This document shows positions 1 to 64,000 of a stretch of 64,000 nt of DNA, one piece after another. The position numbers and the translations under genes are program-made. Positions within the stretch are counted from its first letter, which is position 1. Every line of letters begins with the position of its first letter. The DNA is taken from the NCBI GenBank assembly GCA_963924555.1, contig OZ004581.1, forward strand, positions 7,231,338 to 7,295,337, given 5' to 3'. The stretch comes from Crambe crambe (Eukaryota > Porifera > Demospongiae > Poecilosclerida > Crambeidae). The notes under the pieces were generated by a model. That model was not told where the DNA came from and did no database searches. It worked only from the letters and a program-made list of their open reading frames with translations.

Positions 1-106
1 ATACGTGTGAAGATCCAGGGAGATGAGGTGGGGTCTCCCATAGATGTGTCCCCCACTGCCATGCAGAAGATGGCTCACATTGAAGGGGAAGCTGCTACAG
101 CACAAG
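1..106 (+). pseudogene. Duplicated hydroxyacid oxidase exon fragment
   Basis: Bases 1-146 repeat 20963-21108 almost exactly. The exon part encodes the segment containing [19 protein letters not shown], followed by the same GTAAGC splice donor at 107. One visible difference (base 44, A for G) changes Gly to Asp beside the conserved SPTAMQ segment. Similarity stops at about 146, where a 15-base stretch is repeated in tandem. No other oxidase exon lies nearby, so this is an orphan exon copy. It could also reflect an assembly break at a repeat, because it starts at the window edge. Confidence 0.8.
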
Positions 107-578
107 GTAAGCTACACTACTTGGCAAGTTGGTTCATGTCTTGTTGGTTCATGTCTTGTTGAAGTACACCTCTGCTATAGGCTTGTTTTCTTCCATGCAA
201 ACATAGGCTAGCTTTGCTAAACTGATAAATTCTTGCTAGTTTGGTGTATGAAAATGAGCACTAGTTCAACTACTATTAACCAGCAGTATGAGTACAATTT
301 TTCTATACCTTAATTGTCCACTTACATGGTGGTCATGCTGCATAATAATTATGTGGACAGACAGGTACATGTGACAATTAACGTACACTACAATGGGTCT
401 ATTCAATTTTGAGGAGGCATTTTTTTTGTCCTAGCCTCCACTTTTATTTGTGTTCGTGTGGCTTGATATGTTTACTACATATTCAGATGCTAACAACATA
501 ACCTCAAATGTACTTTCAAATTCCTTGTTATAAGTGCACATACGTATACTTTATTTATGATGATGATGTTTAATGCAG

Positions 579-955
579 ATTCAGTTCAAGGTGTAATTAG
601 AGATGTCACAACAATGTCTCCCTCAGTTGCTGATGGAAGAGACATCAACACTGTAGCCATCTTTGTTTGCACTGCACTGGCTTTAGCCATCCTTATTGCA
701 ATAGCAATAGCCATTCCTGTTATTGTTATCTTTGTGAGGAAGTATAGAAAGAAGTCCAAACTGGAATCAATCAGGTACTACTACAATTAATAGCTATAGT
801 TGCTATAGCTACTAACAATAAATTATTATTGTTTTGGACCATTGGAATATTTCAGTTTAGTGCCACATGAAGTAACAGTACCTTGTGATGATGCTGCCTA
901 TGAGTATAAATGCTTTGATGATGTAATGCCAGAACAGCAGCAGTCATCACTGTAA
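579..955 (+). CDS. 3' end of a single-pass membrane protein (partial)
   Basis: Two exons are seen: 579-774 (after TTTAATGCAG, donor GTACTA) and 856-955 (after TATTTCAG, stop TAA 953-955). The AG|T phase agrees across the intron. The first encodes a short extracellular stretch, a hydrophobic segment of about 28 residues (TVAIFVCTALALAIL...) and a basic stop-transfer run KYRKKSK. The second encodes an acidic cytoplasmic tail of about 33 residues with tyrosines (AYEYKCFDD) and ends QQQSSL. The ectodomain exons lie left of the window, so the receptor family cannot be named. A tail Tyr could be a phosphorylation site (inference). Confidence 0.6.
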
Positions 956-2200
956 ACGTAACTAACTGCATTAGCCATTATTATTATTAGCTATGTACAT
1001 TTCTTTCTGTTAAGCTGATACGTAATTATAGTTGTGATACGTAGCTACATAGTAGACTGTGTGACAAGTAGTTTAATTTTTTTTTATACAATTAATATAT
1101 ATGTGTGCCTATAAAACAATTTCTACTAAAATACGTAGAAACAAGGTGATGTGGGTTGGTAAACGGTACGTAAGCTAACAAGACATGAGGGCTTTGGGGA
1201 CTTAAGCTCCCTTCCCCAATTCAGTTTTAGCTGTTAGCCAGTTATTCCCACATTCACCCAGTCCCTCATTAGTATGTGTATGTGGAATTTTGTCCTAATT
1301 ACATTTGTAGTTCTCTCTTGCTTGCTGCACATGTGCAGTTCACACAGCAACAAGAATCAAAGCCAAAGTTTTTAATCAGAGGAGATTGGATACCTATACA
1401 TAATTATGTCATAATTAATTTTGACCCTTCATTATTCTTCTAATTGATCCGTAACATAAGGGATGTAAAAGGTCAAGGAGTAACCACATATAAGACCAGG
1501 GAGTTAAAAAATAAATGCTGGCCCTTGGCCATTTTCTGCCAAAATTAATAGCTATATCATTTTGCCACCCAACTTTGCCATAATGGCCGACCAAACATTT
1601 AGGTGGTAAGCACCCAATGCATATGGCCAGCTTCCTGAAAATAACTCTTTAAGACTCATAAAGAGGTTAGTTATAGACACATTGTATGTTAAATAATTTG
1701 AAACTGTTTAGTTATTTTATAATTAGCTAGTTATTAAAAAAAAAATTCAAAGTGAACTGGTACAAGAACAGGCTGATAATAGCTAGCTAGCTAAACTTCC
1801 TTGTAATTTTGCAATGAAGAAAATTTATTAGTGACATTGAATTAAGTCTGGATGAACTTTACCACAACAATAAAGGATTATGTATAGTCGAAATAAGGGT
1901 TACTTATCACATGACCTTGGGAATGTGTACGTGTAGCTCATGGTTACACCTGTTAAAAAGAAACAAAAAAAATAATGTTAGCAGCACACAGTGCATACGT
2001 ACATGGTGAGTGGTGCATGTGTGATGCATATAGCTATGGTGTTCAGGTCTCGATCATACCTGCTACTCTTACATATAATTATAGCTAAAATAATTCTACC
2101 CCATGAAAAATTTGGCTATACAGTATTCTATGGGTGACTTTAACTGACTTACTGACTTATACATGCACATTATAGCTAGTAGGAGACCTGAATTTAGAGA
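956..2200. other. Intergenic, no gene seen
   Basis: AT-rich spacer between the 3' ends of two convergent genes. It contains many TAGCTAGC and TACGTA tetranucleotide palindromes. No open frame with splice sites or recognisable domain was found on either strand. Confidence 0.5.
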
Positions 2201-12904
<10,704 letters not shown>

Positions 12905-13697
12905 CTGAACATCCATGATGTGGAAGGACAAGGTAGATTTGAAGAAAACAGAACCAAAACATTGTTGAGTTAGCTAGCTAGTTGAGTTATAGCTAGCTTG
13001 CTATATTTAGCTGGCTACTCTAGTCTACCTACGTAGCTATGATACTTGATAAGACTATTAGCTAACCTTATAATGCTACTAGCTATAGCTATAAACAATA
13101 ATACTTGCCCATTGGCCTGTAATGAAAAACATGACAGTTGTGTAAACTTTTAATTGTAATGCACCTAACATACATGCACAGTATTGGTTATTATATAACT
13201 TTGCTTAGTAAACATTGGCTTCTATATATGGTAATAGTGCCCTGCTCTGTAACTGGGCAACGAACTGGAAGATGAAATTCAAGGAATTGAAGTATGTGGT
13301 AACTACTGCACTGTACAACTAGCAAGACGCCGCTGATGGACTAGTAGCTGCATGCTGAATGGAGTGTGAGATCTCAACAGCTGACACCTACAAGACCCTG
13401 GTGTCTTTTTTGCTGCAGACCTATGCTTCAATGCCCACTACAACCTTATCACTACTCAAGCATATCGCACACCAGGGAAGTAGCTAAGATTTGGTGGGGC
13501 AAACAATTAATTTGACCCTTTTTGCTGACCACACCCATTTTTCAGTCATACTAAACAGCTTTGTTTCCATGAAAATTTACTGGGGCAAGTGCCCCAGTTG
13601 CCCTAATGGTAGCTACTCCTCCACACACTTGGGCTGATTAGCTAAATGAACTTTTACTACCAAAATGAACATAAAATTCTGCATGTAATATAACTAT
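12905..13697. other. Spacer left of the transposon, no gene seen
   Basis: AT-rich sequence that may hold the promoter and further 5' exons of the adhesion GPCR, but none could be supported. 13478-13623 contains a diverged repeat found elsewhere in the window (TGACCACACCC words). Confidence 0.4.
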
Positions 13698-14040
13698 GGG
13701 GTGCCGTTTGTGTCAAAATTAATTCTTAAGTCAACTCTAAGATCGATGTCGATATTTATGACTTTATGTCGATATTTAAATGATTTGGCGCTGATATTTA
13801 TTTTGATGTCGATATTTATTTTGGTGTCGATATTTATTTCGATGTCGTCTGATGTCGATATTTATTTCTGATGTCGATATTTATTTCGATGTCGTCTGAT
13901 GTCGATATTTATTTCTGATGTCGATATTTATTTCGATGTCGTCTGATGTCGATATTTATTTTCTGATATCGATATTTATTTTGATATCTGATATCGATAT
14001 TTGTTTCTGATGTCGATATTTATTTCTGATGTCGATATTT
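13698..14040 (+). repeat. Left terminal inverted repeat with tandem GATGTCGATATTTATTT units
   Basis: A unique outer 50 bp is followed by 12 or more variants of TGATGTCGATATTTATTT, some joined by TCGATGTCGTC. The array runs up to the NRF1-like motif and start region of the HECT gene. Subterminal repeats of this type are commonly transposase-binding sites (inference). Confidence 0.9.
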
Positions 14041-14136
14041 TGAATGCAGTATGCGCATGCGCATATGCGAAAGATCCCGCCTATAATTCACACGTGTACG
14101 TACAGAGCTCTTTTATCTTTTATCTCTGACTTGACT

Positions 14137-17100
14137 ATGGCGGACAAGGTTGTCCAGGAAGCTCTAGCTGGTGCTCTGACAAAAGTGCTTAATAGCCTCC
14201 AAAATACTCCTTCCAGCAGTGCCAGTGCTCAGTCTAACACTAGTAGTACATTCTGTACTAGAACCCGTGATCGTCAAGGCAATCAGTCTGAGAGCCGGGA
14301 GAGTGACTCACAAGATGAAATGCCTGCTGTCAGGAAAAAAAGGTTTGTTCAATACTGAACCCAATGGTCTGGTTTATATCAGTATTACAGGTATCCTAAC
14401 AGGCCAACCTTGTTTCTTAGTAGTGCTTCTAAGAAAAGAAGGGGCAAGAAGACTAAACCTCAGAGGATTTATACCTATGATCGGGATATTATTTGCCTAC
14501 CAAGGTCCTATTTATCTAAAGATGGATTAGTGAAAATTCCACGTAAAAAGAGTGTGCGTGATTATCTTGCATCAAATAAGCTGATTGGCAAGATACGGCT
14601 CCAGTCAGAAATGAGTGAAGAAGATATAATGAAAGAAATCAGATCTGTGTTCAGACGACCAATGGGCGATACTTCTAATTTTTCCTTTAAGATTTTGCAG
14701 ATGTCTGGTGGTGTAAGCAAAAGTCTTAGTGAGCCTGTTTTGTCGTCATCATTTAAGTGGACAGCTTCTGCTGTAGCTGGTCGAAATTCAAAGGTTCCTA
14801 TATATATATTGGCTCTTGAGGATCTGAATGTAAGATAACAGGTGCATGTAAGAGCTAATAGTAGTGTATACCATGTATTTAATAGATTGCAGGTGAATTA
14901 GCAGATAGTGACGATGACTTTGAAGCTTTTGTGAATGAACATAGCCGGTCAAGTAGTCCTAGTCTACCACCATCTAATCTTCGTGGGACAGCAAATGAAG
15001 GTATTCTGCATGAAGAAAGGATTGTTAAGATTATGGCTAGCTACTATTACTTTGTAGACGTTTCTATAACTGGAGTATCTGTGAAAGAAGAAAAGTCTAG
15101 TCCTAGGAGGAGGTGAGGTTAATAGTTATTATAGTGTGCCATAACCAGTTCACATTCTGCTCGAGAGTTTACAGTCGAGGTAACAGATATTATATTAGCT
15201 ATGCAGTAGGGGCATGTTATATTTCGCTTGTACTAATAGACACCACGGGCATATATATAGTTCTCCTTTGGAAGTGAAAATAGCCTCTATCCATGGGAGT
15301 ACAAATTAACAATAGTAATTATTATTTTGAAATGACATATCATTCATGTATAACTTCAGACTATCTATGAGGACAACTAGATCAGACTACATGAGGTGAA
15401 CAAAGAGCTTGAGACCTCCAAAGTTGCTGCCCTAAATAATAGACTTACTTTTGTTCATGTAGTTCTGTGAATGACACCCTGTGGGAACCAAGTGCCACTT
15501 ATGAGTAGGTTTAATATGAATTGAACATTGGTGGTCCAATTTGTTTAATCATTGTGGTATAGGAACTGATAGAGAGGGTGCATTATTTACTTTGCCATGC
15601 ATGGCAATTTCCATGGTGATGGTGGCCATCTTGGAAGGTAAAATGTATAATCTCTATATATGGGCATTTACCTCCCAAGATGGCTGCTGTAACCATGACA
15701 AAAGTAAATAACACACCCCCTCTATACAGCTATAAATTGGATATTTGGTTATATTTATTATAGTAATTATATCAACCTAATAAGTGATGATAGTGACGGA
15801 GAGCCTATAATCCAGCCAACTGATAGAAGTCCAAGTCCTCCTCCCCATTCACCTCTCAGTCAACTACACGATGTTGAGGCGTATGAATTAAACTATTTTG
15901 TATCCTATAATGACATAATTAAGTTTTCATGATGTTATGTAGGGCTAGTAGATTATGCTACCACTACAATGTTGAGTTGGATTTTTAATTTTTTTTGTTC
16001 AGAGTGGCAAAAGATATTTCGAAACTAATTCAGGATTGCAGGATTCAATACTTGCCTGTGGATAAAGATCAGTATACACGTGTCGTAGTTCGAAGGAAAC
16101 ATCTTTGGGAGGATGCTCTACCACAGCTTATGAAACTCAATGAAAGGAAATATATCCGAGTTACATTTATTGCAGAGCCTGCAGTAGATGAAGGTGGACC
16201 ACTGCGTGAATTTTTTCATTTACTCATATATGAGATTGCCAAGAAAGAAATGCTTTTTATGGGACCCAATGAGAGGCGTGTGCCCCGGCATTGCATCACA
16301 GAGCTGCAAAAAAGGACATACTTTGTTGTAGGGAAAATATTTGCCTTATCGTTGATGCATGGAGGTCCAGCACCTACCTTTTTGGCTCCTTCAATTGTCC
16401 ATTATATCATGTCTGGATGTACTGAAGCTGACGTAGTAGATGTGCCTGACAAACAAATCCAAGAAACTCTGTTTAAGGTATAATACATACTGAGTAGTGC
16501 TGGTGTGTTTGTATGTGTATGTGCTGAGAATTTAACAAATAAAATGGTAATGGCCATCCTGTAGTTACAGACGTACTGGGGGGGACTTGCTCGAATCATC
16601 TGCCAATATAATTATATATATGAGAGAGAGAGACTGGAGTAACTAGTTGGCACATTGGATTTGATTTTGTCTAAACACTATGTATTGACCATTAGTTGAT
16701 TAATTCCATGGAGTAAAATTGTGTACCATATCATTTCTGTATATACCACGAAAATATTACCCCATGAAAATTTACCTCCATATGGTATAGACTTGAATGA
16801 GTCAGAACAGTTATTAATCCTCAGCGCGCATGCGCAAGGGTTATAGTAATCGTTTTTGCTGCCTTGATCTAGGAGCTGGCGCACTTACCGCAGTTCAAAC
16901 AGCTACGAGCACACAGCAGCTGAAAAGTTATTCATTTAAAAAAAATGAAATCCTTCCGTCTTTGAAAAAAAACGTGCATTCCTATAATACTATTACGACT
17001 GCCTATACTCCATATAATGCACACTCCAGACTGCCGACCATTACCTACTTTATCTGAAATGTTCAGGTGACCTGATCTGCATCTGTTTAGTGGTGTAGAG

Positions 17101-18169
17101 CAACAGCATAATTAGCTGGAGTGTGTTCAAACTTTATGTAGCCATTAGCTACCTCAGAGTTCTCCAAGCATGTGGACAGGACTCTGTAGTAGAAACATGC
17201 TAGCTAGCTCAACTGCTTTATAAATGATTGGAAAATACCTCCTGCTCATCAGTTATCTGCTCAATATCTGTAATATTATCAATACTTGCTATAACTAAGC
17301 ATTTTCAGTGTGCGCTGAGGGTTAGCACTTTAGTGCTTTTCATTGGATTTTGCATTGGTTTTTTTTTAAAGTTCTAGGATATTTCTAATGGGTTGTGTAC
17401 TTTTGATTGTAGCTCCAAGATGTAACTACTGTTTATGACATGAGAAAGCTTTTGGATAGTGAAGAATTTGATTTTCGTTATGATATTGGGATTGCAACTC
17501 CAAGCAATATTATTGAACTTAAGGATAGCATGAATATCGTCAAATTATGTTCATCCCACTTCACAATTCATGCTATAAAGTCTGAATTGGACCAACTCTG
17601 TGATGGTTTAAGTACTATGGGTGTTCTTCGGCTTTTGAAGGCAAATAATACTGTATTTCATCCACTTTTCCTTTCCCGCAAGCCAACCTCTCTTACTGCT
17701 GATCAAATGATAAATATGTTTGTGACGAGGTTTTCTCCACAAGGGTCCAATATAAGAGAAAAAGAAGAAGCAGTATCAATGAAATGGATTCAGTATTTAC
17801 AAATGATAGAAGGTAGCTAGCTATAATTAAGCTTTGCCAACACTTTACAAATATTTCACTTTATTTTCAGACAGTGATGGAGAAATAAAGGCCACATCAC
17901 ATGATGGTGAAGAAGTTGATATGACAATAAGTTTTGAGGCTTTACTTTTTTTCATTACTGGAGCACCAAGGGAACCGCCTTTGATGTTTGATCCTATGCC
18001 AACAGTGTGTTTTCATCATTCTACAGATGAAACAAAGTGCAGTCCTTACCCTCGTAGCAATACTTGCTCAAACACGATTTATTTATCTACAATGGATGTA
18101 CCTTTTAGTAAATTTTTATACTACATGACTTCTGGTGTAAGAAGTACTGCTGGCTTTGGATTGATTTAA
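14137..18169 (+). CDS. Transposon-borne HECT-type E3 ubiquitin ligase
   Basis: Exons 14137-14342, 14421-14829, 14886-15112, 15764-15880, 16003-16477, 17413-17812 and 17871-18169 join in frame to about 710 residues. The start is ATGGCGGACAAGG, just after ATGCGCATGCGC (14051-14062), an NRF1-like motif. The N-terminus is Ser-rich and charged. A middle part (YLASNKLIGKIRLQSEMSEE...) is shared, as far as I recall, by G2E3-like proteins of animal transposons. The C-terminal ~350 residues are a HECT domain: VTFIAEPAVDEGGPLREFF, the GKIFALSLMHGG region, and the catalytic Cys in NTCSNTIYLSTMD near the end (STAGFGLI). HECT enzymes take ubiquitin onto that Cys and pass it to a substrate. The substrate is unknown; protection of transposase or of the insertion process is speculation. 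Confidence 0.85.
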
Positions 18170-18267
18170 GATGTACATTGTATTGTGTTTTTTAAAAAAA
18201 TTTTTTAATGCCTTAATGGTCATCAGTACCAAAGAGTACAAGGATTATGCAGCAAAAATATAAATTT

Positions 18268-19820
18268 TTAAGAACAATCATGACAGCCAAGTGTGAGGTG
18301 CTGACCAACAATCCTAACTATTTCCCTATAAATATCAGCTCCAAAGCTGTCACTATCACGCATTACATCAACATGGTCTACCTCTTGTTCAAGAAGAGGG
18401 CATGGGAAAAATGAACATCTAGGAACTTGCACATGGTCTCTGGATACTGGTACATTGCATCTTGAAGAGTTTGTGGTTGGTGCAGGTGAGTCGTATTGCT
18501 GTAATGCGCCCTCAATAAAAAGCTGATTAGGAGTACTGTTATGTTCTGTTGACAATGGGTGATTATTCCAAGTTTCTGCAAATGATACCAGAGAATGATC
18601 AACTCTTCTAAGAAAAACTTTATGCAGGCAATATATGTCTACTTCATTCAATACATCAAGGTGTCCATTGTCTTCCAATTCACGGAATGTATCACTGAAC
18701 GAGACACTAACACACCGGTACACGTCCCTCCACATTCTTTCTATTCTTTCATTGTGTGTTGAAGATCCTGTGATAACAGCTGCTTCCGATTCATGTTGTT
18801 CCACCATGTATCTCCAGATATCAACGTTTTCACCACCGAGATCAGTACGGACTTTTTCTGGCAGACCATAACTCTGGACAGCATCAACGAAAAATGAGAG
18901 GTTAGTTAGAGCACGATTATTATCAGCACAATGTAAAAAAACAAGAGTGCGTGAGTATCCATCGATACCACCGTGCACTACTATTCTCCATCGTATCATC
19001 TTATGATTTGTGTCCACATGCCATACACAATTAGGGCCTTCCACATGATACACACGTCTGCGAATAGTAACACTTCTCCTTAAGGCAGTATTTACTGGAT
19101 CCACACGATGTATACTTGCTCTTATTCTAGCTCTTTGCACAATAATTCCAGTATTTACAAGATGGCCAATAATCATCCGTTCACCATGATTAGGGTATAA
19201 CTGTTTTATGGCAACTATTTTATCGTCAAGGTCAGTATCACTGATATCTGAAAAGGTGGCATCACGAGATATACCTTCATTGTCAAGTCTCCTATACAGT
19301 GTAGAACGGCTAATTCCAAGTAGATTTGCAATTTTGGTCCATGAAAACTTCAAGCTCCTATAATACTCAACTTCATCGATGTCAAATTCAACTGTAGGTC
19401 TGCCGACAATTCTATAATATAACAACTCCAATTAGAGCACACTACAAAGCACACACAACAGCAAATTTTTGTTAGTATGAGTCTCATCCACTCCCAGCCC
19501 CCCCCCCCCCCCCCCCCCCCCCCCAATTAAAAAATCACACATTAGGTATATAAATGACTCATCACTATAGTTACTCCATCATACAAGCCAGTGACCCTAC
19601 TGTAGAGATTTACGAGTGTGGAAAAGAGTGTGTGGGTGTGGTCAGGAATGTAGTCATCGAGTTCCTCATACTGTCCTTACGACCACCTGAGACCACCCTG
19701 AAATAAACCTCACCTGGCAGTAGGTAGAGAATCAGCAGAAGCAACTACACCCCGGTCAGCTAAATTCTGCAAGATTTCTGTCACTAGCTGGTCTTCTAGA
19801 TCACTTCCACCCGTAGCCAT
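18268..19820 (-). CDS. DDE integrase-type transposase
   Basis: Exon 1 is 19820-19714 (ATG start, MATGGSDLEDQLVTEIL), exon 2 is 19411-18268; the AG|A junction is in phase and the total is about 416 residues. A helix-turn-helix (WTKIANLLGISRSTLYRRL, about 60-80) precedes an rve-type catalytic core. Catalytic residues: D169 in VWHVDTNHK, D226 in VRTDLGGEN, E260 in HNERIERMW. The core cuts and joins the transposon ends. It converges with the HECT gene, 98 bp stop to stop. The start is set by the first exon, which lies just inside the right terminal repeat. Confidence 0.88.
19499..19524. repeat. Poly-C run in the transposase intron
   Basis: About 25 consecutive C between the two transposase exons. 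Confidence 0.9.
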
Positions 19821-19929
19821 AAATTTTCTAAGACTAAGTTGGGGGCGCTATATAGAAACATCACGTGATTGGTCACACCCACACTTGACATTATGGGCGC
19901 CGGGCGGCGCGGCCATGCACCGGCGGGCA

Positions 19930-20186
19930 GAAATATCGACATCAAAATAAATATCGACATCAAAATAAATATCGACATCAAAATAAATATCGACATCAAA
20001 ATAAATATCGACATCAAAATAAATATCGACATCAGACGACATCGAAATAAATATCGACACCAAAATAAATATCGACATCAAAATAAATATCAGCACCAAA
20101 TCATTTAAATATCGACATAAAGTCATAAATATCGACATCAATCTTAGAGTTGACTTAAGAATTCATTTTGACACAAACGGCACCCC
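19930..20186 (-). repeat. Right terminal inverted repeat of the transposon
   Basis: Tandem AAATAAATATCGACATC units followed by the inverted copy of the left outer end (..GACACAAACGGCACCCC). Right and left arms differ by scattered substitutions and by unit number. Confidence 0.9.
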
Positions 20187-20451
20187 ATATATATCAGCCT
20201 GGTACCTCTCAGCTATTCTATTGCTCTAATACCCTGAGGAATAAGGCCCCATCCTATAGCTAGCTACAGCATTATGCGGATTTGTAGTGTTTTGCCTCCA
20301 CGTTATATTTAATTTTGCTTCAATGGGTGAGACTTGAGCACAGTACATACAGTACAGTAGATCACTGACTAGAAACCCTTTACCTAACATGCGTGCGCGC
20401 GCGTCGGTAGTCTCGCGCGCGCCCCCTGCATTAACTATATACCGCGTACCG

Positions 20452-23196
20452 ATGCTAAGCATGTTTTGCCTGTCTGATTTTGAAGAGCATGCTCGGAAAG
20501 TGCTGCCGAAGGATGCGTGGGGCTACTACTCCTCAGGAGCTGACCCAGAGCAGTCACTCAAAGATAATGTAGAGGCATTCAGGAGGTCAGCTAGTCAAGT
20601 ATTAATACATGCATGATCCACCCTTTCATGTGTGGACATTGAGGTCATAATTCAATTATGCTGTTGTGTGCACAAACCAGATTTGCATGTGTACAGATGA
20701 GTTTGCATGTCCACCCTCTCCACCCTCTAATGTATCGGGTTTCTATCCACCTACCTATCAGGTTGCACGTCCAGCCTAAATTGCATGTCCACCCGGTTTG
20801 CATGTATACATTATGAAGGTATCAGGTTTGTATGTGATATCGGCATCTTTATTCATCCTAATAGCTACCCACATTAATCTTAATGAGATTATCATGTGCA
20901 CACATGTGCACACATGATAGGTATCGGTTTCGTCCTCGTGTTTTGAGAGATGTCTCCAAGATATACGTGTGAAGATCCAGGGAGATGAGGTGGGGTCTCC
21001 CATAGGTGTGTCCCCCACTGCCATGCAGAAGATGGCTCACATTGAAGGGGAAGCTGCTACAGCACAAGGTAAGCTACACTACTTGGCAAGTTGGTTCATG
21101 TCTTGTTGTCATTGTTACAGTAGCTAACTCAGGGGCAGAGTGACAAAAACTGAAGTGGTCAGGTTGTTTGCATGGGAAAATATCCGTGCACTTGTGCGCA
21201 GAAAAATTTTTTCCTAACCATGCCCACTTTTTCCTAACCACACCCTTTTATGTTAATATGAAGTGGTCAGAATAGATGTTAATTAAAAATCACAAGGTAA
21301 AATTTTATGCCACAATGACCTAAATAGATTGAAAAAATAAATAAATAAATAAAAAATAAAGTGAAAAAGTGGTCAGGTTGAAACCTGACTAACCTGACCA
21401 GTCGCTCCGCCACTGTAACTACCTAGAATAGGGCAATTTAATGTGCAACATTAATTTTGACAGTGAGCGAGGGAGCAAGTATTCCTATGGTTTAGAGCTG
21501 ATAGGCTACTCTAGCAATGGCTCTAATTTTAATCTTTGCTGTTGAGTTATGTAAGTGGCAGGCCTATTATTATAGAGTCATGACCTGAGAGTCACCTCGC
21601 TCGCTCACTGAAACATAGCAATGTAAACTCTCTCTACTAAATTTTGTGTTATTATAGTTGTTAATAATTATCATGACTTGTAGTTAGATTACCAGTAAAA
21701 ACCAACTTGCAAAATACTTCACTTTGTAACAGCTTCAAAAAGTTGGTACCATAATTTAAATTTATGGTGACCTTTGACCTTCAGGCATAATACATGCTAT
21801 GCATCAGATCTGAAGTGGAAGAGAAAAAAAAAACAACAAAAAAACTTACACTTTTGATTTAACCAAAAATAATAATAATTTGATCATGTGATCTTGTTTC
21901 AGCATGTGCAAGGACTGGTACGTGTATGACGCTGAGTACTTGGGCCACAACTAGCATAGAGGAAGTGGCCAGAGCAGCTGGCCCAGGCATCAGGTGGTTC
22001 CAACTTCACATCCTTAAGAACCGAAGTCTGACAGCAAGTTTGATCCACAGAGCAGAGAAGGCTGGGTACAGAGCTCTGGTTGTCACCGTCGACACTCCAA
22101 GAGTGGGCAGGAGGTCAGAAGAAGCTCGTAACAAATTCACCCTTCCTCCCCATCTCAATCTCGCTAACTTCAATGGTCACATAGACTGTCAAGCATCCAG
22201 TACCTCATTGGTGGTGAAGTCACATGACTCACACGACAGAGTGCTGTACAAATACAAAGATCTGATGGATCCTAGTCTGAACTGGGAGGTGATTGACTGG
22301 GTATGCAAGGAAACACATCTTCCTGTTATTCTAAAGGGGATATTGACAAGTGAGGATGCTAAAGAGGCTCTTAAACATGGAGTGAAGGGAATTGTAGTAT
22401 CTAACCATGGAGGGAGGCAGCTGGATGGAGTTCCTGCCACAGTGAGTCATTGCTACTAACATGGCCCAATAGCATTGAGTGTTTGATTGGCATGACTATA
22501 ATAATTATACTGACCAGGCGTTATGATTTTGAGGAATATTGGTCAGAGATGAGAGTGCCCTCAACCTCTTACTATGGTCATTCACACACTCCTTGTCCAA
22601 GTACCAGTTCTCCGAAGGGGAAGGTTCAAGGAAAAAAATTAACATCATCTGTATGAAGCATGTTTGATTGGGAGGGTATGCCCCCCCCCCCCCCCCAATT
22701 ATTCACCCTCCTATTATCCACCCCAGCATCAACCCCACTCTTAATCCACCCCCTAGTATCCACCCCCCTAATTATCCACCACCTAGTATCCACTCGCCCC
22801 CCTCTTACTATCCACTCCCTTATTATCCACCCACCCCTAATTATCCACCCTCCTATGATCTATCCCCTATTATCCCCTTCCGGGATCCCTGCATTCGTGG
22901 GTGGGGGGGGGAGAATACTATATATGTACGTAGTATAGACATCGTTCATGTTCCTTCATCATTGCAGATTGATGCTCTGGGTGAGGTGGTGGGAGCAGTG
23001 GGTGGGGCAGTGGAGGTCTACCTTGACGGGGGAGTGAGACAGGGGACCGATGTGCTCAAGGCACTAGCCCTAGGAGCGAAAGCAGTGTTTGTGGGAAGAC
23101 CTGTCTTATGGGGGTTGGCCTACAACGGCAGCAAGGGAGTGGAGCAGGTGCTAAGAATGCTGAAAGATGAACTGATACTGGCCATGCAGCTGGCTG
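20452..23196 (+). CDS. HAO1-like: Hydroxyacid (glycolate) oxidase, FMN-dependent; frameshifted and 3'-incomplete
   Basis: Exons 20452-20585, 20921-21068, 21903-22441 and 22968-23196. Family: peroxisomal (S)-2-hydroxyacid oxidase, which turns glycolate or longer 2-hydroxyacids into 2-oxoacids with FMN and makes H2O2. Seen: [20 protein letters not shown] at the N-terminus, [30 protein letters not shown], the catalytic-His motif [11 protein letters not shown], and the FMN-site motif [20 protein letters not shown]. Two defects: exon 2 loses frame near 20958-20966, giving a TGA at 20970-20972 (one missing base would restore it), and no final exon with a peroxisomal SKL-type C-terminus follows the donor at 23197. 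It may be a decaying gene or carry an assembly error. Confidence 0.8.
21131..21415. repeat. Interspersed repeat with inverted ends in HAO intron 2
   Basis: The right end (CTGACCAGTCGCTCCGCCACTG) is a diverged inverse of the left (CAGGGGCAGAGTGAC..GTGGTCAGG). The words CCTAACCACACCC are shared with 10440-10480 and 13530-13560. Confidence 0.45.
22660..22910. repeat. C-rich minisatellite in HAO intron 3
   Basis: Irregular repeats of TTATCCACCC / CTCCTATTATCCACC after a 14-C run. Open frames here are artefacts of the repeat. Confidence 0.8.
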
Positions 23197-23517
23197 GTAA
23201 GATATACTTCCACAGTTATGTAGAAAGGGGGTGTGGTGATTGCTGTTCGAGTGGAGGAGGTATGACTTACAGTCAGCCTTGTGTTTAATTCTGGGAAAGT
23301 CCTGGGAAGATCCTGGTCTTTGCTAAAAGGTGTAGAGGTGTAACATCCCATGAGAGATTTAACAATGCATACTACATATCTCAGTATCATAATATTATTA
23401 GCTATACTTAAAATTGGTAGAAAATTGTACACAAAATAACAGCATGCTACTATAGACTGTGCCAAATGGGGAAATGGGCATAGTATTATCAGATAGTACA
23501 GTGTTATAAACATTACA

Positions 23518-24390
23518 CCATGAGATGTACTATATGGAGCCCAGACCTGATCATGATTTTGTCATGGTGCTTCATATCATATACACATCATCACTTAGCT
23601 AACGGGATAAAATTATAATTATTAATTGGATAATAAAAGTGGTCCGGTGAAAACCGGACCAACCGGAGTGGTGGATACACCCCTGATATGGGGGCAGATT
23701 GTAAGTGTAAAGCAAAGGTGGAGTTTCTTCCTCTGACAAAGGACATGGTGGCTGAGTGTTTGAGAAGTGCTGTCTATATAGAGGATCCTGAGCCTCAGAA
23801 GAAAGATAATGAATGTGGTTGGGTGGCTATTCTAATTATGAGACATCCCTTGAGGAAGGCCTGAGTACCAGGCTGAAACATCGGAAGTGAAAAGAATTTT
23901 TTAGCTGGTATCCAGAGAAGTTTTACATAGCATATGCAGCTACCTGAGCTATAACAACAAAACTGAAGATGAAATTTTCCCAAGTACTTAGCAATCTAAG
24001 TGGTATGAAAGTTGGTGCATGATGAGCCTGCTTTTCTGGGGTGAAGTGGGTTGATACACACATACGTAGTAGTCTGGCATGTAGATAGCTAAAGGCTAGC
24101 CCATGGCTTATCCTCAAAATCACCCACGACAACTGCACATGTGGTTAGTAGCTGACACAGTCAGCACTTCTGTGGTCCTGTCCACTTAATTTTGTTAGAT
24201 TTTACCTAGCTATTACAGCTTCACCTTTGCACCAGAGAGAGCAGATCACCCAAGCCACAGTTTACACTAGTCCATTATTCCACTCCATCAAAGTACCAGT
24301 ACAATAGTTCCTGAGGTTTAGTGTCCTCTAGGCTTGTTGCAAAGGTGCTGTAACAAGCTGTAAGGTTCCTGCCTTCTTTTACAATCACTA
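23518..24390 (+). pseudogene. Broken copy of the 3' half of the actinoporin-like locus
   Basis: 23518-23555 matches the coding region around 27350-27380. 23688-23815 matches 27466-27592 through the end of the coding sequence, with a small deletion and changed bases. 23815-24390 matches the 3' flank 27593-27880 with insertions (for example TGATGAGCCTGCTTTTCTGGG and GCACTTCTGTGGTCCTGTCC). The 5' half is absent and the middle is deleted, so it cannot make the protein. Confidence 0.85.
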
Positions 24391-24394
24391 TCAG

Positions 24395-24785
24395 AGAGTG
24401 CGATAGCACTCTCTATGTAGGCTTGACACGCAAAACGCCCACGCTCATTAATAATAAGATAATAGTAATAATCTTCTTCTTGACAGCCATAACTCCCGAC
24501 TGCTTCATCCTATATCTACGATCTTGGTACCATATTGAAGCTCTACACCTGATCTAAGGAATGGTCTTGTTCAAATTGAAGTAAAGCTCAAGTCCTAGCT
24601 GTCAATTGCCGTCCGAGTGCCTTCGTGGACCCTTGACAGCCATAACTCCCGACTGCTTCATCTTATATCTACAATCTTGGTACCATTTTGAAGCTTTACA
24701 CCTCAGGTAAGGAATGGTATTGTTCAAATTGAAGTACAGCTCAAGTCCTAACTGTCAATTGCCATTCGAATGCCTTTAGCTTTGT
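24395..24785. repeat. Two tandem copies of a unit of about 150 bp with a hairpin head
   Basis: Units at about 24481-24637 and 24638-24780 share TTGACAGCCATAACTCCCG, GACTGCTTCATC, ATCTTGGTACCAT and AAGTCCTA(A/G)CTGTCAATTGCC. The preceding hairpin AGAGAGTGCGATAGCACTCTCT resembles 55267-55298, suggesting a dispersed family. Confidence 0.7.
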
Positions 24786-25011
24786 GGACGACTCAAATTC
24801 TCGAACGCTTCGTAGACAGCACAGTTAGTTTATACACTTCGTAGACGCTATGTAGACAACATTAGAATGCTAGAACGCTTCGTAGACACAGTTAGCAATA
24901 ATACGCTGAGAAAAAAACTGTCTTGCCGAGTTGTGGTGGGCATGGTAAGCTTATTTGGTAAAGGGTCGCTCTTGAGATCCTTAGCCACGCCCTTGAAAAA
25001 GTATGCAAACA

Positions 25012-25307
25012 AAAACATTTCTTCTAAATGAAAGAGTGATGTAGGCTTGAGTACATGACTATAAAAAGTACAGAAACAAGGTGCTGGCTATGTACTTCAT
25101 AAGCTCTACAGAATTGACAAACCCTACAATTGACATAAACCCTACATCACTGCAAGTTGTAGACAAAAGGATAATATGGCAGCAGCGATGTAGGGTTTGT
25201 CAATTCTGTAGAGCTTATGAAGTACATAGCCAACACCTTGTTTCCATACTTTTTATAGTCATGTACTCAAGCCTACATCACTCTTTCATTTAGAAGAAAT
25301 GTTTTAC
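25012..25307. mobile_element. Foldback element: arms of about 115 bp in near-perfect inverted repeat
   Basis: The arm 25012-25128 and the reverse complement of 25191-25307 agree with only a few mismatches; both contain GAGTGATGTAGGCTTGAGTA and ACTTCATAAGCTCTACAGA. A loop of about 60 bp separates them. No coding capacity; a clear target-site duplication was not found. It splits the duplicated actinoporin-like locus. Confidence 0.85.
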
Positions 25308-25324
25308 TCTCATATAAAATGAAA

Positions 25325-25415
25325 ATAATAGTGATGGCCTGCATCGGGATGCATGCAATTGCCCATTCTATTGGCTTTCGGTGTTAGTTGACTATTATGT
25401 ACATTAAGGGTATAC
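25325..25415 (+). repeat. Detached piece of the actinoporin-like 3' flank duplication
   Basis: Matches 27940-28025 (GGATGCATGCAATTGCCCATT, GGTGTTAG, TGTACATTAAGGGTA). It continues the duplication broken at 24390 by the repeats in between. Confidence 0.75.
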
Positions 25416-25869
25416 ATGCATGAGACCTAAGTTACAAAAAAAATCAAATCAGCAAAAAAAATTTTGGGTCACCTTTATACTGTTAGCTGGATGGTGTGGA
25501 TGTCCCCCATAGCAAAAGTGATACAAGTAATGGCAAGAAGGTAGGTAGCAACTATACATCTACTAGTAGAGGTTATGGCCAAAGCTGATTAGCTAAAATG
25601 GCTTGAGAATAATCCATACCATCGTTGGTAACGATATTTCTAGGCCAGAAAAATTAGCTATTGAGCCCAGATAGCTACATTAATTGCCATTCATACCAGT
25701 GTTACTGGACATCTGCCATGCTTCATTAATGCATACACCATTATTGCATTACCATGCTGCATGGCAAAAGGGCACGTGCATAACCACCCGCTACCCTAAC
25801 ATGTTACTCAAATCTCCACTAAGCTAGCTATACGTACTGTCATCAGCATACTATCTTCTCCAAGGATAG

Positions 25870-26150
25870 AGCCTAACAAAGATACCTTCCCTTTCACTCC
25901 TTCCTCCCTCTTTCCTCTCCTTTCTTCTCCTCCCCTCCCCTCCTCCCTCCTCCTTCATCCCTCCCCTTCCTTCCCCTCCCCTTTCTCCCCTCCTCCCTCC
26001 CCTTCCTCCCCTCCCCTCCTCCCTCCCCTTCCTCCCCTCCCCTCCTCCCTTCCCTTCTTTCCCCTCCCCTTCTTTCCCCTCCCCTTCCTTCCCCTCCCCT
26101 CCTCCCTCTTCCCTCCCCTTCCTCCCCTCCCCTCCCCTCCTCCCCTCCCT
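25870..26150. repeat. 280-bp homopyrimidine tract
   Basis: Almost pure C/T on this strand, built from CCCCTCCTCCCT and CTTTCCCCTCCC units. Such mirror-like tracts can form triplex DNA (known in general). Confidence 0.9.
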
Positions 26151-26397
26151 ATTGTGCAGGTTGTGCAAAGGTCTCAGACATCACTGGAGACTTGCTAGTC
26201 CATGAACTGTATTTCAAGTCTCCTAGTGCTAAGTTATGAACTGAGCTAGTAGATTACCTTAGCAGGAAATTATATTTGTTATTTACATCACTGAGAATTA
26301 ATGTCATGTGGATCGTTAATTTTTGGCAGTACATTAATTTTAATACATTTTTTTTAACTGCTCCCCTTTGATTCATAGAACTGTAAGTAATGATATA

Positions 26398-26593
26398 GCA
26401 AAACCTCTGAATTATGGATACACTTATCATAGGATCCAGTCTTTGTCCTTTGTAGAGAGGTGTAGCTATTGAGTCAGATTGTTGAGAGATTTGTCCTTTT
26501 TCCAGAGTGGCATTTATTGAAGGTTCCACTGTACTACTAGCTATGGTTCTGGTGTGCAACAGTGGCTCTTGGGGGGGGGGGGGGGGGGGGGGG
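26398..26593. mobile_element. CAGTGGAA-family miniature element plus adjacent G run
   Basis: The right end GGTTCCACTG|TA falls at 26522-26533 with internal GTCCTTT words; the left end is eroded near 26398. A G run follows at 26573-26593. Both lie 340-540 bp upstream of the actinoporin-like start. Confidence 0.5.
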
Positions 26594-26932
26594 TGGTACT
26601 GTAACTGGTAACTGCTGAGCAAAATATCATATCTTGGAGCATTCTGTGCTGAGCTGATGCATGCTGGGACAACCATAAATTTCGTTTAAATAGAGAAGTC
26701 CCGCCCACTACGTTTATCGCAACGGCTTGGCCGACTTCGGCGCTTCAAAGTTTTCCTGCTTTCTCTAAGTTGGCAGAATCCTACAATTAAGATTTGATTT
26801 TTTACCTGACATCGCTACATAGCTCTGAAAATAGTATCCGGCTGCCGGAACAGCAGCCACAGTGCACCCTTAACGGACAGTGTAACTGTTGGTGCATGCT
26901 CTAACATTAGAGTTACGTATTAAAGGGTTGCA

Positions 26933-27592
26933 ATGGCAGTATCAGTACTAACAGTTGAAAAGGTATCAGCTTTTGCTGCTGCCACTAGTACAGGCAGTTC
27001 GATAATTGGCACTGTCCATAGTATGGTGCACTCCAACCAAAAATCAGTTGTCATTGGCCTTGAAGTCTCCAATGCTACCAAATACTTTCTCAAGTCCGAG
27101 GGGTTCTTCGTAGCCTGGGGGAAGGTCGAAACACCACCCGTCAGTATCCTTCCAGGCATCAAAGAAGTGATAATTGCACACAAGAGCATAGGAACTGCCA
27201 CTGGCACCACTGGCTTTGCAGTTTGGAAGGTTGGAGACACTGAAATACGTTTGGTGGTGATGTGGAGCATTCCTTGGAATCACAATCACCATGAGAATGT
27301 GCTGGCATTGGGTTTCAAGGAAGGTGAAGTTAAGCTTTCGAATGACACCTACTATGAGATGTACTATGGAGCCCAGACCTGGTTTAAACGGCAAGGGTAC
27401 TCCAGTGTTGCTCAACCAGTTGAAATGACCCATGATAACAAAGAATTCTTGGTTCAAGGAAACATGGGGACAGACAGTAAGTGTAAAGCAAAGGTGGAGT
27501 TTCTTCCTCTGACAAAGGACATGGTGGCTGAGTGTTTGAGAAATGTTGTCTTTGATTATATAGAGGATCCTGAGCCTCAGAAGAAAGACTAA
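26933..27592 (+). CDS. Actinoporin-like pore-forming protein
   Basis: Single exon, 219 residues, ATG to TAA. Residues of about 30-165 follow the actinoporin fold pattern. They include the hydrophobic strand VVIGLEVSNATKYF, a TGTTGFAVW strand, a membrane-facing aromatic/His region around WSIPWNHNHHENV, and a Tyr-rich YYEMYY segment where actinoporins bind the lipid head group. The family is 170-180 residues; the charged C-terminal ~45 residues (ending EDPEPQKKD) are extra. No signal peptide is evident. Such proteins bind sphingomyelin-rich membranes and can form pores; activity here is unproven. A truncated duplicate lies upstream at 23518-24390. Confidence 0.75.
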   Translation: MAVSVLTVEKVSAFAAATSTGSSIIGTVHSMVHSNQKSVVIGLEVSNATKYFLKSEGFFVAWGKVETPPVSILPGIKEVIIAHKSIGTATGTTGFAVWKVGDTEIRLVVMWSIPWNHNHHENVLALGFKEGEVKLSNDTYYEMYYGAQTWFKRQGYSSVAQPVEMTHDNKEFLVQGNMGTDSKCKAKVEFLPLTKDMVAECLRNVVFDYIEDPEPQKKD

Positions 27593-28747
27593 TGAAATGT
27601 GGTTGGTGGCTATTCTAATTATGAAACACAAACTTAAAACTAAAAGTACTTAGCTATATAAAACAAAATCTATGAAAGTTGGCTGGTTCCAATGCATGAT
27701 GAGCCTGCTTTTCTGGGGTGAAGTGGCACATATTATATATACATAGCTTGCCCCTTTACCATGAGGGAATTGGTAAAGTAGCCACCATGGCTACCAACAA
27801 CTGCACATGTGGTTCGTAGCTGATACAGTCAGCACTTCTGTGGTCCTGTCCACTTGTAGATTTTTCCTGTAACTACAAAGGTTCCTGCCTTCTACAATAA
27901 TAGCTACAATCACCCTATAAGATGGAGTGGCCTGAAATATCTTCATCTGGATGCATGCAATTGCCCATTCTGTTGGCTTTTGGTGTTAGCTAGTTGACCA
28001 CTGCTTTTGAATGTACATTAAGGGTAGCTAGCTACCTATGCATACTTGTGTACAAAAAATTAAGTCAGCTCTTTACTGTTATTGTGTAGACAGAGCTATA
28101 GGGTAGGTGTGGGTATTATGAGTCAGCTAAGTATTGTTGCTCTTTTCTTGGAAATGGACTATCTTAGAATCCTGAAAATTGCTCCAGATATAAAATAGGT
28201 TATGTAGAACTAATGTGTGGAGAAAGTAATAAAAATATTGCATCTTGTAGATAGGAGTTATGATCTTACATAACATACTCAGGAAGGTATTATGAGTCAT
28301 AGGTATGAATTATGAGTCGCTGGCTTGATTTTTGTCTCTAAGAATTGATAATGTAGCTAAGATTTCTACAAAATAAAAATAATAACCTTAGATTACTTTA
28401 AAATTCATTTTTTACTCCATCTTGTGGCATCATTGCTTCCCTGCGCTTTTTTTATTCAGATTGGTTACGATTGTACCCATTTTTAAACTTCTCATTTAAG
28501 ATTATGTTTATGCATGAATAAGGCATTTTCTGGATGATTTTATTTGATCAAAAGACCAAAAAAATGATTAAGTTTTCATATCTAAAGTATCAACTCTTGT
28601 AGATTCTTATCAAGTGGTGAACCCATAATAGGGACTGACTCATAATACCCACACCTACCCTATAATCTTTTGCACATGCGCGAACGTGGGCGGTTATTTT
28701 GACCTTTGTACTTTTGAAGACCACACCCAAAAAATCACAAGTGAGCC
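27593..28747. other. Spacer between the actinoporin-like gene and SH2-like gene 1
   Basis: Contains the 3' flank duplicated upstream (to about 28025) and a 560-bp inverted-repeat element (28101-28660). No other gene seen. Confidence 0.6.
28101..28660. mobile_element. TA-flanked miniature inverted-repeat element
   Basis: The ends GGGTAGGTGTGGGTATTATG and its inverse CATAATACCCACACCTACCC are perfect, bordered by TA on both sides. Internal TATTATGAGTC words repeat. No open frame. Its right end lies 87 bp before the ATG of the SH2-like gene. Confidence 0.85.
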
Positions 28748-31700
28748 ATGGAGATCGAGAGTCCGGAGAGTCAGGCAGAAGAGCCTCAAGTAGTGGTGGA
28801 AGGAGACGAGAATCTACAATCTGGCTTAGAAGATCGTCTGGTCAAACAGAAGTAAGACTACATACTGTTTAATAGTATCAGAGTATTGTCTATCTAGCCC
28901 TACACGGTGTATTTAGAATCTAAAGCACAGAACAGTCGTTCCTTAGGACACTTAGATTCATAATTGATATGGTTACAACATAATATGAGGAAACCTTCTT
29001 CACTGCAGTAATGATATAATTATAGAACACCTTTACTCCTGAAATGAGTACACCTCTCTAATCTAGTCCTTAGTTAATAGAGAGGGTCTGTGTCAATTAT
29101 AACAGAGATCATCGTGAAACCAGCAAATCCTTCATGTAAAAACTTAGTAGGCTCACTAGATATTAGAAGTAGGTAATTCCAAACAGCAGGATGATTCAAA
29201 CAGTTTCAAAAAATGGCATTCTAGATATATGAAAAGACCTTAATGTATATGTGACAGTCGAGGGTAGAAATTCACATTTTAGTCAATGTTTACTTTTGTC
29301 ATGACTGATGCTAATTTTCTGCCTTTTGAACTTTTTTTCTCAAAAGTAGAAAGCGTGAATAAAATTTTTGATTTCTACCCTCGACTATCACATAATTATA
29401 TAGTTGCTTGATATGAGAATAGTATATAGTTGACACTTTGGGATTGGTCCTTATTTTCCTTGATGGAGAGGTTTCTACTCTTTCCAATGTCCCTAATAGG
29501 GAAGGATATTTTTTTTGTACAGAGGTTTTGGGAAATCTTACAAAATGCTGAGCGTGCATTCTCGCGCATGCTCAACTTTTGAGCCTCGAAAATCTCACCG
29601 GAGAAGGTGAGTGGCATGCTAATAGGTTAGAACTATACTAGAACAGTCACTCTTCAAAGCTTACTTCTCTAAAGTCCTTTCCAAACCTGAGCAGTGCGCA
29701 TGCATAGTAGTCGGACACCTGACGACCAATTTTTGCAAGATTCCCTAAAACCTCTGTGTTAGGTCCTGAAGAGGTTCCACTGTGGTGATCATGTGAGCAG
29801 GGATGGATTGATATGTAATACTTTGCTGTAATGGACCACTTGTTATTGCAGACATGCTGAGTTGGTTTGGGGTGTGTGTTTGTTTGAGAATGGCAAATGG
29901 AGCATTAATTTTAGTAATGTTTAAAATGTTTACGTGCATGAGACTTGAGTGTTTGTGGTGTGTGGTGCTTATGGATACAAACCACATCTTGTTCTGTTTT
30001 CAATAACTGTGCACTTGGTAGGGTCTTCCGAATTATGCTCATTTTTTTCTTATTATGCTATTTCAGCAATGCTACTTTTTTCTTTTATTATGCCATTGTA
30101 ATGCTCAAAATTATGCTTGGTTTCCATAGAAACAACCACAAACAACACAAACCAAGGCACATGTGACATGACACATGAGTGACATGTCACCACATACATA
30201 TGCTTTATGGCCACATGGTTATTGTTAGCCCACAAGTTCAATGGTTCCATGGAAGACCCTGGTATAGTGGCACTTTTTAGTATTCTTAAAAGCTCATTTG
30301 ACAAAATCAAGCATTGGAAGACTATATAGAACTATCTTTAATGTCACAATGTAACAATACAGACTAATTTTTTTTCGAGTCATCAATTTTTTTCTTATTA
30401 TGCTAACCCAAAATAATGTCTTATTATGCCAGCATTATGTTCATATGCTTTTAGCACCTGTTATGCTCAAAATTATGCCAGCATAATTCGGAAGACCCTA
30501 GCACTTAGCCATGAAAAGATTTATGGGAAAATTGACTGTTATTGTTTTTTAAATCCATTACCCATAATAATGTCACCTGTAAGCAACAACATGGGAATAG
30601 CTTTAAATACATGAGGGAAAAGGGTTTCAAACACTATTACATACAAGCTTGAGTGCTATAGTGATCAAAATGGTCCTCTAACCTCAAGGGTTCCTTATAT
30701 ATAACAGCTTACCTTGTAGTAACACTAATAACACAACTATGTTGAATGTATCAAGTATAATGAGACATGATTGGGAAAAGCAGTTTCCTTTGTAAAAGGT
30801 GTTTGAAGGTAAACTATAAACTGTCCAGAAGTTAATACCAACTATTACAACTCATGTATAACTTCTCTAGATACTAACTTAAAAATTCTTCTCACATCTG
30901 ACGTTTCGGCCTCAGCTCTTTATCAGTAGTGACCATTACACATCGATCTCATGTTTGAGAAATTTCACTTCATTTTAGCGTAACTTGTACACCATTTCTA
31001 TTTCTCTATAACTTATGGATACTACACACCATTTCTATCTCTCCTTAACCCAGTGACCTTGGTGGAGAGATAGTCTAACCGTTATAGAAGACATAACCAA
31101 AGATTGGGACGATTTCATCAAAGCATGTTTGATAAAATTAATAGCAAATCTCATTTTGGTTTTCACTCAAGCATAAACTTGCACCTGACACTAATGATTA
31201 CTGGTGGCCAGCCATCGGTGTAGAGATAGTCCAACCATTATAGAACACACACCAAAGATGAAATATTCTCATTTTTGTAGGTGGTACTTGGGAGGAGATG
31301 TTAGTGAAGATGCAGTGGTATCCATTCTAGAAGCAAGTGAATCCACCAACTGCTTTGGAGTGTACAAAGTACCGGACAAGGGACACATGCTCTCTGCCAA
31401 GTGAGTGGAACAGTTTATGCTTTCTAGCTTACGTGCGTGGCTAGTAGTGACACAATACAGGATTTACACTGTACTGACCTAACTAATATGTCATATCCTG
31501 TATCCTGTAAGACAGTCATGTCCTATGAAACAGCCATGTCCTATAAGACAGCTATGAGATTATCATATCAGACAGTTGTATCGTATCCTATGTATGAGAA
31601 CACACCTCTGCATATCTGTCCTGTAAGGCAGTCATGTCCTATAAAACAGTCATGTCCTATAAGACAGTCATATCCTATTCCTATATAAGATCGTACGTAT

Positions 31701-34700
31701 AAGACCACACCTCTGACATATCCTGCATACGTACATGTCCTGTAAGATAGTCATGTGATGTCCTAAAAAAACAATTATTATCATGTCCTGTAAGACAACT
31801 ATAAGACAGTCAAGCATACCTCTGTAATGTCCTGTTTATCAATATTAATTCAGTGAACATTATGATTCTTTTGACAAGAATGTAAGACCATGGATTAGCC
31901 ACATGTAGTGCAATAAACAATGGAGAGAAAAAAGTCCAGCTAGCTATGTAGTAGATAACATATCCAGCACAGAGTAAACTGTGAAGGAATTATACTAATG
32001 TCTCAATATTGAAAGCAAATCTTGATATTCGACCTTTTGACCTGGCAGAGGCAGACTGTCTCACTGTGTATCCTGTATGAGTCATGTCCTATAAGACAGT
32101 CATGTCCTATCAGACACTATGAAACAGTCATGTATGAAACAGTCATGTCCTATGAAGCAGTCATGTCCTATGAAGCAGTCATGTCCTATGAAGCAGTCAT
32201 GTCCTATAAAGGTCATGTCCTATGAAGCAGTCATGTCCTATAAAGCAGTCATATCCTATTCCTATAAGACAGTCACGTCCTAAACTCCTCTCCACTGAAG
32301 CCCCTCTCCCACTAAAGCTCCTCCCCACTGAAGCCCCTCTCCCCTCCCCCACTGAAGCCCCTCCTCCACTGAAACCCCTCCACACTGAAGCCCCTCACCC
32401 ACTGAAACCCCTCACCCACTGAAACCCCTCACCCACTGAAATCCCTCCACACAGAAGCCTTTCCCCCCACTGAAGCTCCTTTGCTCAATATTGTCAATTT
32501 TTGTAGGTATCATGTTGTAGACATAGATGGAACAATTTTCGACCACTTACCAATTGAGAAGCAGAATAGTGGAAAATTCAAAATAAGTGGACAAGTGAGT
32601 TCAGGACAATAAAATGTAGGCTAGAAATATCCTATAGGACAATAAAATGTAGGCTAGAAATGTTGTATGATTGATAAAATGGCACTTTTCACGATGCATA
32701 TCAGTAAGTTAAGGGCCTATAGGATTGACTATTGGGAAATCAAGACAAAACTTAATATGTGTAAAGACTGCATCAGAACCAGCGCACATTACAGTTGATT
32801 TAGTAAAACTTGCAACAGAGTTCTTGACTTTTGTAGCCAGTGGTTAACCAAACTCTGACTACATCAATGAAATGTGGTAACCTGTAATAACATTGTAGTT
32901 ATTAAATCAACTGTATTAGTTACCAGAAGTGCCTATTTTCAGATAATTTAGCATGAACTTCAGGGTAATTACTTCATTGCGCTAATTTTTCGCGGGTCAA
33001 ATTTTTCGTGGTTTTGCAAATATTGATGTGTGAACCATATAATTTCCCTTATTCTTGTGTATTATTTTTTTTCAAAACCACAAAATCCACGAAAATTTTG
33101 ACCCACGAAAAATTGCACTATACAGTAATTTTCATTTCTTGTATTTTTTCTTCTTGAATATAAAAGAGAAAAAATACAAGAAGTTTAGAATGTCAGCTAC
33201 TAATTTTCATGTTTACTAACTATTTTTCTTGTTGATGACCACAAAAACAATGAAATTTGTATCAGTTGAATACTTATTTTATGGAAGGTTGCTTCCCATG
33301 AGGACATACCAGAAGCAGTGGAGCAGTTTGTGGCCACCTTTGACCCTCCACTTGTCCCAGCTCTTCAGGGAACCAGTTTTGAGACTCAAATCAGTATTGC
33401 TGAGGACCCTCCTGACTACGATAAAGCCAACAAGATACTCAAAGTATGTATGTATGTATGTATGTATGTATGTATGTAGTTTGACCTCCAATGCAGCAGG
33501 GGAATTCCCCAAACTGATTGCTACAGCCACTGTCAAACCTCTCAATGTGGTAAAGGGGTCTTATCTATTATGAGATGTAAAATGATTTCAAAACCGTAAT
33601 AATAAAACTCCAGATTAAGAGCTTTGCAATGATACATACTGCAATAACTCTGTTTTGAATTTTTGCTCCAAAGACCCCCTTTCTCACATAATATTTAATG
33701 TGTTTTAATGATTTTCTTATCATTATTGCAGCCAGATATTGCCCCTCTTCCAAACATTGCAACTGTTAGAGTTGGCTCAGTCGAAGAAGGTAATTCATTT
33801 CATATTATGTCACCAAACCACAAACATTTTTACCTCACAAATGAGTATTATTTGTGTTCACTTGATCCCTTCACTCTAACCTTGACCAAATTTCACACTT
33901 AAAACACCAGCCCACCCAACTCTACGTATGTATGAGCTGGTTTTGAATTTTATAGCAGTTATAACAAAATCATTGGCTATGTGTTGCATTAAAGTGTTAA
34001 AATCACATGGTGCTATCAGTTGTTCGCATTAGCCTCGGAATTCTGAGGCTTCCGTATATTCTTCGTACACTCTCTCTGAGCACCAAACAATAAAACCAGC
34101 CTAAGCTTACGTAAGTACTGCAGTAGCAGAAAAACTGGACAAAAAACAATAAAGAAAAGGAGAAAGGAATCTCACTCAGTAAACTTTCAGGTTATTACTA
34201 CATGCATGCGTGAACAATTGATACCAGGCTTTATTTTCAATAGAGCCTGGGGACGAGGCTAGTGCCTTACAGTATAACTCAGTACACTCATCAGTGGTGA
34301 GATATGGCCAAGATATTATATTCTATATTATTTTTATTTTTCTTCAGCAAAGATAGGAAGAATTTCCCCAAGCAGTTCAGGAGGTTTTTTACCGTATCGG
34401 ACCAGACTGAGGAATATAGCCGACCACAGACACTCAGAAGCATCCCAGTGGCATTACTACGATGACCTGTCCTGCTGCCACCCTAAAAATGTCTGTCACG
34501 GCTGCTGTTATAGGCAAAAGCCGTGGAATGGATACAGGTCAGTTGGTGACATAGAACATTAATGATCGATAATGTTACAATGGTAAAGGACGACTGAAAG
34601 AGGACAAACCTCTCAACAAACGAAAATGCACTCTATACAGAATAACAAGGACAACTTCTCTACAATGGACTATAGGCTACGTACGTAGGTCCCAAGTGTG

Positions 34701-36038
34701 TTCATTATTCAAATGTTTCACTAAAATTGCCCTGTCATGACTCGAGGTTAAGTTTTAGTGATAATAATTTGCAAATTTTCAAGGCTTAAAATTTTTTTTG
34801 TGGTTTCATGACTTCAAAGCAAGTGAAAATTTAGTGGGTGTAGTCTCTGACTCTGTGCATTCACTCGGCTCAATTCAGTGTCCTTGAGTTGTTCGCTCAA
34901 GTTAAGTTTTCAGCTGGAACCTTCAAATGAACGGACTTGGGACCCTGGCCTTTTATGGAGGTTTTCTTGTCTAGAGTGTATAATTATATAGAGATAATTA
35001 TTTCAGACAGTCCTTTGTTAAGAGGTTTGTCCTCTTTCAGAATATCAGAGGTTCCACTGTATTGCCACATGCTAGCAAGCTAAACATGTACCGTACAGCG
35101 GGATAATTTCGGTGGGGATAAATTAAATTTGGTAATCAGTCTATCTATTGAAAATTTTTCTATCGAATTTTTTTTCCAAATAAAGCCACCGTTTGGCCAC
35201 ATGTAGACATTCGTACATTCAACTATGGCACTATACGTAACTTATAATATACCTAACCTTCTGGTCCACTTTCTTCTTAGCTAGCTAGATTCCATCAATT
35301 TAAGAAGTCTCCATGATCGTGAAGATGGCTATACCTGAAGAAATGAAGGCCAAAAATAGTATGCAAACCAAGTGAAAATGGAGATTCAGCAGCTGTGAAG
35401 CAAAGTACGTCTGTAGATATTGTTTCACATGCGCTCAAATAATTGTACCGTACCGAATAAAAGACTACTTCATCTGTATTGTCCTTTGATGATTAACAAA
35501 ATATTTTATCCCTGAAAAAAAAACCGCTGTATGGTAGTGAGTCATTTCATAGAAATAATAATTTTTTTGTGATCCAACTAGATAGAAATCATTTTTTATC
35601 TTCAAAATTACAGGACTCATGAATCTCTTCATTATTGATAGCTTATTAAAATGGAAACTCCGATAAAAGGACACACACTCTGAAAGAGGACAAACCTCTC
35701 AACAAAGGACCATCTAAAAGTCTTCATATAATAACACTAAATGCAAAATAACCTCCAAAAGAGGACAACCTGCTTAACTTGAGGATGAGTCCCAAGTGTG
35801 TCCTTTATTCGGAGTCTCCACATACTGTGCAGTGTGCTCACCTCAAGTTTCCACATAATGATTCAGGTATGCTTATCGCTATAAATGGTATGACCCTCGT
35901 GGATCGGGACCCCTCAGAGTCATCGGACTTTTGTTATTCTATTTATTCTGTGGACTGTGTTTTGGATGTGTCAAGTGTTCTTGCTTCTTCTGTAACCTTT
36001 GTCTGTATGTCTGTTGTGGCTTTTATGACAGTAGCTAG
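28748..36038 (+). CDS. SH2-like, Cys-rich, membrane-anchored protein (copy 1)
   Basis: Exons 28748-28851, 31281-31400, 32507-32594, 33288-33443, 33732-33789, 34348-34537 and 35867-36038 join in frame to 295 residues. The N-terminus is acidic. Residues of about 34-130 look like an SH2 domain: WYLGGDVSEDAVVSILEASE, the βB-like CFGVYKVPDKGH, then FDHLPIEKQNSGKFKISG, and EAVEQFVATFDPPLVPAL where SH2 domains end. The FLVR arginine is not in its usual place. Then come a Pro-rich linker, a Cys/His cluster (SCCHPKNVCHGCC), an RGSGPLRVIGLLLFYLFCGL membrane segment with many Cys, and a short tail ending GFYDSS. SH2 identity is inferred from pattern; the protein's role is unknown. Confidence 0.7.
29249..29393. 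mobile_element. Miniature inverted-repeat element
   Basis: Ends GTGACAGTCGAGGGTAGAAAT and ATTTCTACCCTCGACTATCAC are inverted with one mismatch, with TAT/ATA flanks. In intron 1 of SH2-like copy 1. Confidence 0.75.
30019..30500. mobile_element. hAT-like miniature element
   Basis: Terminal inverted repeats TAGGGTCTTCCGAATTATGC / GCATAATTCGGAAGACCCTA. Flanks GCACTTGG and GCACTTAG make an 8-bp target duplication with one mismatch, the size hAT elements make. The interior has several TTATGC words and no open frame. Confidence 0.8.
31484..32285. repeat. 18-bp minisatellite in two blocks
   Basis: Blocks 31484-31800 and 32075-32285 of CATGTCCTATAAGACAGT variants (also GAAGCAGT). They sit in intron 2 of SH2-like copy 1. 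The unit is a multiple of 3, so long open frames here are spurious. Confidence 0.85.
32286..32480. repeat. CACTGAAGCCCCTC minisatellite
   Basis: About a dozen 13-17 bp units directly after the previous minisatellite, ending 26 bp before exon 3 of SH2-like copy 1. Confidence 0.85.
32970..33120. mobile_element. Palindromic miniature element
   Basis: Left arm GCTAATTTTTCGCGGGTCAA..TTTTTCGTGG mirrors right arm CCACGAAAATTTTGACCCAC..AAAAATTGCA. AT-rich, with no frame. Confidence 0.7.
33444..33478. repeat. (GTAT)n microsatellite forming a splice donor
   Basis: Eight GTAT units begin exactly at the donor of exon 4 (AAA|GTATGT). Every unit is itself a GTATGT-like donor. Confidence 0.85.
34914..35060. 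mobile_element. CAGTGGAA-family element
   Basis: Right end CAGAGGTTCCACTG|TA with GTCCTTTGTTAAGAGG inside; left end GGAACCTTCAAATG. Intron of SH2-like copy 1. A related eroded copy lies at 35648-35822. Confidence 0.5.
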
Positions 36039-36424
36039 CAGTAACACAGTTCAATAATATCATAGATAATAATTACTAGCTAGAGTTTTGTAAGCTAATC
36101 ATTTTTTTTTCCTTTTATTTTTATTTCAGTTCTACACATGTATCCATCACCTTTTTTAAAAACTATCTTTCATCTAATCGAGGGGGGAGGGGAGGAATTA
36201 TAATTATTATTATGCATGTTTGATTTTTATCTATAATCAAAATCAATATTATGCATGTCTGTAATTATTTGGTAGTTTTGTTTTGTTTGTTTGTTTTTTG
36301 GTATTTATTGTTGTTGTTTTTGCTACAGAATAATTATAGTATTATACTAAAATTAATGTCACACACGTAGTCAGCCACTATTGCTAAGTAGCTATTGCTC
36401 TATTCTGTTAAAACAAAGTCTAAT
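36039..36424. other. Spacer between convergent genes
   Basis: 386 bp of T-rich DNA between the stop codons of SH2-like copy 1 (+) and the MACPF-ApeC gene (-). Nothing else seen. Confidence 0.6.
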
Positions 36425-39400
36425 TCAGTTTTTCCTTGAATAATAGCAAAAATGAAGGTGGTGATTCTTCTTGCATCCATCGTCGTCAGGGTGTGCTCCT
36501 TCGCAATGGTCTTTATTATTCAGATCATTGTCATCAAACTTTATATAATCTTCAGTGACGGTAGTTCCTTTAACCTTCTGACATTTCCCTCCGTAACGAT
36601 ACAGAACGAACGGTCTATCAGTTGGTAACACAATCTCCTTACGATGTCGCCTATCACTTCGACAGCAGTAATGTATCAGCGTATTCTTATCATATTTTCC
36701 ATCTGGAAGCTCACCCCACCTTTCGTTCACATTTCGTACATCTTCATCATCCCAGTATATCTCGCCTTCCCTGAAATCAGAACTGGGACACCTGTCTCCT
36801 TTACGAGCGATGCAATAAGTTCCTTTCGGCCATTCGAAGACTGAATCATCGTCCTTCACTTTAGTGCAGTAATAGAGCTTGATATTCTTTCCGTAGTCCC
36901 CTCTGATTCGTTGTTGGATTGATTTGGACCAGTTGTTGTTGTTGCCAAAGAGGTCTGCATTGTCTTGCAAGCGGTAACCTTCGCTCCACCCATCCGGGCA
37001 ACTGCTGAGGGGGGAGAGGAGGGCATATTGTCCCCTTGGCCAAGCGATAGGAATGCTCAGGACAGGATCTGTGTGTGTAATGACAAATGTACATAGCTAA
37101 AAATCAGTATTAATTCATGTTGTAATGGATTGGGAAATCCTTAATCATGACCTACTGAGCAGCTGATCATTTTAACAGTTGTTTATTATAAAGCTTGTTC
37201 TTACGTAGGTCCATTTTGTTTCATGGAAATTGGCCTGGAAATGAGGCAAGTGTTTGTTTATTGCTTAACTTCTTTGTAGCTATTATAATTATAACTATAC
37301 ATATAATATACAGGAAAAGAATCCCCCACTTGTGCATGTGCTGCATGCATTATAATTAATGCATGCAGACTCATTATTTCTTGTACGTATGTACCGTTCA
37401 ATTTCCTAGCCTTGACATAAGCTGGATACTCTAAGACTGCTCTTTCAAGGTACGTCCTCTTCTGTTTAATTCTTAATCTCTTAGCTGTCACTGCAATAGA
37501 CCGTTCGGGCAGATTCTTCCAGAACTCTGGCTTCAATGCCTCGCTTATCTCCATGAGGGTCATATGTATAGGAACTGGGGTGGAGTCATTCCCAATTCGA
37601 AAGGTCACCCTTTGTGAGCCTATCGATGTTTCATTCTTGATGTTTGTGTTGAAGTAGTCCAGGCTCAATTCCAGTGATCCTCCATTACCACCAAGTGAAC
37701 CTCCAGCTTTGATACCACCAGAAGCCTATGCATAGTTCAAATAATTATGATACTCACACACTCTTTAGATAATATTTATCATCAATTGCAATTGGGTAAT
37801 TTTCAAAGTAATAATAATGTTCATGTTATTACTATTGCAGCATATCATACTTGAAATTAGTTTCAACATTGTCAAACAAGCCAATCAACCAATAATCCTC
37901 AATCTACGGTAATAGCTATTAAAGATGAGAGGAGTCAGCTCTATTATTAAAGATACTACGTAGTGACTATGAAATCGATTCCTGGATCCAGTCACTTACA
38001 ATGCCTGAATGGTATAGATAATCATTCATTTTGGAGGGACATAGCTAATTCACAAGAAACTCAAAAGGAGAAACTAATCATTAGCCATCTTTAAAATGCT
38101 AAAGCTGTTATGTGATAAACTTTCTATTCACAATCTTCACACTGATCAGTTAGCTACGTAGCTTGCTACAATTATTTCCCCAAAATTTATCATTATCTTG
38201 AAGCTGTATATGTATTAATATTGAGATTGTGACATACTATATTCATAAGAGTCATCCCAAGATCTTAAACCACTTAATTGTAATTTCCCCCGAACTTGAA
38301 GCTGTCATTACAGCGACATACTATTCACGATAGTTGTCCCAAGATGTAATACTCATCTTTAAACCACATTTTCCCCCAAACTTTTATACCTTGAAGCAGT
38401 TATTGTTACCTTATTAATGAGATAGTAACATACTATTCATAAGAGTCATCCCAAGATAATAGCTACATCTTTAAACCAAAATTTTTCCCAGAACTTTTAT
38501 AGCTACACCTTGAAGCTGTTATTATTAAGATAGTGACGTGCTATTCATAAGAGTCATCCCAAGATAATATCTAATAGCTACTCATCTTTAAACCATTAAA
38601 TTTTTCCCAAACTTTTATATACCTTGAAGATGTTATTGTTACCTGACATACTATTCATAAGAGTCGTCCCAAGACCACTAAATTATAATTTCCCCCCAAA
38701 CTTTCATAACTTGAAGCTGTTATTACCTATTACCTTTTTATTGAGGTAGCGATATACATCAGTGTATTTCAAAAGTGACCTATTCACAAAAGTCGACCCA
38801 ACATCTGCTTGAGAAATAAAGTGCTGCAAGAAATTATTATTATTATTATTATAGGCATCAAAAAGCTAGCTGTGATCATATCTTTAAGGGTTTTGCTATG
38901 AATGTTACTGTACATTGATTTTAGTTTATAACTTTTGATTTTAGAACTCTGTGGCTTTATGTAAAAGGCCGGACTTACTGTTCCCCAGTCTTCGATGAAA
39001 TCCATGTATCTATCTTTCACGTATGTTGAGGGCAGCTGCTTCACACTGTCATAAAAGCTGCGAGAAATGTGATGGAATTTACGTCCCCTCACTTTCAGGA
39101 GGTAGCGTACTTGTCCAGTGGTGCAGATCCTCTTTTGGTCCAAAATGACTTTTCTCTGTTTAGCAGTACTTGCCTCGGCTCTGCCAACTGCAGCACTTAA
39201 GCTGAACTGGAAGGTCGAAATCTTTGCTGTAAAATAACAAAGATTTAGACTATTGTAGCTGTTCTACAATGGCGCATGAATAAAATCTGGAACCTCCAAT
39301 AAAGGACACTGATCTTTCAATGAAGAAAATGCCCGTGGGTTCTATCTACTGGGGGGAGGGGGGGAGGGGGGGAGGAGGAGGAGGAGGAGGAAGAAGGAGG

Positions 39401-41673
39401 GAGGCTTCCCTCCATACTGTTTCCTATTTTTGAAGCTAAAGCTCTCATAGTTAGGGCAATTCTGTGATAATGTTACACTTCTATACTCAACCTCTACAAA
39501 GGACAAAAGGCTATATCCTAAACTGTGTCCAGTATTGGGAGGTAATTTTCATAACCAATATTTTCCCAATAATATAAAAACATAATTGTAGCTATATACA
39601 ACATGGATAAGACATCAGATTGAAACTAAAACAAATCTATGCCATGAATAGAGAGAACCATTGGCTAATAGCTGCATGTATTTGATCACAATTATTACTT
39701 CAGATAAGGCAATAGCAAAATGATGATAAACTCAGTTTCTCAGTTTTTTATTTCAATGATTGGCCTTTGACAATAATAATGTATTCTAAGCATTGTTTAC
39801 ATTGGGGAAAAAGTTGATGCATAAACTGTTATAGAATCACTTTTTGGTGACTTTTACAAAGTTTGAAATCCAGTACATCTAACTTGCACTACTTATATAC
39901 TGTAGCTATAATAAAGCTAAATTTTCAATAAAATAACACTAGCTGCAAATTAGCATTTGGATATCAATGCCATCACAGCTGCTATGCTAGTATATAGCTA
40001 ATGGCCTAGTCACGGTGTTATGATTAGGCCTTGGCACATTATGCCGGCATAATTTTGAGCATAATAACATTGATTTGTAAGGCAAGCATAATCGAGCATA
40101 ATCAACAATCATATGAGCATAATCGTCTCATTTCAAAAAATCATATATTCATTTTGAACGGCTATTATACTCTAGCATGACACTCAATTACATAGTCTTG
40201 CAGTGAGCTAGCTTGTTTGTCAGTAAAATGTCTTATTGAAAAAACTCTTTCAGCATCAGCTGATCACAAGCCATGAACACAATTACCACAAACCCAGGAT
40301 CAGATTACTGAGGTTAAAGGCCAATAATACCAGTGCACATGAGCATAATGACACTGCACATGAGCATAATAACTTTACACATGAGCATAATAACATGATT
40401 TTTTGAGCATAGAAGAATAGCATAATAGCCAATTTTTTGAGCATAATGTGCCAAGGCCTAGTTATGATGAAATCAAAACAGTTCCCCATGCTGAATTCAC
40501 TTACTATATAATGCACAGACTTAGAAGAAGTAACTCGCTGGTCACTGGTCATTTTCTGACTGGACCAAATTTTAGTATTTTAAGCAGGACAGGATTATTG
40601 AATGTCCAACCAAATCTTTATAATGACCTATCAAATCAAGTGTCTTATTTCAAGCTCCGTCATGCAGTACAACACAGCATATAGGATCTATTATTATTAG
40701 CCATAGCTATTACGTATAATTATTATAGTAAGAATACATGCAGCATTAGCAGGGCTCAATATAACATTCTAAAAGTGCAAGGACATCTTGTCAGATCAAT
40801 CACAGATAAAAATGCCCAATATCTGATAGATTTTTTTCCATCTGACATTTTGGTCTGACTTTTTTAGCAATTGGGAGAATGTATGTGGCAATCCCTGTAG
40901 AAGTCCTTTTACATAGCTCTCAATTTGCCATATATCCTAGTAGCTATAGGCAAGGAAAAGAGAATGTATATTATAGCTAGCTATATTTGCATATTAGAAT
41001 GGCTGATTTAATGACAATAGCTAATTATGTATGTAGCTATTCATTAACCTTCAGGATTGACTTTGAAGGAGAGCTCTTTCTGATAACTCTTTGCCCCACT
41101 GAAAGCGTACGACTGTCTCTTCTGACTGCACCCAGATGAGCTAGCAAAATTCACCTGATCTGGTACTTTCATGGATTTCCCCAAATAGAAAGCTTCTTTG
41201 TTTTTCTTATATGTAAAAGTAAAAATGGATCGTGTTAGTAAGATACCAGGATCTCTTCCTCCAAGGTCAAAGTTCCCATCTGGACTCCCTCGTATGATGT
41301 TGTACCCGACTCCAACATAATGGGTAACTAAGGAGAGCTGGTCGACCGTTTCTTTATGGGCGGTTTTGCCCCTGTCTCTGGTCCTTACTCTCAAAAGTCG
41401 ATCCTTATTATCTTCCTCTGATGAACGTGCAGCTTCTTCGTGAAATCCCTGCATGATTATTTTTAGTAGAATTTCTTCAGTGCTCACTTGTGGAGATGAA
41501 TCTGAAGATTCTGCATTTTTTGGACTAAATTGTGTCATCATATTCAGCCTTCTCTGAAGAGTATCAAGACTTTCTCTGTTGTAAAAGGGATAGGCAACAG
41601 TAGCAGAAGCAGCAATTGTTGAGAGGATAATCGTGATAGCACACAGCCTACTAGCCTTGCTGGAGAAATCCAT
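36425..41673 (-). CDS. MACPF-ApeC (apextrin-like) protein
   Basis: Exons 41673-41049, 39226-38979, 37725-37395 and 37068-36425 join in frame to about 615 residues. The N-terminus has a hydrophobic signal-like stretch (CAITIILSTIAASATVAYPF). A MACPF start follows (HYVGVGYNIIRGSPDGNFDL), then SFYDSVKQLPSTY and YMDFIEDWGT. The Gly-rich ASGGIKAGGSLGG region and SIAVTAKRLRIKQK come next. The last exon is an ApeC domain: ARKGDRCPSSDFREGEIYWDDED, LPDGKYDKNTLIHYCCRSD, LHFCYYSRKN. MACPF-ApeC proteins are secreted and linked to defence or development in invertebrates. The His expected after WGT is missing at the exon 2/3 junction, so an exon may hide in the tandem repeats of 38170-38790. It lies head to head with SH2-like copy 2 (176 bp). 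Confidence 0.85.
38170..38790. repeat. About five tandem repeats of 100-115 bp
   Basis: Each unit has CATACTATTCATAAGAGTC, (A)TCCCAAGAT, TTTAAACCA, CCCAAACTTTTATA and CTTGAAGCTGTTATT. It fills the intron between MACPF exons 2 and 3. Confidence 0.85.
39350..39402. repeat. G-rich tract
   Basis: GGGGGGAGG and GGAGGAGGAG runs in intron 1 of the MACPF-ApeC gene. A G-quadruplex is possible on the plus strand. Confidence 0.8.
40025..40460. mobile_element. hAT-like miniature element with perfect 8-bp target duplication
   Basis: Inverted ends TAGGCCTTGGCACATTATG / CATAATGTGCCAAGGCCTA. Identical flanks GTTATGAT at 40017-40024 and 40461-40468. The interior is made of GAGCATAAT words. It lies in intron 1 of the MACPF-ApeC gene. 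Confidence 0.92.
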
Positions 41674-41849
41674 GATTCACCTCCTGCAATTTGTACTAGT
41701 AGTTAAAGCTCGATAGCAGGTCTTTTATACACTTTATATTAATGCGCATGCTTCAATAACTACAAGATAGGTAAAGGGTCGATTACGCCGGTGTATTTAT
41801 GCGCATGCGTACATCCTTCAATAACTCATATCATTGAACGGGAGGTAAC
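41674..41849. promoter_or_regulatory. Shared head-to-head promoter A
   Basis: 176 bp separate the ATGs of the MACPF-ApeC gene (-) and SH2-like copy 2 (+). It contains ATGCGCATG (41742-41750), GCGCATGCGT (41801-41810), a NRF1-like palindrome, and TTTATACACTTTATA. The same layout recurs at 46029-46222, so both genes are probably driven from one region. Confidence 0.65.
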
Positions 41850-41984
41850 ATGGAGTGCAAAAGAACTGAAAGCAGCCCACTGAAACTCAGTCTAGAAGAT
41901 CATCTAATCAAACAAAAGTAAGTCTTCAAAAGATTGGTCCACTAGCTACATGTGTACGCTAGAGCTACTGATAGATCCTTTGAT

Positions 41985-42622
41985 TAGGCCACTACAACTT
42001 GTTTTCCTGTTTCTGGTCGGCCGCCCGCATGTTTTAGAACGACATCAATAAATTGGGAAACACGCGGTATGCGCATGCGTAGTAGCCTGCAGTAAAGCAG
42101 CTCGTTGTGGGAAGTGACTTCTATGCAACTGATCCCTGAATAGGTGAGTATTTAACTGTATCTAGGATCAATTTCTCAGTAATCTTTTCAGTGACAATGT
42201 AGCTAGAGGATTTATAGCTAGACTTAAATATGTTCTTATTTATTTTTTTGTTTTGTTTTAGCAAACAGCTTTAGTGAATTGCAGTGTTCTTTGTCAATCT
42301 AATATAATCTATCCTTGGAAGATTCTTGCAGTGAACAGTTAGTACATTCTTGCAGTACATTCTTGCAGTGAAGAGTACATCAATATATCCACCAATGTGT
42401 CTACAGTGCCTCGTCTATAGAGCCTGCTCCAGATGCTGACTATTTATACCTCAATGCAAAGACTGTACTCATTATAATCATTGTTTATGGTTACATTATG
42501 TGATTATGTGATTGTTTATACAAGTACAAGAGCTAGTTGCTGTAATGCTGAAACTCCGCCCGCCCGCATCAGTTGTGGGAAAATCCCTGACCAGAAACAG
42601 GAAATCAAGTTGTAGTGGCCTT
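41985..42622. mobile_element. 640-bp inverted-repeat element present only in duplicate A
   Basis: Ends GGCCACTACAACTTGTTTTC and the inverse (..AAATCAAGTTGTAGTGGCC), with inner inverted GTTTCTGGTC/GACCAGAAAC and CCGCCCGCAT. The matching place in duplicate B (46375-46390) reads CCTTTGGTTATAATTG without it. Contains GCGCATGCGT at 42071. Confidence 0.8.
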
Positions 42623-43744
42623 ATTATAATTGTAAAAAATATAATAGATCAGTGACCAAGTGTTTGACCATTTGTAGGAACGAGAGGTCAGGACAATAGC
42701 TAGCTACTAACTTCAGCTCACATTACTATATGTAGCATAATACTGTAGTAGTTGTTATAGATCGACTAGCTAGACACTGTACCTTGACTCCATTATCAAG
42801 CCCATTCGGCCTAACATTGTACAATGTATTAAAGTGCCATGTACGTAGGCAAGGATAGAGAGTTACCAATCCTTATATTCAGACTTTTTCCTCTGTATAA
42901 TGTAGCTAGTCTGTAGGCATAGCTAATTCTCTATACATGTATAGTCTCCAGAGGATTTATTGTATGCAAAGTGCAGATTCATGTATTGCTATGGGACATA
43001 AAAATAACTGTGCTTATTTTCAATAAGCCACTAGGTACAACTTGAATCTTATTCTCACACTATTGAACTGCATGGGTCATTACTGTAATAAAATTATTTA
43101 ATTTCGATAGCTAGCTACTTCCAGAATTAAAAAAATAATTCATAATGTGAGCGACTATAGCCACAGTTGGTTACCCATCCATTTTATGAGTTACTATAGT
43201 GTGGTCATGGCTTAATGCCTTTTTTCTGCAAGATGAGCTTAACATAACTACACTTGTTGGATAAGACTATCACCTTTCAGAGAAGCATTAAGGGGAAATG
43301 TAATTTCCTATAGCTATAATATGAACTTTGTCACGATGGGCAGTTCACGAGTTATTACAGCAAACAAACTGTAAAATTTAATAGGTGGTCAACAATGATG
43401 AACGACACTATCTCTAGCAGTAAAATAATTCTGGTCTCATAGAGAGAGAATTATTAACTAATTATACAGTAAGCTTCCCAAACTACTTTTATCAATAACT
43501 GTTTGATCTTAGGGAAAAATAAAATCATTTTTGAAATCTACATGAAAAATGAGTCTTGGTACTATTCTGAAACTGAAATTCAATTTTTGTACAGTACCTC
43601 ACGTTGTATGTGAGCTTCAGATACAATTAGCTAAAATTTCCATTTCTCACTTTCATAAGCCAGTTAACTTCCGAGTTACATCACCATTTCAGTGGAAGGA
43701 CCTTGACAATAACCTTTACCTATTCTTGGCTACTGGTTGTATTA

Positions 43745-44850
43745 ATATATCCCACCTAATACATTTACTCCCATAGAGAAAAGTGCTCTTACTGTCATAA
43801 ATTCCCTCCCTTAGGGTTTATGACTCATAAATGCACCGTTCCCCAGGCTATGAATAACAACAGATTTAGGTTTTCTGAAGCTGACTTTCGGAAGATGATA
43901 ATAATAAAGATAACCTGAGATAATGATCAGATAACATTGCCATTAACTAGTTATTACTAAAGAGTCTATTTCTGTTTTTGTATTATGTTGATAGTTTATA
44001 GCTGACTGTTGGAAGATGACTATTGGAAGAAGATGATTATGAAGATAATGACATTGTCATTAACTATTACTAAAGAATCTATTTCTGTCTCTGGGTGATT
44101 GTTGGAAAATGAAGAAGTCATCTGGCTGGGTCACAAGGAAACTTCATAGCAATTTTCCACTGGAAGAAATTATTGTCTAAGGCACATTTGGTATTTGTTC
44201 AGTATTTTTTGGCGTCATACCTTCCGCTAGCTTAGCTAGTTCACTGTCGCTAGCAAAAACAAAAAGTGGGTGGAGGAACTCGTTAATAGCTGGGTGTGGT
44301 GGGCATGGGAGGAGTTCGAGTTGAGCCTCGTATAGTCGTCGTAGTCTTCGCAAACGGGCTCGGGGCTCTGTAGAGTTGGCGTCTGAATAACCGCACATCC
44401 CATGGAGGACAGGGACAAGCTATGGCAGGAATTTTCGTTTTGTTTTGTTTCGTAACTAAGGTAACTAAGGGGTAGCTATCTCTATAATATATCCCACCTA
44501 ATACATTTACTCCCATAGAGAAAAGTGCTCTTACTGTCATAAATTCCCTCCCTTAGGGTAAAGTGCGTTATGACTCATAAACGCACTGTTCCCCAGGCTA
44601 TGAATAACAACAGTTTTAGGTTTTCTGAAGCTGACTGTTTGAAGAAGATGATAATGAAGATAATCTATGAGATAATGATCAGATAACATTGTCATTACCT
44701 AGCTATTACTAAAGAGTTTATTTCTGTCTCTGTATTATGTTGGTAGTTTATAGCTGACTGTTGGAAGAAGATGATTATGAAGTTAATGATCAGTCTATAA
44801 CATTGTCATTAACTATTTCTAAAGAATCTATTTCTGTCTCTGGGTAGTTT
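43745..44850. repeat. Direct repeats of about 380 bp flanking a 320-bp insert
   Basis: 43745-44130 and 44485-44850 share ATACATTTACTCCCATAGAG, AAATTCCCTCCCTTAGGGT, CCCCAGGCTATGAATAACA and GCTGACTGTTGGAAGA. The stretch between them (44161-44484) is GC-richer and unique. Confidence 0.75.
44177..44398 (-). other. Possible exon-like fragment of unknown origin
   Basis: The minus strand here is open in one frame for 73 codons with mixed composition (for example HPAINEFLHPLFVFASD and SELAKLAEGMTPK), unlike the AT-rich surroundings. No family recognised and no splice sites confirmed. It may be a captured exon or chance. Confidence 0.2.
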
Positions 44851-45683
44851 ATAGCTGACTGTTGGAAGAAGTGCATTCTCAGACTAGAGCGATGTCTCAA
44901 TTCCCACTGAATATTATAGCTAGCTAACTACTTTTAAGCTGCCTAAAAATACAAACAAAACAAAAAACAAACAAAAAACATCAACAACAAAAAGAAGCAG
45001 TTACACTTGTTAAGAACATGATGTCATAATCCATCATTTTTGAGGGGGCTCAGCCCCCACCTTCTGAATATTGGTGGGGCTCTAGCCCCTCCAGCCCCCA
45101 CCTTCCGCCTCCTATGTAGCTGATTGCTGGAAAATGAAGAAGTCATCTGGTGCTGGGTCATGCGCCCTCGGATTCGGTTATTTATTTGGCCATAATCACC
45201 AGGACTACCGTGTTCTAACTATTACTTGTCAACCATTCCTCATTTCTGTTGATGAAAGATAGCTATCAGCATGAAATATACAAGGCTCTGTCAGCACTTA
45301 TAACTATATTGAAAGATTATGGAGCTAGATATGACGACATGCTTTGACATGGAGTGTAGGACTGGTGTAGAGTTAGGGATTTATCTATATTCGTGACAAA
45401 TATGCACAGAGGCCCCTGTGTACAAAACCTTTGCTGGCCAGATACTGCATTTATATTCCCAGTGCAACTTGCTGTGAAGAAGCCAGTTATCACTTTATAA
45501 TACTGTATAGGTGGTACTTGGGAGGAGATGTTAGTGAGGATGCAGCGGTGTCCATTTTAGAAGCAAGTGAAGCCACCAATTGCTTTGGAGTGCGATAAAA
45601 GTTACATGTTCTCAGCAAAGTAAGTAGCTATGCAATCTCCGTTTAGGACTGTATTCATAATAAGAATATATTATTTAGATGAA

Positions 45684-46028
45684 TCAAATAAAAATGACCG
45701 TTTCTTTATGGGCGGTTTTGCCTCTGTCTCTGGTCCTTACTCTGAAAAGTCGATCCTTATTATCTTCTTCCTCTGATGAGGGTGCAGCTTCTTCGCGAAA
45801 TCCCTGCATGATTACTTTTAGTAGACTTTCTTCAGCGCTCACTTGTGGAGATGAATCTGAAGATTCTGCATTCTTTGGACTAAATTGTGTCATCATATTC
45901 AGCCTTCTCTGAAGAGTATCAAGACTTTCTTTGTCGTAAAAGGGATAGGCAACAGTAGCAGAAGCAGCAATAGTTGAGAGAATAATCATGATAGCACACA
46001 GCCTACTAGCCTTGTTGGAGAAATCCAT
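45684..46028 (-). pseudogene. Truncated second copy of MACPF-ApeC exon 1
   Basis: 114 residues nearly identical to the start of the full gene, through DRGKTAHKET. It then breaks at the duplication junction and stops after three unrelated codons. The MACPF and ApeC domains are absent. The signal-like N-terminus and promoter B are intact, so a short secreted peptide could still be made. Confidence 0.9.
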
Positions 46029-46222
46029 GATTCACCTCCTGCAACTTATACTAGTAGTTAAAGCTCGGTCTTTTATATACTTTAATGTGCATGTTTCAAT
46101 AACTATGATATCATTGACGAGATACAAAATAGGTAAAGGGTCGATTACGCCAGAGTTATACTCTGTATTTATGCGCATGCGTACATCCTTCAATAACTCA
46201 TTATCATTGAACGGGAGGTAAC
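46029..46222. promoter_or_regulatory. Shared head-to-head promoter B
   Basis: A copy of promoter A: same CTTTTATATACTTTA, TATTTATGCGCATGCGTACAT (46166-46186) and TTGAACGGGAGGTAACATGG before the SH2-like start. A few small insertions distinguish it. Confidence 0.65.
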
Positions 46223-49200
46223 ATGGAGTGCAAAAGAACTGAAGAAGCTGAAAGCAGCCCACTGAAACTCAGTCTAGAAGATAATCTAATCAAACAGAAG
46301 TAAGTCTTCAAGAGATTGTGTGCTACTGGTCCACTAGCTACATGTGTAGGCTAGAGGTACTGGTTCCTTTGGTTATAATTGTAACAAGTTTTGTCTATAA
46401 ACATCAAATGAAATTCGAGTTTGGCTTTTCAAATATTCTATGCAAGGCCTGTAGTTGATCTCATTGCTCTTGCCTTTCCTGATGTCTGGAATCATCTGAC
46501 ATGACATGTGGTATCTCTGTCTTGGCTTTCCTGTTGCCAGCTGGCCTGCCTGTCTTAAGCTTTCTTCACAATTAGACTGTCGTCTCTGCTGTTACTGTTC
46601 TTTACTTTCTGGTATATAGTCGATGCTCTTGGCTTTCCTGTAGCCGGGCTAATCATGCCAGATGTACACTACTTCGTTGAAATGTTCACTTGTCGATCAT
46701 GAATTCACCTAGACTGCCGTCTCTGCAGTTTATGTCCGTTACTTTCTCAGCCTATCTCTTGATCCATTCTACACTTGAAGTAACATGTAGTTGTTTGACA
46801 TATCTACACGTCCAATGTAGATTGCGTGGGTGTAAGTTACATGAACGCGCGGGTGTGCTATACGTACCACCACCACCACCACCATAGGTGATCCCGGCAT
46901 TGCACCTTGGCACTCCGGTGCCAAGGCAAAAAATATATAGATCAGTGACCAAACGTTTGTAGGACAAATAGCTACTAACTTCAGGTGTGCTCATATACAC
47001 TCACTATACGTAGCTACTGTAGTAACGGTTAGAGATTGACTATGTACCTTGATTCCATTATCAAGCCCATTCAAATTGGCCTGAAATTGTACAATATATT
47101 GCATGTAGGCAAGGAGTCTACTGATAGAGACAGCCAATCCTTATGTTCAGACTCTTTCCTCTGTATAATGTAGCTAGGCTGTAGACATACGTAGCTAAAT
47201 TCTCTAGTCTCTAGAGGATCTATTGTATACAAAGTGCAGATTCATGTATTGCTATGGGACATAAAAAAGCAATAAAAATAACTGCTTATTTTTTCAACAA
47301 TTACTATATTTAATTTCCATAGCTACTTCCAGAATTAAAAAACAATTTAGCTTCATAATGTGAGCGACTAGCCACAGTTGATTACCCATCCATTTTATGA
47401 GTTACTATAGTGTGGTCATGGCTTAATGCACAACAAAACCTTTTTTCTGCAAGATGAGCTTAACATAATCATCAGTTCTTGGATAAGACTATCACCTTTC
47501 AGATGGTAACTCTCTATCAGTAGACTCCTTGCCTACACGTGATACATTGTACAAACTTGAATGGGCTTGATAATGGAATCAAGGTACCCAGTCAATCTAT
47601 AACGGTTACTACAGTATTATGCTATGTATACCGTAGGGCGGGTTAATTTCGTCAGGGAAAAAAATTCGTCTATTTCACCGTTGGTATAAAGAGTTGAAAT
47701 TTTATTTGTCATAATTTTTACTGTCATAAATTTTTTTGCGCAACACATGTGGTAGATCGTCGATCGCGATCGCTTCGTGCGAGAGCTACGTACGTAGCTA
47801 GAGACTGCTGTAAGAGAACTGCTGCCCGTGACTCTTCTCAAATAGTTGCACCTGGTAGGGATCTCTCCAATCCTGATGGACCATTGTCTGCTTTGACACC
47901 ATCAAGGCTATAGAAGCGGCTAACAGTGCTGTGCAGTTTAAGAGATGCAGGAGAAGAGACATTAAGATGTCTAACGAGGTTAGTTGGTTCTCGCTCTCCT
48001 CTCCTACAGCAGCCCAAATAGCTTTGTATTCGTGATAGCCACGAACGCAAATGTCTCTCTCGAAATTAGCTAGTCCACCTGCTTCAACAGAAACTGGAAT
48101 TTCGTCTTCAATGCGCATGTGCGAAGATTTATCCGTTCAATTTTTTCATCAGTATAACGATTCCGGATATGACGAAATTTTTTCCTGACGAAATTAACCC
48201 GCCCTACGGTAGTGAGTGTATATGAGCACACCTGAAGTTAGTAGCTATTTGTCCTGTAAACACTTGGTCACTGATCTATATATTTTTCCTCGGCACTGGA
48301 GTGTCAAGGTGCAATGCCGGGATCACCTATGGTGGTGGTGGTATGTACGTACGTTGATAATAGCACACCCACACGTTCATGTAACTCACACCCACGCAAT
48401 CTACATTGCACATGTAGATAGGTCAAACAACTAGCTGTTACTTCAAGCGTAGAATGGACCAAGAGACAGGCTGAGAAGAGTAACTAGCATTAAGGGGAAA
48501 TGTAATTTCCTATAATAGCTAGCTATATGAACTTTGTCATGATGGGTGGTTTACGAGTTATTAACAGCAAACAAACTGTAAAATTTAATAGGTGGTCAAC
48601 AATTGATGAATGACACTAGCTATAGCAGTAAATTCTGGTCTCATAGAGAGAGAATTAAAGTACCCCACGTTGTACGTATACGTATGTGAGCCTCAGATAC
48701 AATTAAAACTTCACTTTCATAAGCCAGTTAACTTCCGAGTTACATCACCATTTTAGTGGAAGGACCTTGATGATAACCTTTACCCTATTCTTGGCTATAC
48801 TGGTTGTATCAAATATATTGTCGACAATTCCTCATTTCTGTTGATGAAAGATATCAGCATGAAATATACAAGGCTCTGTCAGTGCTTATAACTATTGATA
48901 GATTATGGAGCTAGACAATATAACAACATGCTTTGACATGGGGTGTAGGACTTGTGTAGGGTTAGGGATTTATCTATATTCGTGACAAATATGCACAGAG
49001 GCCCCTGTGTACAAACCTTTGCTGGCCAGATATGCATTTATATTCCCAGTGCAACTTGCTTTGAAGAAGCCAGTTATCACTTTATAATACTGTATACGTA
49101 GGTGGTACTTGGGAGGAGATGTTAGTGAGGATGCAGCGGTGTCCATTTTAGAAGCAAGTGAAGCCACCAACTGCTTTGGAGTGCACAGAACATCGGATAA

Positions 49201-51658
49201 AAGTTACATGTTCTCAGCCAAGTAAGTAGCTATGCAATCTCCCCAATTAGCTACCTGTTATTCATAATAAGAATCATATTATTTAGACGATTTATAGTGC
49301 TCTAATTAATAGCAACATGCACCTAAAGTGTGTCAAGCTGACATATTCAGTGTTAAGGCTGTACTAGTGTGATCCCTACAATAATAATACACATACTTAA
49401 TTGCCAATATGTGAGCAGGTGAGGTGATTACCTCATTTTATATAGGCCCCTAATTATTACCTGTAAAACCAAACCTGTCCTGTATGTTTCTCTTATTATT
49501 AGCTATTTCCTGTTTAATGACATGCATGATTGTACTTATGTAACAGGTATGAGCTTAAAGATAATGATCAAGCAACAGATTCTGAAGTAGTTTTTGATCA
49601 CCTAGTGATAAAGGAGAGCACTGCTGGAAGGTTTAAAATACGAGGACAGGTATTATTATCTGATACCCATAGGTTACTCCGAATAGTGACGCATTTTAGG
49701 ATCAGCTTTTGTCCTTTATAGAGAGGTTGTCCTCTTATGGAGGTTATTTATACAGTGGACCCTCACTAATCCAATTTACTTGGGACCAGAGCCCATTTGG
49801 ATTAGTGAAAGATTCGGATAGTTAAGTGAATGGAGCACTTTCTAGTTTCCATTAATTTTAATGCACACGCCATGAATATTATGGCTATTCAGTTTTGTGA
49901 AGATTTGGATTAAAGGGGTCGAGGGTCCACTGTAACGGTTATCATTATACTTTTAGACTCAATAGAATTGAAAATTACTGTAGCTTTATGAAACAAACCA
50001 CCAACATTTTTCAACCAGAATACTCTTACCGGTCAAAGATTTTTAGCTAGATTGTCCTTTGTTGAGAGGTTTGGAATGTCATTTATCATTATCATAAAAA
50101 TTTGGGACCGGAGCATAGCTACAATTAATGCACACACACATGTATTTATTATGCTTGCAGGATATTTCTTATGAAGATATCACTGAAGCAGTTGAGCAGT
50201 TTATAGTGACCTTTGAACCCCCTCTCGTTCCAGCAAAGGAAAGCAGACACAAGAAAATCAGAGAAGAGCCGCCAATGTACTCCAAAGAAAATAGATCACA
50301 CAAGGTCACTAAATGTAATAGCAATCTCACTATGTACTGCAGCATAATTATGATAATAGCTATGGCTATAGTAATTGATATAATAGCTACATGCATGGCT
50401 GATACATAATTATAGCTAGCTACGTAAGTAAAATGACATACAGCGGATTTACGCTCCGTTCGAATATTCCGTATGCCGTACACTGGAAGCTTATGCCTTG
50501 TTTTTTTTAATATAAATGTATGTACGCACAAAGCATACGCTTCCTTTGCACGGCATACGGAATATTCGAACGGAACGTAAATCTGCTGTAGCTAATTATT
50601 ATGATTACAACTGGCTAGCTAAGCCAGTTGGATAAGCCCATGAAGAGTGGGAGTCTATATAACCTCTTAACTAATACCTACTTGCATGCATGCGTGCATT
50701 CATTAAACTTTTGCTTCCCTACAGCCTGAAATTACTTCACTTTGTGATGATACAGAAGCTAAAGGTGATCAGTCACACTATAAGTTATTTTACTATTACA
50801 TACTTGCTTTTGGTAATAGCTATTAGCTACACTGTATAACTTAAAGAATTTTTTCCCTTCAAATTAATTGTCTTATTATTGTTGAACATGACCTTTACAA
50901 GTTATTGTACAGTGAGGATTGTAACTATTTTGATAAAATGTCAGACCATGGAAGAGTTGATCAGCCATATTATGATATGACTTTTAGCTAAATAGATAGA
51001 TACATTCCTAAGTGCAATGGGATGTAGCTATTATGCCAATGTGATGTCAGACCAAAGCAAATCTTGATCAGACATTTGACCTTTTGACCTGATAAATGGC
51101 TCACTGTTGTTACAAACTAGCTAGCTACTTGTGGAAACAAGTATTCTATAAAATTAGCTTGCTAGTTGATGATTATTAAACCTTGTATTCAGGTGGAGAT
51201 CATTATACAAGAACATGTGGTCGTCATGGTGATTCAGAAGCTATGTTTCAACCTTTATCCCAGTGGCACTATTACAAAGACCTGCACAGATGCCACCCTG
51301 AGAATGTGTGTCATGGATGCTGCTTCAGAGAGAAGAAATGGGATGCTCATGGGTATGACCACTATGTAGCTAGAAACAGTATAATACACTAAAAGTGAAG
51401 TCTATAGCATATTTTTGTAATCGAGGGAGGGAGGGATTATAACTGATATTATTCCCCATTACTGTTTTACGTAGGTATTATCATGCTTACAAGTGGTACG
51501 ATGTTCGTGGCTCTGGTCCTTTGAGGGTTTTGGGGCTCTTGCTATTTTGGTTATTGTGTGGACTTTGTTTTGGTTGTGTCAAGGTATGTCTCAAGTGTTT
51601 GGAGTTCTTCTGTTCCGTGATTCTCTTCTACTGTTGTGGAGTTTATGACAGTAGCTAA
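46223..51658 (+). CDS. SH2-like, Cys-rich, membrane-anchored protein (copy 3)
   Basis: Exons 46223-46299, 49102-49221, 49547-49649, 50161-50304, 50725-50764, 51193-51352 and 51475-51658 join in frame to 275 residues. Exon order and phases equal those of copy 1. SH2-like part: WYLGGDVSEDAAVSILEASE, CFGVHRTSDKSYMFSAK, FDHLVIKESTAGRFKIRGQ, EAVEQFIVTFEPPLVPA. Here His holds the usual FLVR-Arg place. After a short basic linker, the Cys/His block (RCHPENVCHGCC) and RGSGPLRVLGLLLFWLLCGL lead into a Cys-rich membrane tail ending GVYDSS. The linker differs most from copy 1, while the Cys block and tail are best kept, suggesting they matter most. Cysteines near the membrane may be lipid-modified (inference). 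Confidence 0.72.
46736..48480. repeat. Inverted duplication of about 400 bp in SH2-like copy 3 intron 1
   Basis: Arm 46736-47140 (+) recurs inverted as 47509-47630 plus 48210-48480. Shared words: TCAGTAGACTCCTTGCCTAC, AATGGGCTTGATAATGGAAT, CAATGCCGGGATCACC, CAATCTACATTG. In duplicate A the corresponding place (43260-43290) is uninterrupted, so the inverted piece was inserted into duplicate B. Confidence 0.85.
47631..48209. mobile_element. 579-bp TA-flanked inverted-repeat element with a small ORF
   Basis: Ends CCGTAGGGCGGGTTAATTTC and its inverse, about 28 bp or more. The paralogous empty site at 47005-47025 shows a single TA where the filled site has TA on both sides. A minus-strand frame (48118-47798, 106 residues) contains DICVRGYHEYKAIWAAVGEE, which resembles the start of HIRAN-like domains; it is cut short. 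Probably a non-autonomous relic of a larger element. Confidence 0.85.
49753..49932. mobile_element. Miniature element, CAGTGGAC ends
   Basis: TA|CAGTGGACCCTC ... GAGGGTCCACTG|TA with inner inverted GGATTAGTGAA/TTTGGATTA words. Intron of SH2-like copy 3. Confidence 0.85.
50441..50588. mobile_element. Miniature element with arms of about 45 bp
   Basis: TA|CAGCGGATTTACGCTCCGTT..ATTCCGTATGCC and its inverse GGCATACGGAAT..AACGGAACGTAAATCTGCTG|TA. Near-perfect arms suggest a young insertion. Intron of SH2-like copy 3. Confidence 0.9.
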
Positions 51659-51942
51659 CCAAAAGAAGAAGAAAAACGTTTAAGCTCTTAATAGTTATTA
51701 GCTAAGCCTTTTCTAGCATCAATTAACAATGATAATTCAATGCATGCCAGAATACAAAGAAAAAAAACCTATTATGATCCCAAATCCTGCAAGATTCATA
51801 TTAGTTATAGCTGCACGTAGCCAAATAACGTCATGGTAGCTAGCTAATTCACTCACGAGTTAATCAGCTCATTAATTAACAATTTGATACATAAGAGCCA
51901 AGGAAAAAAGGAACACGATCATTAAGAGTCAAAAATATCTAG
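51659..51942. other. Spacer between convergent genes
   Basis: 284 bp, AT-rich, no gene. Confidence 0.5.
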
Positions 51943-52526
51943 CTATTTGGCAATTCTATGAATGCCATCCCTCTTATACACTATGATGTATCTTGGAAGA
52001 ATAGCATCAGGGTTAAATATAGTGATCTCTTCGTAATTCAGCTCCCCACCAACCTTGCCATAGAAGCTGTCATATCCAGGAGGAAGCCTTGATGATCGGT
52101 TGAAAAGATGACACTTCTTTCCAGGACACACATCACAGAGGAGCATTGCTCGACATCCATGACTGCCTTGTGTATAGTCATGACATTTTGATGAATTGGG
52201 AGCAAGGTAGATACCGTGACCGAATCGTTGAAAATCAATGTTGCTTCCGATTTTCTCCTTATCGAAACCTTTCTGAGCTATGTTACAAATGCTACAACTC
52301 TTGTCTTGACAAAGCCTTTTGTTGCTGAGGATGTCGCACTTTAGCCTTGTTCCATGGTAGAACTGCTCAACATCTTTGCTCCTTAGCGTCTGCTGGTAGG
52401 CTTCCCATCTCCTTTGAAGCTTTCTATTCACGACCTTGAAAACATACTCTATTTCAGGACACAAACTTTTCCTGATGGCCCAAGCTGTTTGGAAATGAGA
52501 GGGTATTTCTCTGTATGGTGCAGATC
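51943..52526 (-). CDS. PARP-type ADP-ribosyltransferase exon (ART-B)
   Basis: An exon of 584 bp opening after CTCGTTATTAG and ending in a stop; about 194 residues. It is a full ART core: YHGTRLKCD carries the NAD-binding His, RFGHGIYLAPNSSKCHDY the Tyr, and LNYEEITIFN the Glu in the usual third position. That H-Y-E set is the one associated with chain-forming enzymes. Extra Cys (CQDKSCSIC) sit between His and Tyr, perhaps a metal site. No upstream exon or start of its own was found. The acceptor is phase 1, the same as the ART-A exon, so WW exon 54933-55052 could splice here instead. It could also be a separate gene with an unseen first exon. Confidence 0.75.
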
Positions 52527-52567
52527 CTAATAACGAGAGAACACTAATATTCACTTTCAATATGGTA

Positions 52568-52732
52568 CAGTAGAACCTCCAATTAAAGGACACTTTGGGA
52601 TCAACCTCTTTGTCCTCCACAGAGATCGAGGTTATCCTTTTCTCAGAGGTTAAAAAAAATGCTAGGGAAAAGGGTCCAAAAGAGTGGGAGGTTGTCCTTT
52701 TCTTGGAGGGTCCTTTATCGGAGGTTCCACTG
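52568..52732. mobile_element. CAGTGGAA-family element between the ART exons
   Basis: TA|CAGTAGAACCTCCAATTAAAG ... CTTTATCGGAGGTTCCACTG|TA, a palindrome of about 165 bp. Confidence 0.85.
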
Positions 52733-53150
52733 TATGCTGTATGCCCCACCCACCTACCAATACCTAAAACAAGCAAATAATCAGATGACACAATGAAAAA
52801 TAACCAACAGGATCTGTTCAGTAGCTACATACGTATGTAGTATGAACCATGCATTATAGCCCCAGCCCATTTCTATATAATAGGTGAATAAAAATATTTA
52901 AATCAATTAATTTTTGTTTAGCATGCTTCAGTGAAAATGAAATTGTATGTTTCTACTATCTCTAGCTACACCAATTCACTAAAATTAATTGTTATGTTGG
53001 GTTTATCATTAAAATCATGAAAGTTTCAGCACTGACAGTGACTTCAAAACAGACTGCACACAGTGCACAGTGATGTATAGCTACATACTGATATTATTAT
53101 AAAGACCATGACATTTTTTTTTTTTGCACAATAGCTAATCACTATAATAG

Positions 53151-56100
53151 TTAGCAATAAGTTATCAAGTATGCAGGGTAGCTTCTGTCATTTTCAAAAA
53201 CAACATAAATAGTTGGTGAATTGACATTATTCACCACTGAGTCAAATCGTAAACCAGATCCATCAGGTCTGAATGGTGGCACTGTTGTACTTGAAGTTCC
53301 TCCAGTGGGAATGCCAACAAGAACGCGAGAAAGATACATGTGCCGATTACCTTGACAGTCTTCACGGGTATAATCGTGAGAGTAGGAGGCATTCTTTGCA
53401 AAGTATGAACCACAACCATATACGCCATGACGAGCAAATCCTACATCAAATCCATTATGAGCAATACTGTTAATACTCGTAGATGATGTGCCATGAAAAA
53501 GAAAGCGTTCATTGACTGTGCCTGTAAGATTCTGTCGTTCTACTAGTGTTTTCTTCTTCATATAAACCTGAAATTTGACTGGCTGCTGAATGATTTCCAC
53601 TTTCAGAACTCTTTTCAGTTTTGGTGCTTTCATAGAAGCCCTAAATTTCTTAACTACCCACACATATTCGTCTTTCCTGTATTTATTTGATATTACTGAG
53701 CGGTGGAGATCAAGTTCATGTCCTGTACTAGAGTCTAGAGGCATTGGGTCCCAATAGTGTGGCTTCATACCTGCATGAGTACAAGAAAGGAATGTTCCCA
53801 GCATATATCAGGCATATTATAGCAAATCCTTGGGATATAACTAATATTAATTACTAGCTGACAACCGAAGAAGTAGTCTCAATGTATAAGCTTCTCAAGG
53901 TGACAGTCCACACATTCAAGCTCACTGGTAGGGAAATGCAAGGGTGAGCACGCATGCTCAGTTTACCCAAGGTCATCACGGAAATAAGCTACAATGTTAG
54001 GACAGACGGACGATATAAATATTATGTTTGTATATGAGGATGAAAGGAGTGTGAGGCTCGCTATAATAATAATTGAGCTATTCATCAAACATAATGCACA
54101 TGCATAAATACACACGAACATCACACCATATTGCGTCCTGAGCACAGGAAAAAGTCAAAGACATCAAAGATTGTCTTCTGAACAATTATGATGGAACCAT
54201 CGTCTCGAAGACAAGCATCTCAAGGTGACAGTCCACCCATTCTAGCTTGCAATAATATCGAGCAATCCACTAATAAAAATATCAAACCATGTCAATCCAC
54301 AATGCCCTGCATTTCTCTAGTAGTTACAGTTGCATATGTATCATTCATGGTCTAAAGCTGTCATATAATTATACAAGAAACTCCAATGAAGCAATGACTG
54401 AAAACTTTCGTGATTTTAATGATATAAGAGGAAGCAATTATGAAGTTTGTTTTAGCTATGAATGTCAAATTGACATTACATGTTACATGTAACATGCATG
54501 TTACATGTACAATGCAATAGCAAGATATTTTCAAAGGACAAAATTTCATGAATGAGGATTATTATCCTAGCCAACAAAGAAGTGCTGAATGTCATACTGA
54601 ACTTTTCTTTTATTTTATTTGCAAAGCAACTCAATTTTGTTCCCAGAAATTAAATTCTCACTACATGATTTCACTTCTTAAGCATAATATCAGGTTGTCC
54701 TAATTATTATCATTATTACTAGGCCATCTTAATTATTATCATTTCCAGTCTGTCCTAATTATAATTACCAGGCCATCTTAATTATTATTATTTTTACCAG
54801 GCTGTCCTAATAATTAATTACTATTATCACTGTCCATTAATACCAGGCTATCTTAATTATTACCAGGCTGTCCTAATTATTATTATTACCAGACTGTCCT
54901 AATCATTAGGCCGTCCTAATTATTATTCTTACCAGGCATAATTGGAGGTGGTTGCCAGTACGTTTTCTTGGTTACATGGTTCACAAAATATAAACTCCCA
55001 TCATGGCCACTACGAACCTTCCAGCCTTCTGGTAGAAGCAGTTGAATGATATCTAAACAAAATTAATAGAAATTTAAATGATGGGTAGTTTTACTGAAAC
55101 TGTTACGTTAATTAGGGATGACCTATGACCCTCCATAGGACTAGCTAATATAAAAAAATGATTTTCTCAGAAAATAATAAGTTATAGCTGCTATGACTAT
55201 CTTTTATGCACATTTTTATCATAAATTATTATGTGATACCTCAATGTCTAATATGACTCTTATCAGAGAGTATAATAATACTCTCTAAGTAGGATTGCCC
55301 CCATTGGACAAAATATTTTCTTTCATAACTCCAGGATACTTCTCTCCTATGGTCAGCAACTCCTAACTTTAAGACAGAACACCTTCAATGTGCTAGGACT
55401 CAAGTATGAAGAGCAGAAGACAAAGCAGTATCATTTTACAGCAATTTCTAAAACCGCTGTTTTCGAATTTCATCTATCATCATCATATTTCAGAAATGGT
55501 TCATTCAAATGCTATAATTTTCATACCACACTTCTCTCAAAATTGACTGCGCTATAATCCTTTATCTTTGTTGCTGAACCGCACACAGCCATCCCTACCT
55601 TTTCTTTTAGCCTTGATTTATGTTTTTTGACTCATAACATCTTGAGATCTCACAGCTTATTACATGACATAGATTTACTACAGAGATTAACAAGAAGGAT
55701 GTGCATGAAATTTATCTTAACTGTTACAGGAATTTTGTTTTATTACATGCATCCATTACATGCACAGTGAATAGCTTAGCTGACTCTGGTCTCTAAGCCA
55801 TGATATCTGAGAAAGATTAAGAGTTTATAAAAGAGGTGAATTTCTTAACTGATCAAGGTTTGAAATTTACCTCTTTCATAAAAGTTAGTAATTACTTCAA
55901 CATGCAAAGAGTACAGAATACACAATAATTGTCAAAATGATCTTATACTGCAACTACATGGTGTGTAACCATGAATATTATCAAAATCAACCATTCATCT
56001 ACCCATGACCACATCTATATCTCACAAGACTATACTTCATCTAAATAAGGGCATTCACTCAGACATACAACAGCCCTTACAAAGTTTGAAGCTAGCTACA

Positions 56101-59100
56101 CAGTAAGATACTGCTATGGCTAAAGAAGTCATCAAAAAACTAGAAGACCAGCTCAATTGTGCCATTTGTCTTGAGACCTATACTGACCCCAAATCACTCC
56201 AGTGCTTCCATGTGTACTGCAGGCAATGTCTTGTGAAACTGGTGGTCCAAGACCAGCAGGGAAAACTCTCCCTGACTTGCCCCACCTGTCGTCAGGCCAC
56301 ACCCATTCCAACCAATGGAGTGGCAGGCTTCCAGTCAGCATTCCACATCAACCGCATGTTGGAAATCCGAGACACCTTCAAGGAAGCTAAAGACCCAGTA
56401 GCCAATCTAGAAAAAGCAGGGGGTGACATGGCACACCCCGTTCCTCCAAGAAAGGACTCTTCTAACTGTTCAGAGCATGCTGAAGAACTGAAGCTCTTCT
56501 GTGAGACATGTGGAGTTTTAATATGCTATCAATGTGCTATTAAAGGAGGTAAGCATCATGACCATGACCATGAACTGATACATAAAGCCTTCGAAAAGTG
56601 TGAGAAAGAACTTACACATTCACTAGAGCCAATGGAGGAAAAATTAGCAGCAGTCAACAAAGCACTGGCACAGTTGGATAAGCATTGTGGGAAGATATTT
56701 GACCAGCAAGCAGCTATTGAAGCAAACATACACGATTCCATCAGTAGACTTATGGAAATCCTTGAGGTTAGGAAGACCAAGCTGATTGGTGAGTTACATC
56801 AAATGACTCAGGGGAAGTTGAAAGGCCTTGCAGTCCAGAGGGACCAGATGGAGATCATTCAGGTCCAGCTGAGCAGCTGTCTTGAGTTTGTGCGGGAGAG
56901 AGTGAAGACAGGTCATCAGGGAGAAGTGCTGAAGATGAAGACAAATCTCATAAAGAAAATAAAGGAACTGATCACAGCTTTTCAACCAAATGTATTGAAG
57001 CCTGATACAGAAGCAAACATGATATTCTCAGTCTTGACAGATGCCACTGTGATGTGTCAGAACTACGGCCAAGTTTGTATACAAGGTTCACCATCCCCAT
57101 CTAGATGTCATGCCAAAGGTAAGGGGTTGAAAGATGCAGTTGTGGGGAAGAAATCTACTGCTGTCGTGTTTGCTGTCAACCATGAAGGAGGACCATGTAC
57201 GAAGCCTCTTAAATCACTGCAGAGTGAACTAGTGTCTGAGATAACAGGTGCCACAGTGAGAGGCAGTGTGGAGAAAAAAGAACCAAACCTGTATGAGATC
57301 AGCTACCGGCCCACCTTGAAAGGGAGGCACCAGCTATGCATCAAAGTCAATGAACAGCACATCAGAGGAAGTCCTTTTTCTGTGGCAGTGAAGTCACCAG
57401 TTATGAAGCTCGGACCTCCAATCCAAATTATTGGTGGAATGCTGGAGCCTTACGGAGTTGCAGTGAATCAGAGAGGAGAGGTGTTGATCACTGAAATGCA
57501 CTGTGTTTCTATCTTTAGTCCCAGTTGTGAGAAGCTCCGATCATTTGGAACACACGGTAATGGTCAGGGACAGTTTAACTACCCTCATGGAGTAGCAGTA
57601 GATGGTGATGGGAACATTCTAGTGGTGGACAGTAAAAATAATCGCATTCAGAAGTTCACTGCAGATAGCCAGTTCCTCACTGCAGTGGGCACTAGAGGTG
57701 ATGGGCCTCTCCAGTTCAACGATCCCTATGGAATAATATTCAATGCTACCTACAATAAAGTGTATGTGCTGGAACGTTTCAACAATCGTGTTCAAGTGCT
57801 GAACTCTGACCTTACCTTCTCAAGCACCTTTGGTAGGGAAGGCAGTGGCAAGAGACAGTTTAGTTATCCACGGGCTATTTCATGTGACAGGACTGGAAAC
57901 GTGTATGTTGCTGATACCAATAACTATCGCATCCAAGTCTTCACAGGTGAGGGGCGCTTCTTGAGGACATTTGGAAGGCGTGGTGAGGGTATGGGGGAAC
58001 TTAAATGGCCAAATGGCATTGCTGTTAACAGGAATGGTGATGTGTATGTCAGCGACACTGGCAATCATCGTATTTCGGTGTTCACCCCTGAGGGTCAGTT
58101 TGTGACCTCACTTGGTCGTGAGGGAAAGGGACCATTAGGAGAGTTTAAACATCCATATGGACTAGCAGTGGATAACAGTGGAGTGGTGTATGTATGTGAT
58201 AGTGGAAATAATAGAATTCAAATCTTTTAGCTTTATCTTGTAGTATTTCAACTAATTGCAACTGTTTCACAATTCTGTTTAGTGGAGTAGTACGTATGTA
58301 GCTAATGTAATAGTTCCAATCACCATTATAATTATAGCTACATATTATTGTAGCTCTATACACTGCACATCTTTTTTTTTGTTACCTCATAATGATTGTG
58401 TTAATTATCTATGGATAAAAATTATTTGAATCTATGACGAAGTACGGTCATATCAACTGCTGCTATAAGAATGTTTACGTCTCTTGGCTCAATAGTCTGA
58501 ATGGTATCTTCAGTTGTCAAATTCGTAGCTTTCACATGTACACCAAATTACCGTGCCCACATGCGCATGAAAGTGCATCCCAATAGTTCACTTCAAGCTA
58601 CTGTACATATGTAGGTGCTGTAAACCTTAATGTTAATAAATTATTGTGCAATTTGGATAAGACTTGAGAAGTTAGAGCAGTCATAATGAACACAAATAAG
58701 ACTTTAGTCCTATTGTACCTGTCACTGAAACTAGTGATTGTCTAGCTACATAACTACAAGTTTCCAGAAGACTTCTTACACTTATTAGCTAAATACTTCT
58801 GCTGGTAAGTCTACAAGTGATTAAACTTTGACCCTGATATTATTTTGAACTATACATGGAAGGTTGATATTCATTTTAACCTAATCTTTGGATTAGCAGG
58901 TTATAGGTGGAGAAACCCACAGGGCAGATAGGGCTATAGCCCTGCTATACCCTACCATTAGACACTCTATTACAAGTGAGCACAAAAATATTAAAAAAAA
59001 AAAATTGATAGGGATGGCCCCGAAATCTAGTTGGATCATGTACTTTGACTGCAGCATCAAGCCCCAATCAAATCCCACCTACTGAAGCTACAATCAGATA

Positions 59101-62100
59101 GCACGTTCTATTGTATCACATCTTACATTTCATATCATCCAGAATCTCTCTGGTTCTTGTTTGTTTAGGATCCGAGGACTGTATGGGAGGTGCCCATTGG
59201 ATCTGTTTAGAGCCGTGATCCACAAAGTACATCCTCCCATTGCTGCACTGACACACCTCCCAATTCATCGGCAAAAATGTTTGAATTTCCTCTGAAAAAT
59301 AATTATCATAAATAAATAATTGAGACCGGATTTGCAATTTTCACTTAGAAAATGAGTTTTGAGATTGGTAATTGAAGTGAATTTCAGAATGCTATCAAGA
59401 TCTAAACAAAGCTAATTTGGTTCGTTTGAAGATTAGGCTTCGTATACATTTTGTATACACTTTAACAGGTTCAAAAAGATCACTAGCTATGAGACTGATT
59501 TAATTTGACATACAGCATGTAGACTTTAAGGTAGGATTTGATTTTGGAATGCCCTGCCTGAAGAAACAGCAGCATAAATTAAGCCATGGCCATAATTCTC
59601 AACATCAATACTGTGTGAGCTTGCTTGCTTGCTTGCTACGTACCTACACATGCTAGGCGTGGGAAGATGATTTTGATTAGGGGGGGCGACAACAATTTCT
59701 CTTACAGTAAGCTATAGCTTTATACGTCTTCGTTGATAATCTGGGGGGGGGGGGGGGGGGGGGGCAAGAGCCCTCAGTTCTTATGCCTATTAGTCTACTA
59801 TTAGTCTATGCAGCAACATCCAATGAAAACACTCACTCAGTAGGTAAGGGATGTCATTAGCCTCACTGGATTCAAATTCAGGGGGTGGGTCATTATAATA
59901 GAGGAACTTGAGTGTAAGTACTTGCTCCTTTTGTGATCCACCTCTAAAAGTAAAAGAGTTCATTCAATGTGCGAGTCCCATGTAATTATTAATAGCTTAA
60001 TAAATTTGCTATTTCTCAGTTTTTTGACCAAATTTCTGTCATGTTGGTTAGACGGTCTCTTTAAGACCAGAGCCTCTACGTAGTTATGATGAGCCAAAGT
60101 TTAAAAAGTGGCCAAAAATGATATGATTTTTCAGAATCTACTTGAAACTGTCACATATTATATAGAATAAGTAGCACCAAGACTATAATTATCATATCTG
60201 GGGGAGGGGGGGATGTAATGATACTCTCATCAATTTTGTTAAAAAGTAAAGAATTAAAGACTTGATACTTAAACCATCAAGCTGCTATCAACAATACCTA
60301 CTTTACACAGTAGATGTGCAACCAATTCATCATGCACAGGTTAATAAGGAAAGTCACTGTTCTTTATGTATAGGTTAGATCACATAGTGAGTGACTGGAG
60401 GTTTACAATAGATACCGAGGCGGAGTTGAGTAGTCACTCACTGGAGTGATCTAACTGACTTAGACAATAGTGTATAGTATTACGACAATCACAGGTCTCC
60501 AGGGTTCTCCCCAGGGGCAAGACTGGCAAGACCATATAATTATCATGAAGAGTGTTCTGAGATGGCTCCTGGTATAAAAGCCAGCCACCAGTAAGGCACA
60601 GTGGCAAGATATAAGGCATAGCTGAAGGCATAGTGGCAAGACAGAAGGCATAGGGGGAAGAACTGAAGGCATAATGAGGCATAGGGGGAAGAACTGAAGG
60701 CATAGGGGCTCTTAGAGGGAAGAACTGAAGGCATAGGGGCTCTTAGGGGGAAAGAACTGAAGGCATAGCGACAAGACATAAGACATAGGGGGGAGAACTG
60801 AAGGCATGGGGGCAAGACATAAGGTATAGGGGGAAGAACTGAAGGCATAGTGGCAAGACATAAGGCATAGGTGGAAGAACTGAAGGCATAGGGGCCAGCT
60901 ATGCCTTAAGATACCTGGGGAGAACCCTGGTCTCTAAGTTGGAACCACAGGTCTCTAAGTTGTAAGTTGGAACCACAGGTCTCTAAGTTGTAAGTTGGAA
61001 CCACAGGTCTCCAAGTTGGAACCATAGCTAAGTGGACACTTTGATACATGACCACTTGCAGGCCTAGCTAGGTACATGATATAGTTAACTCATTATATCA
61101 AAGGGAATTATTATTATTCAAAGTAGGTAGGTGTACCTAGAATGCTTGATCTGGTAATCTGCTGAATATGGATATTGATGTATGTCCACTTTCTTGGCTT
61201 CAATGGGAAGTTGGTTCAGCTTTAAGTACACATGTCCCAACTGCATAAAACAACATAATTAAAAAGTCTATTTGTATCCACTTGGCACCTTGATCATGCT
61301 ATAACTTGATGCATCAGCAGTTGTAACTATGTAAACTCTCCATTGTGCACTATACAAACTAACATCCAAATTAGTTTTAATGGAGTTTTAATAAGAGGTT
61401 ACAACTGCATTAACCAAAGTACAATGTTTTCCACTTCAGTTGTCCATACTCCAAGATCATGGGGAAATGGTTGGTAAAGCATTTCCAGTGATAGTCAATT
61501 AAGTGGACAATTGAAAAGTGTAATGCATCTAAAATCTCACTTTTTTTTCCTAGGTCACTATTTAGTGAAACAATATACAATTGGGATTTGGCCATGATTC
61601 TAGTCATGGTGGATACAGAAATGGAGATGACCAGGAAAGGAGGGGCACAAGCATATAATTACTATAATATTGGCATAAACTTACAGAGCCTCTACTTGAG
61701 TCACGGATATCAAACAGGATGCAATCACTAGGTTTAATCTGTAAATATAATCAATGCAAGTAAAAATATATGTATGCACAAGGCTTAATTTTTTCAAGAA
61801 AGTCATGTACTATAGACTCTAATGCAAGTTAGAGAGCAGAACTTTGTACGTATGTACACCTTTCAAAAGTTAATAATATAAGGCCTCTCCAATTCTGAGA
61901 TATTGCAGAGAATGAGGGGACATCAATTTTCAAATGCTACATATTATTTCCATGATGATGTAGCCCTCTGTAATGTAGCACTCCTACTAGCTAGCTATGT
62001 ATGAACCCCTGGATAAAACTACGTTACTATGTATGAACCCCCTGGATAAAACTACGTTACTATGTATGAACCCCCTGGATAAAACTACGTTACTATGTAT

Positions 62101-63989
62101 GAACCCCCTGGATAAAACTACGTTACTATGTATGAACTCCTGGATAAAACTATGTTGAATAAAAATATGTACATGCTTACATTATCAAACACTAGCTTTT
62201 CATTCCAAACTGGATTCTGAGTCTATAGAGGTGACATCAAGATAAGATAATGAGAACAACAACAACAACACAATGACAACAACAACAATAATAACTAAAA
62301 TATTTTGTTCATTTACACCCACGAGAAATTGCACGAGACTCGCACTTAGAATGGGTAGAATCTGAATGGGGTAATTGTGAATCATGTTGCCAATGGCAGT
62401 CATGCAAGAGTGTGTTCCTTCCCGGTCCCTTAATGCTTTGATGAGGTCAAATCACTATCATAAAGATTGAAGTTCCTTCGTACCCAGTAAATTGGGAAAT
62501 TTTTTTACAGTAATTAATTTCATGTCATGTTGTATTGTACATAGTAATTATTATGTTTGGTTGTTTAAAAAATTAAAAAAAAATTTAGGATACTCTGTGA
62601 TGTATATACCTTGGCCTTTACTTGCGTTCGTGCTTGAGCCACCGTCCGAGAGTTCCTCTTGTGAGTGACCGCCACATAAGAATCACTGCAGATGATCAGA
62701 GGGGTACGTACGTACGTGTCTTAATTTACATAGCAAACCCTCAATGTTGGTACAGTGGAATCCCTAAATGTGGACTCCCTGAAATGCAAAAACCTCTCTA
62801 ATCAGGACACTTTTTCTTGTCCCAACACAATATAAATGTGTATTATTAAAATAGGGACACCTCTCTAATCAGGACACTTCTCGCTGGTCCCAAAGGTGTC
62901 CGCATTTAGAGGTTCCACTGTACTACTTTGGGGACAAGATTATTTCTTGAGTGAGTTGGATTTTATCCTTATTGAAATGCATAGGAAGGTGAATGATGAA
63001 AGAGGTTATGGTAGGAATGAAAATCTATTATTCTCCAACTTGTACATCTACCACGCAGAGTGGAACCTCTGAATAACGGACACACTTGGGAACCTAGCGC
63101 TATTTTGGAGGTTAATTTTAGATTATCCTTTTTAAAGAAGTTTGGAGGTATAAGTGCTAATTTTAGATTGTCCTTCGTTGAGAAGTTAGTGCATATAATT
63201 ATAGATTATCCTTTTTAAAGAAGTTTGGAGGTACGTATAAGTGCTAATTTTAGATAGTCCTTCGTTGAGAAGTTTGTCTTCTTCTGTAATGTCCTTTAGT
63301 GAAGGTTCCTAATGTGATCAAATTTTTACCATGGTTTGTTGGAATCTTTTCTTGATCCTTTTCTCAGTCCTGATGCAGACACTACTCCTATATGAAGACA
63401 TAACTGTGCATGGAGGGGAGAGGGAGAGGAGAGGGGGGAAGGGGTGGGGGAAGGGGAGAGAGGGGGGTGGGGAAAGGAGGGGAGGGGGAGTGAGAGAGGG
63501 AAGTGAGGGGAGAGGGAGAGGAGAGGGGGGAAGGGGTGAGGGGGAGTGGGAGAGGGAAGTGAGGGGAGAGGGAGAGGAGAGGGGGGAAGGGGTGAGGGGG
63601 AGTGGGAGAGGGAAGTGAGGGGAGAGGGAGAGGAGAGGGGGGAAGGGGTGAGGGAAGGGGAGAGAGGAGGGAGGGGAGGGGGAGTGGGAGGGGAGGGAGA
63701 GAGAGGAGAGGGGGAAGGGAAAGGGAGAGGGGAGGAAGGGGAGATCGAAGGAAAGGGGAAGGGGATAAGAGATGAGTCATGGACAAACGAGCTCTCTGTA
63801 AATTAGGAGGGCCTCTTTATAGAGAGAGAGAGAGAGAGAGAGGTCAGTTAATAGAGAGGTGGGATCGGTAATCCGATTAGACAGCTAGCTGTTTCACTGT
63901 TACAGTTAGCTAAAACCCCTTATCAAGTTCCCAGTATCTAGTTATCATGGTTTACTCACTGCAGAGCTTGGAGTACCTTCACTCCTTCT
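53151..63989 (-). CDS. C2-WW-WW-ADP-ribosyltransferase protein (5' partial)
   Basis: Exons in transcript order: 63989-63960 (tentative), 62685-62622, 62222-62181, 61738-61685, 61240-61137, 59943-59837, 59291-59127, 55052-54933, 53770-53151. All junctions are GT-AG and phase-consistent. C2 domain: DSYVAVTHKRNSRTVAQART, TQNPVWNEKLVFDN, CILFDIRD..SLGHVYLKLNQLP, and a final LTLKFLYY, the NEDD4-like layout. WW1: LPMNWEVCQCSNGRMYFVDH..IQWAPP. WW2: LPEGWKVRSGHDGSLYFVNH..TYWQPPP. ART-A: LFHGTSSTSINSIAHNGFDV (His), GVYGCGSYFAKNASYSHDY (Tyr), IYVVFENDRSYPAYLITY, without Glu at the third place, as in mono-ART PARPs. C2 binds membranes and WW binds PPxY partners; here a NEDD4-style targeting part ends in ADP-ribosylation rather than HECT. 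The start lies beyond the window. Confidence 0.82.
54685..54930. repeat. Short tandem repeat of CCAGGCTGTCCTAATTATTATTA
   Basis: About ten irregular copies of a 20-25 bp unit immediately downstream of the WW2 exon. Confidence 0.8.
55100..56115. other. Spacer upstream of TRIM-NHL, no gene seen
   Basis: Intron of the C2-WW-ART gene and 5' flank of the TRIM-NHL gene. 55258-55310 holds a hairpin (AGAGAGTATAATAATACTCTCT) related to the repeat at 24395. Confidence 0.5.
56116..58230 (+). CDS. TRIM-NHL protein (RING, B-box, coiled coil, filamin, NHL)
   Basis: One uninterrupted 704-residue frame. RING C3HC4 at about 15-60 (CAICLETYTDPKSLQCFHVYC, CPTCRQ). A B-box2 lies at about 117-155 (CSEHAEELKLFCETCGVLIC). 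A coiled coil spans about 160-300. A filamin-type Ig domain at about 320-425 ends RGSPFSVAV. Six NHL repeats from 433 to the end include FNYPHGVAVDGDGNILVVDS and FKHPYGLAVDNSGVVYVCDS, forming a β-propeller that binds RNA or protein. The RING predicts E3 ubiquitin ligase activity. The order is that of TRIM2/3/71. The gene is intronless and lies antisense within an intron of the C2-WW-ART gene, so a retrocopy origin is possible. Confidence 0.93.
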   Translation: MAKEVIKKLEDQLNCAICLETYTDPKSLQCFHVYCRQCLVKLVVQDQQGKLSLTCPTCRQATPIPTNGVAGFQSAFHINRMLEIRDTFKEAKDPVANLEKAGGDMAHPVPPRKDSSNCSEHAEELKLFCETCGVLICYQCAIKGGKHHDHDHELIHKAFEKCEKELTHSLEPMEEKLAAVNKALAQLDKHCGKIFDQQAAIEANIHDSISRLMEILEVRKTKLIGELHQMTQGKLKGLAVQRDQMEIIQVQLSSCLEFVRERVKTGHQGEVLKMKTNLIKKIKELITAFQPNVLKPDTEANMIFSVLTDATVMCQNYGQVCIQGSPSPSRCHAKGKGLKDAVVGKKSTAVVFAVNHEGGPCTKPLKSLQSELVSEITGATVRGSVEKKEPNLYEISYRPTLKGRHQLCIKVNEQHIRGSPFSVAVKSPVMKLGPPIQIIGGMLEPYGVAVNQRGEVLITEMHCVSIFSPSCEKLRSFGTHGNGQGQFNYPHGVAVDGDGNILVVDSKNNRIQKFTADSQFLTAVGTRGDGPLQFNDPYGIIFNATYNKVYVLERFNNRVQVLNSDLTFSSTFGREGSGKRQFSYPRAISCDRTGNVYVADTNNYRIQVFTGEGRFLRTFGRRGEGMGELKWPNGIAVNRNGDVYVSDTGNHRISVFTPEGQFVTSLGREGKGPLGEFKHPYGLAVDNSGVVYVCDSGNNRIQIF
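58231..59126. other. Spacer, no gene seen
   Basis: 3' flank of TRIM-NHL and remainder of the host intron. No repeats beyond A/T runs. Confidence 0.5.
59742..59764. repeat. Poly-G run
   Basis: About 22 consecutive G in the intron between the C2 and WW1 exons. Confidence 0.9.
60590..60900. repeat. Minisatellite GAAGGCATAGGGG(CAAGACATAAGGCATA)
   Basis: About 12 irregular units of 20-40 bp built from GAAGAACTGAAGGCATAGG and GGCAAGACATAAGGCATA. 60500 and 60913 carry the same GGGAGAACCCTGG-like words on each side. Confidence 0.85.
62005..62155. repeat. 33-bp tandem repeat, about 4.5 copies
   Basis: Near-identical units of ACTATGTATGAACCCC plus CTGGATAAAACTACGTT. The high identity suggests recent expansion. 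Confidence 0.95.
62753..62920. mobile_element. Best-preserved CAGTGGAA-family miniature element
   Basis: TA|CAGTGGAATCCCTAAATG ... CATTTAGAGGTTCCACTG|TA with inner repeats CCTCTCTAATCAGGACAC. Intron between C2 exons. Confidence 0.88.
63059..63313. repeat. Degenerate CAGTGGAA-family repeat with internal tandem copy
   Basis: Starts GTGGAACCTCTGAATAACGGAC and ends GTCCTTTAGTGAAGGTTCC. A segment of about 90 bp (TTTAAAGAAGTTTGGAGGTA...) occurs twice. Confidence 0.5.
63411..63842. repeat. Homopurine tract and (GA)n
   Basis: About 350 bp of G/A only, with a 60-64 bp unit (GGGGAGAGGGAGAGGAGAGG..AAGGGGTGAGGGGGAGTGGG) repeated 3-4 times, then (AG)n at 63820-63842. It lies in the intron right after the first C2 exon. 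Confidence 0.9.
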
Positions 63990-64000
63990 CTGAAATATGT

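Follow-up and report, generated by a model that had tools for sequence, protein, structure and literature searches.

A predicted sponge gene joining NEDD4-like C2 and WW domains to a PARP-type ADP-ribosyltransferase

At the right end of the window, i.e., the whole 64,000-nucleotide stretch of Crambe crambe DNA analyzed here (C1:7231338-7295337, in a genome of 143 Mb), the minus strand carries a gene in which a C2 domain and two WW domains are followed by a PARP-type ADP-ribosyltransferase (ART). This order, first proposed in a preliminary description, is present with canonical splice sites, matching phases, and Pfam families above cut-off. Judging from the sequence, it is probable that this is a chimeric gene, encoding an enzyme for mono-ADP-ribosylation whose targeting half is that of a NEDD4 ubiquitin ligase.

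Gene model and domain identity

The predicted C2-WW-WW-ART protein comprises 508 aa, in an 11-exon model with an open 5' end and a TAA stop closing the ART. An AG precedes every exon and a GT follows all except the last, the frame is kept across all ten junctions, and no exon contains a frame break. The consistent phases of the preliminary description were thus upheld, but its count of nine exons was too low: ten lie within the window, with further ones upstream of the window edge. The features are as follows (window coordinates; NEDD4 is the genome's own copy, at locus L034):

64582-64668, beyond the window, minus strand: exon N1; AG/GT sites, frame kept
63960-64037 (63960..64000 in the window), minus strand: exon N2, a linker ahead of C2; AG/GT sites, phase 0 in and out
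63330..63403, minus strand: C2 exon 1, first strand, LCLHIGVVSASGLRK...; entry and exit phases as in NEDD4 (L034:336-400), 9 nt longer than it
62610..62685, minus strand: C2 exon 2, CDSYVAVTHKRN...; phases as in NEDD4 (L034:1111-1183), 3 nt longer than it
62181..62222, minus strand: C2 exon 3, TQNPVWNEKLVFDN, 42 nt; NEDD4 counterpart 42 nt, phases equal
61685..61738, minus strand: C2 exon 4, IKPSDCILFDIRDSSRGS, 54 nt; NEDD4 counterpart 54 nt, phases equal
61137..61240, minus strand: C2 exon 5, LGHVYLKLNQLPIEAKK...; lacks 15 nt (TRDNF) found at the start of its NEDD4 counterpart
59837..59943, minus strand: C2 exon 6, GGSQKEQVLTLKFLYYNDPP..., phase 1 exit; phases as in NEDD4 (L034:4717-4820, its end set by eye)
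59127..59291, minus strand: WW domain 1, phase 1-1 exon; 22.8 bits alone, one of two WW stretches in the joined protein
54933..55052, minus strand: WW domain 2, phase 1-1 exon; 36.1 bits alone
53151..53770, minus strand: PARP-type ART, last exon with stop and H-Y-I triad; phase 1 entry, as in three neighbors
51943..52526, minus strand: second ART exon, of a different type; phase-1 acceptor, candidate alternative last exon

Extension beyond the 5' end, as had been proposed, yielded exon N1 and six small candidate exons at 65223-65929 (window coordinates, past the window end), all AG/GT-bounded and multiples of three. Four of these six (minus strand, locus L009) are alike, in phase, and of the TQETDYGEITPRIIITGGQ type, and the array ahead of C2 looks like a set of duplicated exons. 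Neither a start codon nor the 5' end was found in the model, including these upstream candidates. A search for a processed retrocopy, which would be proof of splicing, used 978 bases from the joined coding sequence and gave 11 matches, all of them at the locus itself. Local repeats are present in the introns of the C2 part (60593-60898, 61995-62156, and 63113-63277).

The suggested domain-profile check of the assembled protein bore out all three domains, with C2 (46.6 bits, E 4.4e-12), WW (two copies, 50.1 bits in all, E 2.8e-13), and PARP (70.4 bits, E 1.9e-19) each scoring above the curated Pfam cut-off. Beyond these, the 508 aa model had no Pfam family match at E up to 1; this includes WWE, considered because it might be confused with WW. 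Taken alone, WW1 falls under the WW cut-off (22.8 vs. 26.9 bits) and WW2 passes it (36.1 bits). None of the at least 68 matches of a genome-wide C2 profile search lay at this locus, as may be expected for C2 exons of such short length.

Two controls speak against chance assembly of the C2 domain. With the C2 of the genome's own NEDD4 as query, the 508 aa model scored 107.2 bits, compared to a maximum of 47.3 bits among 20,000 random six-exon chains with consistent phases drawn from 59000-64700, a pool that may include the true exons. Similarly, when kept in genomic order, the six C2 exons reached 47.8 bits against the Pfam C2 profile, compared to 21.5 and 16.1 bits for two scrambled orders.

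The C2 and WW exons and the genome's own NEDD4

The C2 region looks like a duplicate of a NEDD4-type C2. The genome's own NEDD4 lies on another contig, C19, where C2 and WW are accompanied by downstream HECT matches at C19:2132991-2135138. Across the two C2 domains, 72 of 132 aligned residues are identical, and identities by codon position (66, 71, and 38%) are those expected from constrained coding sequence. With the exons of the focal gene fixed before the NEDD4 locus was read, and the NEDD4 exon ends then chosen by eye, both genes have entry phases of 0, 2, 0, 0, 0, and 2 for the C2 exons and 1 for the first WW exon, while the C2 exons are equal in length in two cases (42 and 54 nt) and differ by +9, +3, −15, and +3 nt in the others. 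A PDB search with the C2-WW part returned NEDD4L as best match (1.2e-22), along with NEDD4 C2 chains (best 3.1e-6). Compared to NEDD4 and NEDD4L (C2-WW-HECT), the focal gene thus shares a NEDD4-type C2, the exon-entry phases of the genome's own NEDD4, and tandem WW domains after C2, but it has two WW domains, a C2 exon 5 shorter by 15 nt, and a PARP-type ART instead of HECT at its end. These missing 15 nt (TRDNF) fall in what we take to be calcium-binding loop 3 of the C2 domain, so membrane recruitment by this C2 may be independent of calcium.

For the two WW exons (both phase 1-1), no donor could be traced. The first WW exon of the genome's own NEDD4 is organized differently, at 329 nt vs. 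165 nt in the focal gene, and the best PDB match for the WW pair is NEDD4L. Both WW domains would bind PPxY. A WW-like scrap was also seen at 140710-140778 (E 0.004). The intron between WW1 and WW2 is the gene's largest (4 kb) and holds a nested gene on the opposite strand, an intronless TRIM-like (TRIM-NHL-type) gene at 56107-58230 (+) with RING, B-box, filamin, and NHL repeats.

Given a NEDD4-like C2 and WW domains, the gene could be read as an ordinary NEDD4-family ligase with overlooked HECT exons. This reading is hardly tenable and already largely refuted, since the frame ends at the stop in the ART exon, contig C19 already provides a NEDD4 gene in which C2 and WW are accompanied by HECT matches further downstream, and no HECT match was detected in the joined protein or in the window (0 of 120 genome-wide). 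The preliminary claim of an ART in place of HECT is accordingly confirmed.

The ART exon, its neighbors, and a second candidate ending

The ART exon has a phase-1 acceptor directly ahead of a W-D-P-(M/I)-P motif, and three similarly oriented ART exons farther along the contig (C1:7311378, 7345216, and 7385157) have theirs at the same place and in the same phase, as judged by eye. Directly before all three lies a macrodomain (57.4, 65.7, and 74.1 bits), with WWE matches of 18.9, 20.7, and 22.6 bits (cut-off 21.1), and two of the three genes also have PARP14 KH matches, weak and all below cut-offs; on this basis, we refer to them as PARP14-like. The shared entry suggests that the focal ART exon is normally spliced rather than self-starting, and that it represents a known kind of last exon, here joined to WW2. 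In an alignment of eight ARTs, the focal ART is 49-51% identical to these three neighbors and 34-44% identical to the four other proteins, such that its nearest relatives among those compared are the genes on its own contig. These neighbors share strand and exon entry with the focal gene but carry a macrodomain and WWE-like region before the ART, where the focal gene carries WW domains. An apparent trace of tandem duplication, between 67155-67370 and introns of two neighboring genes, was dropped as a dispersed repeat, because a 501-base query over this interval matched in all 40 scored of 616 genome-wide candidates.

Alternatively, the locus could comprise two genes, one for a C2-WW adaptor and a small one for the ART, initiated at an ATG two bases inside the ART exon. 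The exon does start with GTATG, providing an in-frame ATG with the PARP match entirely downstream of it. However, a phase-1 acceptor opens this exon just as it does in the three neighbors after their macrodomain-WWE exon, the neighbors' codons at this place are not ATG, and WW2 would then need another ending, for which only the second ART exon was found. From these sequence features, an ART exon that starts its own gene, the outcome which the preliminary description had set against its own reading, is unlikely, and we assign the two-gene arrangement a very low probability.

Comparison to solved structures places the focal ART closest to PARP12 (9.1e-31) and PARP14 (2e-30), and its predicted structure matches PARP14, PARP15, PARP12, and PARP10, with TM-scores by query of 0.63-0.71 over the 50 matches listed, for a model of moderate confidence (mean pLDDT 70.9, with values below 50 for residues 110-120 close to the active site). 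Residues H395, Y425, and I490 of the 508 aa model, which we take to occupy the triad columns based on comparison with PARP1, are among the 31 invariant columns of the eight-ART alignment; in a 23-row alignment, the I490 column is conserved at the level of at least 90% only. The three residues align with the same residues in PARP12- and PARP11-type proteins. An H-Y-(I/L) triad is characteristic of mono-ADP-ribosyltransferases, and by the usual rule an isoleucine at the third position excludes poly-ADP-ribose synthesis. The triad therefore predicts an enzyme that would be mono- rather than poly-ADP-ribosylating. The same isoleucine rule, together with the inactivity of some clade 3 members such as PARP13, leaves room for a catalytically dead scaffold in which the ART acts as a binding module, or for a decaying gene. 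We consider this unlikely, as the triad aligns with the PARP12- and PARP11-type residues and the model exons are without frame break. In PARP14, a leucine at the third triad position is linked to mono-ADP-ribosylation in the available excerpt of PMC13224862.

The second ART exon (51943-52526) lies 624 bases beyond the first. Its best match among solved structures is tankyrase-1 (1.8e-7). Genome-wide, it matches 14 other sites, not all of them in full, and three of these sites are the PARP14-like ART exons. It carries a Cys-containing insert and belongs to a multi-copy family, in which the second-type ART copies at loci L037 and L038 are preceded by Cys-rich, zinc-binding-looking repeat ORFs. 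Joined to this exon, WW2 reads through to a stop (phase 1 to phase 1), hence the gene may have two endings. Under this alternative, a single C2-WW gene would use either 53151-53770 (PARP14-like) or 51943-52526 as last exon, providing two enzymes with one targeting half. The arrangement is consistent with the phase-1 entry of both ART exons and phase-1 exit of WW2, and with the surroundings of other copies: among seven of these inspected by eye, Cys-rich repeat ORFs were seen upstream at L037 and L038 and a different Cys-rich ORF at L042, whereas near the window's copy none of the seven strings given by a pattern scan resembled these ORFs. On the other hand, the linkage to WW2 is one of phase, for which one junction in three would fit by chance, and the second ART could have its own short 5' exon in the 624-base gap or be preceded by unrecognized exons. 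Alternative endings are thus possible, although we hold them doubtful.

Architecture, setting, and proposed role

The C2-WW-ART architecture looks new on the limited evidence of our searches, while each single domain, and ARTs with varied partners, are already known. Elsewhere in the genome, comparison of match lists placed none of the at least 33 other WW matches within 60 kb of the at least 42 PARP matches. From 6880 candidates, a whole-protein search retained 47 proteins, which covered 25-50% of the query (of which the ART represents ~40%). The ten best matches were PARP12-type proteins of birds, including one that bears the name CCCH-type antiviral protein 1. C2 or WW was listed in none of these 47 proteins and no orthologue was found in another species by this search, which could miss a distant one. 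Residues 50-310 as query gave no match (428 candidates), nor did residues 255-508 (623 candidates), even though the latter span the otherwise readily matched ART, so that neither null result carries weight. No C2-WW-ART protein appeared in any title or abstract start of the literature searched, within certain licences. The novelty proposed in the preliminary description is supported only as far as the whole-protein and literature searches reach.

Relative to PARP14 and PARP12 (clade 3), the focal gene shares the catalytic domain, the H-Y-I triad, and the exon entry of the local PARP14-like genes, but its 508 aa model includes C2 and WW domains and lacks a macrodomain, KH, WWE, RRM, or CCCH zinc finger. 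According to the available excerpt of Perina et al. 2014 (PMC4245714), the sponge Amphimedon has six PARP14-like proteins; all of them carry one or more macrodomains, WWE or RRM is present in some, and a single one has a radial-spoke domain. The same excerpt reports a U-box in clade 3 proteins of Dictyostelium. Neither "WW domain" nor "C2 domain" appears as a term in the excerpts of PMC4245714 and PMC13224862.

Between the PARP14-like genes lie two long ORFs, each combining NACHT with leucine-rich repeats:

L012:4769-9997 (C1:7326103-7331886), minus strand: NACHT-LRR ORF, from domain scan
L015:4994-9997 (C1:7356328-7362060), minus strand: NACHT-LRR ORF, from domain scan

Within the window itself, we also observed an Apextrin C-terminal (ApeC) domain at 36428-37096 (−; 8.9e-53), and an ORF with an integrase core (rva_4) at 18271-19431 (−; 1.4e-72), which is probably a mobile element. 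ORFs at 15989-17820 (+) appeared HECT-like by eye; the pieces at 15989-16480 and 17413-17817 matched no Pfam family at E up to 0.01.

For the chimeric gene that we favor, the probable origin involves duplication of C2 exons from a NEDD4-type gene, followed by two WW exons, with a PARP14-like last exon in HECT's place. The analysis demonstrates the exon structure, the identity of the domains, the phases in common, and the conservation of the triad residues, and from these we infer a transcript, enzyme activity, PPxY binding, membrane recruitment, and targets for this gene. The C2 would help hold the protein at membranes, the WW domains would recognize PPxY motifs in receptors and in adaptors for membrane cargo, and the ART would add single ADP-ribose units onto bound partners or neighbors held with them, such that proteins normally offered to NEDD4 for ubiquitin may receive ADP-ribose instead. 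ADP-ribosylation directed to PPxY-bearing membrane partners, as initially proposed, would thus be a reasonable expectation from the domains, and since the targeting half is that of NEDD4, the two proteins should compete for partners.

The genomic setting, with PARP14-like genes, two NACHT-LRR genes, and a nested TRIM-NHL-type gene, fits an immune role as a hypothesis. Viral proteins also use a PPxY motif to bind NEDD4-like ligases, according to the available excerpt of PMC2958808. A more speculative scenario, which we regard as improbable, is a swap of writers in innate immunity, in which the NEDD4 front half would have been copied to meet PPxY recruiters, including viral late-domain motifs, with ADP-ribose substituted for ubiquitin and two last exons providing two ART activities.

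If expressed and active, the chimeric gene would represent a natural experiment, evolution having exchanged the enzyme of a ubiquitin ligase while keeping its targeting half. In it, NEDD4-style recruitment through PPxY would be coupled to ADP-ribosylation, with two marks competing at the same cargo, and it would exemplify the reuse of an ART last exon via a phase-1 intron.
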